Of a stretch of 64,000 bases of DNA, positions 1 through 64,000 are shown one piece after another. The notes under the pieces are model-generated. The model searched no databases and was not told where the DNA came from. It worked only from the letters and a program-made list of their open reading frames with translations. Position 1 is the stretch's first letter. Each line of letters starts with the position of its first letter. Position numbers and translations under genes: made by a program. This stretch comes from Parabacteroides sp. PF5-9 (lineage in GTDB: Bacteria > Bacteroidota > Bacteroidia > Bacteroidales > Tannerellaceae), in contig NZ_JARXWG010000002.1 of NCBI RefSeq assembly GCF_029893105.1, forward strand, positions 1-64,000, written 5' to 3'.

Positions 1-178
1 TGAAAGTTTCGCTGTACATACGATGTTTCTTTTTTGACATAAATTATTTGTTATTTATGTGGCAAAAAAGTGTCAACCTTTTTCAGTGTAAGACAGTTTA
101 TGCCAAGTATTTGGCAAACTGGTTCTAATTTACCTGAAAAATTGTCATACGACAGTTTTTTTATGATCGAATCCGCTT
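1..178. promoter_or_regulatory. htpG upstream region with three inverted repeats
   Basis: No gene can be assigned here. Three short inverted repeats are visible: ACATAAAT/ATTTATGT (37-44 and 53-60), TGCCAA/TTGGCA with a 4-base loop (101-116), and TGTC/GACA with a 4-base loop (143-154) followed by seven T. They lie 25 to 145 bases upstream of a sigma-54-like promoter, which is where activator sites are expected, but that role is inference. On the minus strand an ATG at 17-19 opens a frame (MYSETF) that runs off the window; it may be the start of a divergent gene but cannot be identified. Confidence 0.4.
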
Positions 179-195
179 TTGGCACTCCTTTTGTT
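179..195 (+). promoter_or_regulatory. sigma-54-like promoter of htpG
   Basis: The sequence TTGGCACTCCTTTTGTT has GG at 181-182, exactly ten bases, then GT at 193-194. The sigma-54 consensus is TGGCAC(G)-N4-TTGC(A/T), so the -24 half is exact and the -12 half has GT instead of GC. The predicted start near 205 would give a leader of about 70 bases before the ATG at 276. The match is imperfect; a better one lies in front of clpC. Confidence 0.45.
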
Positions 196-275
196 AGATC
201 ATAACTGGAAAAATGATCGTATTCATTTCGGGCAAATTGTTAATAAATATATAATATAAAAATAATTGATTGATT

Positions 276-2330
276 ATGAGCAAACAAGGAAACATTGGTG
301 TAACAAGTGAAAACATCTTCCCTATCATTAAGAAGTTTTTGTATAGTGATCAGGAGATCTTTCTTCGTGAACTGGTTTCGAATGCAGTTGATGCTACTCA
401 GAAGTTGAAAACCCTCTCCTCTGTAGGCGAATTCAAAGGTGAATTGGGTGATTTAACTGTTCATGTAAAATTTGATGATCATACAATTACCATATCGGAT
501 CGTGGTATTGGTATGACAGCAGAAGAAATCGATAAATACATTAATCAGATCGCTTTCTCCGGCGCTGAAGAATTTGTCGAAAAATATAAAAATGATGCTG
601 CTTCTATTATCGGTCATTTCGGATTGGGTTTCTATTCTTCGTTTATGGTAGCCAAGCGGGTGGAGATCGTGACCAAGTCGCACAAAGAGGGTGCAGTAGC
701 GATGAGATGGAGTTGCGAAGGTTCCCCGGAATATACCCTTGAAGAGACGGAAAAAACAGATCGTGGGACCGACATTATACTTCATATTGACGATGAAAGC
801 AAGGATTTTTTAAATAAAGAAAGACTGAATGGTCTGCTTACAAAATATTGTCGTTTCTTGCCTGTTCCCATTGCATTTGGAAAAAAACAGGAATGGAAAG
901 AGGGAAAATATGTAGACAGGGATGAAGATAATATAGTCAATGATACTACGCCGGCATGGGTACGTAAACCGGCTGACATGAAGGATGAAGATTATAAAAA
1001 ATTCTATCAGGATCTTTATCCGATGAGTGAAGAGCCGCTTTTCTGGATTCATCTGAATGTCGATTATCCGTTTAATTTAACAGGTATATTGTATTTCCCT
1101 CGAATAAAAAGTAATCTTGATCTGAATAGAAATAAGATACAGTTGTATTGTAATCAGGTATTTGTTACTGATTCGGTTGAAGGTATTGTGCCCGAATTCC
1201 TCACACTTTTGCATGGTGTATTGGATTCACCGGATATTCCTTTAAACGTATCTCGTTCGTATTTACAAAGCGATCAGAATGTTAAAAAAATCTCTTCGCA
1301 TATCACAAAAAAAGTAGCAGATCGTTTGGAAGAAATTTTTAAAAACGACCGGAAACAGTTTGAGGAGAAATGGGATAGCTTGCGCTTATTCATTCAGTAT
1401 GGTATGCTTTCGGATGAGAAATTCTATGATCGTGCTGCAAAATTTGCTTTGTTAAAAGATGTGGATGACAACTATTTTACTTTTGAGGAGTATAACACAT
1501 TAGTCAAAGAAAATCAAACCAATAAAGAGGGCCATTTGATCTATTTATATACAAACAGTAAAGAAGATCAATACAGCTATATTCATGCAGCCAAAGATAA
1601 GGGATACAGTGTCTTAATGATGGATGGTCAATTGGATACTCACCTGATCGGTCAATTGGAGCAAAAATTTGAAAAAACACAATTTGTGCGTGTCGATAGT
1701 GATACGGTTGATAATCTGATCCGCAAGGATGATGCAGGAAAGGTTGAACTGCTTGAAGATCAGAAAACAGCTTTGCAGGAGATGTTTAAAAGTCAGATGC
1801 CGCAAGTGGATAAGGTTGATTTTTATGTCACATTTGAGGCGCTTGGAGAAAAGGCGAATCCGATTATGTTGACACAGAGTGAATATATGCGTCGTATGCG
1901 TGAGATGTCGGCGATGCAACCGGGAATGTCATTCTATGGTGAGCTTCCGGATACTTACAACCTGGTGTTGAATACAGATCATTCATTGATTAAAGAAGTG
2001 CTTTCCGAAGAGGAGAAAAACTGCAATGAAAAGTTGGCTCCAATACAGGCCGATATCAAAGGTTGGGAAGCGCGTCTAGCTGATCTTCGCGAAGCGCAAA
2101 GTAAAAAGAAGGAGGAGGAAATCTCCAGTCAGGAAAAAGAGGATTTATCCGATACGGAGAAAAAGTTAAACGAATTGCGTGATCAACAAAAAAGTATTCT
2201 TGCAATGTATGCAGGTACAAATAATATGATCAATCAGTTAATCGATTTAGCGTTGTTGGGCAACGGCATGTTGAAAGGAGAAGCGTTGAGTCGCTTTATT
2301 AAACGAAGTGTTCAAATGATCGGAAAATAA
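276..2330 (+). CDS. htpG: Molecular chaperone HtpG (Hsp90)
   Basis: Cytosolic ATP-dependent Hsp90 chaperone, 684 residues. The N-terminal GHKL ATPase domain shows the ATP-site motifs FLRELVSNAVDA (about 27-38), DRGIGM and GHFGLGFYSSF. The middle and C-terminal Hsp90 domains follow. It is longer than the usual 620-640 residues because of a lysine/glutamate-rich, probably coiled-coil insertion near residues 590-645, which I associate with Bacteroidetes HtpG. The ATG at 276 (MSKQGNIGV) is preferred over an in-frame TTG six bases upstream. It is followed by a strong hairpin terminator and preceded by a sigma-54-like promoter. The gene appears monocistronic. Confidence 0.97.
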   Translation: MSKQGNIGVTSENIFPIIKKFLYSDQEIFLRELVSNAVDATQKLKTLSSVGEFKGELGDLTVHVKFDDHTITISDRGIGMTAEEIDKYINQIAFSGAEEFVEKYKNDAASIIGHFGLGFYSSFMVAKRVEIVTKSHKEGAVAMRWSCEGSPEYTLEETEKTDRGTDIILHIDDESKDFLNKERLNGLLTKYCRFLPVPIAFGKKQEWKEGKYVDRDEDNIVNDTTPAWVRKPADMKDEDYKKFYQDLYPMSEEPLFWIHLNVDYPFNLTGILYFPRIKSNLDLNRNKIQLYCNQVFVTDSVEGIVPEFLTLLHGVLDSPDIPLNVSRSYLQSDQNVKKISSHITKKVADRLEEIFKNDRKQFEEKWDSLRLFIQYGMLSDEKFYDRAAKFALLKDVDDNYFTFEEYNTLVKENQTNKEGHLIYLYTNSKEDQYSYIHAAKDKGYSVLMMDGQLDTHLIGQLEQKFEKTQFVRVDSDTVDNLIRKDDAGKVELLEDQKTALQEMFKSQMPQVDKVDFYVTFEALGEKANPIMLTQSEYMRRMREMSAMQPGMSFYGELPDTYNLVLNTDHSLIKEVLSEEEKNCNEKLAPIQADIKGWEARLADLREAQSKKKEEEISSQEKEDLSDTEKKLNELRDQQKSILAMYAGTNNMINQLIDLALLGNGMLKGEALSRFIKRSVQMIGK

Positions 2331-2362
2331 AGGGATATCCCCTACTCTATTTAGGGAGCATA

Positions 2363-2400
2363 AAAATAGGCTGGAATACAAAACTCCAGCCTATTTTCTT
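2363..2400. terminator. Bidirectional terminator between htpG and the small basic gene
   Basis: A 13-bp perfect stem (AAAATAGGCTGGA at 2363-2375 with its complement at 2385-2397) encloses a 9-base loop. It has A-rich sequence on one side and T-rich sequence on the other. It sits between convergent genes, so it can serve both. Confidence 0.85.
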
Positions 2401-2424
2401 GTTATAAAAAAGGAATGATCCATT

Positions 2425-2694
2425 TTATTTTTTATCCATCTCCTTTAGCTTCTTGATCTTGATTTCAATTTCTTCCCGTTCTTTGATGAGTCGGAGTTCT
2501 TCCTGTCCCATTTTTTCTTTACGCATTCTTAATGCATAGGCAATAAGTTCTTCTAAATCGGTAAAAGATAGATGATTAAGGTTGCTTATCATCGTTTTCA
2601 ACGATGCATCTTTACTTTGTTTTTTAGCTTCTCTTTTTGCACGCATTATTGCTTTTTGCTCTTCTGTCATTTTCTGACCTTTTACTCTTGCCAT
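2425..2694 (-). CDS. Small lysine-rich conserved-looking protein
   Basis: An 89-residue protein that I do not recognise as a named family. It is dominated by Lys, Arg and Glu: a basic N-terminus (MARVKGQKM), a central helix-like stretch with NHLSFTDLEELIAYALRM, and a long charged C-terminal helix ending KIKKLKEMDKK, likely a coiled coil. No signal peptide or membrane segment is seen. It converges on htpG and shares its terminator. The ATG at 2692-2694 is a proper start, and I read it as a real small gene because it has its own terminator and no competing frame. Nucleic-acid or ribosome binding would fit the composition but is only a guess. Confidence 0.65.
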   Translation of the reverse strand: MARVKGQKMTEEQKAIMRAKREAKKQSKDASLKTMISNLNHLSFTDLEELIAYALRMRKEKMGQEELRLIKEREEIEIKIKKLKEMDKK

Positions 2695-2859
2695 AATATT
2701 ATTTAGTTAAATGAAAACTCCTATTTATTAATATAACAATTGTAGCTTTAATTTTGTTTTGGTCGATCTGTTTTTTGAATCAATAAAAACCGTCTAATTT
2801 GTTTATATTTGCGCTTATATAAAGGGATGTATATGGTTTTCAATTAATATTAAAAACAG

Positions 2860-3330
2860 ATGAATGATAGCATACAACAAGGAGTAAATCTGCCTCAAAA
2901 GGATTATTATGCCCCTATGCATACGGCAGAGCATATTTTAAATCAAACAATGGTTCGAATGTTTGGATGTCCGCGTTCAAAAAACGCACATATCGAACGC
3001 AAAAAGAGTAAATGTGATTATCTGTTGACAGACTCTCCTACCCCTGAACAAATGACTGAAATCGAGCATCGTGTGAATGCAATTATAGATCAACATTTGC
3101 CGGTAACGGTTGAATTTATGCCGAAAGAAAAAGCCGGGGAAATTGTTGATCTGAGTAAACTGCCGGAAGACGCGAGTGAGACACTTCGGATCGTACACGT
3201 TGGAGATTATGACGTCTGTGCTTGTATCGGTGTGCATGTGGAGAATACTTCTGAGATCGGGCATTTCAAAATACTGAGTTATGACTATACAGATGGCAGA
3301 CTGCGTTTGCGTTTTAAACTAACCGAATAA
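2860..3330 (+). CDS. AlaX-like stand-alone tRNA-editing protein
   Basis: A 156-residue protein of the alanyl/threonyl-tRNA synthetase second additional domain (tRNA_SAD) superfamily. These proteins hydrolyse mischarged aminoacyl-tRNA in trans. The two metal-binding motifs are visible: HTAEH (H21, H25) and C-x3-H (C122, H126), the latter within VCACIGVHV. No synthetase catalytic domain is attached, so this is a free-standing editing factor. Substrate (Ser-, Gly-tRNA-Ala or Ser-tRNA-Thr) cannot be settled from sequence. A TATATTTG element at 2804-2811 suits a start upstream of the ATG at 2860. It lies upstream of pgk, which has its own promoter. Confidence 0.85.
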   Translation: MNDSIQQGVNLPQKDYYAPMHTAEHILNQTMVRMFGCPRSKNAHIERKKSKCDYLLTDSPTPEQMTEIEHRVNAIIDQHLPVTVEFMPKEKAGEIVDLSKLPEDASETLRIVHVGDYDVCACIGVHVENTSEIGHFKILSYDYTDGRLRLRFKLTE

Positions 3331-3348
3331 TTTAGAGGAACGAACCAC

Positions 3349-3377
3349 TTGATATACCATTTTTTTGTGTAAGTTTG
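3349..3377 (+). promoter_or_regulatory. Primary-sigma promoter of pgk
   Basis: Bacteroidetes-type promoter: TTG at 3349-3351, 18 bases, then TAAGTTTG (TAnnTTTG) at 3370-3377. Transcription would start near 3384, about 40 bases before the pgk ATG. Confidence 0.65.
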
Positions 3378-3423
3378 CAATCGCGCAAAAAAAGCCATTT
3401 TAATATCAATTTAATATAATATT

Positions 3424-4692
3424 ATGCAAACGATTGACAATTTCAATTTTGCCGGTAAAAAGGCATTTGTAAGAGTTGACTTCAATGTGCCATTGGATGA
3501 AAGTTTCAACATTACCGACGATACGCGTATTCGTGCTGCTCTGCCTACCCTGAAAAAAATTATAGGAGATGGAGGTAGTGTAATTATCGGTTCTCATCTG
3601 GGGCGTCCTAAAGGTGTTGAAGAAAAATTTTCATTAAAACATATTTTGGGACATGTTTCCAAATTGTTAGGTGTAGATGTTCAGTTTGCGAACGATTGCG
3701 CCGGTGAAGAGGCTGCATCAAAAGCAGCCGCATTACAGCCGGGCGAAGCGCTTTTACTTGAAAATCTTCGTTTTTATGCTGAAGAAGAGGGCAAACCGCG
3801 CGGATTAGCAGCAGATGCCACTGACGAAGAGAAAAAAGCGGCCAAAAAAGCATTAAAAGAAAAACAGAAAGAATTTGCAAAGAGATTGGCTTCTTATGCT
3901 GATTGTTATGTGAATGATGCATTTGGAACAGCTCATCGGGCGCATGCTTCAACGGCGATCATGGCCGATGATTTTGATGCCGACCATAAGATGTTTGGTT
4001 ACCTGATGGAAAAAGAGGTTATTGCTGTAGAAAAGGTAATGAAAGATATCAATCGTCCTTTTACGGCAATTATGGGTGGTTCAAAAGTCTCTTCTAAAAT
4101 TGAGATTATTGAAAACCTGTTGAGTAAGGTAGATAATCTGATTATCACCGGTGGTATGACCTATACATTTACAAAAGCACAGGGAGGAAAAATCGGTAAT
4201 TCGATTGTTGAAGATGATAAACTCGACCTGGCTTTGGATTTGATAAAAAAGGCAAAAGCAAACAATGTCAATTTAGTGTTGGCTGTGGATGCTAAAATTG
4301 CGGATAAATTCAGTAATGAGGCAAATACTAAATTCTGTAAGGTTAGTGAAATTCCTGATGGTTGGGAAGGATTGGATATAGGTCCGGAAACCGAAAAAAT
4401 CTATGCGGATGTGATTAAAAAATCAAAGACTATCCTTTGGAATGGTCCTACAGGGGTGTTTGAGTTTGAAAACTTTACTCATGGATCACGCTCTGTTGGT
4501 GAAGCTATTGTAGAAGCAACTAAGAATGGTGCGTTTTCATTAGTAGGCGGTGGCGACTCGGTCGCTTGTGTCAATAAGTTTGATATGGCAGATAAGGTTT
4601 CTTATGTCTCTACAGGCGGAGGTGCTTTGTTGGAAGCTATAGAAGGAAAAACACTTCCAGGTATTGCTGCAGTAAAAGGTGAATCATATTGA
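3424..4692 (+). CDS. pgk: Phosphoglycerate kinase
   Basis: Glycolytic/gluconeogenic enzyme moving phosphate between 1,3-bisphosphoglycerate and ADP; cytosolic, 422 residues. Visible landmarks are RVDFNVPLD (substrate binding, about 16-24), SHLGRPKG (about 58-65), [23 protein letters not shown] and the nucleotide-binding GGGDS near 380. It carries a lysine/alanine-rich insertion around residues 115-150 that makes it slightly longer than the E. coli enzyme (about 387). It has its own promoter and a hairpin terminator right behind it, so it is likely monocistronic and highly expressed. Confidence 0.98.
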
Positions 4693-4718
4693 TTTGATCG
4701 CATATGATCTGTTTTAAG

Positions 4719-4757
4719 AGAGAGACTGTTTGGTTTTCAGGCAGTCTCTCTTCTTTT
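4719..4757 (+). terminator. pgk terminator
   Basis: A 10-bp stem (AGAGAGACTG at 4719-4728, complement at 4742-4751) is followed by a T-rich tail, 26 bases after the pgk stop. Confidence 0.85.
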
Positions 4758-5086
4758 TTATTCAAGTAAAAGCGGAGCGTATATGCTCTTTTTGCTACCG
4801 AAAATATAAAAAATATTAAAAGCCGGAACAAAACGAACAGTTCAATTGTTTTACTTTTTAAACTCGTTAAGAGTTTATGATCATTTAGTGAAAAATACAT
4901 TTGAAGAGTTTAAAAACACATTTGATACATGAGATCAAAAATTAATCGGTATAAACTTGACGAATAAATCATTAAAAACAAATATAATAAAGGCGTAAAA
5001 TATGACAAAAAGCGGCAAAGACAAGCGTATATGAGATGGAAATAGAACCCTATTTTCTGAATAATAGACGAAAATGGTGCCGGAAA
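4758..5086. other. AT-rich gap without a recognisable gene
   Basis: Between the pgk terminator and the next promoter I find no convincing gene, RNA or repeat. A weak 4-bp GAGC/GCTC hairpin with a T tail lies at 4775-4793. A 10-codon ATG frame at about 5001 is not credible as a gene. Confidence 0.4.
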
Positions 5087-5118
5087 TTGTGTGGTTTACA
5101 ACTTTATTAATACATTTG
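5087..5118 (+). promoter_or_regulatory. Promoter of the REC-kinase gene
   Basis: TTG at 5087-5089, a 21-base gap, then TACATTTG at 5111-5118, matching the TTG/TAnnTTTG Bacteroidetes pattern. Its predicted start is about 35 bases upstream of the ATG at 5160. Confidence 0.6.
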
Positions 5119-5159
5119 TGAGTTGATAGAGTTTGGTTTGATAAAAGTAAAGTGACTTA

Positions 5160-6272
5160 ATGAAGAATTTGGCTTCTGATTATAAGATATTAATCGTTGA
5201 TGATGTTCCTACGAATGTCATCCTGGTGCAGGCTATTTTAAAGAAAGAAGGTTATACGTTGTTAACCTGTGACAATGGCGCTGAAGCGTTGCGTATTGCA
5301 CAAGATGAGCATCCTCACTTGATATTGCTGGATATTATGATGCCGGAAATGGATGGTTATGAAGTGTTGCAACGGCTGAAAAGCAATCCTGAAACTAATG
5401 ATATCACAGTCATTATCATGTCGGCATTAAGCGATATGCAAAGTATTGTGAAAGGATATCAATTGGGAGCTATTGAGTATGTGACTAAACCGTTCCAACG
5501 CGAAGAGTTATTGAAACGAGTAGCGCATCGCTATGAGTTATTCAGCATTGAACGTATCAAAGCAGAACTGGAGAACACGATTGAGTCACGGGATACGTTA
5601 TATTCTGTTATCGCTTATGACTTACGTTCTCCTCTGGGTTCTTTAAAGATGATGAATAATGCGATCTTATCGATGGTCGATAAAGATAAGGTTGGCGGAG
5701 ATGTCTTTGATATGCTCCAGATGATCAACAAAACATCTGAAGAAATATTCCTTTTATTGGATAACCTATTGAAATGGACTAAAAACAGACTAAAAAAACA
5801 ACATGTCTACAAGCAGGAAACGGACATTAATACGATTATATCGAAATCGGTCGACGTATATGTACCTATCATGCAACAAAAAGGCATTAAACTGACTCAG
5901 GAAGGTCTGGATAAGGAAATTGTGGGTGCAATAGATATTGAGATGCTGAAAACAATTATTCGGAATCTACTCTCAAATGCGATGAAATTCAGTTTTGAAG
6001 GAGGCGAAGTCGTTGTCAGTTCAAAAGTAGATGGTGATTTTATTGTAGTGAGTGTTAAAGACTCCGGTAAAGGCATAAAAGCAGAAGATCAGTCTAAATT
6101 GCTACAAGCAGATAGCCATTTTACCACTTACGGTACAAATAATGAAAAAGGATCTGGATTAGGTCTGTTACTTAGTAAGGATTATATCGAATCGCATGAA
6201 GGTGAAATTTGGTTCGATTCGGAAGAAGGAAAAGGATCTACATTCTATTTCTCTTTAAAAATAGGTGATTAA
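5160..6272 (+). CDS. REC-histidine-kinase-like protein with Tyr in place of the H-box His
   Basis: A 370-residue cytosolic signalling protein with an N-terminal receiver domain and a C-terminal kinase core. The receiver (about 8-125) has its acidic pocket DD at 14-15, phospho-accepting D58 (ILLDIMMPEMDG) and K110. The kinase part has a dimerisation helix with the H-box and an ATPase domain with N-box (RNLLSNAMKFS), DSGKGI and GSGLGLLLSKDYI. The H-box reads SVIAYDLRSPLG: Y153 sits where the autophosphorylated His is expected (codon TAT; His would need CAT or CAC). ATP binding therefore looks intact but canonical His-Asp relay does not. It may act as a pseudokinase, dimer partner or phosphatase. 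No DNA-binding domain or partner gene is adjacent. A hairpin terminator follows. Confidence 0.85.
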   Translation: MKNLASDYKILIVDDVPTNVILVQAILKKEGYTLLTCDNGAEALRIAQDEHPHLILLDIMMPEMDGYEVLQRLKSNPETNDITVIIMSALSDMQSIVKGYQLGAIEYVTKPFQREELLKRVAHRYELFSIERIKAELENTIESRDTLYSVIAYDLRSPLGSLKMMNNAILSMVDKDKVGGDVFDMLQMINKTSEEIFLLLDNLLKWTKNRLKKQHVYKQETDINTIISKSVDVYVPIMQQKGIKLTQEGLDKEIVGAIDIEMLKTIIRNLLSNAMKFSFEGGEVVVSSKVDGDFIVVSVKDSGKGIKAEDQSKLLQADSHFTTYGTNNEKGSGLGLLLSKDYIESHEGEIWFDSEEGKGSTFYFSLKIGD

Positions 6273-6297
6273 GAAAATCTATCAGATATAAAACCAG

Positions 6298-6328
6298 AAA
6301 CCCTCCCCTAATCAGGAGGGTTTTCGTT
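6298..6328. terminator. Terminator shared by convergent genes
   Basis: A 9-bp stem (AAACCCTCC at 6298-6306, complement at 6315-6323) is followed by T-rich sequence. The 5' arm and loop overlap the last codons and stop of the minus-strand gene ending at 6308, so coding and terminator functions share bases. Confidence 0.8.
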
Positions 6329-6922
6329 TTTTAAATAAGCCGTTTCGACTTTACTCAATCGGTTTTTTAAGCGTTCGGCTTCGCTTTTACGAATACGAAG
6401 AATCATTTCGCAATTCATATCAAATTGTTGGGAGACGATAACCGGATTATCTTCTTTTACAATACGCATAATCCCGTTTAAATAAGGATATTCGAACACG
6501 ACTGTGATCTCTTCATCAACAGTCAGCTCTTCTATCTCCGCAGCAGCAATAGCTTCTGCAGCAGCACTACGATAGGCGACAATCAAACCACTTGTTCCCA
6601 GTTCGATTCCTCCAAAATAGCGGATAACAAGAATCAATATATCAGTCAGTTCGTTGGAGTTAATTTGTCCCAGGATCGGTTTTCCTGCTGTCGATGATGG
6701 CTCACCGTCATCGTTTGCCCTGAAGGTGGTACGTTCAGGGCCTAACATATATGCCCAGCAAACATGGCGGGCGTCGTAATACTGTTTTCTGTATTTCTCG
6801 AGTTCTGCTTTAACCTCTTCAACTGTTTTAACAGGAATGGCATAGGCAATAAAACGACTACGTTTTTCGGTATAATAACCTTCAGCTATAGCTTTGATTG
6901 TCTTGTAACTATCATCTGTCAT
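6308..6922 (-). CDS. YigZ/IMPACT family protein (UPF0029)
   Basis: A 204-residue protein of the YigZ/IMPACT family, whose eukaryotic member regulates Gcn2; the bacterial role is not well defined. Family signatures are ARHVCWAYM, DDGEPSSTAGKPIL (about 73-86) and RYFGGIELGTSGL (about 104-116). The C-terminal part resembles a DUF1949-type ferredoxin-like fold. No signal peptide. Its ATG overlaps the stop of the upstream small gene by one base (TAATG), so the two are co-transcribed and probably translationally coupled. Confidence 0.9.
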   Translation of the reverse strand: MTDDSYKTIKAIAEGYYTEKRSRFIAYAIPVKTVEEVKAELEKYRKQYYDARHVCWAYMLGPERTTFRANDDGEPSSTAGKPILGQINSNELTDILILVIRYFGGIELGTSGLIVAYRSAAAEAIAAAEIEELTVDEEITVVFEYPYLNGIMRIVKEDNPVIVSQQFDMNCEMILRIRKSEAERLKNRLSKVETAYLKNENPPD

Positions 6923-7143
6923 TAATCTGGTATTTTTGTTTTACTCACCTCTTCCCGGTAGGCTTTGAAGTCTTTCATTATTTCTTCTATTTCTTCGATA
7001 AAATACGGGTTCTTCACTTTTTGTCTGACCTCTTTGTAATAGGTCTCAATAGCGGCTAAAGCACATATGTCTTGTCCGCGCAGCACAAAATACGGTTCAT
7101 CTTTTTCGATGCACTGTTTAATCATCTGAATAGGATTCTTCAT
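6922..7143 (-). CDS. Small unknown protein coupled to the YigZ-like gene
   Basis: A 73-residue protein that I do not recognise. It starts MKNPIQMIKQ at the ATG 7141-7143; an upstream in-frame TTG at 7161 is less likely. It contains PYFVLRGQDICALAAIETYYKEV and is otherwise charged and helical, with no membrane segment. A minus-strand TAATTTTG element lies at 7159-7166, just upstream, leaving a very short leader. Its stop overlaps the next gene's start. Confidence 0.6.
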   Translation of the reverse strand: MKNPIQMIKQCIEKDEPYFVLRGQDICALAAIETYYKEVRQKVKNPYFIEEIEEIMKDFKAYREEVSKTKIPD

Positions 7144-7362
7144 CTCTCTTTTTTTGAACAAAATTATAAATTTATCGCCTAACCCGCCCCCTAATACAAC
7201 CTTATTTGAAGGTGCAATTGTTTTAATATTTCATTTTTAAACAATTATCGGCTCAGAATAACCGTTTAAACAGCAAAAAGTCAGTAAAAATGAAGCAAAA
7301 GTCATTAAAAAATTGTTTTTTTGTATACAAAATCGTTTTAAGAGATATAGCTTTATTAAAAT

Positions 7363-9132
7363 ATGCGTACTTCAGCACTTCAAGATCTTTATTTACAGCG
7401 ACCTGTGACCATGATGGTTCTCATTTGTATGATATCCGTTCTTCCATGGATCTGTTTAGGTGATTTTTCAACTAAGGGTGAACCTCGTGAGGCTGCTGTT
7501 GCCATATCAATGTTAGATAGTGGAAACTGGATTTTACCGCAGACCTATGCCGATGAGTTTGCATATAAACCTCCAATGGCTCATTGGCTGATGGCCATTT
7601 TCTCTTACCCTCAGGGATATGTTTCCGAATTCACATCACGTCTGCCCTCTGCTTTGGCAATTATTCTTCTGATAGGATTTACATTGGTTTTTATTGGAAG
7701 GAGGACTGCCAAATTTCAGGAAGCGTTTATTGCAGCTTTGTTATTAGTCACCTGTATTGAAATTCATCGTGCCGGCATGACGACACGGGTTGATATGTTG
7801 TTGACTACTTTTATTGTTTTAGGTCTGTTTCAACTCTATCGATGGGAAAATATGTTGGAATTAAAGGGACTGCCTGTCATGATTCCACTTCTTTTTGGTT
7901 GTGCCATATTAACCAAAGGCCCTGTGGGAATAATTCTTCCGCAGTTTATTTTTGCTGTTTATCTATTTTTATTAAAGAAATATCGTCTACAGACTATTTT
8001 CAAAGCAATCCTTTATATCGGTGTTTCATCGTTGTTTTTGCCGCTATTATGGTATATAGCGGCCTATAAACAAGGAGGAGAAGATTTTCTGAATGTTGTC
8101 CTGGCTGAGAATTTCGGTCGTTTTTTCCGGATCGAGTCTATAGATATTGACTATAACTTAGGTCATGAAAATGGAGCATGGTACAATATTATGACATTGA
8201 TTGCCGGTTTTATGCCGTGGACAATTCTGTTTTTCTTTTCCCTGTTTGGAATGAAATTTAAAAAACCGACGAAATCGATCAAAGAAATCCTGAAAAATAG
8301 CTGGCAACGAATACTCTCATTAGAAAAAGTAAAACTGTTTAGTCTGGTCGCATTGGTTTGTATCCTCTTTTTCTATTCCATACCATCCAGTAAACGCAGT
8401 GTTTATCTGATGCCAGCCTATCCGTTTATTGCGTTATTTCTGGCTCAGTTTACCCTTTATCTCACCGAATACCGGACAAAGGTCACACGTGTGTTTGCCG
8501 GTTTTATATCCTCTTTAATCATCATCGTACTGATCAGTGTATCTCTTACAATGATAGGAGTTATTGATCCGGTAAATATGACCAGTCAATTTACAGACGA
8601 TTCGGTAACGATAGCCACAGTCGATGCTGTTTCCGCTATGTTTACATCTCCGGATTTTATAACCATATTCATATTGATGGTCACATTGGTGGTTTTAGCT
8701 ACGGTTTTATATCAGATGTTTAAGAAGATTAATATCAAAATATTATATGCAACTATCGCGCTCGCTTTTTGTGTCAATCTCATTACCGACGGTATTGTGA
8801 TGCGTGGTGTTCGTCAATGCCAATCTTCTCGTCCTTTTGCCGAGCGGATCAAGGAAGAATACCCATTGGATAGCAAAAATATGTTTGTGATGAATAACCT
8901 GAAAGAATACCGAAATTTATATGGACTAAATTTCTATATGGGAAACAAGTTTCATGATTTCGCCGATGTGCAACCTTCGGAAGGTTATTTTTTAGCGTCT
9001 GAGATCGACATGGGAAAGGTGATGAAAAAATATGAAGGCCAATATACGTTCCGTATATTGACCTCCACTGAAAATAAAATAGACGAAATTCACGATAAAA
9101 TCGTATTGAGTAGTTTTACTCGTAATCAGTAA
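7363..9132 (+). CDS. ArnT/PMT-like membrane glycosyltransferase
   Basis: A 589-residue inner-membrane protein with about 11-12 hydrophobic segments, of the GT-C fold ArnT/PMT group that uses polyprenyl-phosphate sugar donors on the periplasmic face. The first periplasmic loop carries the expected acidic motif (STKGEPREAAVAISML, about 36-51), followed by LPQTYADEFAYKPPMAHWL, a typical ArnT-like signature. The C-terminal about 100 residues are soluble and probably periplasmic. Target may be lipid A, another glycan or a protein; no arn-type neighbours are present to decide. It ends one base before the convergent DUF1080 gene. Confidence 0.82.
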   Translation: MRTSALQDLYLQRPVTMMVLICMISVLPWICLGDFSTKGEPREAAVAISMLDSGNWILPQTYADEFAYKPPMAHWLMAIFSYPQGYVSEFTSRLPSALAIILLIGFTLVFIGRRTAKFQEAFIAALLLVTCIEIHRAGMTTRVDMLLTTFIVLGLFQLYRWENMLELKGLPVMIPLLFGCAILTKGPVGIILPQFIFAVYLFLLKKYRLQTIFKAILYIGVSSLFLPLLWYIAAYKQGGEDFLNVVLAENFGRFFRIESIDIDYNLGHENGAWYNIMTLIAGFMPWTILFFFSLFGMKFKKPTKSIKEILKNSWQRILSLEKVKLFSLVALVCILFFYSIPSSKRSVYLMPAYPFIALFLAQFTLYLTEYRTKVTRVFAGFISSLIIIVLISVSLTMIGVIDPVNMTSQFTDDSVTIATVDAVSAMFTSPDFITIFILMVTLVVLATVLYQMFKKINIKILYATIALAFCVNLITDGIVMRGVRQCQSSRPFAERIKEEYPLDSKNMFVMNNLKEYRNLYGLNFYMGNKFHDFADVQPSEGYFLASEIDMGKVMKKYEGQYTFRILTSTENKIDEIHDKIVLSSFTRNQ

Positions 9133-9133
9133 A

Positions 9134-9946
9134 TTATTTCAATTCTTTTATCTTTATATTTCTGAAAGCAACTTCATCCCCGTGATCTTGCAATAACAAG
9201 TGACCCACGGGTGCTTCCCCGAAAAGTCCGGCTTCATTGTATGCTGCAGCAACATATTTGCTCCCTTTAACCAGTTCACGGAATTCATCACTTCCTCTTT
9301 CATATTCAAGTACTTTCAATCCATTCAGCCAATGCTCCACATGGTTGTTGGGAAATACTTTGACGACAGCTGTGTTCCACGCTCCTATTCCATTGAAAGA
9401 GATATTTTCACTGGCTTTCAGGTCGTATAAACTGCCGAGTGTACGGCTTCCCGGGAAGGTAGTATACAATTTGGCATCCGGATGAACAGCGTCATCCAAT
9501 ATCTGAAATTCCAGACCGAAAGCAGACCCTTTTTGTTTCTCTTTTTCTGTTACAAAATATTTGATACCGCTATTCGCCCCAGTGGTTATTTTAAAATCAA
9601 CACTGAATTCAAACGCATTATATTCACCAACAGTGACGATGTCTCCACCATTTGTAGACTCGCTGCCATCAGACTTCAACACAATCAATTGTCCGTCTTC
9701 CACTTTCCATCCATGTGTCGGAAAAGCATCTAAATGTGCTCCTCGCCAACCGGTTGTTGTTTTTCCGTCGAAGAGAAGGATCCAACCTTCCGCTTTTTCT
9801 TGTTCGGTCAGTTGATTAATGATTGGAGACAGATTGGCCGATGACTCCTGAATAACAGGTTTTTCATCCGAAGGCGACGTTTTTTTACCACCACAACTAC
9901 AAAACAAGGCTAATGAGATAGCCAGAGATACTGGTAATACTTTCAT
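9134..9946 (-). CDS. DUF1080-family lipoprotein (3-keto-disaccharide hydrolase-like)
   Basis: A 270-residue exported protein. The ATG at 9944-9946 gives a lipoprotein signal (MKVLPVSLAISLALFCSCGG, lipobox Cys at 17 or 19), preferred over the longer frame starting at 9991, which would bury it. The mature part is a jelly-roll DUF1080 domain, with LLFDGKTTTGWRG near 75, a conserved WKVEDGQLIV, SGIKYFV and the C-terminal HLLLQDHGDEVAFRNIKI. Family members hydrolyse 3-keto-glycosides or bind glycans. The minus-strand promoter is good: TACCTTTG at 9989-9996 with CAA (TTG on the minus strand) at 10015-10017. Confidence 0.85.
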   Translation of the reverse strand: MKVLPVSLAISLALFCSCGGKKTSPSDEKPVIQESSANLSPIINQLTEQEKAEGWILLFDGKTTTGWRGAHLDAFPTHGWKVEDGQLIVLKSDGSESTNGGDIVTVGEYNAFEFSVDFKITTGANSGIKYFVTEKEKQKGSAFGLEFQILDDAVHPDAKLYTTFPGSRTLGSLYDLKASENISFNGIGAWNTAVVKVFPNNHVEHWLNGLKVLEYERGSDEFRELVKGSKYVAAAYNEAGLFGEAPVGHLLLQDHGDEVAFRNIKIKELK

Positions 9947-10081
9947 ATAATTTGAATTTAGATATTTGTTATTTGATGTGTTCGCGCACAAAGGTAGAAA
10001 AAAATCAGAATAAACAAGAGTCAGACTGTTTCTAATATTTACTTTCTATCTTTGCAACTCCATATAAAAAACAAGGAATAA

Positions 10082-10720
10082 ATGACACTTATGAAAACAG
10101 CTCTTTTTGATTTTGATGGGGTTATAGTGGATACAGAACCTATATATGATCTGTTTTGGAACGAAGCCGCCCAACGGTACAATCTGGGTATCGATAATTT
10201 TGCAGAACTAATCAAAGGGACTACCCTGCCCTATTTATTAGAGACTTATTTTTCGAAATATCCGAAAGAGATTCAACAAAAAGTGTGTCACGAAGCTACA
10301 ACATTTGAGAGTAAGATGGATCTTCCCCCTATGCCTGGTTCTATTGAATTTCTTCGCCTTCTTAAAGATCAAAAAGTGAGAATGGGATTAGTCACCAGTT
10401 CCGATCTGGCGAAAGTGAATCGCGCAATAGAGATGTATCAGTTAGAAGATCTATTTGACACAATCGTGACAGCAGACCGGATCACTAAAGGAAAACCAGA
10501 CCCGATGTGTTATTTATTGGCTGCATCTGATTTAGCTGTTTCACCGCCGGACTGTCTGGTGTTTGAAGACTCTTTTGCAGGGATACAGGCCGGAACAGCC
10601 GCAGGGATGCGGGTGATTGGTTTGAGTACAACGAACTCACCAGAATCGTTGAAAGATAAAGTATACAAAGTTATTCCCAACTTTTCGGAAGTCAGCTTTG
10701 ATGATTTCCTTCAATGGTAA
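10082..10720 (+). CDS. HAD hydrolase, beta-phosphoglucomutase-like
   Basis: A 212-residue cytosolic HAD-superfamily phosphatase or phosphomutase, subfamily I with a helical cap. Motif I is FDFDGVIVD (nucleophile D10, general acid D12), motif II is LVTSSD, motif III lysine lies in KGKPDP and motif IV in FEDSFAG. Substrate is not determinable; small sugar phosphates are usual. A second ATG at 10091 (MKTALFDFD) would remove three residues and is equally plausible. TATCTTTG at 10047-10054 is a good -7 element. Array A of 22-bp palindromes begins about 55 bases after the stop. Confidence 0.88.
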   Translation: MTLMKTALFDFDGVIVDTEPIYDLFWNEAAQRYNLGIDNFAELIKGTTLPYLLETYFSKYPKEIQQKVCHEATTFESKMDLPPMPGSIEFLRLLKDQKVRMGLVTSSDLAKVNRAIEMYQLEDLFDTIVTADRITKGKPDPMCYLLAASDLAVSPPDCLVFEDSFAGIQAGTAAGMRVIGLSTTNSPESLKDKVYKVIPNFSEVSFDDFLQW

Positions 10721-10776
10721 ATGCGAGTCACCGAGTCGTTTTATTCACAGTATCGATCGATTTATTTGTATCATTA

Positions 10777-10930
10777 CGCATACTTTTTTGTTAGAGGTAC
10801 GTCTAAAATATTTTAGACGTACCTCTAAACGGATTTACACCTACCTCTAAATGGATTTACACCTACCTCTAAATGGATTTAGACGTACCTCTAACAAAAA
10901 ACAGAGGTACGTCTGACAGAAAATAGATTT
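10777..10930. repeat. Array A: tandem 22-bp palindromic units
   Basis: Seven consecutive 22-base blocks end exactly in register: 10777-10798 (left end block), 10799-10820, 10821-10842, 10843-10864, 10865-10886, 10887-10908 and 10909-10930. The block at 10799 is a perfect palindrome (half-site ACGTCTAAAAT plus its mirror). Others pair ACCTCTAAA on the left with TTTACACCT or TTTAGACGT on the right, differing mainly by G/C swaps. The left end ACTTTTTTGTTAGAGGT and the ACCTCTAACAAAAAA of the sixth block are near-mirror images. It lies between two convergent genes. Array C is a homologous copy. Confidence 0.85.
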
Positions 10931-11006
10931 GGATACTTCGAAAAACACTTCATAGCAATGCAAAAAAGAGTCTGGGGGAAGCCCGGAGAGTAATTTTCTC
11001 AATAAA

Positions 11007-11039
11007 AAGACTCCCGGATAACAGCTATCCGGGAGTCTT
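11007..11039 (-). terminator. Terminator of the small outer-membrane barrel gene
   Basis: A 14-bp perfect stem (11007-11020 with 11026-11039) encloses a 5-base loop. On the minus strand it is followed by a T-rich tail. It lies about 30 bases after the stop at 11072. The rest of the 10721-11071 gap is array A plus unassigned sequence. Confidence 0.85.
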
Positions 11040-11071
11040 CAACCTTTTATTTTGATATGTAGAGTGCGTTG

Positions 11072-11554
11072 TTAGAAGCGATATCCAACCCGCATGCCGA
11101 TCATCGGTTGGCTAAAGTCTTTTAATATAAGATATTTAACTTCAAATCCCAGGCTGATCTCTTTCGTTGCATAGAATTCACCACCCAGACCGATATTTCC
11201 TCCGAAACGGTTAAACGTTTTACTCCAGCCAGCTGCCGAAGTACGCCAGAACGACAGGTCGAAACCGGCTAATGGGTAAAAACTAAATTCATCGGTTATC
11301 GGAAAAACGTATTGGGCATTCAGATCAATCGCCCAAGCACTTAAATGATCATTTTTTACAAAATGTGTAATAGAGGGTGTGAAACGAATTTCATCGGTGA
11401 AATTATAACGGTAATCTATGCCGATGGTAAAATGATTGATACTATCAAAACCTCCACCGATCGTTAGTCCGAAAGAAGAATCACCTTCTTTTGTCTGCGC
11501 CATAGTTCCCAAGCTGATCACAGCCATCATCATCAATAGTGCTAATTTTTTCAT
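11072..11554 (-). CDS. Small outer-membrane beta-barrel protein
   Basis: A 160-residue protein with a Sec signal peptide (MKKLALLMMMAVISLGTMAQ) and about eight alternating aromatic/polar beta strands, such as FTIGIDYRYNF and ALDL-like repeats, ending in a C-terminal GMRVGYRF. The terminal Phe and strand pattern indicate an eight-stranded outer-membrane barrel of the OmpW/PorT-like type. No specific substrate can be inferred. The stop is followed by a strong terminator. The C69 peptidase gene lies 34 bases upstream on the same strand, so co-transcription is possible. Confidence 0.75.
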   Translation of the reverse strand: MKKLALLMMMAVISLGTMAQTKEGDSSFGLTIGGGFDSINHFTIGIDYRYNFTDEIRFTPSITHFVKNDHLSAWAIDLNAQYVFPITDEFSFYPLAGFDLSFWRTSAAGWSKTFNRFGGNIGLGGEFYATKEISLGFEVKYLILKDFSQPMIGMRVGYRF

Positions 11555-11588
11555 GATTCAATTTGTTATACTGTTTAACATTAAATAC

Positions 11589-13229
11589 TTATTTAACCTT
11601 CAATCGATCACCGGCACTTCTTACGATACTCCGGTAATACTCTTCGTCATATCCGGGAAAACTCGGATAAGCGGAAAGGCCATATCCGTTTTGTTTGAAC
11701 TGTCCGTTTTCTTCTTTCTTGACATTGCCATCAATGTATTTGACAATCAGGTATTCTCCCAATTTCTTCCAACGAGCAGTAGCGTCGTCGGCGGTTGTCG
11801 TACTGAACCAGGTCAGGAATTTCCTTGCTTCATCCGGGTTTTTACTGTATAATTCCAAAGCGGCCTTATCAATTGCCGGTAAAACATCTTGAAAACCATT
11901 TTCCAATTCCTGTTGTACCTTACGGATATCTTCGATCATAAAGCTGTATTTATGATAAGCCATATTAGCCACCCAGTTATGAATCCAGAAAGCAGCTGTC
12001 CAGGAGAAAGTCATCATATCGCCATTTCCTACACGGAAACATTCAGGAGAATCCAGGATCGAACAGTAAAGTGGTGCAAAAACGGCCATATCGGCATCGT
12101 CGGCCCCAAACCAAAGTACTCCGCCGATTGCATCAGGAAGCCAATTACGCATTTGAGGAACAATCACAAAACCGGTTTGTTGTGTAGCGATTGCCCGTTC
12201 ATTGATATAGGTTTCTCCATCGACCTTAAACTCCATCGGACGCCAACGATAGGGTACTTTATAAGGACCGGCTCCGGCATCTTTTGACATATCCAGATCT
12301 GTTCCTTCATAATGATCGCGCATGCAATTTTGAACATCCTGAACGGATAGTTTACGATTAGGTTTAATATACAGCGGCATTGGCTCTTTCGAAGCATCTC
12401 CTTTGATAAAATCGGCATATTTCTCCATCGACTGATCATATTTGCGGAAAAAAGACCATACTCTGGCTTCACATGCTCGTAATGCACTGAAATCGTATGG
12501 ACAATAGGCTTTAGCAAAACTAAACTCTTCATCTTTACCTTTGAAATAACCTTTCTCACGAGCCAGTGAAACAACATCGGGCGAGTAGATACAGTTTTCT
12601 TTATCATTGAATGGGATCTGCTGAATACGAGCTTGGTTGGCATGCGCCGAGATACAATCATCAGGGATGCGGATGGCAACCCATACGGCTCCTTTTTTAC
12701 CAGGTCCTTTACCGACCAGTTCCATCACCCACGCTTCATTCTTATCTGCAATAGAGAACGATTCTCCTCCACTGCAATACCCATGTTCAGCCACAAGATC
12801 AGTCATCACTTTAATGGCTTCTCTTGCTGATTTAGAACGTTGGAGAGCAATATAAATCAAGCTGCCGTAATCAATAATACCGGTTGTATCAACCAACTCT
12901 TCACGTCCGCCCCAGGTACTTTCGGTGATCGCCACCTGATATTCATTCATATTTCCGATGACGGAATAGGTTTTTTCGACTTGTGGAATCTGTCCCAGAG
13001 GTTTTCCGGTATCCCACTCCGTAACCTGAAGCATCGAGCCTTTAGGCCAGGTTGCTGCAGGCCAACGATAAAGTTCGCCGTACAAGGAATGTGAATCGGC
13101 AGAGTAACTGATCATCACAGAACCGTCTGTCGAGGCATTTTTTCCAACTAATAAACCAGTACAAGCCATCGCTCTTGTTCCGGCAAACATTGTTACAAAG
13201 GCAACAAATAGTAGTCCATACTTTTTCAT
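11589..13229 (-). CDS. C69-family dipeptidase
   Basis: A 546-residue exported N-terminal-nucleophile peptidase of family C69 (PepD-like). The ATG at 13229 gives a signal peptide ending TRAMA, directly followed by C23 (ACTGLLVGKNAS). This Cys is the expected catalytic nucleophile, exposed after signal removal. The family block DGSVMISYSADSH and the CSGGESFSIADKNEAWVMELVG segment are present. A TTG two codons upstream is a weaker start. The function is dipeptide hydrolysis in the periplasm, fitting the peptidase-rich neighbourhood (pepP, M3, M28). Minus-strand TACTTTTG at 13263-13270 is the likely -7 element. Confidence 0.9.
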   Translation of the reverse strand: MKKYGLLFVAFVTMFAGTRAMACTGLLVGKNASTDGSVMISYSADSHSLYGELYRWPAATWPKGSMLQVTEWDTGKPLGQIPQVEKTYSVIGNMNEYQVAITESTWGGREELVDTTGIIDYGSLIYIALQRSKSAREAIKVMTDLVAEHGYCSGGESFSIADKNEAWVMELVGKGPGKKGAVWVAIRIPDDCISAHANQARIQQIPFNDKENCIYSPDVVSLAREKGYFKGKDEEFSFAKAYCPYDFSALRACEARVWSFFRKYDQSMEKYADFIKGDASKEPMPLYIKPNRKLSVQDVQNCMRDHYEGTDLDMSKDAGAGPYKVPYRWRPMEFKVDGETYINERAIATQQTGFVIVPQMRNWLPDAIGGVLWFGADDADMAVFAPLYCSILDSPECFRVGNGDMMTFSWTAAFWIHNWVANMAYHKYSFMIEDIRKVQQELENGFQDVLPAIDKAALELYSKNPDEARKFLTWFSTTTADDATARWKKLGEYLIVKYIDGNVKKEENGQFKQNGYGLSAYPSFPGYDEEYYRSIVRSAGDRLKVK

Positions 13230-13329
13230 ATACAATCGTCTTTTTCATTGTTTTGACAGATGCAAAAGTAATGAATTATTAGAACGGTTAGTCTGTATTA
13301 AATGAATAAAAAAGAAATAGACCAAACTA

Positions 13330-13360
13330 TTGTAAATACGAACCAAAACAACTATTTTTG
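13330..13360 (+). promoter_or_regulatory. Promoter for a putative short transcript
   Basis: TTG at 13330-13332, a 20-base gap and TATTTTTG at 13353-13360 match the Bacteroidetes promoter pattern. No protein-coding gene lies downstream on this strand; only a short segment ending in a terminator does. Confidence 0.4.
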
Positions 13361-13365
13361 TAACT

Positions 13366-13428
13366 TCATAGTTAAGGTTTTGGTTAAATGTGGGAGGGAC
13401 AGCTTGTGAAAGCCGTCCCTCCTTTTTA
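13366..13428 (+). ncRNA. Candidate small RNA ending in an intrinsic terminator
   Basis: Between the promoter-like element ending at 13360 and a strong hairpin lies about 60 bases with no coding capacity. The hairpin has an 8-bp stem (GGAGGGAC at 13393-13400, GTCCCTCC at 13415-13422), an inner 4-bp extension, and five T at 13423-13427. The T-run is on the plus strand only, whereas both flanking genes are on the minus strand, so the hairpin does not fit as their terminator. A short independent RNA is the simplest reading. It could also be a termination remnant for read-through. Confidence 0.35.
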
Positions 13429-14262
13429 TAAATTATAGAGATAACTGATTTCCTGCTTCCACAACGCTTCATCCGGGGTTTCCAATATTAATGGCATTTC
13501 ATCGAAACGGTCGTCTTCAATCAACATTTGAAACAAAAGGTTACCCATAACTCCTTTGCCAATACTATCGTGTCGGTCTACATGCGTTGCAACCTCTTTT
13601 TTAGAATCATTCAGATGCATCCCCATCAGATACTTAAACCCGACAATTTTATCGAACGCGTCAAATGTTTGTTTGTAACCGTTTGCTGTTCGGATCTCAT
13701 AACCGGCCGCCAATGTATGGGCTGTATCAAGACAGACCCCTACTCTACTTTTATCTTCTACTTTATCAATGATATAAGCCAGGTGTTCAAACCGGTATCC
13801 CATATTGCTTCCTTGTCCTGCCATATTTTCTATAACAGCCGAAACACCTTTTGTCTGATCAAGTACCCAGTTTATCGATTCGGCAATCCGGTCAAGACAG
13901 GCCTCTTCAGATATTTTATTGAGGTGGCTGCCGGGATGAAAGTTAAGTCGGTCTAATCCTAATTGTTCGCATCGCCTTATTTCATCCAGAAACGCATTCC
14001 GGGACTTTTGCAACCCTTCCTGATCCGGATGACCCAGATTGATTAAGAATCCATCATGCGGAAGAATCTGTTTAGGCGTATATCCATACTCCTCACAACG
14101 CGCTTTGAATAATTGAATACTCTTTTCGGTTAATGGACTGGATACCCATTGCCGTTGGTTTTTGGTGAATAAAGCAAACGCTTTTGCACCGATTTCATAC
14201 GCATTCACGGGGGCGTTTTCGACTCCCCCGGATGCACTGACATGTGCTCCTATATATTTCAT
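13426..14262 (-). CDS. nfo: Endonuclease IV
   Basis: AP endonuclease of base-excision repair, cutting 5' to abasic sites; cytosolic, 278 residues from the ATG at 14262 ([13 protein letters not shown]). An ATG two codons upstream (14268) is an alternative. Zinc-ligand motifs of the AP_endonuc_2 TIM barrel are visible: [47 protein letters not shown] and LILETP. Length is typical. The stop lies inside the putative small-RNA terminator region at 13426, and the gene reads away from pepP. Confidence 0.96.
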
Positions 14263-14340
14263 ATTCATCTGATTTAGAAAACAAACATACATATAAAAAA
14301 TGATTATGTTGTTTTTTGAACGTAATGTAGACAGCGCGAA

Positions 14341-14370
14341 TTGTCTATTTCTGATTAATTGCTATCTTTG
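14341..14370 (+). promoter_or_regulatory. Promoter of the aminopeptidase P gene
   Basis: TTG at 14341-14343, a 19-base gap, then TATCTTTG at 14363-14370. The predicted start lies about 15 bases before the ATG at 14392. Confidence 0.65.
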
Positions 14371-14391
14371 GTTGCATAACACTAAAACGTA

Positions 14392-15774
14392 ATGAATATG
14401 TTTGCCAAAGAGACTTATATCGCTCGACGAGCGAAACTTAAACAAACGCTGGGATCAGGTTTATTATTGTTCCTTGGAAATGACGAATCAGGCATGAATT
14501 ATGCCGATAATACCTATCATTTTCGTCAGGATTCTACTTTTTTATATTTCTTCGGCCTTCCTTATGCCGGATTATCAGCTATTATAGATATCGACAATAA
14601 TCGGGAGATCATCTTTGGAGATGAGTTGACGATTGATGCGATTGTGTGGATGGGTACGCAACCTACGCTGAAAGAGAAAAGTGAATTGGCCGGTATTACC
14701 GAGGTGCTCCCCTTTAAAGAAATAGAAAATTACCTGAAGGCTGCCCAAACTAAAAAGCAAACGATCCATTATCTGCCGACATACCGCGCCGAACATCAGG
14801 TCAAATTGCAGAACTGGTTAGGCATATATCCAGGAACGGAAAAACCATCCGTCCCGTTTATTATGGGGGTGGTAAATCAGCGTAATTATAAGAGTGATGA
14901 AGAAATTGCAGAGATAGAGAAAGCCTGTCAGGTAACAGCAGATATGCATCTGACGGCAATGCGTATGGTTCGTCCGGGTATCCGTGAATCAGAGGTGGCC
15001 GCTGCTGTTGCTCAGGTGGCTTATGCGCACGACTATCAACTTTCATTTCCTATCATCGCAACAATTAATGGACAAACATTGCATAACCACTATCATGGCA
15101 ATAGGATAAAAAGCGGCGATATGTTGTTGTTAGACGCTGGTGCTGAAACAGAAATGGGTTATGCGGGTGATATGTCCTCTACAATCCCTGCCGATTCAAA
15201 ATTCACGACCCGCCAGAAGGATATCTATGATATCGCTGTTGCTTCGCATGAAGCAGCAGTAGCCGCACTTAAACCGGGAGTATTATTCGAGGATGTGTAT
15301 GACCTGTCTGCAAAAGTCGTTATGGAAGGATTGAAAGATCTTGGTTTTGTAAAAGGAGATGCAATGGAAGCGGTAAAAGCCGGTGCCCATGCTTTATTTT
15401 ATCCTTGTGGACTCGGACATATGATGGGTTTGGATGTGCATGATATGGAGAATCTGGGCGAAGTATACGTGGGGTATGATGGACGTGCCAAGAGTACGCA
15501 GTTCGGGCGTAAATCACTTCGTTTGGGACGTAAATTGGAACCGGGATTTGTACATACCATTGAGCCGGGTATCTATTTTATTCCGGAATTGATTGATCTA
15601 TGGCACGGGCAACACAAATTTGAAGAATTCATTAATTATGATAAAGTTGCCACATATAAAGATTTCAGTGGTATACGTAATGAAGAAGATTATTTGATTA
15701 CCGAAACCGGTGCGCGTTTGTTAGGCAAGAAAATTCCTATTCATACGGAAGAGGTAGAAGCGATACATTGTTGA
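14392..15774 (+). CDS. pepP: Xaa-Pro aminopeptidase (M24B, aminopeptidase P)
   Basis: Cytosolic dinuclear-metal peptidase removing N-terminal residues before proline, 460 residues. An N-terminal creatinase-like domain (about 1-170) precedes the pita-bread M24 domain. Metal ligands can be seen in LLLDAGAETEMGYAGDMSST (two Asp), GLGHMMGLDVHD (His), EPGIYF (Glu) and IRNEEDYLIT (Glu). A second ATG at 14398 would drop two residues. It has its own promoter and a bidirectional terminator behind it. Confidence 0.94.
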   Translation: MNMFAKETYIARRAKLKQTLGSGLLLFLGNDESGMNYADNTYHFRQDSTFLYFFGLPYAGLSAIIDIDNNREIIFGDELTIDAIVWMGTQPTLKEKSELAGITEVLPFKEIENYLKAAQTKKQTIHYLPTYRAEHQVKLQNWLGIYPGTEKPSVPFIMGVVNQRNYKSDEEIAEIEKACQVTADMHLTAMRMVRPGIRESEVAAAVAQVAYAHDYQLSFPIIATINGQTLHNHYHGNRIKSGDMLLLDAGAETEMGYAGDMSSTIPADSKFTTRQKDIYDIAVASHEAAVAALKPGVLFEDVYDLSAKVVMEGLKDLGFVKGDAMEAVKAGAHALFYPCGLGHMMGLDVHDMENLGEVYVGYDGRAKSTQFGRKSLRLGRKLEPGFVHTIEPGIYFIPELIDLWHGQHKFEEFINYDKVATYKDFSGIRNEEDYLITETGARLLGKKIPIHTEEVEAIHC

Positions 15775-15800
15775 ATCAGTTTTTCCGACTAATAAATATA

Positions 15801-15834
15801 AAAAATGGCTACTCGGAAAGGATAGCCATTTTTT
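15801..15834. terminator. Bidirectional terminator, pepP / M3 peptidase
   Basis: An 11-bp stem (AAAAATGGCTA at 15801-15811, complement at 15823-15833) flanked by A and T runs between convergent genes. Confidence 0.85.
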
Positions 15835-15848
15835 ATATGATAGAATAC

Positions 15849-17966
15849 TTATTTTAAACCTCTGTTTTTAAGCAACGGTTCAGTATTCGGCTCTTTGCCT
15901 CTGAAGTTTACATACATCATCATCGCATCATCTATACCTCCAGGAGTAAGTACATAAGTACGGAATTTTGCCGCTACTTCCTGATTGAAAATATCTCCGG
16001 TTTCAACAAAGGCCTGATAAGCATCTGAATCTAATACTTCAGACCAGATATAACTATAGTATCCGGCTGTATACCCTCCTCCCATTGTATGGTTGAAATA
16101 AGGGGTACGATAGCGGGATGGTATCTGTTTCAATAGGCCACGGTCTCCCAACACTTTATTTTCAAAAGTCATTACCTCAAAATTATCAGGGATTTGTTTT
16201 AGTATATGATAATCCATATCCAGATAAGAAGCTGCCAGATATTCCGTTGTAGCGAAGCCCTGTCCGTATTTACCGCTCTTATCCAATTTTTCGATGAGTT
16301 CGTTTGGAATAATTTCTCCGGTTTGGTAATGTTTGGCATATACTTTCAGCAATTCCGGTTCAAATACCCAATGCTCCATAACCTGAGAAGGTAATTCAAC
16401 GAAGTCGCGCGGAACTCCACCAATACCGTAATAATGTACATCACGGAAAAGACTATGCAGACCATGTCCGAATTCATGGAATAAAGTAGAGGCTTCATCC
16501 GCACTTAATAATGCAGGTTGTCCTGGTGCTGGTTGGGTAAAATTACATACGATAGTGACAACCGGTGCTACACGTTTTCCGTTTTCATACGTTTGACTGC
16601 GATAACCGCCACACCATGCACCGCCTCTTTTACTTGCACGCGGGAAGAAGTCCATATATAATACACCTAAGTGTGTTCCGTCTTTATCTTTACATTCATA
16701 AGCTTCAGCATCCGCATGAGGCAATGGTATATTCTTTATCGGAGTAAATGTAATACCATAAAGTTTGTTTGCCAGTAAGAATGCTCCATCACGCACATTG
16801 TCTAACTTCAAATAAGGTCTGACTTCATTTTCATCCAGATTAAATTTTGCTTTTTTAGCCTTTTCAAAATAATAACGCCAATCCCAGCCGGCTGCTTCAA
16901 AGTTGTTACCTTCTTTTGCAATTTCAGCCTGAATATCTTTTAATTCATCTTTTGCTTTAGCTAATGCCGGAGTCCACAGTTCATCCAAGAGATTATACAC
17001 ATTCTTTGCATTTTTGGCCATACGTTCCTCTAAAACAAAAGATGCATAATCGTCATACCCCATTAACTGTGCCTTTTCCAAACGTTTTGTTACCAGTTTT
17101 TTAACGACTTCTTTATTATCTTCACTATTACCGTTATTTCCCCGGTTTATATACCCATTGAAAATCTTTTCACGTAACTCACGTTTATCCGAGTATTGCA
17201 AGAAAGGCATTACACTTGGATTGTGTAAGGTAAACAACCATTTCCCTTCCAAACCAGCAGCTTTAGCCGCTTCCGAAGCTGTAGCAATAAGGTTCTCTGG
17301 TAATCCGGAAAGATCTTCCTGTTTGTCAATAATCAGTTGAAAAGCATTTGTTTCTTTCAGCATATTCTGACCAAAAGTGAGTTGAAGCATTGCCAGTTCA
17401 CTATTCAATTCACGTAATTTAGCTTGCTTATCTGCTGGTAAATTCGCTCCGCCACGCACAAACCCTTTATATGTTTCTTCCAGTAATTTGGTCTGTTCTT
17501 TATCTAATGCAAGTTGCTCTTTCTTATCATAGACGGCTTTGACCCGTGTAAACAACACTGGGTTCAAGCGAATATCATCACTATGTTTGGAGAAAAGCGG
17601 TGACATTTCACGGCTTAAAGCTTCCATTTCACTATTGGTATCGGCACTGTTTTGCCCACTGAAAACGATTCTGGCTTTAGTCAACAATTGCCCACTTTGA
17701 TCTAAAGCAACAATCGTATTTTCAAAAGTCGGTTCTTCTGAATTATTACAGATCGCTTCAATATCTTTTTTCTCTTCCTCCATCCCCTGTAAAAAGGCAG
17801 GTTTGTAATGTTCCAGTTTGATTTGATCAAAAGGAGGAACTCCAAACGGAGTCGTGTATTCCGTCATAAACGGATTTCCTGAATCATCGTTATTAGTCTT
17901 TGTTCCCGAGGAACCACAGGCGTTTAACAGAACGGTTAGCCCAGCTACCATAATCATTTGTTTCAT
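15849..17966 (-). CDS. dcp: M3-family metallopeptidase (Dcp-like), lipoprotein
   Basis: A 705-residue zinc peptidase of family M3 (peptidyl-dipeptidase Dcp/oligopeptidase A). The zinc motif HEFGH lies near residue 497 within STLFHEFGHGLHSLF, and the C-terminal RYRTPYFNHTMGGGYTAGYYSY block typical of Dcp is present. Unlike E. coli Dcp it starts with a lipoprotein signal (LTVLLNAC, Cys at 17), so it is probably periplasmic and membrane anchored. Minus-strand TATATTTG at 17998-18005 is the likely -7 element. It trims peptides, complementing the neighbouring peptidases. Confidence 0.93.
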   Translation of the reverse strand: MKQMIMVAGLTVLLNACGSSGTKTNNDDSGNPFMTEYTTPFGVPPFDQIKLEHYKPAFLQGMEEEKKDIEAICNNSEEPTFENTIVALDQSGQLLTKARIVFSGQNSADTNSEMEALSREMSPLFSKHSDDIRLNPVLFTRVKAVYDKKEQLALDKEQTKLLEETYKGFVRGGANLPADKQAKLRELNSELAMLQLTFGQNMLKETNAFQLIIDKQEDLSGLPENLIATASEAAKAAGLEGKWLFTLHNPSVMPFLQYSDKRELREKIFNGYINRGNNGNSEDNKEVVKKLVTKRLEKAQLMGYDDYASFVLEERMAKNAKNVYNLLDELWTPALAKAKDELKDIQAEIAKEGNNFEAAGWDWRYYFEKAKKAKFNLDENEVRPYLKLDNVRDGAFLLANKLYGITFTPIKNIPLPHADAEAYECKDKDGTHLGVLYMDFFPRASKRGGAWCGGYRSQTYENGKRVAPVVTIVCNFTQPAPGQPALLSADEASTLFHEFGHGLHSLFRDVHYYGIGGVPRDFVELPSQVMEHWVFEPELLKVYAKHYQTGEIIPNELIEKLDKSGKYGQGFATTEYLAASYLDMDYHILKQIPDNFEVMTFENKVLGDRGLLKQIPSRYRTPYFNHTMGGGYTAGYYSYIWSEVLDSDAYQAFVETGDIFNQEVAAKFRTYVLTPGGIDDAMMMYVNFRGKEPNTEPLLKNRGLK

Positions 17967-18098
17967 TCTTGTGTAAATATTAAAATTAGATTTGTTGCAA
18001 ATATAGTGAAAACCAGATAAGGAATGATATAACTTCTTTGAACATTTTTATTTACATCTACTTTGGAGAATACGCCGTGACATAATTCCAGGGCAAGC

Positions 18099-18129
18099 TT
18101 GATTCTGTATTCAGCTTTCACTATATTTG
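18099..18129 (+). promoter_or_regulatory. Promoter of the NMO/FabK-like gene
   Basis: TTG at 18099-18101, a 20-base gap, then TATATTTG at 18122-18129, about 30 bases upstream of the ATG. Confidence 0.6.
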
Positions 18130-18158
18130 TTTGTAGAATCACTTTAAATATTTGACAG

Positions 18159-19115
18159 ATGAACAGGATATGCACTCTTTTCAAGATAAAATACCCTATT
18201 ATTCAAGGAGGAATGGTTTGGTGTAGCGGTTGGCGACTGGCATCCGCAGTAAGTAATGCCGGAGGTTTGGGACTTCTGGGAGCAGGTTCGATGCATCCTG
18301 AGACCCTGAGAGAACATATACAAAAGTGTAAATCAGCTACCAACAAGCCTTTTGGTGTAAATGTGCCATTAATGTATCCGGATATAGATCAATTGATGCA
18401 GATTATCGTCGAAGAAAAAGTACCGATCATCTTTACATCAGCAGGAAATCCAAAGACATGGACTTCTTATTTAAAATCAAACGGTATATCTGTTGCACAC
18501 GTAGTTAGTAGTTCCAAATTCGCATCAAAATGTGAAGAGGCCGGTGTCGATGCAATAGTAGCTGAAGGTTTTGAGGCGGGGGGGCATAACGGTAGAGAAG
18601 AAACAACAACTTTGTGTCTGATTCCTGCAGTGCGTCGTGTAACGACTCTTCCTTTATTAGCTGCCGGAGGTATTGGTACGGGTGAAGCGATCATGGCTGC
18701 TATGGCGTTAGGTGCTGACGGTGTACAGATAGGAACGCGCTTTGCTCTATCCGAAGAGAGTTCGGCACATCTTAACTTCAAGCAACTGGCTTTGAATTTG
18801 AATGAAGGTGACACCAAATTATTATTAAAAAAACTATCTCCTACCCGATTGATAAATAGCAAGTTTTCAACTTTAATTGAAGAGGCCGAATCTCGTGGCG
18901 CTTCTACTGAGGAATTGCGGGAATTATTAGGTCGCGGTCGTGCCAAAAAAGGTATTTTTGAAGGAAATCTGGAGGAAGGAGAACTGGAAATAGGACAGGT
19001 TTCCTCTCTTTTCCGCAAAATAGAGTCGGTTGATGAGATTATGCGGGATTTAATCGAAGGATATCATTTAATCCGGCAAAAGATACAGGACGATCGTCTA
19101 TTTCCTCCGGCCTGA
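18159..19115 (+). CDS. FMN-dependent nitronate monooxygenase / FabK-like enoyl-ACP reductase
   Basis: A 318-residue cytosolic TIM-barrel flavoprotein of the NMO/2-nitropropane dioxygenase family, which also includes FabK. Visible are YPIIQGGMVWCSGWRLASAVSNAGGLGLLGAG (1-44), the GFEAGGHNGR loop and the FMN phosphate-binding AAGGIGTGEAIMAAMALGADGVQIGTRF. The sequence resembles FabK more than classical NMO around EAGGH, so fatty-acid synthesis (enoyl reduction) is possible; no fab genes are nearby to support it. It converges on the DUF5009 gene with a 2-base gap. Confidence 0.82.
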   Translation: MNRICTLFKIKYPIIQGGMVWCSGWRLASAVSNAGGLGLLGAGSMHPETLREHIQKCKSATNKPFGVNVPLMYPDIDQLMQIIVEEKVPIIFTSAGNPKTWTSYLKSNGISVAHVVSSSKFASKCEEAGVDAIVAEGFEAGGHNGREETTTLCLIPAVRRVTTLPLLAAGGIGTGEAIMAAMALGADGVQIGTRFALSEESSAHLNFKQLALNLNEGDTKLLLKKLSPTRLINSKFSTLIEEAESRGASTEELRELLGRGRAKKGIFEGNLEEGELEIGQVSSLFRKIESVDEIMRDLIEGYHLIRQKIQDDRLFPPA

Positions 19116-19117
19116 TA

Positions 19118-20314
19118 TTATATTTTTAGACGAATCCTCATTTTCATCAATATCCAGGCTATCCCAATGATCAGTAATGAGAAAACGAATGACTTGGCTA
19201 GTCCCGGTATGCCGGACTGAAGCCAGTCGGGATATTGTATATCCAATAATTCCTGAACACTATACCACGCATAAGGGATAATATAACAGGTTAATGTGAC
19301 TGTTCCCGCCGGTTTGATAAGATTAAACCAGTGACTTCTTCCTTTCACATCTGTCAGGTGATAGACGAATGCAAAAAGCGGAAAAAACAGGGCACAACAA
19401 TAGAACAGCCAGGTTGGGGTTGCCTGTATCTTGGATATAATCCAATACTGATGTGCATAGATTGCTGCCGCCAGCATAACAATACCGATACAACTCATAA
19501 TCAGATAAAAACGTCTCGGATTATACCTGTCGGCAAATCGCTGCATCAATAAAGATGCCCATATACCCGCCATACCAAAGGTATGGAGAGTAGCTTCGCT
19601 GGGTATATATGATGTAAATTTCCATTGATCAAATGTGCCTGTTTCGGAGAGAATGGAGCATCCGATCAAAACGATCAACATAAGTGTATTCAAAAAGAGA
19701 TTTTTCTGTGTAAACAAATAAATAACGGCACAGACCAGATAAGTCCAACCAATCAATCCCAAAATCCCCCACCATTGCGGTGAAAACAACATACCGTTTC
19801 TCCCTTTATAAATATAGAACAGATAAACCAGGATCGCTATTCCGATCATTTTCATAACCAAAATCAAGTATTTTTTCCAACCTTTTACCGAAGGGTATAC
19901 ACTCCAGACAAGAAAAAATCCCAATACCATCAATAGCGAAAAGTAAGGCATAGACATCCCTGTAGCCAACGGATCGATTGTATCCCTGTTTACCGTAAAC
20001 ACTCCCATCACCAATAATGCGATTGTTCGTGCAAGTATATGTGCTCCGACCTGTGGGTAAGTATCGCCTTTCTTCAATCTGTTTTCAATGGCAAATGGGA
20101 TAGCCATACCCATCGCAAATAGAAAACCGGGAAATATCGTATCGGAAAAACCGAGCATATCTTCATTGGCGGTAGCATGCAGTAACCAGTGAGGGATATT
20201 TTTCAATCCGGGGATATCATTGACAAAAAGCATCAGGAACATCGTTAGAGCCCGAAAGATATCCAATGCTTCTATCCGACCTGACCTATTGGAGCGCATG
20301 TATGTGGTTCGCAT
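19118..20314 (-). CDS. DUF5009 / HGSNAT-like membrane acyltransferase
   Basis: A 398-residue integral membrane protein with about 11 hydrophobic segments. The N-terminus RIEALDIFRALTMFLMLFVNDIPGL and MLGFSDTIFPGFLFAMGMAIPFAIENRL match the heparan-alpha-glucosaminide N-acetyltransferase/DUF5009 group, which acetylates terminal glucosamine across a membrane. That activity is inferred from the family. A second ATG at 20299 removes five residues. It lies downstream of a glucosamine-phosphate-deaminase-like fusion gene on the same strand, separated by a hairpin, which hints at an amino-sugar theme. Confidence 0.8.
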   Translation of the reverse strand: MRTTYMRSNRSGRIEALDIFRALTMFLMLFVNDIPGLKNIPHWLLHATANEDMLGFSDTIFPGFLFAMGMAIPFAIENRLKKGDTYPQVGAHILARTIALLVMGVFTVNRDTIDPLATGMSMPYFSLLMVLGFFLVWSVYPSVKGWKKYLILVMKMIGIAILVYLFYIYKGRNGMLFSPQWWGILGLIGWTYLVCAVIYLFTQKNLFLNTLMLIVLIGCSILSETGTFDQWKFTSYIPSEATLHTFGMAGIWASLLMQRFADRYNPRRFYLIMSCIGIVMLAAAIYAHQYWIISKIQATPTWLFYCCALFFPLFAFVYHLTDVKGRSHWFNLIKPAGTVTLTCYIIPYAWYSVQELLDIQYPDWLQSGIPGLAKSFVFSLLIIGIAWILMKMRIRLKI

Positions 20315-20338
20315 GTGAAATTGTGTTTAACGATTGTA

Positions 20339-20360
20339 CCCCAGGTTTTTATACCTGGGG
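20339..20360 (-). terminator. Hairpin between the NagB-PIG-L and DUF5009 genes
   Basis: A 7-bp GC-rich stem (CCCCAGG at 20339-20345, CCTGGGG at 20354-20360) with an AT loop. It lacks a good T-run on the minus strand, so it may be an attenuator or a processing site rather than a full terminator. Confidence 0.45.
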
Positions 20361-20372
20361 TTATTTATCTGT

Positions 20373-22364
20373 TTATCTGATCGGAATATACTGGACAAAA
20401 GCTTCTATGGCTTCATAAGAGGCTAATCCCAGTTCTTTATACAATTCGGCAGTCGCCCTGTTTCTGTCTTCGGCGCGTTGCCAGAATAAACGTTCATCGT
20501 CACCAAGGAAAGGAGCACTTTCCATCTGTGATTGATGTTTAAGGATGGCATTTCGTTTCAGGCGCAATTCTTCCGGACTGATCGGCACAGCCATTTCGAT
20601 ATGGTCCATTTCCCATTCGGCCCATGCTCCGCGATACATCCATACCCGGCAGTTTTTCATCCACGCTTCGTCTTTTATCATATCTATAGCAGCCAAGATA
20701 GCATCCAGGCAGACTTTATGTGTGCCATGAGGGTCAGCCAGGTCGCCGGCCACAAACATCTGATCCGGTTTTATTTCATTCAACAGATCAAGGATAATAG
20801 CTATATCCGCTTTGGACAAAGGCTTTTTTTGCACCATGCCTGTTTCATAAAACGGCAAATCGAGGAAGCGAATATGATCTTCTTTTGTGATACCGGCATA
20901 TCTTGCTCCGTGCCGTGCCTCTTCCCGACGGATTGTACCTTTCATAAACAGTACATCCTGACGCTCGGGCTGACCGTCATCTATTTTATCAAACCGCAGA
21001 TATTGAATAATCTCTTCTGCTTTATTTTTTATACTGTTATCGTTGGGACTGTATCTATCGCTAACATCCCGAAGGTATTCACAATAGCGAACCACCTCTT
21101 CGTCTCCTACCGCAATATTCCCGGATGTCTGATAGGCCACATATACATCATGATGTTGATCGCATAACCGGCGGAATGTTCCTCCCATTGAGATCACATC
21201 ATCATCCGGATGCGGACTGAAGACAATCACTTTTTTGGGATAAGGCGTTGCACGTTCCGGACGATTGGAGTCGTCTGCATTCGGCTTTCCTCCCGGCCAT
21301 CCGGTGATTGTATGTTGTATATCGTTGAATATTTTGATATTCACATTATAAGCAGAGCCATAAAGAGCCAATAACTCACCCAGACCATGTTCGCTGTAAT
21401 CTTTGTTGGTCAACTTCAAGATCGGTTTACCTGTTAGTTGACAAAGCCACACGATAGCTCTTCGAATCAGTTTATTATCCCATTCGCAACTGGTCACCAA
21501 CCAGGGGTGGCTGATACGTGTCAGTTCATAACCGGCCGACAAATCAATAACGACGCTGGCATTCGGGTGATTCTGCAGGAAGGAGGAAGGGATTTGATCA
21601 GATACTTTATCTTCAACCGTCTTATAAATAATATTCGCTTTACTTTCCCCCCAAGCCATCAGAATCACCTGGCGGGCTTTCATCATCGTGGAGATACCCA
21701 TGGCAATAACACCAGCCGGAACACTGTCGACAGAAGGGAAAGTGCGTGAAGCCTCTTTGCGTGCAGCACCTTCCAGCAGAACCAGACGTGTACGGGATGA
21801 AATGGTAGTCCCTGCCGCATTAAACATGATATTACTGGTCTCTCCCACTCCCATCAGCATAACGTCTATCCCTCCTACTCTGTCGATCATCTCTTCGTAT
21901 TGGATACAGAAATCCAAAATCGTATCTTTCGGCATAAATCCGTCAGGGGCATATATATTTTCGGGATGGATATCGATATGATCTAAAAATTCACTTTTCA
22001 GTTGGGCTAAATTCCCGGAAGAAATGATGGTCAGTGGGTAAAATTCATACTCAACAAACACAATCACATTGCTAAAACTGAGCGCTTCTTCTTTGTGCAT
22101 CCGGATAAGTTCCTGATACACATCGAGCGGAGAACGCCCTCCCGGCAGAGCCATCACAAATTTTTGTCCGGCTTCCTGCTTTTTCCGAATCTGTTTGGCA
22201 ATACCCTCTGCAATCGCATTGGAGCCTTCATGAATCGATTCGTAAATAGATGTCGGAATTTTTTCAAGTCGTGTTAAAACAGAATGTTCAAATGCATTTT
22301 CAGGACGATAATACCTCACAGGTATACGTGTCAACGTAATTTGTGAACTAAGGTTCGTTTTCAT
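20373..22364 (-). CDS. NagB-like/PIG-L deacetylase fusion protein
   Basis: A 663-residue cytosolic fusion: an N-terminal glucosamine-6-phosphate deaminase/isomerase-like domain (about 40-290) and a C-terminal PIG-L (LmbE-type) zinc deacetylase domain (about 375-640) with SPHPDDDVISMGG. Such fusions are usually annotated nagB in Bacteroidetes. The NagB half keeps the sugar-phosphate loop (ALPGGRSPL, about 72-80) but not the catalytic residues. E. coli D72 corresponds to Y106 (FVEYEF), and the D141-x-H143...E148 group corresponds to T176, N178 and A183 (GVGETSNIMFNAAG). The PIG-L part looks intact. It probably deacetylates an N-acetylglucosamine derivative, with the first half in a binding or regulatory role. 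TATCTTTG at 22401-22408 on the minus strand is the likely -7 element. Confidence 0.87.
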   Translation of the reverse strand: MKTNLSSQITLTRIPVRYYRPENAFEHSVLTRLEKIPTSIYESIHEGSNAIAEGIAKQIRKKQEAGQKFVMALPGGRSPLDVYQELIRMHKEEALSFSNVIVFVEYEFYPLTIISSGNLAQLKSEFLDHIDIHPENIYAPDGFMPKDTILDFCIQYEEMIDRVGGIDVMLMGVGETSNIMFNAAGTTISSRTRLVLLEGAARKEASRTFPSVDSVPAGVIAMGISTMMKARQVILMAWGESKANIIYKTVEDKVSDQIPSSFLQNHPNASVVIDLSAGYELTRISHPWLVTSCEWDNKLIRRAIVWLCQLTGKPILKLTNKDYSEHGLGELLALYGSAYNVNIKIFNDIQHTITGWPGGKPNADDSNRPERATPYPKKVIVFSPHPDDDVISMGGTFRRLCDQHHDVYVAYQTSGNIAVGDEEVVRYCEYLRDVSDRYSPNDNSIKNKAEEIIQYLRFDKIDDGQPERQDVLFMKGTIRREEARHGARYAGITKEDHIRFLDLPFYETGMVQKKPLSKADIAIILDLLNEIKPDQMFVAGDLADPHGTHKVCLDAILAAIDMIKDEAWMKNCRVWMYRGAWAEWEMDHIEMAVPISPEELRLKRNAILKHQSQMESAPFLGDDERLFWQRAEDRNRATAELYKELGLASYEAIEAFVQYIPIR

Positions 22365-22423
22365 TTCTTTCGTTTTTTATAGTATTTCAAATCAGTGTAG
22401 CAAAGATACATAATTCTGTTGAT

Positions 22424-24379
22424 CTATGATTCTTTGTTTACAAAACAATCCAACTCCATTGTCAGTTCAGTCCACTGATCCATCACGGCGGATAATTTCT
22501 CTTTTAATTCGGAATATTGGGCATATAGTGACGGATCGGCCGCCCCTTCGGGGGTTGCCAGTTGCACTTCAACAGAAGCGATATTCAGTTCAAGTTGATT
22601 TATTCTTTCTTCTACATCGGCGATCGCTTTTTCTATTTTTTTTATGACCCGGTTTTGCTCTTTTCGGGCTTCATACGACAACTTGTTTTGTGATTGAGCC
22701 AATGTCTCTTCCTCTATCACATTCGATAAAGAGGGATTCTTGGGAATACTACGTTCTAATTCACGCAGGTTATCCATTTTTTTCCGTTCCAGAAACTCAT
22801 AGATCCCTCCCAGATGTTCAATCACCCGTTGATTACCGAATTCATAGACTTTATCGACCAACCCGTCCAGAAATTCACGGTCGTGCGATACCAGGATAAC
22901 CGTTCCGTCAAATTCACGCAACGCATTTTTCAATACATCTTTGGAACGCATATCCAAATGGTTGGTCGGTTCGTCCAGAATAAGCAGATTAACCGGTTCC
23001 AATAATAAACGTATCATAGCTAACCGGCTGCGTTCGCCTCCGGAGAGTACTTTCACTTTCTTATCCGAAGCCTCTCCTCCAAACATAAACGCACCCAGAA
23101 TGTCTCGTATCTTTGTGCGGATATCTCCCTGAGCCACATAATCGATGGTATCGAATACCGTGAGATTTTCGTCCAACAACTGCGCCTGGTTTTGAGCGAA
23201 ATAACCGATTTTCACGTTGTGGCCTAACTGGAGTTTCCCGGTGTATTCAATCTCATCCATAATACATTTGACCAAAGTGGTTTTCCCTTCACCGTTTTTT
23301 CCGACGAAAGCGACTTTATCTCCCCGGTTAATTGTGAGGGTCACCTGATCAAATACGATATGATTATCATACTTTTTTCCTACATTTTCGGCAATAACCG
23401 GATAGGAACCGGATCGCGGGGCCGGCGGGAATTTCAGACTTAACTTAGCGTTGTCGACATCATCAATTTCAATCCGTTCAACTTTATCCAGCTGTTTGAT
23501 GCGCGATTGCACCTGTACAGCTTTAGTCGCCTTATACCGGAAACGTTCAATAAACGCTTCGGTATCTGCTAATTTCTTTTGCTGGTTTTCATAGGCTCTT
23601 AATTGTTGTTCGCGTCGCTCCTGCCGTAAAACCACATAATCGGAATATTTGACCTTATAATCATAGATCTTACCCAGTTCGATCTCAATCGTCCGGAAAG
23701 TCGTATTATCAATAAATGCCCGGTCGTGTGAAACCAATATGACGGCATTTGCCCGGGTAGCGATAAAGTTCTCCAACCACTGAATAGATTCGATATCCAG
23801 ATGATTGGTCGGCTCATCCAGTAAAAGAACATCCGGTTGACGTAATAACAGTTTGGCTAACTCGATACGCATCCGCCACCCTCCGCTGAATTCGGAAGTA
23901 GGACGTCTAAAATCATCCCGTTTGAATCCCAGTCCAAGCAGTGTTCGTTCCAGTTCCGCCTGGTAATTATTCCCTCCCATCATCTGAAACTGCTCAGACA
24001 GATGAGTGACCCGGTCGATGATTTTCTGGTAAGCTTCCGATTCATAGTCTGTCCGCTGAGCAAGTTCTTCATTCAACTGATTCATCTCTTTCTCCATCTG
24101 ATGAATATGTTCGAAAGCCATTTCAGCCTCTTCATAGACCGTTCGACTATTGACAAGGCTCATTTGCTGGGGAAGATACCCGATGGTAATATCTTTGGGG
24201 ATACTGATATTTCCGGAAGTAGGTAGTTGCAAGCCGGCAAAAATTTTAAGCATAGTCGACTTACCTGCCCCATTTTTACCCACTAAAGCCACCCGGTCTT
24301 TTTTATTCAACACAAATGAGACATCATCAAACAGAGTAAAACCTCCAAATTCAACTGTTAATCCTTCAACCGAAATCAT
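22424..24379 (-). CDS. ABC-F family ATPase
   Basis: A 651-residue soluble protein with two ABC domains and no membrane segments, of the ABC-F class acting on ribosomes. Domain one has GKNGAGKST (about 35-43), SGGWRMRIELAKLL and LLLDEPTNHLD. A linker rich in charged residues (about 235-310, P-site tRNA interaction motif region) precedes domain two with GKNGEGKTT, LSGGERSRLAMIRLL and LILDEPTNHLD. A C-terminal coiled coil (about 560-640) is like that of Uup. It is closest in layout to Uup/YheS types; antibiotic-resistance function is not suggested. TATCTTTG on the minus strand (24401-24408) is the promoter element; array B lies further upstream. Confidence 0.92.
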   Translation of the reverse strand: MISVEGLTVEFGGFTLFDDVSFVLNKKDRVALVGKNGAGKSTMLKIFAGLQLPTSGNISIPKDITIGYLPQQMSLVNSRTVYEEAEMAFEHIHQMEKEMNQLNEELAQRTDYESEAYQKIIDRVTHLSEQFQMMGGNNYQAELERTLLGLGFKRDDFRRPTSEFSGGWRMRIELAKLLLRQPDVLLLDEPTNHLDIESIQWLENFIATRANAVILVSHDRAFIDNTTFRTIEIELGKIYDYKVKYSDYVVLRQERREQQLRAYENQQKKLADTEAFIERFRYKATKAVQVQSRIKQLDKVERIEIDDVDNAKLSLKFPPAPRSGSYPVIAENVGKKYDNHIVFDQVTLTINRGDKVAFVGKNGEGKTTLVKCIMDEIEYTGKLQLGHNVKIGYFAQNQAQLLDENLTVFDTIDYVAQGDIRTKIRDILGAFMFGGEASDKKVKVLSGGERSRLAMIRLLLEPVNLLILDEPTNHLDMRSKDVLKNALREFDGTVILVSHDREFLDGLVDKVYEFGNQRVIEHLGGIYEFLERKKMDNLRELERSIPKNPSLSNVIEEETLAQSQNKLSYEARKEQNRVIKKIEKAIADVEERINQLELNIASVEVQLATPEGAADPSLYAQYSELKEKLSAVMDQWTELTMELDCFVNKES

Positions 24380-24526
24380 TTTCTTATCTATTTATGGGCA
24401 CAAAGATAAGAAATGTAGGAGGATTCGTAAAATTCGTTTTTTTACTGCCCGTGACTCTTATCTGTTTTATTCAAATTCATTCGTTTATTGAAGCTTATAC
24501 CTTCTCTTTTTGGCTTCGTAAGTTAA

Positions 24527-24614
24527 TCGTCTACCAATTGGAGCCCGATCGTCTACCAGTTGGATCACTTTCGTCTACCAACTGTGTCACTATCGTCTAC
24601 CAATTGGTAGACGA
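24527..24614. repeat. Array B: four tandem 22-bp palindromic units
   Basis: Four exact 22-base units at 24527, 24549, 24571 and 24593. The last is a perfect palindrome (half-site TCGTCTACCAA plus its mirror). The other three keep the left half (TCGTCTACCA) but have decayed right halves. The array is bracketed by TTAA on both sides. Period and outer half-site core (CGTCTA) match array A, but the inner bases differ. The 24380-24680 gap contains only this array and the upstream ABC-F promoter. Confidence 0.85.
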
Positions 24615-24680
24615 TTAATTTTTTAGGAAAAAACAGTTAGTGGTTCATTAAAAAACGGGGAAGAGTTCTAAAAGAAAAGA

Positions 24681-25064
24681 TCAGGAGATGTGAAAGCTTT
24701 TACGGGCTACCTCTTTCCCTTTATACAAAACGGAAAGTATCCACTCTCCGCGTTTATTTTCAATGGGTTCCCAGACTGTGTCACCGAGGAAAAAGAGAAA
24801 ATCATTGCTGTTCACAAAATAAACGCCTTCAAAAGGAGGAGTGATTTCCCCTTTTTCGTCCGGAAAAGGAGGATGATCGATGCGAAAATCGAGTGATTCG
24901 CCTTTACCTCCTTTTACAGAAAGAATAAAACCAAACTCTACCCCTATTTCTGCCGGTATATCCAGGGTATGTCTGATAATTTTAGGCAAAGCCTTTGAGG
25001 CTCTATCCCATTGGGTATAGAGGCCATAACTCTTAATTTCGAATGTCGGTTTTATTTTAGGCAT
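24681..25064 (-). CDS. DUF3859 domain protein
   Basis: A 127-residue single-domain protein matching the DUF3859 pattern: FEIKSYGLYTQWDRASKALPKIIRHTLDIPAEIGVEFGFIL, followed by a beta-rich remainder with the central ITPPFEGVYFVNSNDFLFFLGD and the end GEWILSVLYKGKEVARKSFHIS. No signal peptide; predicted all-beta with a helix. Function unknown. TACTTTTG on the minus strand (25076-25083) is a good -7 element, so the gene has its own promoter and diverges from the DUF3332 gene. Confidence 0.8.
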   Translation of the reverse strand: MPKIKPTFEIKSYGLYTQWDRASKALPKIIRHTLDIPAEIGVEFGFILSVKGGKGESLDFRIDHPPFPDEKGEITPPFEGVYFVNSNDFLFFLGDTVWEPIENKRGEWILSVLYKGKEVARKSFHIS

Positions 25065-25181
25065 AATTGTTCATGCAAAAGTACAAATTTCAGGATAATT
25101 GAACTCATTGCTGTCGTTCACTAAATTTTAAATAAAAGTTTTTATCTTCGTACCGATTAATGTAACTAAATAATTAAAATC

Positions 25182-25733
25182 ATGAAAAAAAGAAGTTTTA
25201 CTTTGTTACTATCAGCAACTGTAGCTTGCAGTGTTCTGTTCTCTTCTTGTATCGGTTCATTTAACTTATCCAACAAACTTTTATCGTGGAACAAAAACAT
25301 TGACGGTAAATTTGTGAATGAGTTGGTTTTTCTTGCTTTCTGGATCGTTCCGGTTTATGAAATTGCCATGTTAGCCGATGTTTTGGTGTTGAACTCAATT
25401 GAATTCTGGACAGGTGATAACCCGGTTGCAGATGCTGGTAGTACGCAAACAATTAATACTGAAAATGGTATATATACTGTAGAAACAAAAACAGACGGAT
25501 ATCATATTCAGAAAAATGGTGAAGAAAAAAGTATCGACCTTGTTTTTGATAAATCCGACAAAAGTTGGAGTGTAGAAGCTGATGGTGAAAGCAGTAAATT
25601 GCTTCGTTTTGAAGATGATGACAAAGTGGTTATGTATTTACCTGATGGTGGTGAAATGAACGTAGAACTAAGCCAGGCAGGTGTACTTGCATTCCGTCAG
25701 GCTGTTCAAAGTGCTTTTTATGCAGCGAAATAA
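25182..25733 (+). CDS. DUF3332 lipoprotein
   Basis: A 183-residue lipoprotein. The signal peptide ends VLFSSC (Cys at 23), followed by the DUF3332 hallmark: a short segment, then a hydrophobic NELVFLAFWIVPVYEIAMLADVLVLNSIEFWTGDNP membrane-like stretch (about 48-83), then a soluble beta-rich C-terminus with KTDGYHIQKNGEEKSIDL. Function is unknown; the fold suggests envelope location. A strong terminator follows. Confidence 0.85.
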   Translation: MKKRSFTLLLSATVACSVLFSSCIGSFNLSNKLLSWNKNIDGKFVNELVFLAFWIVPVYEIAMLADVLVLNSIEFWTGDNPVADAGSTQTINTENGIYTVETKTDGYHIQKNGEEKSIDLVFDKSDKSWSVEADGESSKLLRFEDDDKVVMYLPDGGEMNVELSQAGVLAFRQAVQSAFYAAK

Positions 25734-25755
25734 ATCGCTCTAAATAGGATAAAAG

Positions 25756-25789
25756 AAAAAGCAGACTTATCATAAGTCTGCTTTTTTTT
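25756..25789 (+). terminator. Terminator of the DUF3332 gene
   Basis: A near-perfect inverted repeat (AAAAAGCAGACTTAT at 25756-25770 with its complement at 25772-25786) ending in eight T. Confidence 0.88.
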
Positions 25790-25871
25790 ATGTTTTAACA
25801 TTAAGAGAATGATAGACTTCAAATCGAAGGATATGTGAAGATGTAAAATATAGTGACCAATGCTATCTGGG

Positions 25872-26023
25872 CTCCTCTCCTGGCCAGGAGAGGGGAACCG
25901 CCGCTTGCGGGGGTGGAGAGGTTGTGTTTTAAAGTTAAATGTTTATTACTAAAACACTTGCAGTACTCTCAACCACTCCACCGCTGCGGGGCAGCGGTCC
26001 CCCTCGCCTGTCCAGGCAAGGAG
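25872..26023. repeat. GC-rich MITE-like inverted repeat
   Basis: A 152-base GC-rich island in AT-rich surroundings, made of two imperfect inverted arms of about 55-60 bases around an AT-rich centre (about 25927-25960). Both arms carry CTCCT..CCTGG.CAGG.GAGGGG, then a CCGC hairpin block, then GGTGGAG.GGTTG and GTGTTTTA. Each arm holds its own small hairpin (perfect 20-bp palindrome at 25874-25893; CCGCTGC/GCAGCGG at 25981-25997). It has no coding capacity. It resembles a non-autonomous repeat or REP-like element. The remainder of the 25734-26097 gap holds the upstream terminator and nothing else recognised. Confidence 0.75.
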
Positions 26024-26097
26024 CTGAGAATGTCCACTTGCTAATTTTGAAATATTCAAACATTACCCCAACTAAAGATTGTTCGTTATTATTCACC

Positions 26098-26721
26098 TTA
26101 TTTTAAGAGTGGCAATAACTCCTTCTCAAAGATTTCGCGACTAATAATCCGGTAATGTGGTGAATAGTTTTCTTCAAACAACAAACTGTGATGTCCGACA
26201 TATTCACCTCTCTTTAATCGTTCATGAATCTCCTGCTTATCTCTTTCATAATCAGGCAATGACAGGTTCATAGAATGTATGATCGCTTCGATCTGATACC
26301 ATTGCCTCTCCCACTCCGGAACAGTGATTGGTTGAATGCCATTTACACTTCTGACAAAAGCATCAAAGAAAACCGGATATGAGATTTGTCCGGTTTTAAG
26401 CACGGATAGGTTTACCCGTAAAAAATGATGTTGCCAGCCAAGTGGTTCAGTGAGATCTCCGGATATTTCATTGTAGGACGCTAACTCACGTCTCAGATAA
26501 TTTCCGGCAGAAGTGGTATCACTGATAATATGTCCAGGTCCGAATACATCCTGAAAAAAATTCTTATATAAGTCTTTTAACGTAGATTGGGGATAAAGCT
26601 GAAGTTGCCGCGAGACAGACTCACGTACTGCTGTTTCAAAGTCTTTTTCTTCAGTAGCTACGACTGAGATACAGTTGTTAATCATTAGACAAATAAACAG
26701 AATTCTCACGACTCCCTTCAT
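26098..26721 (-). CDS. Exported protein of unknown function
   Basis: A 207-residue protein I do not recognise as a named family. It begins with a signal peptide (VRILFICLMINNCISVVATEE). The mature part is helical with conserved-looking blocks LYKNFFQDVFGPGHIISD, LGWQHHFLRVNLSVL and GHHSLLFEENYSPHYRIISREIF. Its start overlaps the stop of the TlpA-like gene by four bases (ATGA), so it is translationally coupled to it and probably shares the envelope setting. It is the last gene of the EFR1-TlpA operon. Confidence 0.7.
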   Translation of the reverse strand: MKGVVRILFICLMINNCISVVATEEKDFETAVRESVSRQLQLYPQSTLKDLYKNFFQDVFGPGHIISDTTSAGNYLRRELASYNEISGDLTEPLGWQHHFLRVNLSVLKTGQISYPVFFDAFVRSVNGIQPITVPEWERQWYQIEAIIHSMNLSLPDYERDKQEIHERLKRGEYVGHHSLLFEENYSPHYRIISREIFEKELLPLLK

Positions 26722-27701
26722 TTGATCAATTCTTTTAATGTATTGGGCAGTTCTTCGCCTGTGATGTTTTTTGCCTGAATCACTCCGTTGGGATCAATCA
26801 AGATATTCGCAGGGATACCACGCACGCCGTAAAGTGCCGGTATTTCGGAATCCCAATATTTCAGGTCGGACAGATGTGTCCAGGTCAGTTGATCGTCGCT
26901 GATTGCTTTCAACCAACTCTGTTTATTATAATCCAGAGAAATACCCAGTACAGTAAACCCTTTATCTTTATATGCCTGAAATGTGTTTACCACATTTGGA
27001 TTTTCCCGGCGGCAAGGAGGACACCAAGCTGCCCAGAAGTCAATTAAGACATATTTCCCACGGAAATCAGACAAGGATACAGCTACTCCGGCTGTGTCGG
27101 GTAATGAAAATTCGGGTGCGATCTTACCGATTTCTACATTTTCCAATTGTTTGATAATCCCATCCAGATCTACAACATACGGGCTGTTGGCAAGAGCAGG
27201 AACGAGTTTAGTACGGGTTGCTTTCAATTGATCCAATGTCAGCCGGTAAGTGAAATAACGGTATAAATAGAAGGCGGCTACCGGTGAATCCGGATATTTG
27301 GAGACTAAGCTGTCAATATTGAATCCATCTTCTTGTATATGGGCTTCATTACCCAGAAAAATGTCATTAGCAGGAGAATTCAATACGGTAAACTGACTAC
27401 CGTCTTCATTCATCTTGATCTGCATCGGTCTATTTTCGATAAAGAATTGATTGGGATAACGCATCGTTTCTGTGGCCAGACCAAACAGAAGCGGTTGATC
27501 CACTTCGCCGGAAAAGGTAAATTTACCCTCTTTTATTTCTGTTGAGTCTACGTTAAAAAACATCTTGTTACGAAATGTTTTTAAATAGACTAAACCTTCG
27601 TTGACTCCGGCTATTTCTCCATGAATAGTATATCCTTTGGGAGACGGCTGGCAGCTTATAAATGCAAAAATGGTCAATACGATTAAAGATAGCTGTTTCA
27701 T
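26718..27701 (-). CDS. TlpA-like thiol-disulfide oxidoreductase with DUF4369
   Basis: A 327-residue lipoprotein (FAFISC, Cys at 17). An N-terminal DUF4369 domain (about 20-120, GYTIHGEIAGVNEGLVYLKTF) is followed by a helical linker and a C-terminal thioredoxin domain (about 190-325) with the redox motif WCPPC near 230 and the cis-Pro loop GIPANILIDPNG. The family reduces or delivers electrons to periplasmic disulfides, often in c-type cytochrome or envelope-protein maturation. It starts 9 bases after the EFR1 stop and overlaps the next gene. Confidence 0.9.
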   Translation of the reverse strand: MKQLSLIVLTIFAFISCQPSPKGYTIHGEIAGVNEGLVYLKTFRNKMFFNVDSTEIKEGKFTFSGEVDQPLLFGLATETMRYPNQFFIENRPMQIKMNEDGSQFTVLNSPANDIFLGNEAHIQEDGFNIDSLVSKYPDSPVAAFYLYRYFTYRLTLDQLKATRTKLVPALANSPYVVDLDGIIKQLENVEIGKIAPEFSLPDTAGVAVSLSDFRGKYVLIDFWAAWCPPCRRENPNVVNTFQAYKDKGFTVLGISLDYNKQSWLKAISDDQLTWTHLSDLKYWDSEIPALYGVRGIPANILIDPNGVIQAKNITGEELPNTLKELIK

Positions 27702-27710
27702 AATCTGCTG

Positions 27711-28499
27711 TTATTTGTTTGAATGTTTGAATATCGGATGATGATATCGTCCTTTTTTTATGGTGCCTTTTCCATATTCGATCGCTCGAACCGGACAACG
27801 GTGAATACAGGCGACACATTGCACGCAGGTATTGCCCCACAACGGTTTACCCGTTTCTGATAAAGTGATTGTTTGGGTGGGACAGACGCGTTCGCATAAG
27901 CCACATGCGATACACGCTTCTGTGGCATAAAATGAGTTACGACCAATCGCATAACGACTGAATAACGGATAGATAATGCGGCTCTTCAGAAAAGGCAGAC
28001 TGCCTGTTTGGTATAAATTTCCTGAAGAATTGTTTGTTATCTCTTGGATAATCTCTTTTATACGGGAAGCTGATTTTTCCAATTTTTGTTTTTCTATTTC
28101 TTTGGAATCAACATCAAATCCGGGCAACAATACATAATTATTCGGCATTTCTACCGAATAACTTCCCGATAGGGATATCCCCGATCGATTCAAGCTTTTT
28201 TTAAGTATATCTGTGGTGTATCCACATTCATCGCCACAGGTACAGACCGAATAAACCGCTTGTTTATCATAATTTTCGAATCTGAGTCTGGAAATAAACC
28301 GCATAACAAAGACAGAAGGTCCCCAAGAGTGTACGGGATAAACGAAAAAAACCTTTTCGTTCTCTTGCAGTACGTAGCTTAATTCAAAAGTGTTTTTACT
28401 TAGTTCTTCGGTTATAGAAGATAAAGTCTCATTAAAAGCATCACCTAATGCTTGGGCTACATACAACGAATTACCTGTTCCGGTAAAGTAAAAGATCAT
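27711..28499 (-). CDS. EFR1-family ferredoxin-flavodoxin protein
   Basis: A 262-residue cytosolic redox protein. The N-terminus MIFYFTGTGNSLYVAQ is a flavodoxin-like FMN phosphate loop, so the ATG at 28499 is chosen over one 13 codons upstream. The C-terminus has two 4Fe-4S motifs, CIACGLCERVCP and CVQCVACIHRCP. The EFR1 family is common in anaerobes, but the electron partner is unknown. It is the first gene of an operon with the TlpA-like protein and the unknown exported protein, which could indicate that it supplies reducing power. TATTTTTG on the minus strand (28525-28532) is the likely -7 element. Confidence 0.87.
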   Translation of the reverse strand: MIFYFTGTGNSLYVAQALGDAFNETLSSITEELSKNTFELSYVLQENEKVFFVYPVHSWGPSVFVMRFISRLRFENYDKQAVYSVCTCGDECGYTTDILKKSLNRSGISLSGSYSVEMPNNYVLLPGFDVDSKEIEKQKLEKSASRIKEIIQEITNNSSGNLYQTGSLPFLKSRIIYPLFSRYAIGRNSFYATEACIACGLCERVCPTQTITLSETGKPLWGNTCVQCVACIHRCPVRAIEYGKGTIKKGRYHHPIFKHSNK

Positions 28500-28589
28500 C
28501 TTGTTGTTTACTTGTTTACAAACACAAAAATAATACATTTCGAATATAAATGATATCTTTGTTCATCTGTATCTAATAATAATGCTTAT

Positions 28590-30131
28590 ATGAAAAGAAT
28601 ACTACTTATCTATGCAGTAACAGTCTGCATGTGTATACCAGCACTTTTAGCTCAAGATGCCACTGTAAAAAAAATCATTGAAATCGGTCAGACCGATAAT
28701 CAAACCATGCGTCATCTGGATATCCTAACGAATCGGTTCGGCGGTCGTCTGGTAGGTTCGGATGCCTATGAGAATGCAGCGGAATGGATGGTTCGGGAGT
28801 ATAAAAGCTGGGGACTCGATGTGGAGATCGAAGAAGCCGGTAGTGTGCCGGTAGGTTTTAATCGCGGGCCATGGTTCGGACGAATGTTGAGCGACAACGG
28901 CATGAACCTGCATTTTGCAACCCCTTCTTACACCTCCGGAACAAAAGGATTACAACGTGGACATGTATTAATTGAACCACGGACCCAGGAGGAGTTTAAC
29001 CGCATCAAAGGAAAATTAAATGGGGCGTGGGTATTGATCTCTGGGAAAAATACCGGATGGCCGATCGATCGTTCGGTAAGTGGTGATTCAACGCGCGCAG
29101 TCATTAAAGCGGAAAATGCTGAAATCACTTTAAAGAATCGTGATTTATCCCGCCGCAATATGCAACAGGGAGAAAATAATGAGTTACAGCCTTATCGTGA
29201 GTTTCCGGCGCTTTTCTATCATGAAATGTGCGAAGCCGGCGCTTTAGGTTTTATTCAGTCGTCAACTGTTCCTATTCGTGCGTTATACGACAGGAAGATG
29301 TTGAATGAAGGGATGACCTTTGATGAGTTGCCTGAACTTCCGGATATCAAACTGGATGAGCATCAGTTTGCCATCATCGAACAGATGGTGAAAGAACGCC
29401 GTGAATTTCAGTTAGAGTTTGATATACGAAATCATTTTAAAATAGGTCCGGTTAAATATCATAATATCATTGCCTCCATAAAAGGAACTGAATTTCCGGA
29501 TGAATATGTGATAATCAGTGGTCACCTGGATGCTTTCGACGTGGCAACAGGCGGTGTCGATTGCGGAACAGGTATTGCTCCAATGATGGAAGTTGCCCGT
29601 ATACTTGCAAAATCGGGTGCCAAACCTAAAAGGACAATCCTTTTCATTGCTTTTGCGGCGGAAGAGTTCGGGTTGCTTGGTGCTAAAGCTTTTGTCAAGA
29701 GACATCCGGATCGTTTGACCAAAATAGCGAATGTCTTCAACCGGGATGGCGGACCGGTTCCTCCGGTTAGTATTACGGTTCCTCCGGCAGTATATGAGGA
29801 TTTCAAAAAGTTCTGTGAACCGATCAAACAGATCAGACCGGATTATCCGTTTGAAGTAATCTTACAAAAGGAACCGCGTACCAAACCGGCTCAACCGGGT
29901 AGTCATGACGGAACGGTCTTTGCTGTGGAAGGAGTACCGACGATCTATTTTGAAACGGCAGATTTCAAGGGGTACGATTTCAACTACGGAGAAATATGGC
30001 ACACAGAACGTGACCTTTATACCAAAAACATTCCCGAATACCAGGAGCATACATCTACTGTCACGGCAATTGTCGCATTGGGTATTGCAAATATGAAGAA
30101 ATTAATGTCGCGCGAAGGGGTTTATAAATAA
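28590..30131 (+). CDS. M28-family zinc aminopeptidase
   Basis: A 513-residue exported peptidase with signal peptide (MKRILLIYAVTVCMCIPALLAQ). An inserted protease-associated domain (about 110-240) precedes the catalytic M28 core. Zinc-site motifs are ISGHLDAFDVATGGVDCGTG (His, Asp) and AFAAEEFGLLGAKAF (catalytic Glu pair); the second metal Asp lies in NRDGG and the last His near GEIWHTERD. It is likely periplasmic, releasing N-terminal residues. TATCTTTG at 28554-28561 is the -7 element. It ends at a bidirectional terminator. Confidence 0.9.
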   Translation: MKRILLIYAVTVCMCIPALLAQDATVKKIIEIGQTDNQTMRHLDILTNRFGGRLVGSDAYENAAEWMVREYKSWGLDVEIEEAGSVPVGFNRGPWFGRMLSDNGMNLHFATPSYTSGTKGLQRGHVLIEPRTQEEFNRIKGKLNGAWVLISGKNTGWPIDRSVSGDSTRAVIKAENAEITLKNRDLSRRNMQQGENNELQPYREFPALFYHEMCEAGALGFIQSSTVPIRALYDRKMLNEGMTFDELPELPDIKLDEHQFAIIEQMVKERREFQLEFDIRNHFKIGPVKYHNIIASIKGTEFPDEYVIISGHLDAFDVATGGVDCGTGIAPMMEVARILAKSGAKPKRTILFIAFAAEEFGLLGAKAFVKRHPDRLTKIANVFNRDGGPVPPVSITVPPAVYEDFKKFCEPIKQIRPDYPFEVILQKEPRTKPAQPGSHDGTVFAVEGVPTIYFETADFKGYDFNYGEIWHTERDLYTKNIPEYQEHTSTVTAIVALGIANMKKLMSREGVYK

Positions 30132-30150
30132 AGGGGATTTACCCAACGAA

Positions 30151-30187
30151 AAAAGGTGGTCGGAATTACTCTCTGACCACCTTTTTT
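30151..30187. terminator. Bidirectional terminator, M28 peptidase / panB
   Basis: An 11-bp stem (AAAAGGTGGTC at 30151-30161, complement at 30175-30185) between convergent genes with A and T runs on the two sides. Confidence 0.87.
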
Positions 30188-30195
30188 ATAGGTTA

Positions 30196-31020
30196 TCAAT
30201 ACTGTTCTTTCTCGTTGGGGAAATCGAGTGTTTTCACATCTTCAATATAGGCTTGAACAGCTCCTGTGATGATGTTTTCCAAATCGGCATAACGGCGAAG
30301 GAACCGTGGGGAAAACCCTTGTGTCAATCCCAGCATATCATGCATCACCAAAACCTGGCCATCAACACCGCCCCCTGCTCCTATTCCAATAACGGGAATA
30401 GTCAGTTCGGATGCAACCTGTGCTGCTAATGCGGCCGGAATCTTTTCCAAGACCACTCCAAAACAACCGATCTCTTCAAGCATATGCGCATCGGATAAGA
30501 GTTTTTCAGCTTCAGCTTCTTCTTTGGCTCGGACAGTATATGTTCCGAACTTATTAATGGATTGTGGCGTCAATCCCAAATGTCCCATGACCGGAATCCC
30601 AGCCGAAAGGATACGCACAATTGAATCTCTGATCTCCTCTCCTCCTTCAAGTTTCAGACAATCGGCATGTGTCTCTTTCATGACCCGTATGGCTGAAGCG
30701 ACTGCCTCTTTAGAATTTCCCTGATAAGAGCCAAAAGGCAAATCAACAGCCACTAAAGCTCGCTTAACAGCTTTCATCACAGATTTACCATGATAAATCA
30801 TCTGATCCAAAGTGATGGGTAATGTGGTTACATTTCCGGCCATCACGTTAGAGGCGGAGTCTCCTACCAGAATCACATCCATACCTGCTTCGTCAATAAT
30901 TCGTGCCATGGAGTAATCATAGGCCGTCAGCATCGATATTTTTTCACCACGACGTTTCATTTCGATCAGGCGATGAGTAGTCACCTTCCTGTTTTCCAAA
31001 TCCCTTTTTGCAACTGACAT
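30196..31020 (-). CDS. panB: 3-methyl-2-oxobutanoate hydroxymethyltransferase
   Basis: First committed enzyme of pantothenate (vitamin B5/CoA) synthesis, moving a hydroxymethyl group from methylene-tetrahydrofolate to 2-oxoisovalerate. Cytosolic, 274 residues from the ATG at 31020 ([13 protein letters not shown]), which fits the family length; a longer frame from 31104 is rejected. Motifs include [41 protein letters not shown] and [14 protein letters not shown]. No other pan gene is adjacent; it has its own terminator. Confidence 0.96.
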
Positions 31021-31130
31021 AACTCTTGTTTTTTTTATTGTTACGGCGGCAAATTTAAGGATTAATCCAATCAAAGAGTAACATATTCTTTTATTTTCGT
31101 TCAATCTACGGTAAGTCTATGAAAACAAAA

Positions 31131-31155
31131 AAGGTATCCGCTTTTGGGATACCTT
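31131..31155 (-). terminator. ppdK terminator
   Basis: A 9-bp stem (AAGGTATCC at 31131-31139, GGATACCTT at 31147-31155) with a T-rich tail on the minus strand, 24 bases after the ppdK stop. Confidence 0.8.
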
Positions 31156-31178
31156 CTTTTTCTTTTATCATCAAGTGA

Positions 31179-33902
31179 TTATAGTTCTTCGATTACAGCT
31201 TGTGCAGCAGCAACCCGTGCAATAGGTACACGGAAAGGCGAACAAGAGACATAATTCAGTCCAACTTTATGGCAGAACTTCACCGAAGACGGTTCTCCGC
31301 CATGCTCTCCACAAATACCACATTTCAATTCCGGACGTACCGCACGTCCTTTTTCGGTGGCCATACGTACCAACTGTCCTACTCCATTCTGATCCAATAC
31401 CTGGAATGGGTCAAACTTCAATATTTTCTTCTCTAAGTAGATCGGAAGGAAAGAGGCGATATCATCACGTGAATAACCAAAAGTCATCTGTGTCAAATCA
31501 TTTGTTCCGAAAGAGAAGAATTCGGCAGAAGAAGCGATACGGTCGGCTGTTAATGCTGCACGTGGGATTTCGATCATTGTGCCTACTTTAAAGTTGATTT
31601 CATCACCCTTTTCGGCAAACAATTGTTTGGCTGTGTTGCGGATAATCTTTTCCTGTTCCAGGAATTCGTAAAGAATACCGGTCAACGGTACCATAATTTC
31701 AGGAATAGCCGTAATACCTTCTTTCTTTAGTTCCAGTGCAGCACCCAAAATAGCTCTTGTTTGCATTTCTGTAATTTCCGGATACGTATTGCCCAAACGA
31801 CATCCACGGTGTCCCAACATCGGATTGGCTTCGCATAATGCCTCTACACGTTGACGGATCGTTTCAACAGGTAATCCCATTGCATCAGCCATCTCTTTTT
31901 GTCCTTTTTCATCATGGGGAACAAACTCATGCAAAGGTGGATCCAGTAAACGAACAGTAACCGGGCAGTCGTGCATCGCTTTAAATATACCTTTGAAGTC
32001 TGCTTGTTGGAACGGAAGTAATCTTTCCAATGCTTTGCGGCGATCTTCTGTTGAGTCAGCCAGGATCATTTCACGCATAGCTACAATTTTTTCGCCTTCA
32101 AAGAACATATGTTCTGTACGGCAGAGTCCGATACCGCAAGCACCGAATTTGCGGGCAACACTTGCATCATGAGGTGTATCGGCATTGGTGCGAACATCCA
32201 TCTTTTTATATTTATCGGCCAACTCCATCAATGCGTTGAAATCGCCTGTTACTTCGGCTTCCTGTGTATCTATTTTGCCTTCATAGAGTTCTCCGGTAGT
32301 ACCATTGATAGAGATAAAATCTCCCTCTTTGAATACCTTTCCATCGACTTCCATTGTTTTCTTTTTGTAGTCGATGTTCAATGAACCGGCACCCGAGACA
32401 CAACATTTACCCATACCGCGTGCCACTACGGCAGCGTGTGAAGTCATACCTCCACGAGCCGTAAGAATCCCTTCGGCTACCGCCATACCAGCCAGGTCTT
32501 CCGGAGAGGTTTCTATACGTACCAATACGATTTTCTTTCCACCTTTATACCATTCGGCAGCATCCTCTGCATGGAATACGATCTGTCCTGTAGCCGCTCC
32601 GGGAGATGCCGGCAATCCTTTAGCAAGGACTTTAGCCTTTTTCAGCGCATTTTTATCAAATACGGGGTGAAGCAATTCATCCAGCTTATTGGGTTCAATC
32701 CGCAGAAGAGCTGTTTTCTCGTCAATCATACCTTGGCGAAGTAAGTCCATGGCGATTTTAACCATCGCCGCACCGGTACGTTTTCCGTTACGTGTTTGCA
32801 AGAACCACAATTTACCTTCCTGAACGGTGAACTCCATATCCTGCATATCGCGGTAATGGTTTTCCAGTTTGGTTTGAAGGTCATCCAACTCTTTATAAAT
32901 TACAGGCATTGCCTCTTCCATTGACGGGTATTTAGAGGCTCTTTCCTCTTCAGAGATATTGGCCATTTGTGCCCATAACTGAGAACCTGCTTTTGTGATT
33001 TGTTGTGGGGTACGAATACCGGCAACCACGTCTTCACCTTGTGCATTGATCAAATATTCTCCGTTGAATATATCATCTCCATTTCCGGCATCGCGAGAAA
33101 AACATACGCCTGTAGCAGAAGTTTCTCCCATATTACCAAAGACCATGGCCTGAACATTCACCGCTGTCCCCCACTCTGCCGGAATTCCTTCCATTTTACG
33201 ATACAGAATGGCACGGTCGTTCATCCATGAATCGAATACGGCACAGATCGCTCCCCAAAGTTGTTCATATGCATTTGTCGGGAAATCTTTTCCGGTCTGC
33301 TTTTTTACAGCAGCTTTAAATTTGCTGACCAATGATTTTAAGTCGTCAACACTTAATTCGTTATCCAGCTTAACTCCTTTGGCTTCTTTTACTTCTTCTA
33401 TAATTTCTTCAAAAGGATCAATATCTTCTTTATTGGTTGGTTTCATTCCCAATACGACATCACCATACATCTGAACGAAACGGCGGTATGAATCCCATGC
33501 AAAACGAGCATTTCCTGTTTTACGGGTCAACCCTTCAACAACATCGTCATTTAATCCAAGGTTAAGAATGGTATCCATCATACCGGGCATAGATGCTCTT
33601 GCACCCGAACGAACCGAAACAAGTAACGGATTTTCAATATCTCCAAATTTCGAGTTCATCAATACTTCTACACCGGCAATAGCTTTTTCTACATCAGCTT
33701 TTAATAATTCAACTACCTGATCTCTCCCGAGATCATAGTATTCGGCACATACATCTGTTGTAATCGTAAATCCCGGAGGAACAGGTACACCAATCAGATT
33801 CATCTCTGCAAGATTTGCACCTTTACCTCCCAGCAGGTTTTTCAACTCTGCTTTACCTTCAGCTTTTCCATTACCAAAGGTGTAAACTCTTTTCTTTTCC
33901 AT
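31179..33902 (-). CDS. ppdK: Pyruvate phosphate dikinase
   Basis: A 907-residue enzyme interconverting pyruvate + ATP + Pi with PEP + AMP + PPi, used reversibly in anaerobic glycolysis/gluconeogenesis. The N-terminal ATP-grasp domain begins LLGGKGANLAEMNLIGVPVPPGFTI. The swivelling phosphohistidine domain has the catalytic His in GGMTSHAAVVARGMGKCCVSG. The C-terminal TIM barrel binds PEP/pyruvate and ends with the catalytic Cys loop CGICGEHGG. Full length for the family. Array C occupies the divergent region between this gene and rlmD. Confidence 0.98.
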   Translation of the reverse strand: MEKKRVYTFGNGKAEGKAELKNLLGGKGANLAEMNLIGVPVPPGFTITTDVCAEYYDLGRDQVVELLKADVEKAIAGVEVLMNSKFGDIENPLLVSVRSGARASMPGMMDTILNLGLNDDVVEGLTRKTGNARFAWDSYRRFVQMYGDVVLGMKPTNKEDIDPFEEIIEEVKEAKGVKLDNELSVDDLKSLVSKFKAAVKKQTGKDFPTNAYEQLWGAICAVFDSWMNDRAILYRKMEGIPAEWGTAVNVQAMVFGNMGETSATGVCFSRDAGNGDDIFNGEYLINAQGEDVVAGIRTPQQITKAGSQLWAQMANISEEERASKYPSMEEAMPVIYKELDDLQTKLENHYRDMQDMEFTVQEGKLWFLQTRNGKRTGAAMVKIAMDLLRQGMIDEKTALLRIEPNKLDELLHPVFDKNALKKAKVLAKGLPASPGAATGQIVFHAEDAAEWYKGGKKIVLVRIETSPEDLAGMAVAEGILTARGGMTSHAAVVARGMGKCCVSGAGSLNIDYKKKTMEVDGKVFKEGDFISINGTTGELYEGKIDTQEAEVTGDFNALMELADKYKKMDVRTNADTPHDASVARKFGACGIGLCRTEHMFFEGEKIVAMREMILADSTEDRRKALERLLPFQQADFKGIFKAMHDCPVTVRLLDPPLHEFVPHDEKGQKEMADAMGLPVETIRQRVEALCEANPMLGHRGCRLGNTYPEITEMQTRAILGAALELKKEGITAIPEIMVPLTGILYEFLEQEKIIRNTAKQLFAEKGDEINFKVGTMIEIPRAALTADRIASSAEFFSFGTNDLTQMTFGYSRDDIASFLPIYLEKKILKFDPFQVLDQNGVGQLVRMATEKGRAVRPELKCGICGEHGGEPSSVKFCHKVGLNYVSCSPFRVPIARVAAAQAVIEEL

Positions 33903-34144
33903 GATACTATTTTCGTGATATTAGATAATTATTGTGTCAAAAAATATGCACAAATCGGTTGTAAAAGTATAACTAATTTTCAAGACTTGACGTAATAAAT
34001 TTTGTGTTTTAGAACCATATTTCGATTGTTTTTTAGTTGCCCTGAAATCGACAATAAGGTTCGCTCTTTTCCTCTTTTTTATCCGGTTTTTAAGTAGTCG
34101 AAAACAAAAATCCCAAACAACGGATTGGTTTTTTTGTACCTTTT
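33903..34144. other. AT-rich region upstream of ppdK
   Basis: Only non-coding AT-rich sequence is seen. It should hold the ppdK promoter, but no clean TAnnTTTG element is visible on the minus strand, and no hairpin or gene is supported. Array C follows immediately. Confidence 0.4.
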
Positions 34145-34276
34145 GCGACACTTTTTTGTTAGAGGTACCTCTAAAATGTTTTACACCTACCTCTAAATCG
34201 ATTTAGAGGTACCTCTAAATTTGTTTAGACGTACCTCTAACAGAAAACAGATGTAGGTGTAACAAAAATAGAACTG
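34145..34276. repeat. Array C: tandem 22-bp palindromic units, homologous to array A
   Basis: Six 22-base blocks in register: 34145-34166 (left end), 34167-34188, 34189-34210, 34211-34232, 34233-34254 and 34255-34276. The block at 34189 is a perfect palindrome (half-site ACCTCTAAATC plus its mirror). Left and right end blocks match those of array A (ACTTTTTTGTTAGAGGT and ACCTCTAACA.AAAACAGA), so the whole module is shared, while the number and order of inner half-site variants differ. It lies in a divergent promoter region, unlike array A. Confidence 0.85.
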
Positions 34277-34401
34277 CGATCTTGTTGCTTTTTCTATCAG
34301 ATGGAGTAAAAAAAGCGTATAAGAGAAAGTGAAAAAAATAACCGGGTATTGTGATTACTCCTTTTACTTTTCCTGAACCTGAATATATGCATTAAAATAT
34401 C

Positions 34402-34409
34402 TACCTTTG
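34402..34409 (+). promoter_or_regulatory. -7 element of the rlmD-mltF operon
   Basis: TACCTTTG is an exact TAnnTTTG match 28 bases before the TTG start of rlmD. No good TTG -33 element is seen. Confidence 0.5.
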
Positions 34410-34436
34410 CCCCACAAATAATTAAAGACTACTGAA

Positions 34437-35849
34437 TTGGCAAGAAAAAAGAAGGTGTTACCGCTGTTGGAGAAGGTAACGATAACTGATGTGGCGGCTG
34501 AAGGGAAAGCGATAGCAAGAGTGAATGAGCAGGTTGTTTTTGTTCCTTTTGTTGCTCCAGGCGATGTGGTGGATATACAAGTGACCCGTAAAAAAAACAG
34601 TTATATAGAGGGAAAAGCGATTCATTTCCATGAATATTCGGCTCAACGGACAACGCCAGTCTGCGAGCATTTCGGTGTTTGTGGCGGATGCAAATGGCAA
34701 CACCTGCCTTATGAAGAACAGATCAAATATAAACATAAACAAGTTATTGATAGTCTGACACGTATCGGAAAGGTCGAACTGGGAGAAATTCTGCCGATTA
34801 TGGGATCGGAACGAACCACCTTCTACCGTAATAAACTGGAGTTTACGTTCTCAAATAAAAAATGGGTCACCGAAGAGCAGATAAAATCAGGCGAAACGCT
34901 TGACCGGGAAAATGCATTGGGTTTTCATATTCCGGGAATGTTTGATAAAGTATTGGATATCCGGAAATGCTGGTTGCAGGATGATGTATCGAACCGGATC
35001 AGACTGGTTATCCAGGCGTATTGCTTGTCTCATGAAGGATACCCTTTTTATGATTTGCGTAATCATGAAGGATTTGTCCGGACGTTAATGATCCGAACAG
35101 CATCTACGGGTGATTTGATGGTGGTGGTGGTATTTGCCTATGAAGAGAAAGAAAAGCAGGAAGCACTTCTGTCTCATATCGCCTCTATGTTTCCGGAGAT
35201 CACTTCTTTGCAATATGTGATCAACCGTAAATTAAATGATACGATTACCGATCAGGATGTGATTGTTTTTCAAGGGAAAGATCATATTTTCGAACAGATG
35301 GAGGGTTTATCGTTTAAAATCGGACCTAAATCTTTTTATCAGACAAATAGCGAACAAGCGTATAACCTCTATAAGATAACACGCGATTTTGCGGGATTAA
35401 CTGGAAATGAAGTCGTGTACGACCTATATACCGGAACAGGGACGATCGCTAATTTTGTTTCCAAACAGGCCAAGCTGGTGATCGGTATCGAATACGTACC
35501 TGAAGCTATTGCGGATGCCAAGGTGAATGCTTCGCTGAATGGGATTGAAAACGCCCTGTTTTATGCCGGCGATATGAAAGATATATTGACCGAATCGTTC
35601 ATCAACGAACATGGTCGTCCGGATGTGATAATAACAGATCCGCCCCGCGCCGGTATGCATGACGATGTGATTCAGACTATCTTGTTTGCCGAACCGGATC
35701 GGATTGTCTATGTCAGTTGTAATCCGGCTACTCAGGCACGGGATTTGAGCTTATTGGATGCAAAATATGTTGTAGCCAAAGTGCAACCTGTCGATATGTT
35801 TCCGCATACGCATCATGTAGAAAATGTGGTGTTGCTTGAAAAACGATAA
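34437..35849 (+). CDS. rlmD: 23S rRNA (uracil-C5)-methyltransferase, RlmD/RumA type
   Basis: A 470-residue SAM-dependent RNA methyltransferase. An N-terminal TRAM domain (about 8-70) is followed by 4Fe-4S ligands CEHFGVCGGC (C-x5-C-x2-C), a SAM-binding fold (VYDLYTGTGTIANF), DPPRAGMH and the catalytic Cys in VYVSCNPATQARDL. Which uracil is modified (1939 or another) is not certain. The start is TTG (34437-34439): the frame upstream is closed by a stop at 34419-34421 with no ATG between, and MARKKK is the only sensible beginning. It precedes the transglycosylase gene by 8 bases. Confidence 0.93.
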   Translation: MARKKKVLPLLEKVTITDVAAEGKAIARVNEQVVFVPFVAPGDVVDIQVTRKKNSYIEGKAIHFHEYSAQRTTPVCEHFGVCGGCKWQHLPYEEQIKYKHKQVIDSLTRIGKVELGEILPIMGSERTTFYRNKLEFTFSNKKWVTEEQIKSGETLDRENALGFHIPGMFDKVLDIRKCWLQDDVSNRIRLVIQAYCLSHEGYPFYDLRNHEGFVRTLMIRTASTGDLMVVVVFAYEEKEKQEALLSHIASMFPEITSLQYVINRKLNDTITDQDVIVFQGKDHIFEQMEGLSFKIGPKSFYQTNSEQAYNLYKITRDFAGLTGNEVVYDLYTGTGTIANFVSKQAKLVIGIEYVPEAIADAKVNASLNGIENALFYAGDMKDILTESFINEHGRPDVIITDPPRAGMHDDVIQTILFAEPDRIVYVSCNPATQARDLSLLDAKYVVAKVQPVDMFPHTHHVENVVLLEKR

Positions 35850-35857
35850 ACAGTTAG

Positions 35858-37267
35858 ATGTTTCGGAAGAAAAAATATAAGCTGCGATTAACGACATTTT
35901 TTCTTTTCATATTCTTATTTGTAATTAACACAGGATGTTATAACAATAAGAAAAAGAGTAATGAAAATAATGCTTCGAAAGATCTTCCTCAGTTAAAGGA
36001 AGAAGGTCGGATAAAGGTTGTAACTCTATATAGTTCAACATCTTATTTCCAGTACAGAATGGAGCCGATGGGGTATGAATATGATCTGATCAGTGACTTT
36101 GCACGTTCTCAGGGATTGAAACTGGAGATCAAGGTGGCGGAAAATAGTGGCCGCCTGATTGAAATGCTGGAATCGGGTGAAGCGGATGTGGTGGCCTATC
36201 CCCTTCAGATAACCAATGAGAGAAAACAACGTGTATTATTCTGTGGAGAGGAGACACATTCAACCCAGGTGCTTATTCAACGGGCCAATCGTGGAGACAA
36301 GATTTTAAAAGATGTCACGGATTTGATTGGCAAAGAAGTACATGTAAAGAGCCATACGCGTTATGCAGAACGTTTAAAGAGCCTGAATGAAGAATTGGGT
36401 GGCGGCATACAAATTACGGATGTCGAAAAGGATACGATCACTTCGGAGGATTTGATCGAATCTGTCTCCAGAGGTGGAATTGCCTATACTGTGAGTGATG
36501 ATAAAACAGCCCGGTTAAATAAAACGTATTTTCAGAATATAAATGTCAATTTGCCGATTAGTTTTATGCAACGTTCATCCTGGGTCGTCCGCAAGAGCAG
36601 TCCCGAATTGGCAAAAGCGATTGATGAATGGGCGTCAGGAAATACAAGCCAGCAGCGTATCAGGGCGATCACCAAACGGTACTTTGAACTGAGTAAACAG
36701 CCGTTTGAATCGACCATTCCTGAAGTGATAGACGGGAGAATCTCTCCTTATGATGATTTATTTAAAACGCATGCACCGACATTAGAGTGGGATTGGCAAC
36801 TGATTGCTTCCATTTCGTATCAGGAGTCACACTTTAATCCCTCAGTGGTTTCATGGGCTGGCGCACAAGGGTTAATGGGGGTTATGCCCAATACAGCCAG
36901 GGCATTCGATGTCGATCCGTCCCAATTGAACGATCCTGAAACAGGTATTTTGACCGGTATTGCCTGTTTGCGCCGGTTTCGAAACGGTTTTTCTGAGATA
37001 GAAGATCCGCTGGAGAAAATGAAATTCACTTTGGCCTCATACAATGCAGGTATCGGTCATATTTATGATGCACAGCGTCTGGCTGAAAAGTATGGAAAAG
37101 ATCCTAAAAAATGGGACGAGAATGTCGCCGAATTTGTGCGTTTAAAGAATGACCCTGAATATTATAACGATCCGGTTTGCAAACATGGATATTTGCGGGG
37201 ATCAGAAACTTATAAATATGTCTTTGAGGTACTTCAACGTTATGCATATTATAAAAAGAATACCTGA
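35858..37267 (+). CDS. mltF: MltF-like membrane-bound lytic murein transglycosylase
   Basis: A 469-residue lipoprotein (signal ending FVINTGC, Cys at 27). An N-terminal periplasmic binding-protein (SBP_bac_3) domain (about 45-280, RIKVVTLYSSTSYF) is fused to a C-terminal SLT lysozyme-like domain (about 300-460). The catalytic Glu is in SYQESHFNP and the GAQGLMGVMPNTA and AYNAGIGHI motifs are present. It cleaves peptidoglycan to 1,6-anhydro-muropeptides at the outer membrane. It follows rlmD by 8 bases and converges on cysE with a 2-base gap. Confidence 0.92.
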   Translation: MFRKKKYKLRLTTFFLFIFLFVINTGCYNNKKKSNENNASKDLPQLKEEGRIKVVTLYSSTSYFQYRMEPMGYEYDLISDFARSQGLKLEIKVAENSGRLIEMLESGEADVVAYPLQITNERKQRVLFCGEETHSTQVLIQRANRGDKILKDVTDLIGKEVHVKSHTRYAERLKSLNEELGGGIQITDVEKDTITSEDLIESVSRGGIAYTVSDDKTARLNKTYFQNINVNLPISFMQRSSWVVRKSSPELAKAIDEWASGNTSQQRIRAITKRYFELSKQPFESTIPEVIDGRISPYDDLFKTHAPTLEWDWQLIASISYQESHFNPSVVSWAGAQGLMGVMPNTARAFDVDPSQLNDPETGILTGIACLRRFRNGFSEIEDPLEKMKFTLASYNAGIGHIYDAQRLAEKYGKDPKKWDENVAEFVRLKNDPEYYNDPVCKHGYLRGSETYKYVFEVLQRYAYYKKNT

Positions 37268-37269
37268 AA

Positions 37270-38160
37270 TTATTTACCTTTTTGAACTTGCGATTGAAGG
37301 ACTTTCGAGTGTGGCGCGACACTCTGTGTAAGCCATATATTACCTCCGATAACAGATCCTTCTCCTATTGTGATACGTCCTAAAATAGATGTGTTTGAAT
37401 AAATAATCACATGATCTTCAATAATTGGATGACGTAAATTATTTACGGGTAATCCCTGGTCGTCGTAGGTGAAACTTTTTGCTCCTAAAGTCACTCCCTG
37501 ATAAATTTTTACATGGTTTCCAATAATTGTCGTTTCTCCGATCACGATGCCTGTTCCATGGTCTATGGCAAAATATTCACCGATCTGAGCCCCTGGGTGA
37601 ATGTCGATCCCTGTATTTGCATGAGCCATTTCTGTTATAATACGAGGAATGATAGGTACATCCAATAAAAGTAATTCGTGAGCGACCCGTTGATGAAAGA
37701 TGGCTAACAGACCTGGATATGAAAAAATGACTTCACTTGGACTGGTTGCCGCAGGATCACCGTCCAGTATCGCCTTTACATCGGTAGATAATAAGGCTTT
37801 GATCCGTGGAATTTCATTGATAAAGGTAAGGGCAATCTCCGATGCCTTACCTTTAGAATCAGGACATTGTATTTCTCTTTCAAAGCATAACCCGTTATAA
37901 ATCTGCTCGTATAGAAGATCATAGAGATTTTCCAGGTTAACCCCCATATAGTAACGAATAGAACTGACCTGCGACTCTTGTTCTGTTCCGAAAAACCCGG
38001 GAAATATAATCTTACGTAACAAATGCATGATTTCCTGCAGTGAGTGAACAGAAGGAGAAGGCTTCTGATGAAGCGGAATATGGGTATACTCTGCCTTGTC
38101 TACCGCAGAAAGAATCTCGGCATTTTTCTGAATTTGATGGAGGATGTCTGATCTGTCCAT
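37270..38160 (-). CDS. cysE: Serine O-acetyltransferase
   Basis: First step of cysteine synthesis, acetyl-CoA + serine to O-acetylserine; cytosolic, 296 residues. An N-terminal helical domain (about 1-175) precedes a left-handed beta-helix of hexapeptide repeats (IDIHPGAQIGEYFAIDHGTGIVIGETTIIGNHVKIYQGVTLGA) with the catalytic His in IDHGTG. The C-terminus lacks the long feedback tail of E. coli CysE beyond SQVQKGK. It sits 6 bases after the kelch lipoprotein gene, so it may be read through from the kinase operon. Confidence 0.93.
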   Translation of the reverse strand: MDRSDILHQIQKNAEILSAVDKAEYTHIPLHQKPSPSVHSLQEIMHLLRKIIFPGFFGTEQESQVSSIRYYMGVNLENLYDLLYEQIYNGLCFEREIQCPDSKGKASEIALTFINEIPRIKALLSTDVKAILDGDPAATSPSEVIFSYPGLLAIFHQRVAHELLLLDVPIIPRIITEMAHANTGIDIHPGAQIGEYFAIDHGTGIVIGETTIIGNHVKIYQGVTLGAKSFTYDDQGLPVNNLRHPIIEDHVIIYSNTSILGRITIGEGSVIGGNIWLTQSVAPHSKVLQSQVQKGK

Positions 38161-38166
38161 AGGGGG

Positions 38167-40353
38167 TTATTTATCCCAGCGTGGGTCGTAGCTAATTAAT
38201 TGTCTGGTGCCTGAACTAAAACCGATATATATACGGTTGTTTAGTGCATACATACAGAAAATCTCACGATTGTTTTCCTGTAGTCGCGATTTTTTTGTCC
38301 ATTTTTTTTCTTCCGTATTGTATTGCCATATATAACCATTATCATCTATCACATAGATCGATTGATCCAAAGCTACTCCGGCGCGAATAAGACCACCGGT
38401 AGAAGGCAGATCTGTTTCAGAGACCCAAGTGTCTCCTAAATCAGAAGATGACCATAACTTTCTACTGCCAGTAGGAGATGTTCCTCTCTCAGTCTCCCCT
38501 AATCCGGTATAAATGACGTCATTAATCACGACTGCAATACTGTTGAATTGTGCTTCAGGAAGAGGTGTTTTTTGAATCCATCTTCTTTCTGGTTCGATAT
38601 AATTCAATACTTCATTTGTTTTAACCCGGTTTTCCTTTTCCCCCCCAATGAAAAAGGCATTATCTTTCACATAACATCCGGCGCTACTGGAACGTGCTTC
38701 CGGCAAATCACCATTTATATTAATCTTATACCAGGAGACAGTATATATATTATGATAATAAAAGTCGTTTGTCGGTTTATTATTCTCGTTAATACCGCCA
38801 AAAACCATTACAGATTCACTTGTACATGCCGTAGCCATCCAGGATCGTTTCAACGGATAACTTGGGTATTTTTGTATCCAGGTTTCATTGCTGGATTCTT
38901 TGTTTGGAATAAACGTCCAGAATTCATCAATCATTGAATGTAAATCGTTTCCTCCTAAAAGATATCCTTGTCCTTTGATCGCGAAAAATGCAGCAGCTCC
39001 TCTCATTCGAGTTCCACCATCAAAAACAGCAGAATTTGTAAAAATCAAAGGAGTTGTAAATTCTTTTGTTTGACCATAACTAATACCGGCATCATTTCTG
39101 GCATATACCCTTATGTTATAAGTCGTACTTCCTTTAAGTTTTATTGTATGACTAAACGACACCCCATTGAAAGCAGCATGAATCGTATCATTTTTTTCAA
39201 TTGTTGGTTCAGCAACATCAGATGCCCCCCAACATATACCAACTTCTGAAATTCTCGATATGCCAACATCTTGTATTTCTCCCTTTACAATGACAGCATC
39301 TTCACTTGTGGTTAGTGCTATAGAAAGTGTCGAAACTGTAGGTAGTGCCTTTAAGGTTGTAAATTGCAATACTTCAGTTTCTTCTACGCCAAAAGCCTCA
39401 TTCTCGGCATAAGCTTTGATAAAATAACTCTTTTCAGGTAATAAATTTTCTAAAAATCCACGGAATTGTCCTATACCTCCTCCGACAGTGATTGTATCTG
39501 CTATTGCAAAATCTTCCCATTCACTATAATAAAATCCTCTTTCTATAACAGGAGACGCTCCTTCATCAATTATAAGCGCAGAGAATAGAGCACCTGTGTA
39601 ACCTACTGATTCTTCGACAAATGAGGCAATCGTTGGTTTCCCTTTTTTTGTTGTAAATTCTTTTTGATTACCTATAATGATGCCATATTGGGTTTCTATA
39701 TATGCCCGGATATAGTATTTGGTGTTTTCTTCAAGATCTTCAAATTTTAATTTAAACGTATAAATATCAGGTTCTAATGCATTGTTGACCTGAACTGAAT
39801 CTTTATTGATAGAAGATGTGGACATATCTTCTACCGAATAATAAATGCCATAACGTATGACTTCTCCTTCTAAAGTAGGATCAATGATACCACCAGATAT
39901 GGCAGAAGTGACAGATATCTCTTCCGGATCAATTGTTGTTATTTTTCCTGAACCGGTACGGGTGATTACCGAATCAATTTTGCTGAGTCCAATCTCACCA
40001 AGTGAATTTTTTGCATAAGCACTGACATAGTATCTTGTTGAGTCAGCCAGATAATCAATCGAACTTGTAAAATCAGAGGCTATATCTATAACTATTGATT
40101 TCGCTTTACCGTTCTTTACTTCAACAGAATCCGTACTCCAATAGAACCCTTTTTCAACGACTTTATCTCCATTTTCCCGAACAACCTGTGCATTTATATT
40201 GAACGAAAATGCAGTAATATGGTCTATTCCTATTATCTCAACAGACGGTGCATGTGCATTCTGTATACCATCAGGCATATCAGGGTCATCTATACAACTG
40301 AAAAAAAGTGGGATAGTCAATAAAAACGTGATATATAAATATAGTTTATTCAT
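38167..40353 (-). CDS. FN3-like/kelch-repeat lipoprotein
   Basis: A 728-residue lipoprotein (LLTIPLFFSC, Cys at 20). Residues about 35-435 form four fibronectin-III-like repeats, each ending in a variant of TKYYIRAYAENSLG and EFTT (YYVSAYAKNSLGEIGLS, YYIRAYIETQYGI, YFIKAYAENEAFG, YNIRVYARNDAGISYG). Residues about 440-728 are kelch-type beta-propeller blades (MVFGGINENNKPTND, AFFIGGEKENRVKTNEV, WIQKTPLPEAQFNSIAVV). It is probably surface or periplasmic and glycan- or protein-binding. It is transcribed with the barrel protein and the Ser/Thr kinase, spacing 11 bases. Confidence 0.82.
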   Translation of the reverse strand: MNKLYLYITFLLTIPLFFSCIDDPDMPDGIQNAHAPSVEIIGIDHITAFSFNINAQVVRENGDKVVEKGFYWSTDSVEVKNGKAKSIVIDIASDFTSSIDYLADSTRYYVSAYAKNSLGEIGLSKIDSVITRTGSGKITTIDPEEISVTSAISGGIIDPTLEGEVIRYGIYYSVEDMSTSSINKDSVQVNNALEPDIYTFKLKFEDLEENTKYYIRAYIETQYGIIIGNQKEFTTKKGKPTIASFVEESVGYTGALFSALIIDEGASPVIERGFYYSEWEDFAIADTITVGGGIGQFRGFLENLLPEKSYFIKAYAENEAFGVEETEVLQFTTLKALPTVSTLSIALTTSEDAVIVKGEIQDVGISRISEVGICWGASDVAEPTIEKNDTIHAAFNGVSFSHTIKLKGSTTYNIRVYARNDAGISYGQTKEFTTPLIFTNSAVFDGGTRMRGAAAFFAIKGQGYLLGGNDLHSMIDEFWTFIPNKESSNETWIQKYPSYPLKRSWMATACTSESVMVFGGINENNKPTNDFYYHNIYTVSWYKININGDLPEARSSSAGCYVKDNAFFIGGEKENRVKTNEVLNYIEPERRWIQKTPLPEAQFNSIAVVINDVIYTGLGETERGTSPTGSRKLWSSSDLGDTWVSETDLPSTGGLIRAGVALDQSIYVIDDNGYIWQYNTEEKKWTKKSRLQENNREIFCMYALNNRIYIGFSSGTRQLISYDPRWDK

Positions 40354-40364
40354 TGTTTTCTGAA

Positions 40365-41306
40365 TTAAAAGAATACTCCTACTCCAGCATTAAGGTCGAT
40401 ATATTCAAAACTGATCGTACTACAACCGATACTCATAAATAACGAATTGTATCTTATCATAAAATCGACTTCTGCAGCAATACCTTTATACGATGTATCC
40501 ACATTCTTACACCATCTGTCCGATTGGGTGTTTCCATCATAGTCTGTTATACTGACAGGCCATAACAGCGTTCTTTCTCCATATCCCAAACCGATAGAGG
40601 TATATAGCCATGGGGTAGTTCTTACTACGCCACCGGCCGTAATAGAATAGCTATTGATCTTTTTTGACCGGCTTTTATCAAACGTATAGGCCAGTTCATC
40701 CTCTTTCCCTATTTCCGTAATACTCCCTTTTTCCCAGGTATAATTATTTTTACGAAAGGAGGCATTTGTTTTTGCCCGTACATACCAGCCAACTTTGTCG
40801 AACATACCACCTATAGTCAATCCGAATGGTGCCTGAATGGAAAAAGCATAACCGACAAAAAAAACCATATCAGGTTTAGATGTAATCCTTTGTTCATTTT
40901 CTATGACTGGGGTAACCGGCTTTTGTAATTGTTTTAACTGACTTTCCCATTGAAGAGCCAGTTCTTCGTTTCGGGAATGTCCAATCCCTTCTGTATAGTA
41001 AGTGATTAATTGGGAGATTGCTGTTGTATCATTTTGTACAGCTTTAGCTTCAAGGCAATCAAAGCATTTACTCATCAATATTCGCATGGAAGGGCGCATT
41101 TGTTCATTGGCCAGCCATATTGTAGTCAGCTTTTCAATACTATACGGATCACAATAAACAACCCCTTCTTCATACCACATCTGTGCATCTGAAAAATCGC
41201 GACGAGCCATTGCTTCATCACCTTTTCTATTATATTCTTGTAGTTGCTGCGCCACAACATAAAGAGGTAGCATTGTATATATTAATAACAATAAAAGTTT
41301 TTTCAT
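40365..41306 (-). CDS. Outer-membrane protein with N-terminal TPR-like and C-terminal beta-barrel parts
   Basis: A 313-residue protein with signal peptide (MKKLLLLLIYTMLPLYVVAQQ). Residues about 22-130 look TPR-like (QEYNRKGDEAMARRDFSDAQMWYEEGVVYCD). Residues about 145-313 show alternating beta strands (MVFFVGYAFSIQAPFGLTIGGMF, WYVRAKTNASF, YSITAGGVVRT, LYTSIGLGYGERTLL) ending FEYIDLNAGVGVFF, a C-terminal Phe typical of outer-membrane barrels. The link to the kinase gene is 8 bases, so it is likely a co-regulated envelope output. I cannot assign a specific function. Confidence 0.75.
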   Translation of the reverse strand: MKKLLLLLIYTMLPLYVVAQQLQEYNRKGDEAMARRDFSDAQMWYEEGVVYCDPYSIEKLTTIWLANEQMRPSMRILMSKCFDCLEAKAVQNDTTAISQLITYYTEGIGHSRNEELALQWESQLKQLQKPVTPVIENEQRITSKPDMVFFVGYAFSIQAPFGLTIGGMFDKVGWYVRAKTNASFRKNNYTWEKGSITEIGKEDELAYTFDKSRSKKINSYSITAGGVVRTTPWLYTSIGLGYGERTLLWPVSITDYDGNTQSDRWCKNVDTSYKGIAAEVDFMIRYNSLFMSIGCSTISFEYIDLNAGVGVFF

Positions 41307-41314
41307 AAAGCATT

Positions 41315-43105
41315 TTAATAAGACGTTACACCACCACTTATCAACATTCCTTCTTCATTATAGATGTCGAACAAATTATCTTCACGCTCAAAAGCCCGGT
41401 TATTTTCCGATCTTCTGCTCATCAAATATTTACAAGGTATACGTTCATTAGCTTCTTTATCAATCGCTCCATATTTCTGTGTTACTATTTTTCGCACGAT
41501 CGTTAAATCTCCAAAAGTCATCTTTTCTTCATACAACGATCGTTTTTCATTTATCGCTTTTTCTTTTGCTTTTTCTTTTGCTTCAAAGAGCAGAGCAAGC
41601 ACCTCTTCTGTTGCTTTAAATTCTGTAGCGCTCGTAAAATCATGTTCGGCTCCCATAAAATCACCCTCACTCATTTTCTTTTTTCCTGATTCGAGAAAAG
41701 CTACATATTCGGTATCGGCATTTATTGGAGGAAGACCTTCTTCTGTAATAGTAGGAATCGTATTCTCTTCTATTTGACTGACTATTGCATTATTGGGAAC
41801 ACTTACGCTTTGTTCTGAAAGAGTGCTCTGCTGAATATCAGAAGCGTTTGTTGCCGGTGTCGTGAGCGTTTCAATATCCTGTTGTCCGTTTAATGGATGC
41901 TCCTCGTTGTTATTGGTTTCCTCCTGAATAGGATTCACAAATTCAGTCGTCTCTATAATCGTTCTTTGATTATACCAAAACAAGGTTACAGCCGAAGCCA
42001 CAATAGCAAAACCAATAAAGGCTGCAATTATAGAGCCTTTTCTTTTTTTCCTTTTAGGAAGTAATGGCGGAGTTTGTACCTCTGTTTGTTCATCTTCCAG
42101 GTTGAATACTTTTTTCCCTTTTATTTGAGGGTATATAACAGTTGTATCTCCTTCTTCCGATATGTTTTCATCTGAAATTTTTCTTTCCGCAGCAACACTT
42201 TTTTCAATAGCAGGAAGTTCTAACGCTTCCATCATTTCACCGATACTGTCAAAACGATCTGTAGGAACAACTTGCATCGCCTTAATAATGACAGCATTCG
42301 TCTTTGGGCTAATGTGTGGATTAAGTTCTATCGGCTCTATTAACGGACGTGTCGCTCTCAATATGGACTCAGTCGGTATTTTGCCTGTCAGCAGATTATA
42401 CATCGTAGCTCCTAGTGAATACACATCAGGACGGGGTGAAAAAATTTGAGTCCCTTTATTATCGTATTGTTCGATTGAGGCATACCCTTTCGACAGTGTC
42501 ATCATCGTTGTACTGGTCTCATGATGATCGTCGTCATATTGTTTGCTTACACCAAAATCAATCAGACGCGCATTATCATGTTTATCAACAATGATATTAC
42601 TCGGTTTTATATCTAAGTGAACAATATTATTTTCATGCACAAACTGTAAAGCCTCTCCTATTTGGCGAACATATCTTAAGACTTTTGCTTCCGGCATCAA
42701 GCCGTTTCTCTCCATCAATTGTTTAAGAGACAAACCTGAAATATATTCCATGGCAATGTATGCCGTATTATTCTCTTCAAAGACTTCAAGTACATTCACA
42801 ATATACGGATGATGTACAGCCGACAATATACGTGCTTCCTTGAGTAGCTTTTCCTTAAATTTGTGAAATAAATTTCTTCCGGTTTCAGAATGAACCTGTA
42901 CTTTATTTGAGGTATCCCTATAGCAATAATCTTTAAAAAAATACTCTTTGATGCAGACAGGGACGTCAGTTTGTATTGTGCCTAATGAGCCTTTTACTTC
43001 TGTGTACCAGATGCCTTTGTAGGTAATGCCGAAGCCGCCTTGACCAACTACATTAGCAAGCTTGTATTTTCCTTTTTGCAGAAGATATCCATCAGGCAAG
43101 TTCAT
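41315..43105 (-). CDS. Membrane Ser/Thr protein kinase, PknB-like
   Basis: A 596-residue Hanks-type kinase. The catalytic domain (about 10-285) shows GQGGFGITYKG, the catalytic Lys in VCIKEYF, HLDIKPSNII (HLD variant of HRD), LIDFGVSK (DFG) and SKGYASIEQY. A juxtamembrane segment is followed by one transmembrane helix (about 365-390, SIIAAFIGFAIVASAVTLFWY). A low-complexity Thr/Asn/Glu-rich linker precedes a C-terminal region with a TPR-like repeat (SGKKKMSEGDFMGAEHDFTSATEF). The ATG at 43105 is chosen over a TTG 30 bases upstream. It sits between PP2C and the barrel gene. PP2C would reverse its phosphorylation and FHA proteins read it. Confidence 0.93.
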   Translation of the reverse strand: MNLPDGYLLQKGKYKLANVVGQGGFGITYKGIWYTEVKGSLGTIQTDVPVCIKEYFFKDYCYRDTSNKVQVHSETGRNLFHKFKEKLLKEARILSAVHHPYIVNVLEVFEENNTAYIAMEYISGLSLKQLMERNGLMPEAKVLRYVRQIGEALQFVHENNIVHLDIKPSNIIVDKHDNARLIDFGVSKQYDDDHHETSTTMMTLSKGYASIEQYDNKGTQIFSPRPDVYSLGATMYNLLTGKIPTESILRATRPLIEPIELNPHISPKTNAVIIKAMQVVPTDRFDSIGEMMEALELPAIEKSVAAERKISDENISEEGDTTVIYPQIKGKKVFNLEDEQTEVQTPPLLPKRKKRKGSIIAAFIGFAIVASAVTLFWYNQRTIIETTEFVNPIQEETNNNEEHPLNGQQDIETLTTPATNASDIQQSTLSEQSVSVPNNAIVSQIEENTIPTITEEGLPPINADTEYVAFLESGKKKMSEGDFMGAEHDFTSATEFKATEEVLALLFEAKEKAKEKAINEKRSLYEEKMTFGDLTIVRKIVTQKYGAIDKEANERIPCKYLMSRRSENNRAFEREDNLFDIYNEEGMLISGGVTSY

Positions 43106-43146
43106 AGACACAAACGTAATTCTTTTATTAGCCAAAAATACGTTTT

Positions 43147-43956
43147 TTATACAAAAGAATAAAGAAAAGAGAGAATATTTTGTTTAAAACCTCCATTATC
43201 CTGAACATTTTGTATCGGAATAATGTAAAATGAAAAATTATCACGTGTCCGGCCATTACATGATTCAAATAAAACATCTTTAATATTTTCTGATGATTTA
43301 TGTTGAGAGACGATTTGACTTAATTCAAGATCGTTGATTTGTTCAAGTACTCCATCCGTACACATAAAAAAGATGTCATTCTCTTGTATATCATCTAAAA
43401 GTACGACATCTGCTTCTGTGGGACGATCATCGCCCTGTATAGCTCGTAAAATGACATTTTTTTGCGGGTGAAAAGAGGCTTCTTCTTTTGTTATTTTTCC
43501 CAATTTCACCAAAGAATTTACCAGTGAATGATCTTCCGTCTGATAGAGAATCTGATTGTTTCTGAATTGATAAATCCGACTATCCCCGATATGGGCGAGT
43601 AAAACGCCCGAATGCCCGGTATAAAGAAGGGTCATAGTGGTCGCCATACCTTTGGCTTCAGGATGTTGAGAGATATAACTATCGAAACAAGTTTCAGTAT
43701 ATTGAATAGATTTTTGAATAAAATCAGGAGAAGGGTCTTTGTCTCTTTCCAGATAGGTCGAGAAGTAAGTCGCAATTGATTCACAAGCTAATGAACTGGC
43801 TATTTCCCCTTTTTCGGCACCTCCAACGCCATCACACACTAAAAACAAGCGTTGATCAACCTGAATGGCTTCGGGTTGCGGATAAATAGAATCTTCATTA
43901 TTCAACCTTCCCCCTTTCTCACAGATAGCATTAGGTTTACCAATAGAGATGTTCAT
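43147..43956 (-). CDS. PP2C-family Ser/Thr phosphatase
   Basis: A 269-residue metal-dependent phosphatase. PPM motifs are RLNNEDS (metal Asp), LVCDGVGGAEKGEIAS, TTMTLLYTGHSGVLLAHIGDSRIYQF, DHSLV, FMCTDGVLEQI and GRTRDNFSFYII, with all metal-binding Asp present. It is cytosolic, with a hydrophobic C-terminal end (LSFLYSFV). It is the expected antagonist of the kinase 41 bases downstream, and its gene follows the FHA/zinc-ribbon gene by 15 bases. The same kinase-phosphatase-FHA set occurs in many bacterial phospho-signalling loci, which supports the pairing. Confidence 0.93.
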   Translation of the reverse strand: MNISIGKPNAICEKGGRLNNEDSIYPQPEAIQVDQRLFLVCDGVGGAEKGEIASSLACESIATYFSTYLERDKDPSPDFIQKSIQYTETCFDSYISQHPEAKGMATTMTLLYTGHSGVLLAHIGDSRIYQFRNNQILYQTEDHSLVNSLVKLGKITKEEASFHPQKNVILRAIQGDDRPTEADVVLLDDIQENDIFFMCTDGVLEQINDLELSQIVSQHKSSENIKDVLFESCNGRTRDNFSFYIIPIQNVQDNGGFKQNILSFLYSFV

Positions 43957-43971
43957 ATAACAAGAGTCGTT

Positions 43972-44481
43972 TTATTCATTAAAACGAAGTATTGTACGTC
44001 CGATAATTATTTCGTCATTATCATTCAATACAACTACTTCTCCGTTTTCCAGATAGTTCCCATTATATAACGTATGGTTCTTGCTATTATTGTCGGAGAG
44101 ATAATGTTTATAGTTTTCTTTTGTCTCTTTTTTTACTTCGATGATGATATGCTCCCTGCTCATCGATTTGTCGGTAGTAATAACTCCTATCGTCGCTTTT
44201 GACGCTTGTGATTTACGACCGATTATATTAATGCCTTCGAAAAGTTTAAACGTCTGTTCAGGCGTATTTTCGTCCGATGAAACCGTTATTTTACCAGCTG
44301 TAAATAGTTTCCGGGAAGTGATAACAATCGTATCGTTATCGTCCTCGGTTTGGTTATATAACAAAGAAATAGGTATTGCTTCTTTGCATTTCGGACATTT
44401 GAATGACGATATGTTGGGAGGAAGTTTCCTCTCATCAACCTTTAATCCGACATGACAATGTGGACATTTAATTGAAATCAT
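43972..44481 (-). CDS. Zinc-ribbon/FHA domain protein
   Basis: A 169-residue protein. The N-terminus is an MJ0042-type zinc ribbon (C6-x2-C9 and C29-x2-C32 in ISIKCPHCHVGL and FKCPKCKEAI). The C-terminal half is an FHA domain that binds phosphothreonine (FEGINIIGRKSQASKATIGVITTDKSMSREHIIIEV, with the GR and SxxH motifs and NNSKNHTLYNG). It is therefore a likely reader of the adjacent Ser/Thr kinase. Its ATG overlaps the stop of the acidic gene by four bases (ATGA). Confidence 0.88.
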   Translation of the reverse strand: MISIKCPHCHVGLKVDERKLPPNISSFKCPKCKEAIPISLLYNQTEDDNDTIVITSRKLFTAGKITVSSDENTPEQTFKLFEGINIIGRKSQASKATIGVITTDKSMSREHIIIEVKKETKENYKHYLSDNNSKNHTLYNGNYLENGEVVVLNDNDEIIIGRTILRFNE

Positions 44482-44723
44482 AGAATAATAGAAAAGTCTG
44501 CGCTATCTATATCCATATCGACAGAAGAGATATCAAGCATATCAGCATCTGATAACATAACGGTATCATCTGAAAGCATGATAAAATCAGAACTATCCGG
44601 TATTTCATCAATCATAACAGCATCCAATAGTCCGTCTTCTCCATCTACATCAATTACAACAGCATCATCCCACAGTACATCATCACTGTCTATCGTAACA
44701 AACGTATAATCTTCCTTTTGCAT
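44478..44723 (-). CDS. Extremely acidic small protein of the kinase operon
   Basis: An 81-residue protein not recognised as any family. It has 22 Asp and 3 Glu against a single Lys, with repeated Ile/Val/Met-Asp patterns such as VVIDVDGEDGLLDAV and MLDISSVDMDID. DVDGEDG resembles a calcium-binding or dockerin-like loop, but this is only similarity by eye. Its start is the ATG at 44721-44723; an upstream TTG at 44750 is less likely. It is the first gene behind a good promoter and overlaps the FHA/zinc-ribbon gene (ATGA), so it belongs to the signalling unit. Confidence 0.65.
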   Translation of the reverse strand: MQKEDYTFVTIDSDDVLWDDAVVIDVDGEDGLLDAVMIDEIPDSSDFIMLSDDTVMLSDADMLDISSVDMDIDSADFSIIL

Positions 44724-44752
44724 AGTTGTATTCAATCTAAAATTTATCAAAG

Positions 44753-44781
44753 CAAAAGTAGAAAAAGGAATGGAAAAACAA
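44753..44781 (-). promoter_or_regulatory. Internal promoter of the kinase operon
   Basis: On the minus strand, TTG (44779-44781), 18 bases and TACTTTTG (44753-44760) match the Bacteroidetes promoter. It would drive the acidic-FHA-PP2C-kinase genes separately from the LytTR/FHA pair. Confidence 0.6.
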
Positions 44782-44853
44782 TCACATAATTTTATCTTAT
44801 AATCAAAGGGTTGGGATTATTGTACGAAAGGCTTACTTTAGATTACAAAACAG

Positions 44854-45507
44854 TTATTCTCTTATCCACTTTGCCTGACAGGATGAAACCGGACAGTGTT
44901 TTCTGTTTTTCAGAGACTCCCAGGGTATCTCTCCTAAAAAGGTTCCACATTTGGGGCAGACATAGTCTATTTTAAATTGGTTGGTAATATCCTGTAGTAG
45001 TTGGGGTATTTTAGCTGATTGTTTTGCTCCCAAATAGATCCCGATTGTCGGGGCGCATACGACAATAAGCAGACTCAATAGAAATAAGTTTGAACTCCCT
45101 TTTCCTAAAAAGCCGATGATTACTCCAATGATTCCCGGTATAGCAAATGGAAGCGATTGAAATAATCGGATCTTAAACTGGTTAGATGACTGTATTTTAA
45201 TTTTGGATTGAATATAATTATCATAAACAGTTTTTAATCGTGCAAACTCTTCGCTATAATCGTTATTGCTTTTTATAACTTCCTGAAAATCTAAAAGATA
45301 TTTATCACCAAGCCGAATCTTGTCGTTTGGAGTAATCCGTTTTTTCACAACTTGCGACTCATTGACAAACGTTCCGTTTGTTGATCCTTTGTCTTCTATA
45401 AACCATACACCATGTTCATCGCGTATCAGGCTGGCATGATGGCGGCTGACATGCGGATCATTTACAACAAAATCATTCTCTTTCGCTTTTCCTATTGTGA
45501 TAATCAT
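44854..45507 (-). CDS. FHA-domain membrane protein with C-terminal zinc ribbon
   Basis: A 217-residue protein. The N-terminal FHA domain (about 1-80) is canonical: IITIGKAKENDFVVNDPHVSRHHASLI and KGSTNGTFVNES. Two hydrophobic helices follow (about 112-155, FAIPGIIGVIIGFLG and LFLLSLLIVVCAPTIGIYL). The C-terminus is a cysteine-based ribbon (CPKC ... HCPVSSC). It is thus a membrane-anchored phosphothreonine reader, facing the cytosol. The ATG at 45507 is chosen; a GTG at 45513 overlaps the stop of the LytTR gene (GTGA) and is the alternative. The acidic gene lies 130 bases further on with its own promoter. Confidence 0.88.
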   Translation of the reverse strand: MIITIGKAKENDFVVNDPHVSRHHASLIRDEHGVWFIEDKGSTNGTFVNESQVVKKRITPNDKIRLGDKYLLDFQEVIKSNNDYSEEFARLKTVYDNYIQSKIKIQSSNQFKIRLFQSLPFAIPGIIGVIIGFLGKGSSNLFLLSLLIVVCAPTIGIYLGAKQSAKIPQLLQDITNQFKIDYVCPKCGTFLGEIPWESLKNRKHCPVSSCQAKWIRE

Positions 45508-45509
45508 TT

Positions 45510-45893
45510 TCACCCTTCTTTTTCAACAGGCTTTCCCATTTCCTTTTCAAGCGACTCTTTTAACACTTTTAACGGATCTTTTGAAATGACCAGTTCCTTC
45601 GGTTTATTCTCACTACTTAAAAGCAGTAATCGCTGTTTAGGTAAATTTATCTGTAAGATATGGTTTTTATTGATGATATGGCTTTTCCCAACACGCATCA
45701 ATATTTTATTGGAGCCGGCAACTTGTCGTTCTAACAACTCTTCTATTTTTCCAATGTTTATAGCGAATGTAAATTGTATTCCGCTTGACAGCAACAACTT
45801 CGTGTAATTTCTATCTGCTTCAAAATACAATATTTGTCCTATTTTTATTCGTAGTAATTCGTCTCTCGTCTTAATGATCAAATAGCGTTCCAT
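45510..45893 (-). CDS. LytTR-domain DNA-binding regulator
   Basis: A 127-residue protein consisting essentially of a LytTR DNA-binding domain (about 2-105: ERYLIIKTRDELLRIKIGQILYFEADRNYTKLLLSSG, then MRVGKSHIINKNHI). It has no receiver domain, so it is not a standard two-component regulator and may respond to the linked FHA/kinase module. The ATG at 45893 is chosen over a longer frame from 45944. It probably controls the signalling cluster, but that is inference. TATTTTTG on the minus strand (45931-45938) lies upstream. Confidence 0.88.
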   Translation of the reverse strand: MERYLIIKTRDELLRIKIGQILYFEADRNYTKLLLSSGIQFTFAINIGKIEELLERQVAGSNKILMRVGKSHIINKNHILQINLPKQRLLLLSSENKPKELVISKDPLKVLKESLEKEMGKPVEKEG

Positions 45894-46020
45894 ATAGAAG
45901 GGAATATTATTTTGTCTTTCATTCAAACAGCAAAAATACATCATTTTTCTGTATTACTCATCCGCTTTGGACACTTTATATTCAATTGTTAACCAACAAT
46001 TCGATTTTTTAGGATAAAAA

Positions 46021-46050
46021 AAATGGCTATCCCACAAGGAACAGCCATTT
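46021..46050 (-). terminator. Terminator of the gyrA-TPR unit
   Basis: An 8-bp stem (AAATGGCT at 46021-46028, AGCCATTT at 46043-46050) with a long T-run on the minus strand, 22 bases after the TPR gene stop. Confidence 0.8.
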
Positions 46051-46072
46051 CTAAATATTATTAAGGAAGCTA

Positions 46073-47290
46073 TTATTTGTTCATAGCAGCTTCGATTTCT
46101 TCAAATTTATCACCCATATTCAGGTTGTAATAAATACCTCTCAAAGCGACTAAAACGTCTCTCTCTTCAGGTTTTAATTGACGAGCTTTTTCGAAATAAG
46201 GAAGTGCCTTTTCGAAATATGCTTTAGCTTTTGCCAACTCTTCCTGATAAAGTTTGTTATCTGTGATCTGATTGGCATCCCCTTGTTTGTTTACCCCTTG
46301 GTTGTAATAAATACGTCCCAGGTTAGATAATGCATCTGCATAATTAGGATCGATCTCCAATGCTTTTACAAAATATTTTTCAGCATTTTCCGAATCGTTC
46401 ATACCTGATTCGTAAACACGTCCCATAACATCATAAAGCTGTGGATTTGACGAATCCTGAGCGATAGCTGCATTCAAATATTCGATCGCCTTTTCATTTC
46501 TGTTTGAATAGATGTAATTGTTAATCAAACTCAACAAGAAATATTTCTCTTCCGGATATTTGCTAAAACCTTCTTCTAAAGTTCTTTCCTGATTGATCGA
46601 ATCGTTTTGTTGTTCGTATTCATAAGCCAGGTATTGATAAACGTCGCTACCTCTGTAATTAAATTGTTTTGCTTTTTCCAAAGTAGCAATAGCCAATGAA
46701 GGATTATTCAACTGAGTGGCTGCAACAGCTGCATAGAACTGAACAGTCATATAGTTAGAATCTCTGGCAGCAACAGGTTCGCCTTTAAAGAACGGTAGAT
46801 CTGAAATCTGCAGATATTGTTCAAATGCATCATACGCTTTCTGGTAATCTTTCGTATCAAAATAAAAAGCCCCAGCGTTGATATAATAGATGTGATTCGC
46901 ACTTAAAATACCTTTGATATCTTTTGTATGCTTAGGGTTTACTTTTCCTTTTGCATCAGGCAACTGATCTAATTCATAGGCTTTTTCAAAATAAGGTAAA
47001 ACGCCCATCAAAGCCTGATACATCACCGGTTCATTGGGTTGCTGACCCAGGATTTGTTTGGTTCTTTCAGCACTGAACTGTTGATCTTCAATAAATCCTG
47101 CGACATACCATGTTTTCGGATCGTTTTTACTTTCCGGATTTTCTAACGCTCCTTTTATGAGCGTGCGAGCCTCTTCAAAATTACCCTTGGCTCCTTTCGC
47201 AGCACTTTGCGCCTGATTAACGGCTTTTTTCTGAGCAAAAGATGCTGTAGCTATTACACATAGTGCAACTGTTAATAATACTCGTTTCAT
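46073..47290 (-). CDS. Periplasmic TPR-repeat protein
   Basis: A 405-residue exported protein with signal peptide (MKRVLLTVALCVIATASFAQ). Several TPR units are seen: YFDTKDYQKAYDAFEQYLQ, AVAATQLNNPSLAIATLEKAK, LINNYIYSNRNEKAIEYLNAAI, LYDVMGRVYESGMNDSENAEKYFVKALEIDPNYADALSNLGRIYYNQG and LPYFEKARQLKPEERDVLVALRGIYYNLN. It is a scaffold or assembly factor by class; no specific partner can be named. It follows gyrA by 39 bases without a visible terminator, so it is probably co-transcribed with it. Confidence 0.85.
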   Translation of the reverse strand: MKRVLLTVALCVIATASFAQKKAVNQAQSAAKGAKGNFEEARTLIKGALENPESKNDPKTWYVAGFIEDQQFSAERTKQILGQQPNEPVMYQALMGVLPYFEKAYELDQLPDAKGKVNPKHTKDIKGILSANHIYYINAGAFYFDTKDYQKAYDAFEQYLQISDLPFFKGEPVAARDSNYMTVQFYAAVAATQLNNPSLAIATLEKAKQFNYRGSDVYQYLAYEYEQQNDSINQERTLEEGFSKYPEEKYFLLSLINNYIYSNRNEKAIEYLNAAIAQDSSNPQLYDVMGRVYESGMNDSENAEKYFVKALEIDPNYADALSNLGRIYYNQGVNKQGDANQITDNKLYQEELAKAKAYFEKALPYFEKARQLKPEERDVLVALRGIYYNLNMGDKFEEIEAAMNK

Positions 47291-47329
47291 TTTGCGATTC
47301 TAATTTGAAATTAATATTCTACTATTTGA

Positions 47330-49936
47330 TTACTCTTGATTTAAATCTTCATTTTCTTCCTGGCTGTCCGTGTTTGCGGATGTTGGATCGGTTGGATCAA
47401 CATCTGTAGGTAGACCGCTTTCATGTATCGCCATCTCCTGAAGCGCATCACGTTCCGCTTTTTCTTCAGCTATTTTCTCGTCATTTTCAGTCAGCACTTT
47501 ACAGACCGAAGCAATCTCATCATGACGTTTGCCCAGATTGATCAAACGCACTCCTTGAGTGGCTCGGCCAATCACGTTAATATCTGCAACCTTCATGCGG
47601 ATTGTTATACCTGATTTGTTGATAATCATCAGGTCATTCTCATCCGTAACATTTTTGATCGTAACAAGTTTTCCTGTTTTATCCGTAATTTGAATGGTTT
47701 TAACACCTTTACCTCCTCTGTTGGTTATACGGTAATCTTCAATATGCGAACGTTTTCCGTATCCTTGTTCCGATACGACAAGAATTGTTTCGGCTTCCTT
47801 GTCTTTAATCGTAATCATTCCTACTGCTTCATCCGTTTTATCATCGTCTAAAGTCATCCCCCTAACCCCGGAGGCTGTACGTCCCATTGTACGTACTTTA
47901 CTTTCATGGAAACGGATGGCACGGCCATTTCGGTTGGCAATGATCACTTCATTGTCACCATTCGTCATTTTAACCTGGATCAGGCCGTCGTCTTCACGCA
48001 GTGTAATTGCATTCACTCCATTTTGACGTGGGCGGGAATAAGCTTCCAACAATGTTTTCTTGATCACCCCTTTCTTTGTACAGAAGAGCAGGTAGTGTGA
48101 ATTGATAAAGTCGATATCTGTTGTCAATTTCTTCACGCGAATAAACGCCTGAATCCGGTCTCCTGCTTCAATATTTAACAGGTTCTGGATCGCACGTCCT
48201 TTTGCATTCTTCGTGCCTTCGGGTATTTCGTATACTTTCAGCCAGTAACATTTACCACGTGCTGTGAATATAAGTAATGTAGCATGCATGGATGCCGGAT
48301 AAATATATTCCACAAAATCTTCATCACGCGTTTCCGATCCCTTAGCACCGACTCCGCCACGTCCTTGTGCACGGAATTCGCTCAACGGTGTACGTTTGAT
48401 ATACCCCATATGCGAAATAGTGATAATCATCTCATCATCGGCATAGAAATCCTCCGGATTCAATTCTTCCGAAGCGTATATGATTTCAGTTCTGCGTTCA
48501 TCGCCATATTTATCTTTGACTTCCTGTAGTTCATCTTTAACGACTTGCATACACAAATCTTCGTTCTCCAGGATCTCTTTTAAATAGGCTATCAGTTTTT
48601 CAACCTCTTCATATTCTGCACGCAATTTGCTCTGTTCCAGACCGGTCAGCTGACGAAGTCTCATTTCGACAATCGCACGAGCCTGTATTTCTGAAAGCGA
48701 AAAACGATTCATCAAATTGTCGATCGCTTCTTGTGGATTTGTAGAAGCACGAATAATCGCAATGACTTCATCAATATTATCCGAAGCAATAATCAATCCT
48801 TCCAGAATATGCGCTCGCTCTTCTGCTTTCTTGAGTTCGAAACGTGTACGACGCATCACCACCTCTTGGCGATGATCAACAAATGCTTTAATCTGGTCTT
48901 TCAGGTTCAACTGGCGCGGACGTCCGTTGACAAGTGCAATATTATTCACACTGAACGACGATTGTAAAGCCGTCAGTTTGTACAATTTATTTAATACGAC
49001 GCTGGAATTGGCATCACGTTTGATATCAACAACGATGCGCATTCCTGTACGGTCGGACTCGTCGTTGACATTCGAAATACCATCCAATCGCTTTTCGTTG
49101 ACCAGATCAGCAATGTGTTTGATCAACTCCGCTTTATTCACCAAATAAGGTATTTCGGTAATAACAATTTTTTCATGATTGTTTTCAAACTCGATCTCTG
49201 CTTTCCCGCGAAGAATAACGCGTCCCCTACCCGTTTCAAAGGCATCTTTTACTCCGGCATAACCATAAATGGTTGCACCTGTCGGGAAATCCGGTGCTTT
49301 AACATATTCCATTAATCCTTCTACGTCGATTTCTCCACGCGAATCGATATATGCGATACATCCGTCCAATACCTCGCTCATATTGTGAGGAGCCATATTG
49401 GTTGCCATACCGACAGCAATACCGGAGGCACCGTTGACTAAAAGGTTGGGTATACGTGTGGGTAATACAGTCGGTTCTTTCAGGGTATCGTCAAAGTTCA
49501 GCTGAAAATCAACCGTGTCTTTATCAATATCCCGAAGCATCTCTTCCGCCATCTTACTCAACCGAGCTTCCGTATAACGCATAGCAGCAGGGCTGTCGCC
49601 ATCGACTGATCCGAAGTTACCCTGACCATCGACTAAAGGGTAGCGCAAGGACCACCGCTGAGCCATTCTAACCATCGCATAGTAGACGGATGAATCTCCG
49701 TGTGGATGATATTTACCTAAAACTTCTCCAACTATTCTGGCAGATTTTTTATAAGGTTTATCGGATGTGTTCCCCAATTCATTCATACCAAATAATACAC
49801 GCCGATGAACCGGTTTGAAACCATCCCTCACATCAGGAAGCGCACGCGAAACGATCACAGACATTGAGTAATCAATGTAGGCCGATTTCATCTCTTCCTC
49901 GATGTTAATCTTTATAATTCTGTCTTGATCAACCAT
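47330..49936 (-). CDS. gyrA: DNA gyrase subunit A
   Basis: An 868-residue type II topoisomerase breakage-reunion subunit that, with GyrB, introduces negative supercoils. The catalytic Tyr is Y121 ([10 protein letters not shown]). The C-terminal DNA-wrapping propeller carries the GyrA-box region ([13 protein letters not shown]). The quinolone region reads [17 protein letters not shown], with S82 (E. coli S83) retained. The acidic C-terminal tail ([13 protein letters not shown]) is common. Only gyrA is here; gyrB is not in the window. It diverges from clpC across array D. Confidence 0.98.
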
Positions 49937-50134
49937 TTAGATTTAAATTTGTTAAATACCATTTCCCATCTCTGAAAAAATCGCACTAAGGTAAGGGTTT
50001 TCCGGTGATTACGAAAACAAATAAGCCTAATTTTTACAAATTGACCGGATAGGTGATGGTTATCACAATCGTTTTCTCATGGTCTTTCTTCGGCAAGATG
50101 CAAACCTTTATTCAAAAAAACTTCAAACAGTAAT
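49937..50134. other. gyrA upstream region
   Basis: Non-coding sequence upstream of gyrA on the minus strand. I see only weak promoter-like sequence and no gene or hairpin of note. Array D and the clpC promoter follow on the other side. Confidence 0.4.
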
Positions 50135-50222
50135 TCGTTTGATAACTGTCGAACGATCGTTCTATAATTATCAAACGATCATTCGACAATTGTGAAATGA
50201 TCGTTTGACAGATGTCAAATGA
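50135..50222. repeat. Array D: four tandem 22-bp palindromic units
   Basis: Four 22-base units at 50135, 50157, 50179 and 50201, each starting TCRTT and ending AAYGA. The consensus half-site is TCGTTTGACAA plus its mirror. Individual units are imperfect palindromes. The outer half-site is close to that of array B (TCGTCTACCAA). The array is 140-230 bases upstream of the clpC sigma-54 promoter and about 200 bases upstream of gyrA. Confidence 0.82.
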
Positions 50223-50363
50223 ATTTTTCTCTTCAAAATGAATTTTATATGTAAAGGATCATTTTTCTATACGATCAGGAAAGTATCCTAATATTGCCCT
50301 TTGGGGAAGAGAGAAGCGACAAAAATAGTAAAAACAGTTTTCCTAAACATATTTCCTGAACAA

Positions 50364-50379
50364 TGGCACGGATTTTGCT
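50364..50379 (+). promoter_or_regulatory. Sigma-54 promoter of clpC
   Basis: TGGCACGGATTTTGCT matches TGGCACG-N4-TTGCW at every fixed position. GG at 50365-50366 and GC at 50377-50378 are separated by exactly ten bases. The predicted start near 50390 leaves a leader of about 44 bases. This implies RpoN and an AAA+ activator control clpC in this organism; array D lies at enhancer-like distance upstream, though a link is not shown. Confidence 0.75.
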
Positions 50380-50433
50380 GTTTAGATACAAAGAGTTTAT
50401 TAAATTTGCATAGTCTACATTTATATATAAAAG

Positions 50434-53013
50434 ATGAAAAATAACTATTCACAAAGATTGATCGATGTCATTGAATACGGCCGCGAAGAGGCTGTCAGAT
50501 TACAAAACAGTTACATCGGGCCAGAGCACTTAATGCTTGGGATCATTCGGGATGGTGAGGGAAAAGCCTTGCAGCTATTGCATGATTTGAATACAGATGT
50601 ATTAGATATAAAAAGAGAGATAGAAAACGAAATCAGAAATACATTTGATTCTGAAGAACCTATCCAACAGGAAATCTCAATCAGCAAAATAACCGAACGT
50701 ATACTGCGTATGAGTATGCTGGAATCACGAATCTTTAAACACGAAGAAACCGGAACAGAACATTTGCTTTTGGCGATATTAAAAGAAGAGAAAAATCTGG
50801 CAGCTAAAATATTGAATGATGCCGGTGTGAGTTATCGTGCCGTACACAATTGCCTGATCAGTAGTGAAGGATTGACTCACTATGAAGAGGTCGATGAAAT
50901 CAGTGACGGATATACTGACGATGATGACGATGAAGAAGAGGATGACAGTTTCTCCGGACGTCGTGAAAATCGACCGGGCTCAGGAGCGGCACAAGGTAAA
51001 TCGCCTAACGATACGCCCGTATTGGATAACTTCGGTACCGATATGACTCGAGCCGCTGCTGAAAACAGATTGGATCCGATTGTTGGACGTGAGAAAGAGA
51101 TTGAACGGCTGGCACAAATCCTGAGTCGACGTAAGAAAAACAATCCGGTATTAATCGGAGAACCCGGCGTGGGTAAATCGGCCATTGTTGAAGGGTTGGC
51201 TTTACGTATTGTTCAACGGAAAGTATCACGCATTCTGTTCGACAAACGGGTAATAAGCCTTGATATGGCCTCTATTGTGGCAGGAACGAAATATCGCGGA
51301 CAGTTTGAAGAACGTATTAAAGCGATTCTGAATGAGTTGTCTAAAAATCCGAATATCATCTTATTCATCGACGAGATCCATACGATTGTCGGTGCCGGTT
51401 CGGCCTCCGGATCCATGGATGCGGCCAATATGTTAAAACCGGCTCTGGCACGTGGAGAGATACAATGTATCGGTGCAACAACATTGGATGAATACCGGAA
51501 AAACATTGAAAAAGACGGTGCTTTGGAACGTCGTTTTCAAAAGGTTATTGTAGATCCGACCACAGCGGAAGAGACCTTGCAAATCCTGAGAAATATCAAA
51601 CCAAGGTATGAAGAGCATCATAATGTCATTTATACGGATGCGGCACTGGAGGCGTGTGTCAAATTGACAGAACGTTATATCAGTGATCGTAATTTCCCGG
51701 ATAAAGCGATCGATGCGTTGGACGAAGCCGGCTCCCGGGTTCATATTTCCAATATTATCGTACCCAAAAGCATAGAAGAATTAGAAGCAAAAATTGAAGA
51801 TACTAAAGTCGAAAAATTAGCTGCTGTTAAGTCGCAAAACTTTGAATTGGCAGCCAGTTTCCGGGATAAGGAACGCCAATTCCTCTTACAGCTTGAAGCA
51901 GCCAAATCGAAATGGGAACAGGAGATGCAGGAACATCGTGAAACGGTGGATGAAGATAAAGTGGCAGAAGTGGTCGCCATGATGTCGGGTGTACCTGTTC
52001 AGCGTATTGCTACGGCTGAAAATATCAAGCTATTGGAAATGGGTGAAATACTCAAAAAGCAGGTGATTGGACAAGATGAAGCTGTTCAGAAAATCGTGAA
52101 AGCGATACAGCGTAATCGGGTCGGTTTAAAGGATCCCAACAAACCGATCGGTACATTCATGTTCCTTGGTCCTACTGGTGTAGGGAAAACACACCTGGCA
52201 AAGAAATTGGCAGAGTATCTGTTCGACTCCTCCGACTCATTGGTGCGTATTGATATGAGTGAGTATCTGGAAAAATTTGCTGTGTCCAGATTAATCGGAG
52301 CTCCTCCGGGATATGTCGGATATGAAGAAGGTGGACAATTGACCGAAAAAGTACGTCGCAAACCCTATTCTGTCGTTTTATTGGACGAAATAGAAAAAGC
52401 ACATCCGGATGTATTCAACCTACTCCTACAGGTTTTAGATGAAGGGCGTCTGACAGATAGTCTGGGACGTCGGATTGATTTTAAAAATACGATATTGATC
52501 ATGACATCCAATATTGGAACCCGCCAACTGAAAGATTTTGGTCGCGGTGTAGGTTTCAATACCCAGGGAGGTGATTCGGATAAGGATTTCTCTCGTGGAG
52601 TGATACAAAAAGCGTTGAATAAAGCGTTTGCCCCTGAGTTCCTGAATCGTGTAGATGATATTATCATGTTTGACCAGTTGGATAAAGAAGCGATCCATAA
52701 GATTATAGATATCGAACTGGAAGGACTGTATAAACGCGTTTGCGCATTAGGTTATGAATTGGTGATCACAGGAGAAGCAAAAGATTTCATCGCCTCAAAA
52801 GGATATGATGTTCAGTTTGGAGCTCGTCCATTGAAACGAGCCATTCAGAAATACCTGGAAGATGAAATGGCGGAAATGATCATTCGTGCTTCTGTGGGTG
52901 AAGGCGACCAAATTGTTGTCGGATTTAATAAAGAGGAACAACAAATCGTCACAGAAGTGGTGAAAAGAGATCCGATCGAAGAAACGAATCCGGAGACAAC
53001 GCCGGAAGGGTAA
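50434..53013 (+). CDS. clpC: Clp protease ATPase ClpC
   Basis: An 859-residue Hsp100 unfoldase with two AAA+ modules that feeds substrates to ClpP or disaggregates proteins. An N-terminal Clp_N repeat domain (about 1-150) with an acidic linker (DDDDEEEDD, about 160-170) is followed by AAA-1 ([22 protein letters not shown]), a UVR-type middle region (about 445-500) and AAA-2 ([22 protein letters not shown]). The UVR-like segment favours ClpC over ClpA/ClpB. The sigma-54 promoter indicates stress-specific control. A terminator hairpin follows. Confidence 0.96.
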
Positions 53014-53017
53014 AGTA

Positions 53018-53052
53018 TACATCCGGCCTTCACAGGTCGGATGTATTTTTTT
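53018..53052 (+). terminator. clpC terminator
   Basis: Stem TACATCC (53018-53024) with GGATGTA (53039-53045) extended by an inner 4-bp helix and followed by eight T. Confidence 0.85.
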
Positions 53053-53080
53053 TGTTAAACCACAAAATGTATCTATTTCA

Positions 53081-55426
53081 TTATTCGGTTTTAATACTAT
53101 CTACCGGATTAGCATTGGCAACTCTCCAACTTTGAAATGTGACGGTTATTGAGGTGATTACTAAAACAATCAGAAAAGCTAGTATAAAAACCCACCAGTA
53201 TATCGGTGTTTTATAAGCAAAATTTTCCAGCCAACGTGAAATGGAATAATAGGCCACTGGAGCAGCAAAAACAAAACAGAAGAACACGATCCGAAAGTAG
53301 CTGGTATTGAATAGAATCAGTATCTCTTGTGTTGTTGAACCTAATACTTTTCGGACACCAATCTCTTTTTTTCGGTACTCACTTTCAAAAACTACTAATC
53401 CGAAAACTCCTACAATAGAAATAAAAATAGCGATCAAACTGAATAATGTAATCTGTGCACTTAAACGTCTTTCCTTTTCATACGTACTATTTAAAACCGA
53501 ATTATAAAAACGGATGTCAAAAGGATATTCGGAATCAAAGCTTATTAAGGTTTCCTGTACATGTTTCATCGCTGTTCGTAGATCAGAACCTGCTTTTACT
53601 TTTACATAGGCATATTGGGGTTGATTACCCCAGTTTTCGGTTCCCCACACATAAAAGGCCATCGGAGTCGTCTCTGTCCGGAAAGAAGAGAACTTAACAT
53701 CTGGCATGAACCCTATAATTTTTATCCCTTCGATCTCTTCATCTAACTCTAATGCAAAATCATGACGCGCTCGCTGGTTAAAGATAAATACGCCATTTTT
53801 TGTCAATTGATCCTCTTCGCGAAAATTACGCCCCTCTAAAACGTCTATTCCTATCACTTCCAGAAAAGAGGCATTAACAGGTAAACATTGAAAAACGATA
53901 TCTTTGTCCCGGAATTTTCTTCCCCACCCCATATATTGATCCTGACTGGATAACAGATTCTCCGAATAGGTCACTCCATCAATACCAGCAAACGACTGGA
54001 TTTGATTGGAAAAAGCATCCCTGTTTTTATTTATTGTGCGATTGATATTCGTTACAATCAGTTCGTCTTTGTCATAACCCAGAGACGAATTTTGCATGTA
54101 ATAATTTTGCAAATACATAAATGAAGCTCCTATAATTAATGCAAAAGAGGCCATAAACTGGATACCGATCAAGATACTTCTTAATTGCTTGCCTTTGGGA
54201 GATAAACCAAAACCTCCTTTTAAAACCAATGCTGGAGGAAATGAAGTCATATAATAAGAGGGATAAAGACCTGCCAACAGACCTGTAACTAGGGCAATCA
54301 CCAATGTACTAATAACGATATACGGGTGAATAAGGATAGAAATATCGGCATCAATTAAGTGAACGGCCGGAGTAAATTGAAGCAAATGCACAAACCCCAA
54401 GGCGATTAAAAATGAGATAAAACAGATTATCATTGCTTCAATCACTAAAGAAAGTCGAATTCTATGTTCGTTCTCACCCAACACCTTTTGCGTATTTATG
54501 CTTTTTATGCGCATGGGAGTTAATGCCGTACTGAAATTGGTAAAATTAATTCCACCAATCAAGATAATCACAAATGCAATCCCCAATAAGACTAAAAGCG
54601 TCTGTTTACTTGTTTTGGGGGCAAAATCGTATGTAGCATCATTTATGAAATGAATATCATTGATATTGGTTAATCGCTGACCAGCATCTCCTACCCACTT
54701 ATAATTCTCATTTAAAGTGTTCCAGTCAAAATTTCTTCTGAAATTGTCGATTAAATGAATGCTGTTTTCCGGTTGGTCAACCCGTATATAAAGTTCATAA
54801 TTACTGTTTCCCCAACTATTAATATTTTCATTTGCCGGTATAGAGAGATAAATCCCGTTTTTCACGATTGAATTTTTAGGAAAATCTTTATACACCCCTC
54901 CTATTGTATAATTCTGAAATTCTGTATGAATCACTTTATTGACAGCAGAGACCTGACCAAACATTTTCTGAGACAGACTGAACGGGATCAATATTTTTTC
55001 CGGATCTTCCAACGCTTTTCCTGAGCCTTCCAATAGATCAAATTCGAAAACATCCATATAAGACGGATAGACTCTGATTATACTTTCTTCAAAAGTATGT
55101 CGGTTACCGTTGTTTTCAACGGAAAAAAACATCTCACCTCCAAAAGAACTTGAAATAGCCCCAGCTACAATATGTGGAGAAGATTGGATAATGACATCTG
55201 CCAAAGGACGAGATATAATTGCTTGCGCCTGACTGTCCCATGTCAATTCTACCCGATAAATACGATCCCAATTGTGATGCATTTTATCAAAATTGTAATC
55301 ATAATCCAGTTGCATAAAAATGACCATAAAAGCCATAAATGCAACGGATAAACCTAAAATATTTAGAACTGTGGCTGTTTTAAAACGCCTTAAGATGCTC
55401 AGAAAATTGCGTATAATAGTCTTCAT
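53081..55426 (-). CDS. FtsX/MacB-type ABC transporter permease (paralog 1)
   Basis: A 781-residue permease with an N-terminal membrane helix, a large periplasmic MacB_PCD domain (about 45-280), two FtsX membrane blocks (about 285-450 and 670-775) and a second periplasmic region between them. Such permeases work with a cytosolic ATPase to move or extrude lipids, peptides or antibiotics, or to use mechanotransmission. The closest relative is the adjacent permease (paralog 2): beginnings (KT.LRNF..ILRRFKTAT.LN) and ends (VTFQSW.VANANPVDSIKTE) are nearly identical. Last gene of the cluster; it ends 67 bases from the clpC stop. Confidence 0.9.
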   Translation of the reverse strand: MKTIIRNFLSILRRFKTATVLNILGLSVAFMAFMVIFMQLDYDYNFDKMHHNWDRIYRVELTWDSQAQAIISRPLADVIIQSSPHIVAGAISSSFGGEMFFSVENNGNRHTFEESIIRVYPSYMDVFEFDLLEGSGKALEDPEKILIPFSLSQKMFGQVSAVNKVIHTEFQNYTIGGVYKDFPKNSIVKNGIYLSIPANENINSWGNSNYELYIRVDQPENSIHLIDNFRRNFDWNTLNENYKWVGDAGQRLTNINDIHFINDATYDFAPKTSKQTLLVLLGIAFVIILIGGINFTNFSTALTPMRIKSINTQKVLGENEHRIRLSLVIEAMIICFISFLIALGFVHLLQFTPAVHLIDADISILIHPYIVISTLVIALVTGLLAGLYPSYYMTSFPPALVLKGGFGLSPKGKQLRSILIGIQFMASFALIIGASFMYLQNYYMQNSSLGYDKDELIVTNINRTINKNRDAFSNQIQSFAGIDGVTYSENLLSSQDQYMGWGRKFRDKDIVFQCLPVNASFLEVIGIDVLEGRNFREEDQLTKNGVFIFNQRARHDFALELDEEIEGIKIIGFMPDVKFSSFRTETTPMAFYVWGTENWGNQPQYAYVKVKAGSDLRTAMKHVQETLISFDSEYPFDIRFYNSVLNSTYEKERRLSAQITLFSLIAIFISIVGVFGLVVFESEYRKKEIGVRKVLGSTTQEILILFNTSYFRIVFFCFVFAAPVAYYSISRWLENFAYKTPIYWWVFILAFLIVLVITSITVTFQSWRVANANPVDSIKTE

Positions 55427-55438
55427 CTCTACGGATTA

Positions 55439-57781
55439 TTATTCGGTTTTAATACTATCTACCGGATTGGCATTGGCAACCTGCCAACTTTGGAAAGTAA
55501 CCGTTGCTGTTGTTATCATAGTCACTAACAGAAACGAAAGTGCGAACACCCACCAATACACCGGTGTTTTATATGCAAAGTTCTCCAGCCAAATACGGAT
55601 GACATACACTGCAATCGGTATTGCAATCACAAAACAGATCGTTAATATTTGTACGTAACGGGAGTTAAACATCGATAAAATTTCTCCGGTAGTGGAACCT
55701 AATACCTTTCGGATACCGATTTCTTTTCGTTTATACTCACTCTCAAACACCACCAGTCCGAAAACACCTACGATAGAAATTAATACGGCTATCAGACTGA
55801 ACCAAGTGATCAATGAGGTCATGTTTTGTTCTTTTTCATATAAACGATGAAGTATATCGTCATATAATCTTACATTAAAAGCATATTCCGGAGAAAGACT
55901 ATTTAATGTACTTTTGACATGAGCAATGGCTGCCGACATATCCGTATTCGCTTTTACGCGTATATACGCCCATTTATTCCCGGAAAAATAATAGTCGTTG
56001 ATAAGGATAAAAGCCATAGGTTCTATTTTATGTCGTAAGGAAGTGACATTAATATCCGGTATAAAACCAATTACTTCACCATTAGACAATTTATCCCCTA
56101 CAGAAAAACCAAATTCGCGCCGGGCCGATTCATTAAAAATATAGTATGATTTTTCCCCTTCATTCCGATCGCTTTTAACAAAATCTCTTCCGGCTGTTAA
56201 TTGAATATCCATTGTTTTAAGAAAGTTCAGATCAACCGCTAATACCTGAAACATATAATTCTCTCCTTTCACTTCTCGCGACCATTTAGAATAATAATCG
56301 GAACTTGATAACAGATCACCAGCCAAAGCAACACTCTCGATATTAGAAAATGCCAAAAGTCCGTTTTCGAAAGCTTCCTGGGATTTTCGGATATCATTAT
56401 TCAGATCTGTAATGATGATCTGATCTTTATTGTATCCTAAAGATGTTGTATGTACATATCTTGTTTGCAGATACATAAACATGGCGACAACAATTAAAAC
56501 AAATGAGGTAACAAACTGTATTCCCATCAATGAATTACGTAATTTGCGACCTTTAGGGGATAAACCAAAACTACCTTTTAATACCAGAGCAGGAGTAAAA
56601 GAGGTCATATAGTAGGCAGGATAAATTCCGGCAAAAAGTCCAACAACCAATGCCATTATTCCGGCAATCACCACCAGTTGAATATGGTCGAACAACGCAA
56701 TATTAATATCCAGTAATGTATTCAAAGAAGAAAGGGATAATAAATGAACTAAACCAATGGCAATCAGCCAGGATATAAAACATATTCCGACAGCTTCTGT
56801 TACTAATGAGCCTCTGAGTCCTTTTTCTGATGCCCCCAACACTTTTTGCGTATTGATACTTTTAATACGTAGAGGTGTTAGTGCAACACTATAATTCGTG
56901 AAATTAATCGTTGCAATCAGCAAAATGACAAAAGCAATACCCACTAATACAAGTAATGTCGATTTACTGGTTTTATTGACTGTGTCAAATTGCATATTTG
57001 TATTAAAATGGATCTGCGTAAATGGAGTGAAATGACATTCTATATTCATTCCGGATTCTTCCCATTGGCCTTTATACTGCTCAGCAATGTGAAGTTCAAG
57101 TATTTCTGCAGAAGAAGGATGATCTAAACGTAGATACGATTCATAATTTAAATTATTCCATTCGGTAATGTCTTTTTCCGGGTTAATCTCTTTATAGATG
57201 ACGTTGGCCACGGAGGTGTTTGACGGAAAATCACGGTATACCCCGCCGATTGTCCAACGAAATGTTTCTCCGATCAATAGCTTATTCAAGGCCATATTAT
57301 TACCAAACATTTTCCGGGCCATACTCTCAGGAATCAACACCGTATTCGGTTGTTCTATAGCATTGGACAGTCCTTCTGTCATCTCAAACTGAAAAACATC
57401 CGGAAACCCTTTAGACACATCTATCACTTTCTCCGAGTACCAATCTTTACTCCTATTTTGTTCGACATAGAAAAAGCTATTATTGACAGATGCCTGCATA
57501 GCCGAAACGATAGCGCCTGCTTCTATATGTGGAGAATCCTTTAACAGGTTTTCCAATAATGGCCGGGATGTAATCGCATAATGCTCCCCATCAATCACAG
57601 TCTCAATCCGAAAAATACGATCTGCGTTTTTTACGGATTTATTAAATCCCAGATCATAAGCAATCTGCATCATTATAATGATAAAGACACTAAAGGCAAC
57701 TGATAATCCGGCGATATTTAAAAATGTTGCTGTTTTAAACCGTCTTAATATATTCTGGAAGTTTCGTAGGATTGTTTTCAT
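55439..57781 (-). CDS. FtsX/MacB-type ABC transporter permease (paralog 2)
   Basis: A 780-residue permease with the same layout as its downstream neighbour: MacB_PCD, two FtsX blocks, C-terminus ANANPVDSIKTE. The ATG at 57781 (MKTILRNFQNILRRF) is chosen; the longer frame from 57811 is less likely. Over the last 42 bases of coding sequence the two paralogs differ at one position, while the bases just beyond diverge strongly, pointing to tandem duplication with conversion or selection. It is 12 bases upstream of paralog 1 and is probably co-transcribed. Confidence 0.9.
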   Translation of the reverse strand: MKTILRNFQNILRRFKTATFLNIAGLSVAFSVFIIIMMQIAYDLGFNKSVKNADRIFRIETVIDGEHYAITSRPLLENLLKDSPHIEAGAIVSAMQASVNNSFFYVEQNRSKDWYSEKVIDVSKGFPDVFQFEMTEGLSNAIEQPNTVLIPESMARKMFGNNMALNKLLIGETFRWTIGGVYRDFPSNTSVANVIYKEINPEKDITEWNNLNYESYLRLDHPSSAEILELHIAEQYKGQWEESGMNIECHFTPFTQIHFNTNMQFDTVNKTSKSTLLVLVGIAFVILLIATINFTNYSVALTPLRIKSINTQKVLGASEKGLRGSLVTEAVGICFISWLIAIGLVHLLSLSSLNTLLDINIALFDHIQLVVIAGIMALVVGLFAGIYPAYYMTSFTPALVLKGSFGLSPKGRKLRNSLMGIQFVTSFVLIVVAMFMYLQTRYVHTTSLGYNKDQIIITDLNNDIRKSQEAFENGLLAFSNIESVALAGDLLSSSDYYSKWSREVKGENYMFQVLAVDLNFLKTMDIQLTAGRDFVKSDRNEGEKSYYIFNESARREFGFSVGDKLSNGEVIGFIPDINVTSLRHKIEPMAFILINDYYFSGNKWAYIRVKANTDMSAAIAHVKSTLNSLSPEYAFNVRLYDDILHRLYEKEQNMTSLITWFSLIAVLISIVGVFGLVVFESEYKRKEIGIRKVLGSTTGEILSMFNSRYVQILTICFVIAIPIAVYVIRIWLENFAYKTPVYWWVFALSFLLVTMITTATVTFQSWQVANANPVDSIKTE

Positions 57782-57881
57782 CTTTTTAGGATATAAAGGT
57801 TGTAAGTACATCTTATCTTCACAGGTAAGATGTACCCAATTAAACTAATCTTAAATTCTCAATTAAACTAAAACCAACAAA

Positions 57882-58562
57882 TCAAATAAATTCGCTTACC
57901 GAAGAGACAATGCTACCATCAAACAAGTTGATGACACGGTGAGCAAAACTTGCATCATGTTTGGAGTGGGTTACCATAATAATGGTCGTTCCTTCCTTAT
58001 TCAGTTCAGTTAGTAATTGCATCACCTCTGCCCCGTTTTTAGAATCCAGATTACCGGTCGGCTCATCAGCAAGGATCATCTTCGGGTTGGAAACAACCGC
58101 ACGGGCTATGGCAACACGTTGTTGTTGACCTCCTGAAAGCTGTTGTGGGAAATGGGCAGCACGATGACTAATATTCATTCGTTTTAATATTTCAGTGACC
58201 ATTTGTTTCCGTTCCGCAGCTTTAATCTTCAGGTAAGTTAACGGAAGTTCCACGTTTTCGAACACATTCAATTCGTCGATCAGGTTAAAACTCTGGAATA
58301 CAAAACCGATATTACCTTTACGCACCTGTGTCCGTTCCCGTTCTTTTAAATGCCCGACTTCCAGTTCTCCCAGGTAGTAATCCCCTTCGGATGGATTGTC
58401 TAATAATCCCAATATATTCAGCAAGGTTGATTTCCCACAACCAGATGGGCCCATAATAGCCACAAATTCACCGTCTTTTACTTCTAATGATACTTTATTC
58501 AAAGCAATTGTTTCCACTTCTTCCGTCCGGAAAAACTTACTTAAACCTTCAATTTTAATCAT
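57882..58562 (-). CDS. ABC transporter ATP-binding protein, MacB/LolD type
   Basis: A 226-residue ATPase with Walker [10 protein letters not shown] (about 38-46), Q-loop, signature [14 protein letters not shown], Walker [16 protein letters not shown] and the H-loop [10 protein letters not shown]. It is the only ATPase in a cluster with four permeases, so it likely serves all of them. Promoter sequence just upstream is sigma-54-like, and it lies 100 bases upstream of the paralog 2 permease on the same strand. Confidence 0.94.
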
Positions 58563-58601
58563 GGTTGTATGTTTTAATAATTATAATCTTTTATTCTGAT
58601 A

Positions 58602-58619
58602 AACCAAAGAGTGTGCCAA
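58602..58619 (-). promoter_or_regulatory. Sigma-54-like promoter of the ABC ATPase gene
   Basis: On the minus strand TTGGCACACTCTTTGGTT has GG at 58617-58616, ten bases, then GG at 58605-58604 (consensus GC). The -24 half is exact. It would start transcription near 58592, about 30 bases before the ATG. An inverted repeat lies upstream at 58672-58690. Confidence 0.5.
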
Positions 58620-58671
58620 ATATAATATATCATTGTTTATCAGTCTAATAATATTCTCGTCTCATTTCTTA

Positions 58672-58690
58672 TTGTCCAATTTTTTGACAA
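58672..58690 (-). promoter_or_regulatory. Candidate activator site upstream of the ABC ATPase
   Basis: TTGTCCAA-TTT-TTTGACAA is an inverted repeat with seven of eight pairs matching and a 3-base spacer. It is about 55-75 bases upstream of the -24 element, a usual position for an NtrC-family enhancer site. The role is inferred. Confidence 0.4.
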
Positions 58691-58744
58691 GTATGTATAA
58701 AATTTAGACAAAAATATCTTGTAAAGCGTTCTTACAAACACGCT

Positions 58745-61078
58745 TTATTCCCTTTTAATACTATTCACAGGATTCGTATTTGCTGCTCTTTGGCTCTGCC
58801 AGAATACCGAAACGAATGAGACCAACAAACAGAAAACACCTGCTGCAATAAAAATCCAGGGACTTAGTGATATATGATAAGAATAATCGGATAACCACCA
58901 CTTTTTCATAATATACCATATAATCGGAGTCGCAACGACAAAAGCGATTAACACAAAACTCAGGAATCGCCAAATCAGCCGGTTAAGCACCTGTGCATTG
59001 GTTGATCCGAATACCTTACGTACAGCGACTTCACGCGAGCGTTGCTGAATGAAATAGGTCGACATAGCCAATAGTCCCAACAATGAAATAAGAATAGCTA
59101 TAATCGTAAAAACAACGACTAATTTAGCCATACGCGTCTGTTCTTCGTAGGAATCTTCGATCTGTTGATCCACATATTTCCCGGTAAACTCCAATTGAGA
59201 AATCCGCTCATACACTTCTTTGATCTGATCGCGAGCCACAAAAGGATCCCCCTGCACTTCAACCATCGCGTTCCAGGGATATATATCTTCGGATTTACGC
59301 ACTTCGACTATCACCGGTTGTTTCCGGTGTAAAATATTACTTAACTGAAAATCACGGACTATACCGGCTATGATGTACGGATCACCCTCTTCCCACAATT
59401 TAAGTTCCGTCACATCCATCGGTAAACCGGTTTCGACAAGTGTCTGTTCATTCAGGTAAAATTGAGATCCTGATGTCGCACTGTTTTGATGAATGATCTC
59501 AAAGCCCAGCATATTGAAATACGTACTATCCCCTATTAAGAATTGAAAGGAGATATTTTTATCTTCATAAACAACGGTCGAGTTGTTCCCTCTGTCGAAC
59601 GGACTACCTTGTGCCAAGGCCACTCTTTTTATTGATGCCAATTGTCGTAACTCATTTGTAAACGTATTTATTTTCTCCCGGCTTTCAAACTGATAAGTAG
59701 GGACATACATAATATTGGTTTTATTATATCCCAGTGGCGCATTGATCATGTGATTGATTTGCAAGATCATGGTCAACGATGCTGCCAGCAGCATGATGGT
59801 AATGATATTCTGGAAGGTAATAAACACCTTGCTGAACACCATTTTAGTCTTTGTCCGGAATCCACCCTTTACAATATCAATCGGTTTTGAATTGGATATA
59901 ATCGTCGCGGGAAGAAGTCCGGAAACAAACCCTATACCCACGATCAAAAGCACTGCGAAAAGAGAATTTGTAAAAGTAAAACTACCTTTAAGGTCGATTG
60001 TCACTTGTAATAGATCGTTGGCATAAGGCAATACGGCAAAAGCCAACAAAACACCCAATACAAATGAAATCAGACACAAAAGCGTAGATTCCAAAATCAA
60101 ACGCATAAACAACTCTCCGCGAGAAGACCCTAACAGCCGGCGAGTTGCCATCTCTTTGGCCCGCGAACCGGTTTGCGCCACGGTCAGGTTAATATAATTG
60201 ATTACAGCAAAGATCAGAATCAGAATGCCGACCAACATAAAGACCAGTACGAATGTCCAATCGCCCTGTTCGAATCCGATGGTATATCTTATGTCCGAAA
60301 AATAGGTCTCTTTTAAAGGTATTAATACGACCTTCTGTATAAGTTCCCGTTTATAAATCCAAAAGATCTCTTTCAAAAACTGAGCCATATCTTCCGTTCT
60401 GGATTGGATATCAGTCCCCTCTATGACTTGAAAAAAGACCTGACAGCCTGCGGCATTATTTCCAAATTCGGAATCAAGCGCAGGGTTCGTAAAACGGATA
60501 TTATTTATTTTAACGACGATATCGCTATACGGGATGGTGGAGTTCTTAATATCCTTCATAATCCCATTCACTTTTACGGTCACCGAATCGTTGATCTTGA
60601 TATATTGGCCAAGCGGATCACGATCGCTGAAGGCTTTTTGGGCAAACGTTTCGGAGATAACCGCATACTCTTTGACTTCCAATACCGTGCGATAATCCCC
60701 CTGAAGCAACGGAAAAGTAAACATATCAAAGAAAGTCGTATCTGTATAGAGCAAATCGGCTTTAAACTTCTCTTCGCCCACAAAAACAGGAGCATCCGAC
60801 CGGTTAACCATCGGACACATCTTTTCAATCTCCGGATAGTGTTCAGCCATACGTTCCCCTATTCGCCAGGCAGATCCGATATTATTTTCATTTCCCAGCG
60901 CATAGATGCGATCGCCTTTTTCCTGAAACTTGTCCGTCGAAAGTCCCTGTATCACATACACTGCGATCAAGATGACAAACATCAACGAAACGGATAACCC
61001 AAAAACATTGATCGCAGTAAAAACCTTACTTTTACTCAGGAACTTGAGAAAAGATTTGATGTTTAGTAGATTGTACAT
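58745..61078 (-). CDS. FtsX-type ABC transporter permease (third permease)
   Basis: A 777-residue permease from the ATG at 61078 (MYNLLNIKSF); a GTG 42 bases upstream would overlap the preceding gene and is not preferred. It has the MacB_PCD periplasmic domain, two FtsX membrane blocks and the C-terminus AANTNPVNSIKRE, matching the family end. It is less like the downstream pair than they are to each other. It lies 182 bases upstream of the ATPase gene, with the sigma-54-like promoter in between. Confidence 0.88.
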   Translation of the reverse strand: MYNLLNIKSFLKFLSKSKVFTAINVFGLSVSLMFVILIAVYVIQGLSTDKFQEKGDRIYALGNENNIGSAWRIGERMAEHYPEIEKMCPMVNRSDAPVFVGEEKFKADLLYTDTTFFDMFTFPLLQGDYRTVLEVKEYAVISETFAQKAFSDRDPLGQYIKINDSVTVKVNGIMKDIKNSTIPYSDIVVKINNIRFTNPALDSEFGNNAAGCQVFFQVIEGTDIQSRTEDMAQFLKEIFWIYKRELIQKVVLIPLKETYFSDIRYTIGFEQGDWTFVLVFMLVGILILIFAVINYINLTVAQTGSRAKEMATRRLLGSSRGELFMRLILESTLLCLISFVLGVLLAFAVLPYANDLLQVTIDLKGSFTFTNSLFAVLLIVGIGFVSGLLPATIISNSKPIDIVKGGFRTKTKMVFSKVFITFQNIITIMLLAASLTMILQINHMINAPLGYNKTNIMYVPTYQFESREKINTFTNELRQLASIKRVALAQGSPFDRGNNSTVVYEDKNISFQFLIGDSTYFNMLGFEIIHQNSATSGSQFYLNEQTLVETGLPMDVTELKLWEEGDPYIIAGIVRDFQLSNILHRKQPVIVEVRKSEDIYPWNAMVEVQGDPFVARDQIKEVYERISQLEFTGKYVDQQIEDSYEEQTRMAKLVVVFTIIAILISLLGLLAMSTYFIQQRSREVAVRKVFGSTNAQVLNRLIWRFLSFVLIAFVVATPIIWYIMKKWWLSDYSYHISLSPWIFIAAGVFCLLVSFVSVFWQSQRAANTNPVNSIKRE

Positions 61079-61112
61079 ATTTGATTTTTTAAATTGTTCA
61101 AAAAACAGCTTT

Positions 61113-63488
61113 TTATTCACTCTTCACACTATCTGCCGGATTGGCTGTTGCCGCCCGGTAACAATTTACACCGGACACAACAAGGATAATAGCCCATACA
61201 AACAGTCCACATAACAAGAAGTATATGACAGAAAGAGATACTTTATCTGCAAATTGTTCTAACCACTTTGTCAGCACAAAATAGCCAATGCCCCCACCGA
61301 ATAATAGAGCAGGTATAGCCATACGGGAAATATCGCTCAGGAATAAGGTCTGGATATTCAGAATTGTTGCCCCGTTCACTTTACGGATAGCTGTTTCTTT
61401 TTTCCGACGGCTCATCTCATCATTGGTATACCCGATCAATCCAATCAGACAGATCAATAGAGTGATCAGTCCACCCAATAATACCTGATTACGGAATAAC
61501 TCCGAATCATGATAACGGCCTAACATTTCACCAGCAAAAGAATAGGTCTCTATATTTTTCGTCGGCATTAAACCATTTAACAGATCATTGATATTTTGGA
61601 TCCCTTCGGGAGTCAGGTTATAGAATTTAATTAAAAGCATAGGAGGCCATTTTGTATCATAGAAAAGAACGGTCGGACGAGTATCATGAGAACCGATTGT
61701 TCCCACCATAAACTCTTCATACACCCCACAAATGGTAAATAAATATTCTTTACCATTGCTATGCTCACTCACATAAATACTCTTGCCTATTACTCCATCC
61801 TGCCAACCGGTATACGACAGTATTTTATCGACAAAACTCCGGCTCACCATGACTTCATCTGATACAGTCACATTTTCACGGAAATATTGCCCCTCTATGA
61901 TGGGGATCTCCAGCATATTCAAATAACCATTACCTACCCAATACTGATCGGAGATATTAAACAAATCACGATCATCATCCGGCAGTCCGATGTTATTCCC
62001 ACTGCCCCAATAAAAGGGTAAATGGCTAAAAGTCGTTACAGCTTCTACCTCGGCCAAACGCCCCACTTCATCAACAGCCTTCTGCCGAAGAGCCGGATCA
62101 ACACCAGACAGATCACAATAAGCCAGATTTTCATAGGTATAACCCGGATTATTGTTAATCATATAATTATATTGCCGTCCGATAAATAATAATAATGTAA
62201 CGAAAAATCCGGCAGCGATAAACTGTAAAAAAAGAAGTCCCAGTTTCCATAAGCGTTTGCTCTCGGTAAAATGACGAAATGCCACCGCTACCGGTATACG
62301 TGCAAACAGATACGCCGGAATTAATCCGGATACTAAAAAAACAAGTAGACAGACCCCCAGTAATAACATGCTACTTTGCCAGGTAAATAAGGCCGTGATC
62401 GACGTATCTATCAAATCTTGAATCACCCCCCTGAAAGCAAAAATCAAGAGAAAGGCCAAGAATAGAGAAACGACCAGATCAACAAATGTTTCCATCAACA
62501 TTCGATTTCGGATATTATTCTCCGACGCTCCGTAACACTTATAGACAGCCATCTCTTTCGAGCGGTTCACTAATGAGGAAATTACAATCATGACATAATT
62601 CATAATTGCAGTAAACAACAAAGCAAAAGCCAGTAAAGAGAGAAGCAGCATTATGCGTTTCACTTCCGGATCGCCGCTATGTACTTCCGATAAAGAAAGA
62701 AAACTATAATCAATGGAAACTCCAACTTCTTTCAAGCGTTCCAACGGCAAATATTTTTCTTTCATAACCTGTATCCGATCCGTAAATGATACAGGATCAA
62801 CTCCCGGTACCACTTTTATATACGCCGAATAACGTTCGTTCCCAGTCCAGCCCAATGATCCGTCCCACATGAAGTTGGAGATCGAATTCATCGAAATAAT
62901 CAGATCGTATGCCATGTGTGTATTTTCCGGAAGATCCTCAAAGACACCACCGACAGTCAGAACCTTGCCCGGGAAATTATCAAATTGAAATGTTTGCCCC
63001 ACCGCTTGGCTGACTCCCCCCATATGTTCCGCGATCTTACGGGATACCAAGGCATATAAAGGGCGTCTTAAGGTTTCTTTCACCTCTCCGGCCAATACCG
63101 GACGGGGAAAGAGATCAAACAAACAAGTATCTGCTAATATAGGTTGGCTTTTTATCTTTTTCCGGTCTTTTGTAAAGAAGACTCCATCACCGTTTAATGC
63201 AGTAAAACGAGTGGCAGCTTCTACTTCAGGAATCATCTCCTTCATGCCAACAGCAACACCACCGCTGATACGTTTTAATGGATCTTTTTCGCCTTCCAAT
63301 GTCACATAATTCACTTGTATTTGATAGATAGACTCTTTCTCCGGATAAAAATCGTCATATGATTGTTCGAAATATACTTTGGCAATCAAAACTAATCCCA
63401 TGGACAAGCCTATTCCCAGAGTGAATATTTTCATCAAATTACTCTTGCCTTTTTTGAATAACGACCGTATTAATACTGCATTTATCAT
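61113..63488 (-). CDS. FtsX-type ABC transporter permease (fourth permease)
   Basis: A 791-residue permease with N-terminal helix (SNLMKIFTLGIGLSMGLVLIAKVYF), periplasmic domain, two FtsX blocks and the end AATANPADSVKSE. It is the most divergent of the four. It follows the membrane-fusion protein by 14 bases on the same strand, so the MFP, this permease and the third permease form a unit. The stop at 61113 lies 34 bases upstream of the next start. Confidence 0.88.
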   Translation of the reverse strand: MINAVLIRSLFKKGKSNLMKIFTLGIGLSMGLVLIAKVYFEQSYDDFYPEKESIYQIQVNYVTLEGEKDPLKRISGGVAVGMKEMIPEVEAATRFTALNGDGVFFTKDRKKIKSQPILADTCLFDLFPRPVLAGEVKETLRRPLYALVSRKIAEHMGGVSQAVGQTFQFDNFPGKVLTVGGVFEDLPENTHMAYDLIISMNSISNFMWDGSLGWTGNERYSAYIKVVPGVDPVSFTDRIQVMKEKYLPLERLKEVGVSIDYSFLSLSEVHSGDPEVKRIMLLLSLLAFALLFTAIMNYVMIVISSLVNRSKEMAVYKCYGASENNIRNRMLMETFVDLVVSLFLAFLLIFAFRGVIQDLIDTSITALFTWQSSMLLLGVCLLVFLVSGLIPAYLFARIPVAVAFRHFTESKRLWKLGLLFLQFIAAGFFVTLLLFIGRQYNYMINNNPGYTYENLAYCDLSGVDPALRQKAVDEVGRLAEVEAVTTFSHLPFYWGSGNNIGLPDDDRDLFNISDQYWVGNGYLNMLEIPIIEGQYFRENVTVSDEVMVSRSFVDKILSYTGWQDGVIGKSIYVSEHSNGKEYLFTICGVYEEFMVGTIGSHDTRPTVLFYDTKWPPMLLIKFYNLTPEGIQNINDLLNGLMPTKNIETYSFAGEMLGRYHDSELFRNQVLLGGLITLLICLIGLIGYTNDEMSRRKKETAIRKVNGATILNIQTLFLSDISRMAIPALLFGGGIGYFVLTKWLEQFADKVSLSVIYFLLCGLFVWAIILVVSGVNCYRAATANPADSVKSE

Positions 63489-63502
63489 GAGTGTTTTTTC
63501 TT

Positions 63503-64000
63503 TTATTCCAAAACTAAGACTTCGTTGTTTTTGTAGCTTTCATAACTGGACACAATGACCTGTTCGCCTGCCTCCAAGCCTTCCAATACTTCGTAGTATT
63601 GCGGATTCTGGCGACCGATACGGATCTGACGACGATGCGCTTTTTTACCGTCTTTATCCAGTACGAAAATCCAGCTTCCTCCCGTACTTTGGAAGAATGT
63701 GCCTTTGGGTATGATGATACTCTCGGTCGGTTGCCCTAATTCCAGATTGATATAATAGGTTTGTCCCGAACGGATATTATCCGGACGTTCGCCGGTAAAA
63801 ATAAACTCGGTGCGAAACTTCCCTTCACGCACTTCGGGGAATACCCGGCGGATAGTCAGGGCAAAACTGGCACTTTGTCGTTCGAATGTCGCATTCAATC
63901 CAGCTCTTACCCGGTCGATATAATGCTCATCAATCATCGCTTCCACTTTATAATCAGAAAGGTCGTTGACCTGACCGATTTTCTGTCCGGAAGAGATATT
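63503..64000 (-). CDS. HlyD-family membrane-fusion protein (5' end beyond the window)
   Basis: Only the last 165 codons are inside the window; the frame runs open from 64000 with no start, so the gene is truncated by the window edge, not broken. The segment shows an HlyD/MacA-like barrel and C-terminal domain: YYINLELGQPTESIIIPKGTFFQSTGGSWIFVLDKDGKKAHRRQIRIG and YEVLEGLEAGEQVIVSSYESYKNNEVLVLE. It is the periplasmic adaptor that would link the permeases to an outer-membrane channel. The valine codon at 63946 is not a start. Confidence 0.9.
   Translation of the reverse strand, partial: NISSGQKIGQVNDLSDYKVEAMIDEHYIDRVRAGLNATFERQSASFALTIRRVFPEVREGKFRTEFIFTGERPDNIRSGQTYYINLELGQPTESIIIPKGTFFQSTGGSWIFVLDKDGKKAHRRQIRIGRQNPQYYEVLEGLEAGEQVIVSSYESYKNNEVLVLE

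Follow-up and report, generated by a model that had tools for sequence, protein, structure and literature searches.

The clpC locus and its upstream region

The stretch of DNA analysed here, referred to throughout as the window, comprises positions 1 to 64,000 of contig NZ_JARXWG010000002.1 of Parabacteroides sp. PF5-9. On its forward strand, at 50434–53013, lies an open reading frame of 859 amino acids for a ClpC-type AAA+ unfoldase, in which we recognised two Clp_N stretches, the AAA and AAA_2 modules, ClpB_D2-small and a UVR motif, the last just above its Pfam cut-off (22.2 versus 21.5 bits). The protein does not reach the NCBIfam cut-off for ClpA or that for ClpB, and this combination of domains and scores bears out the identification of the gene as clpC in an earlier, sequence-only reading of this DNA. 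The upstream neighbour is the divergent gene gyrA (47330–49936, reverse strand), which passes the cut-off of the NCBIfam gyrA equivalogs.

Between the two genes, positions 50364–50379 of the forward strand read exactly TGGCACGGATTTTGCT, an exact match to the sigma-54 −24/−12 promoter element TGGCACG-N4-TTGCT, with GG at 50365–50366 and GC at 50377–50378, 10 nt apart. Judged by TGGCACG-N4-TTGC, which we take to be the sigma-54 consensus, the site agrees at every fixed position, so that the near-perfect match with GG-N10-GC spacing first claimed for this locus is borne out. The element ends 54 nt before the clpC ATG. Counting from the C of the −12 box, transcription would start at about 50390, the same position as had been proposed before. 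At 50401–50408, on the same strand, TAAATTTG matches the consensus of the Bacteroidota housekeeping −7 box (TAnnTTTG) and is likely to belong to a second clpC promoter.

Two further sigma-54-like sites were found in the window by pattern matching. The first, TGGCACTCCTTTTG (180–193, forward strand), lies upstream of htpG, the gene for Hsp90 (276–2330, forward strand; PF00183 and HATPase domains), whose mechanically called reading frame starts with TTG at 270 and which has an ATG at 276; a fold check showed no strong hairpin at this site. The other, TGGCACACTCTTTG (58605–58618, reverse strand), precedes an ABC-transporter gene cluster on that strand, comprising an ATPase (57882–58562, PF00005) followed by two permease-like reading frames (55439–57811 and 53081–55426), which from their sequence we take to be FtsX/MacB-like.

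A tandem array with a period of 22 bp and 3.9 copies of a dyad-like unit occupies 50135–50219, 145–229 bp upstream of the −24 box. We initially favoured this array as the enhancer of the promoter's activator, as its half-site TGTCAAACGA (reverse strand) was also seen by eye upstream of dnaK in the same genome. The idea was abandoned on three grounds: arrays of the same period and other sequence occur at three further places in the window, unrelated arrays of 21–23 bp lie upstream of clpC in several relatives, and the dyad pattern is not over-represented in the window (5 matches, against a shuffle mean of 6.15). The four arrays of the window (10791–10927, 24526–24607, 34159–34240 and 50135–50219) have about 2–5 copies each, and their units differ, except that two share TTAGACGTACCTCTAAATKGAT. 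The periodic stretches of the relatives (e.g. at loci L023, L024, L044, L053 and L098) are likewise unrelated in sequence, and a period held in common without a common sequence is odd.

Conservation of the element

Taken by itself, a single match to a short consensus is weak evidence, because the core TGGCAC-N5-TTGC occurs 8 times in the 3.69 Mb genome, against 2 occurrences of a reversed control pattern. When up to two mismatches are allowed, 10 matches fall in the window alone, where shuffles give 3.19 on average and 9 at most, and the looser form TGGCAY-N4-TTTG is found 32 times in the genome, against 20 for its reversed control. We therefore turn to conservation, for which the 80 clpC relatives from named genomes, less five lacking usable upstream DNA and with the window added, provided 76 regions; the best of these relatives are from Parabacteroides (top identity 88%). 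The pattern [TCA]GGCA[CT]-N5-TTG, searched over 350 nt upstream and compared with 100 dinucleotide shuffles, was present in 69 of the 76 regions, mostly from Bacteroidales, where the shuffles gave a mean of 0.57 and a maximum of 3, these clpC loci being related to one another so that the counts are not independent trials. On the reverse strand of the same regions the element was found in 2 of 76, and the coding starts of clpC, amounting to 111,720 bases, contained 7 matches. When mechanically called reading frames of at least 200 amino acids were examined over the same 350 nt, the element preceded clpC in 64 of 74 cases and reading frames other than clpC and htpG at the same loci in 8 of 293, one of these eight being groEL by sequence.

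That GGCA and TTG are invariant across the 69 sites follows from the search pattern, which demands them. Positions that it does not demand are nevertheless nearly fixed (the leading T in 65 of 69 sites, the T before TTG in 63), and those flanking the element are near background. A profile built from 63 sites, with the window's own clpC site excluded, matches the window at this site only (14.7 bits, E 0.0024), and genome-wide, with 150 of 1647 first-look candidates scored, it ranks the dnaK site first and the clpC site third of the 10 reported. The strict element is absent from 7 of the 76 regions, two of which (L047 and L079) show a degenerate version at around −100. Conservation in 69 of 76 regions where 0.57 would be expected places the element beyond chance, and a fortuitous match, for all the abundance of the core and its looser form in the genome, retains only a negligible probability. 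The site before clpC is confirmed as a real sigma-54-type element.

Outside the order the element becomes rare. In a phylum sample whose other members were labelled as of the same class or the same phylum and not of the same order, the strict form preceded clpC in 3 of 27 cases from the same class, where shuffles gave a mean of 0.17 and at most 2, and in none of 13 from other classes. A degenerate form (GG-N-A/C and TTG) at 40–95 nt upstream, a range chosen after the results for the strict element had been seen, was found in 10 of 10 regions of one family of the class, f5 (shuffle mean 0.08), in 2 of 2 of another, f4, in 1 of the 15 remaining regions from the class and in 0 of 13 from other classes. 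The predicted clpC site extends past the order into some families of the class, and none was seen outside the class.

Other genes preceded by the element

Thirty of the 32 genomic matches to TGGCAY-N4-TTTG could be assigned a locus; 12 of them lie outside longer reading frames, and 10 of these 12 have a reading frame starting within 300 nt. The ten downstream frames are clpC, dnaK, clpB, htpG, three ABC/permease genes, one membrane-fusion-like and two TolC-like genes, of which the chaperones and the ABC ATPase of the window were checked by Pfam and the others named from their sequence. The export-related sites are that at 58605–58618 (reverse strand) and those at L102, L108, L114, L117 and L121; L117 and L121 share TGTCCG-N2-AA-N-GAACA upstream, which was noticed by eye and is perhaps the site of another activator. 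In the relatives, 24 of 26 dnaK upstream regions carry the element.

The htpG reading frames of the relatives also carry it in 33 of 42 cases, and we have discounted these as added support, since 30 of the 35 sites checked close a terminator-like hairpin. This hairpin resembles AAAATGTCAG...CTGGCATTTTTTTTG and mostly lies between clpC and htpG, and in 27 of 35 regions a U-G wobble is kept in the pairing of TGGCA with TGTCA, which hints at a fusion of terminator and sigma-54 −24/−12 element at htpG in the relatives. Such sites raise the question whether the element before clpC might itself be part of a transcription terminator, whose 3′ arm and T-run look like a sigma-54 site by coincidence, as most htpG matches of the relatives do (a T-run follows TGGCA in most of them); yet only 8 of the 69 clpC sites and 3 of the 24 dnaK sites form the end of a hairpin of this kind, the one before clpC in the window does not (fold −1.2 kcal/mol) and the gene upstream of clpC in the window is divergent, so that this explanation can safely be set aside.

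A possible second, housekeeping promoter

According to the available parts of PMC7366714, TAnnTTTG is the −7 consensus and TTTG the −33 element of Bacteroides promoters. Between the sigma-54 site and the ATG, TAnnTTTG is present in 41 of the 69 clpC regions (200 shuffles: mean 3.1, maximum 7) and missing from the other 28. Its offset, measured from 17 nt past the start of the element, is 17–22 in most loci of Tannerellaceae type, L030 having 30, and mostly 38–61 in those of Bacteroidaceae type, with about 21 in L050 and L051, 31 in L048 and 69 in L049.

These boxes permit a different account of the whole region, in which TGGCAC...TTTG would be an extended housekeeping promoter, or the site of some other conserved regulator, and clpC would be read solely by the primary sigma factor. 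The 41 boxes are in keeping with it, as is the arrangement in the window, where the TTTG stands 23 nt before TAAATTTG, near the −33/−7 spacing of Bacteroides promoters in the available parts of PMC7366714. However, because the spacing varies by lineage and 28 of the 69 regions lack the downstream box, the TTTG in the −12 box cannot simply be taken for the −33 element of a single housekeeping promoter. The element further shows the bipartite pattern of sigma-54 with fixed spacing, rpoN is present in all 118 phylum members, and the same element stands before dnaK (24 of 26) and, in the Parabacteroides genome, before clpB and export genes. We consider this account, in either form, improbable.

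The better reading is that the element very probably functions as a sigma-54 promoter of clpC and is retained across the Bacteroidales, and that clpC probably has tandem promoters, one basal and one dependent on sigma-54. With a housekeeping box in 41 of the 69 regions, sigma-54 is unlikely to be the sole route to clpC expression. The earlier proposal of sigma-54 control is well supported by conservation and by the rpoN and activator genes of the genome. In the window the polymerase footprints of the two promoters would be expected to overlap, in which case the two probably exclude each other.

RpoN and candidate activators

The Parabacteroides genome encodes RpoN (PF04552, E 1.2e-52), and rpoN was detected in 47 of 50 genomes of relatives, which cover 50 of the 75 loci. 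The three in which it went undetected (those of L022, L047 and L090) are metagenome bins or uncultured assemblies that may be incomplete, and L022 and L090 still have the clpC element. At phylum scale, a comparison of rpoN presence with that of the site was uninformative, as all 118 members, our genome included, have rpoN.

Six proteins of the genome have full sigma-54 activator domains (PF00158, above 200 bits). Five carry a receiver domain, among them one encoded at C2:67130, on the contig of clpC and about 14 kb beyond it; the sixth (L011, on C14; 395 amino acids) consists of the AAA+ domain and a Fis-type HTH only. Proteins of this receiver-less type were found in 27 of the 28 relatives' genomes scanned. 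Ten of the 28, a count that depends on assembly completeness, have a single activator (E 1e-30 or better), and in nine of these ten it is of the receiver-less type, with 375–514 bits to L011, where the other kinds of activator compared reach at most 231 bits. The tenth, G030, has a receiver-type protein instead. All nine genomes with the receiver-less type as sole activator keep the clpC element; rpoN was undetected in one of them, G044, which is the genome of L090. In all 28 genomes with the receiver-less type (27 relatives and our own), a reading frame with Pfam LptE follows its gene, overlapping it or within 103 nt. The adjacency includes a Chlorobiota bin, and the linkage of an envelope assembly gene with a receiver-less sigma-54 activator is strikingly stable.

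A search for the activator's binding site gave different pictures at dnaK and at clpC. Upstream of the dnaK element (loci L170–L194 and L160), within 150 nt, TGNCA-N3-TGNCA was found in 18 of 24 regions against a shuffle mean of 0.37, a figure that is optimistic for dnaK and htpG because the motif was chosen after their regions had been viewed; 13 of the 18 matches are on the forward strand, 25–107 nt upstream. We regard this motif as a candidate enhancer of chaperone genes; the region upstream of clpB in our genome contains TGTCAAAATGACA. Searched on both strands, with any first letter and with A also accepted in place of the second T, the motif was found at clpC in 4 of 69 regions, where shuffles gave 1.07 on average and 3 at most, and none lay within 300 nt of the clpC site in the window. 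Two other forms of an enhancer common to clpC and the chaperones were tried and rejected: TGACA half-sites 0–60 nt upstream are strongly enriched at dnaK, with 19 of 24 regions where shuffles average 2.6 and never exceed 6, but show weak enrichment at clpC, with 17 of 69 against a shuffle mean of 7.3 and a maximum of 14, and a wider-spaced dyad fits 4 of 24 dnaK and 3 of 69 clpC regions. With TGNCA-N3-TGNCA in 4 of 69 regions, no enhancer site pinpoints the activator at clpC. The gene may be activated either without a strong enhancer or through another site or activator.

The lptE-linked, receiver-less protein is the best candidate for the activator of the clpC promoter, since it is near-universal and stands alone in nine of the ten genomes with a single activator, the clpC element being retained in each of the nine, and we would put the chance that it fills this role at about even. 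A receiver-type protein, and hence a two-component system, acting at an equally real sigma-54 promoter is the most serious competitor. Five of the genome's six activators are of that kind, one of them on the contig of clpC; G030 has no other kind, and no enhancer common to clpC and dnaK was identified. The nine genomes that have the lptE-linked type only and retain the clpC element tell against it, and we regard this assignment as possible and rather unlikely.

Discussion

We suggest the following course of events at clpC. RNA polymerase with RpoN would bind the −24/−12 element and wait there as a closed complex, which an AAA+ activator would then melt. A housekeeping promoter a few tens of bases downstream, with its TAnnTTTG box, would provide basal transcription, and the two promoters may compete. 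The likeliest activator would be the receiver-less protein, with its AAA+ and Fis-HTH domains, whose gene immediately precedes lptE, and it would couple the supply of ClpC to stress.

One may speculate further, and tentatively, that much of the core proteostasis response of the Bacteroidales (ClpC and DnaK, perhaps with ClpB and HtpG) is under sigma-54 and served by one ancient, receiver-less, lptE-linked activator, an envelope-coupled, ATP-dependent switch in place of RpoH, HrcA and CtsR. Such a system would have two tiers, the chaperones with the TGNCA-N3-TGNCA enhancer and clpC mostly without it. The near absence of dnaK's motif from clpC (4 of 69) counts against a single common regulon.

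Known systems offer partial parallels. In the clpC operons of the Bacillota, CtsR represses a housekeeping promoter; the gene is the same there and is also under stress control, but the control is by repression, and CtsR was not found in the Parabacteroides genome. That search is a weak test, its control being positive in just 1 of 14 genomes (Lactococcus lactis) and failing in Bacillus subtilis, which has CtsR. HrcA was likewise not found in the genome, in a search whose control was positive in 7 of 14 genomes. PspF of Escherichia coli, a receiver-less AAA+ activator with a Fis-type HTH, serves the sigma-54 promoters of the phage-shock stress response. L011 has the same domain set and differs in its constant neighbour lptE, next to which the Bacteroidales protein is encoded in all 28 genomes that were seen to have it. 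Nearer to hand, RprY is a regulator of the OmpR type. In Porphyromonas gingivalis it binds the promoter regions of clpB, groES and dnaK and has been proposed as a repressor, and no CIRCE sequences were identified at the heat-shock promoters of that species (available parts of PMC3646045). The resemblance lies in the binding of chaperone and clpB promoter regions in a Bacteroidales species lacking identified CIRCE; the difference is that RprY is a proposed repressor, not a sigma-54 activator, and that clpC is absent from the EMSA probes described in the parts of PMC3646045 at hand.

For Clp ATPase genes a broader prediction exists, ClpA, ClpB and ClpC all falling under COG0542. An in-silico survey (PMC12316311, PLoS One 2025), in the parts available, reports sigma-54 promoters to be enriched in Bacteroidia and Flavobacteriia at GroES, GroEL, GrpE, DnaK, DnaJ, Hsp90 and ATP-dependent proteases including COG0542, and, citing another reference, describes GrpE and GroES of B. 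thetaiotaomicron as transcribed in a sigma-54-dependent manner. This prediction at the level of COGs, for Clp ATPases and chaperones, agrees with the clpC site described here. The main text of the survey does not name clpC (0 occurrences), nor do its available parts mention a clpC site, tandem promoters, an activator or an upstream element. Sigma-54 at these genes was hence already predicted at COG level; the clpC site with the depth of its conservation, the tandem promoters and the candidate activator next to lptE do not appear in the available parts of PMC12316311 or among the matches listed. Among the matches listed, judged by titles and the starts of abstracts, there was no experimental study of rpoN or of the clpC promoter in Bacteroidales, and in the literature searched no paper combined sigma54, Bacteroidetes and clpC, most subscription journals lying outside the scope of both searches. 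The main texts of PMC12596196 and PMC7366714 mention neither rpoN nor clpC (0 occurrences each), and that of PMC3162934 contains neither "Bacteroid" nor clpC (0 each).

The regulation of clpC proposed here departs from the usual associations of its sigma factor. Sigma-54 is best known for functions in nitrogen metabolism, motility and the envelope. Its control of core proteostasis would be unusual, even if the available parts of PMC12316311 point the same way. Heat-shock control in the Bacteroidota is poorly understood, P. gingivalis being without identified CIRCE in the parts of PMC3646045 available and our genome without detected HrcA. A clpC promoter kept across the Bacteroidales would offer a testable answer to the question of how protein clean-up is controlled in these bacteria, and such a promoter, together with a near-universal candidate activator, may make the heat-shock control of the Bacteroidota experimentally tractable.
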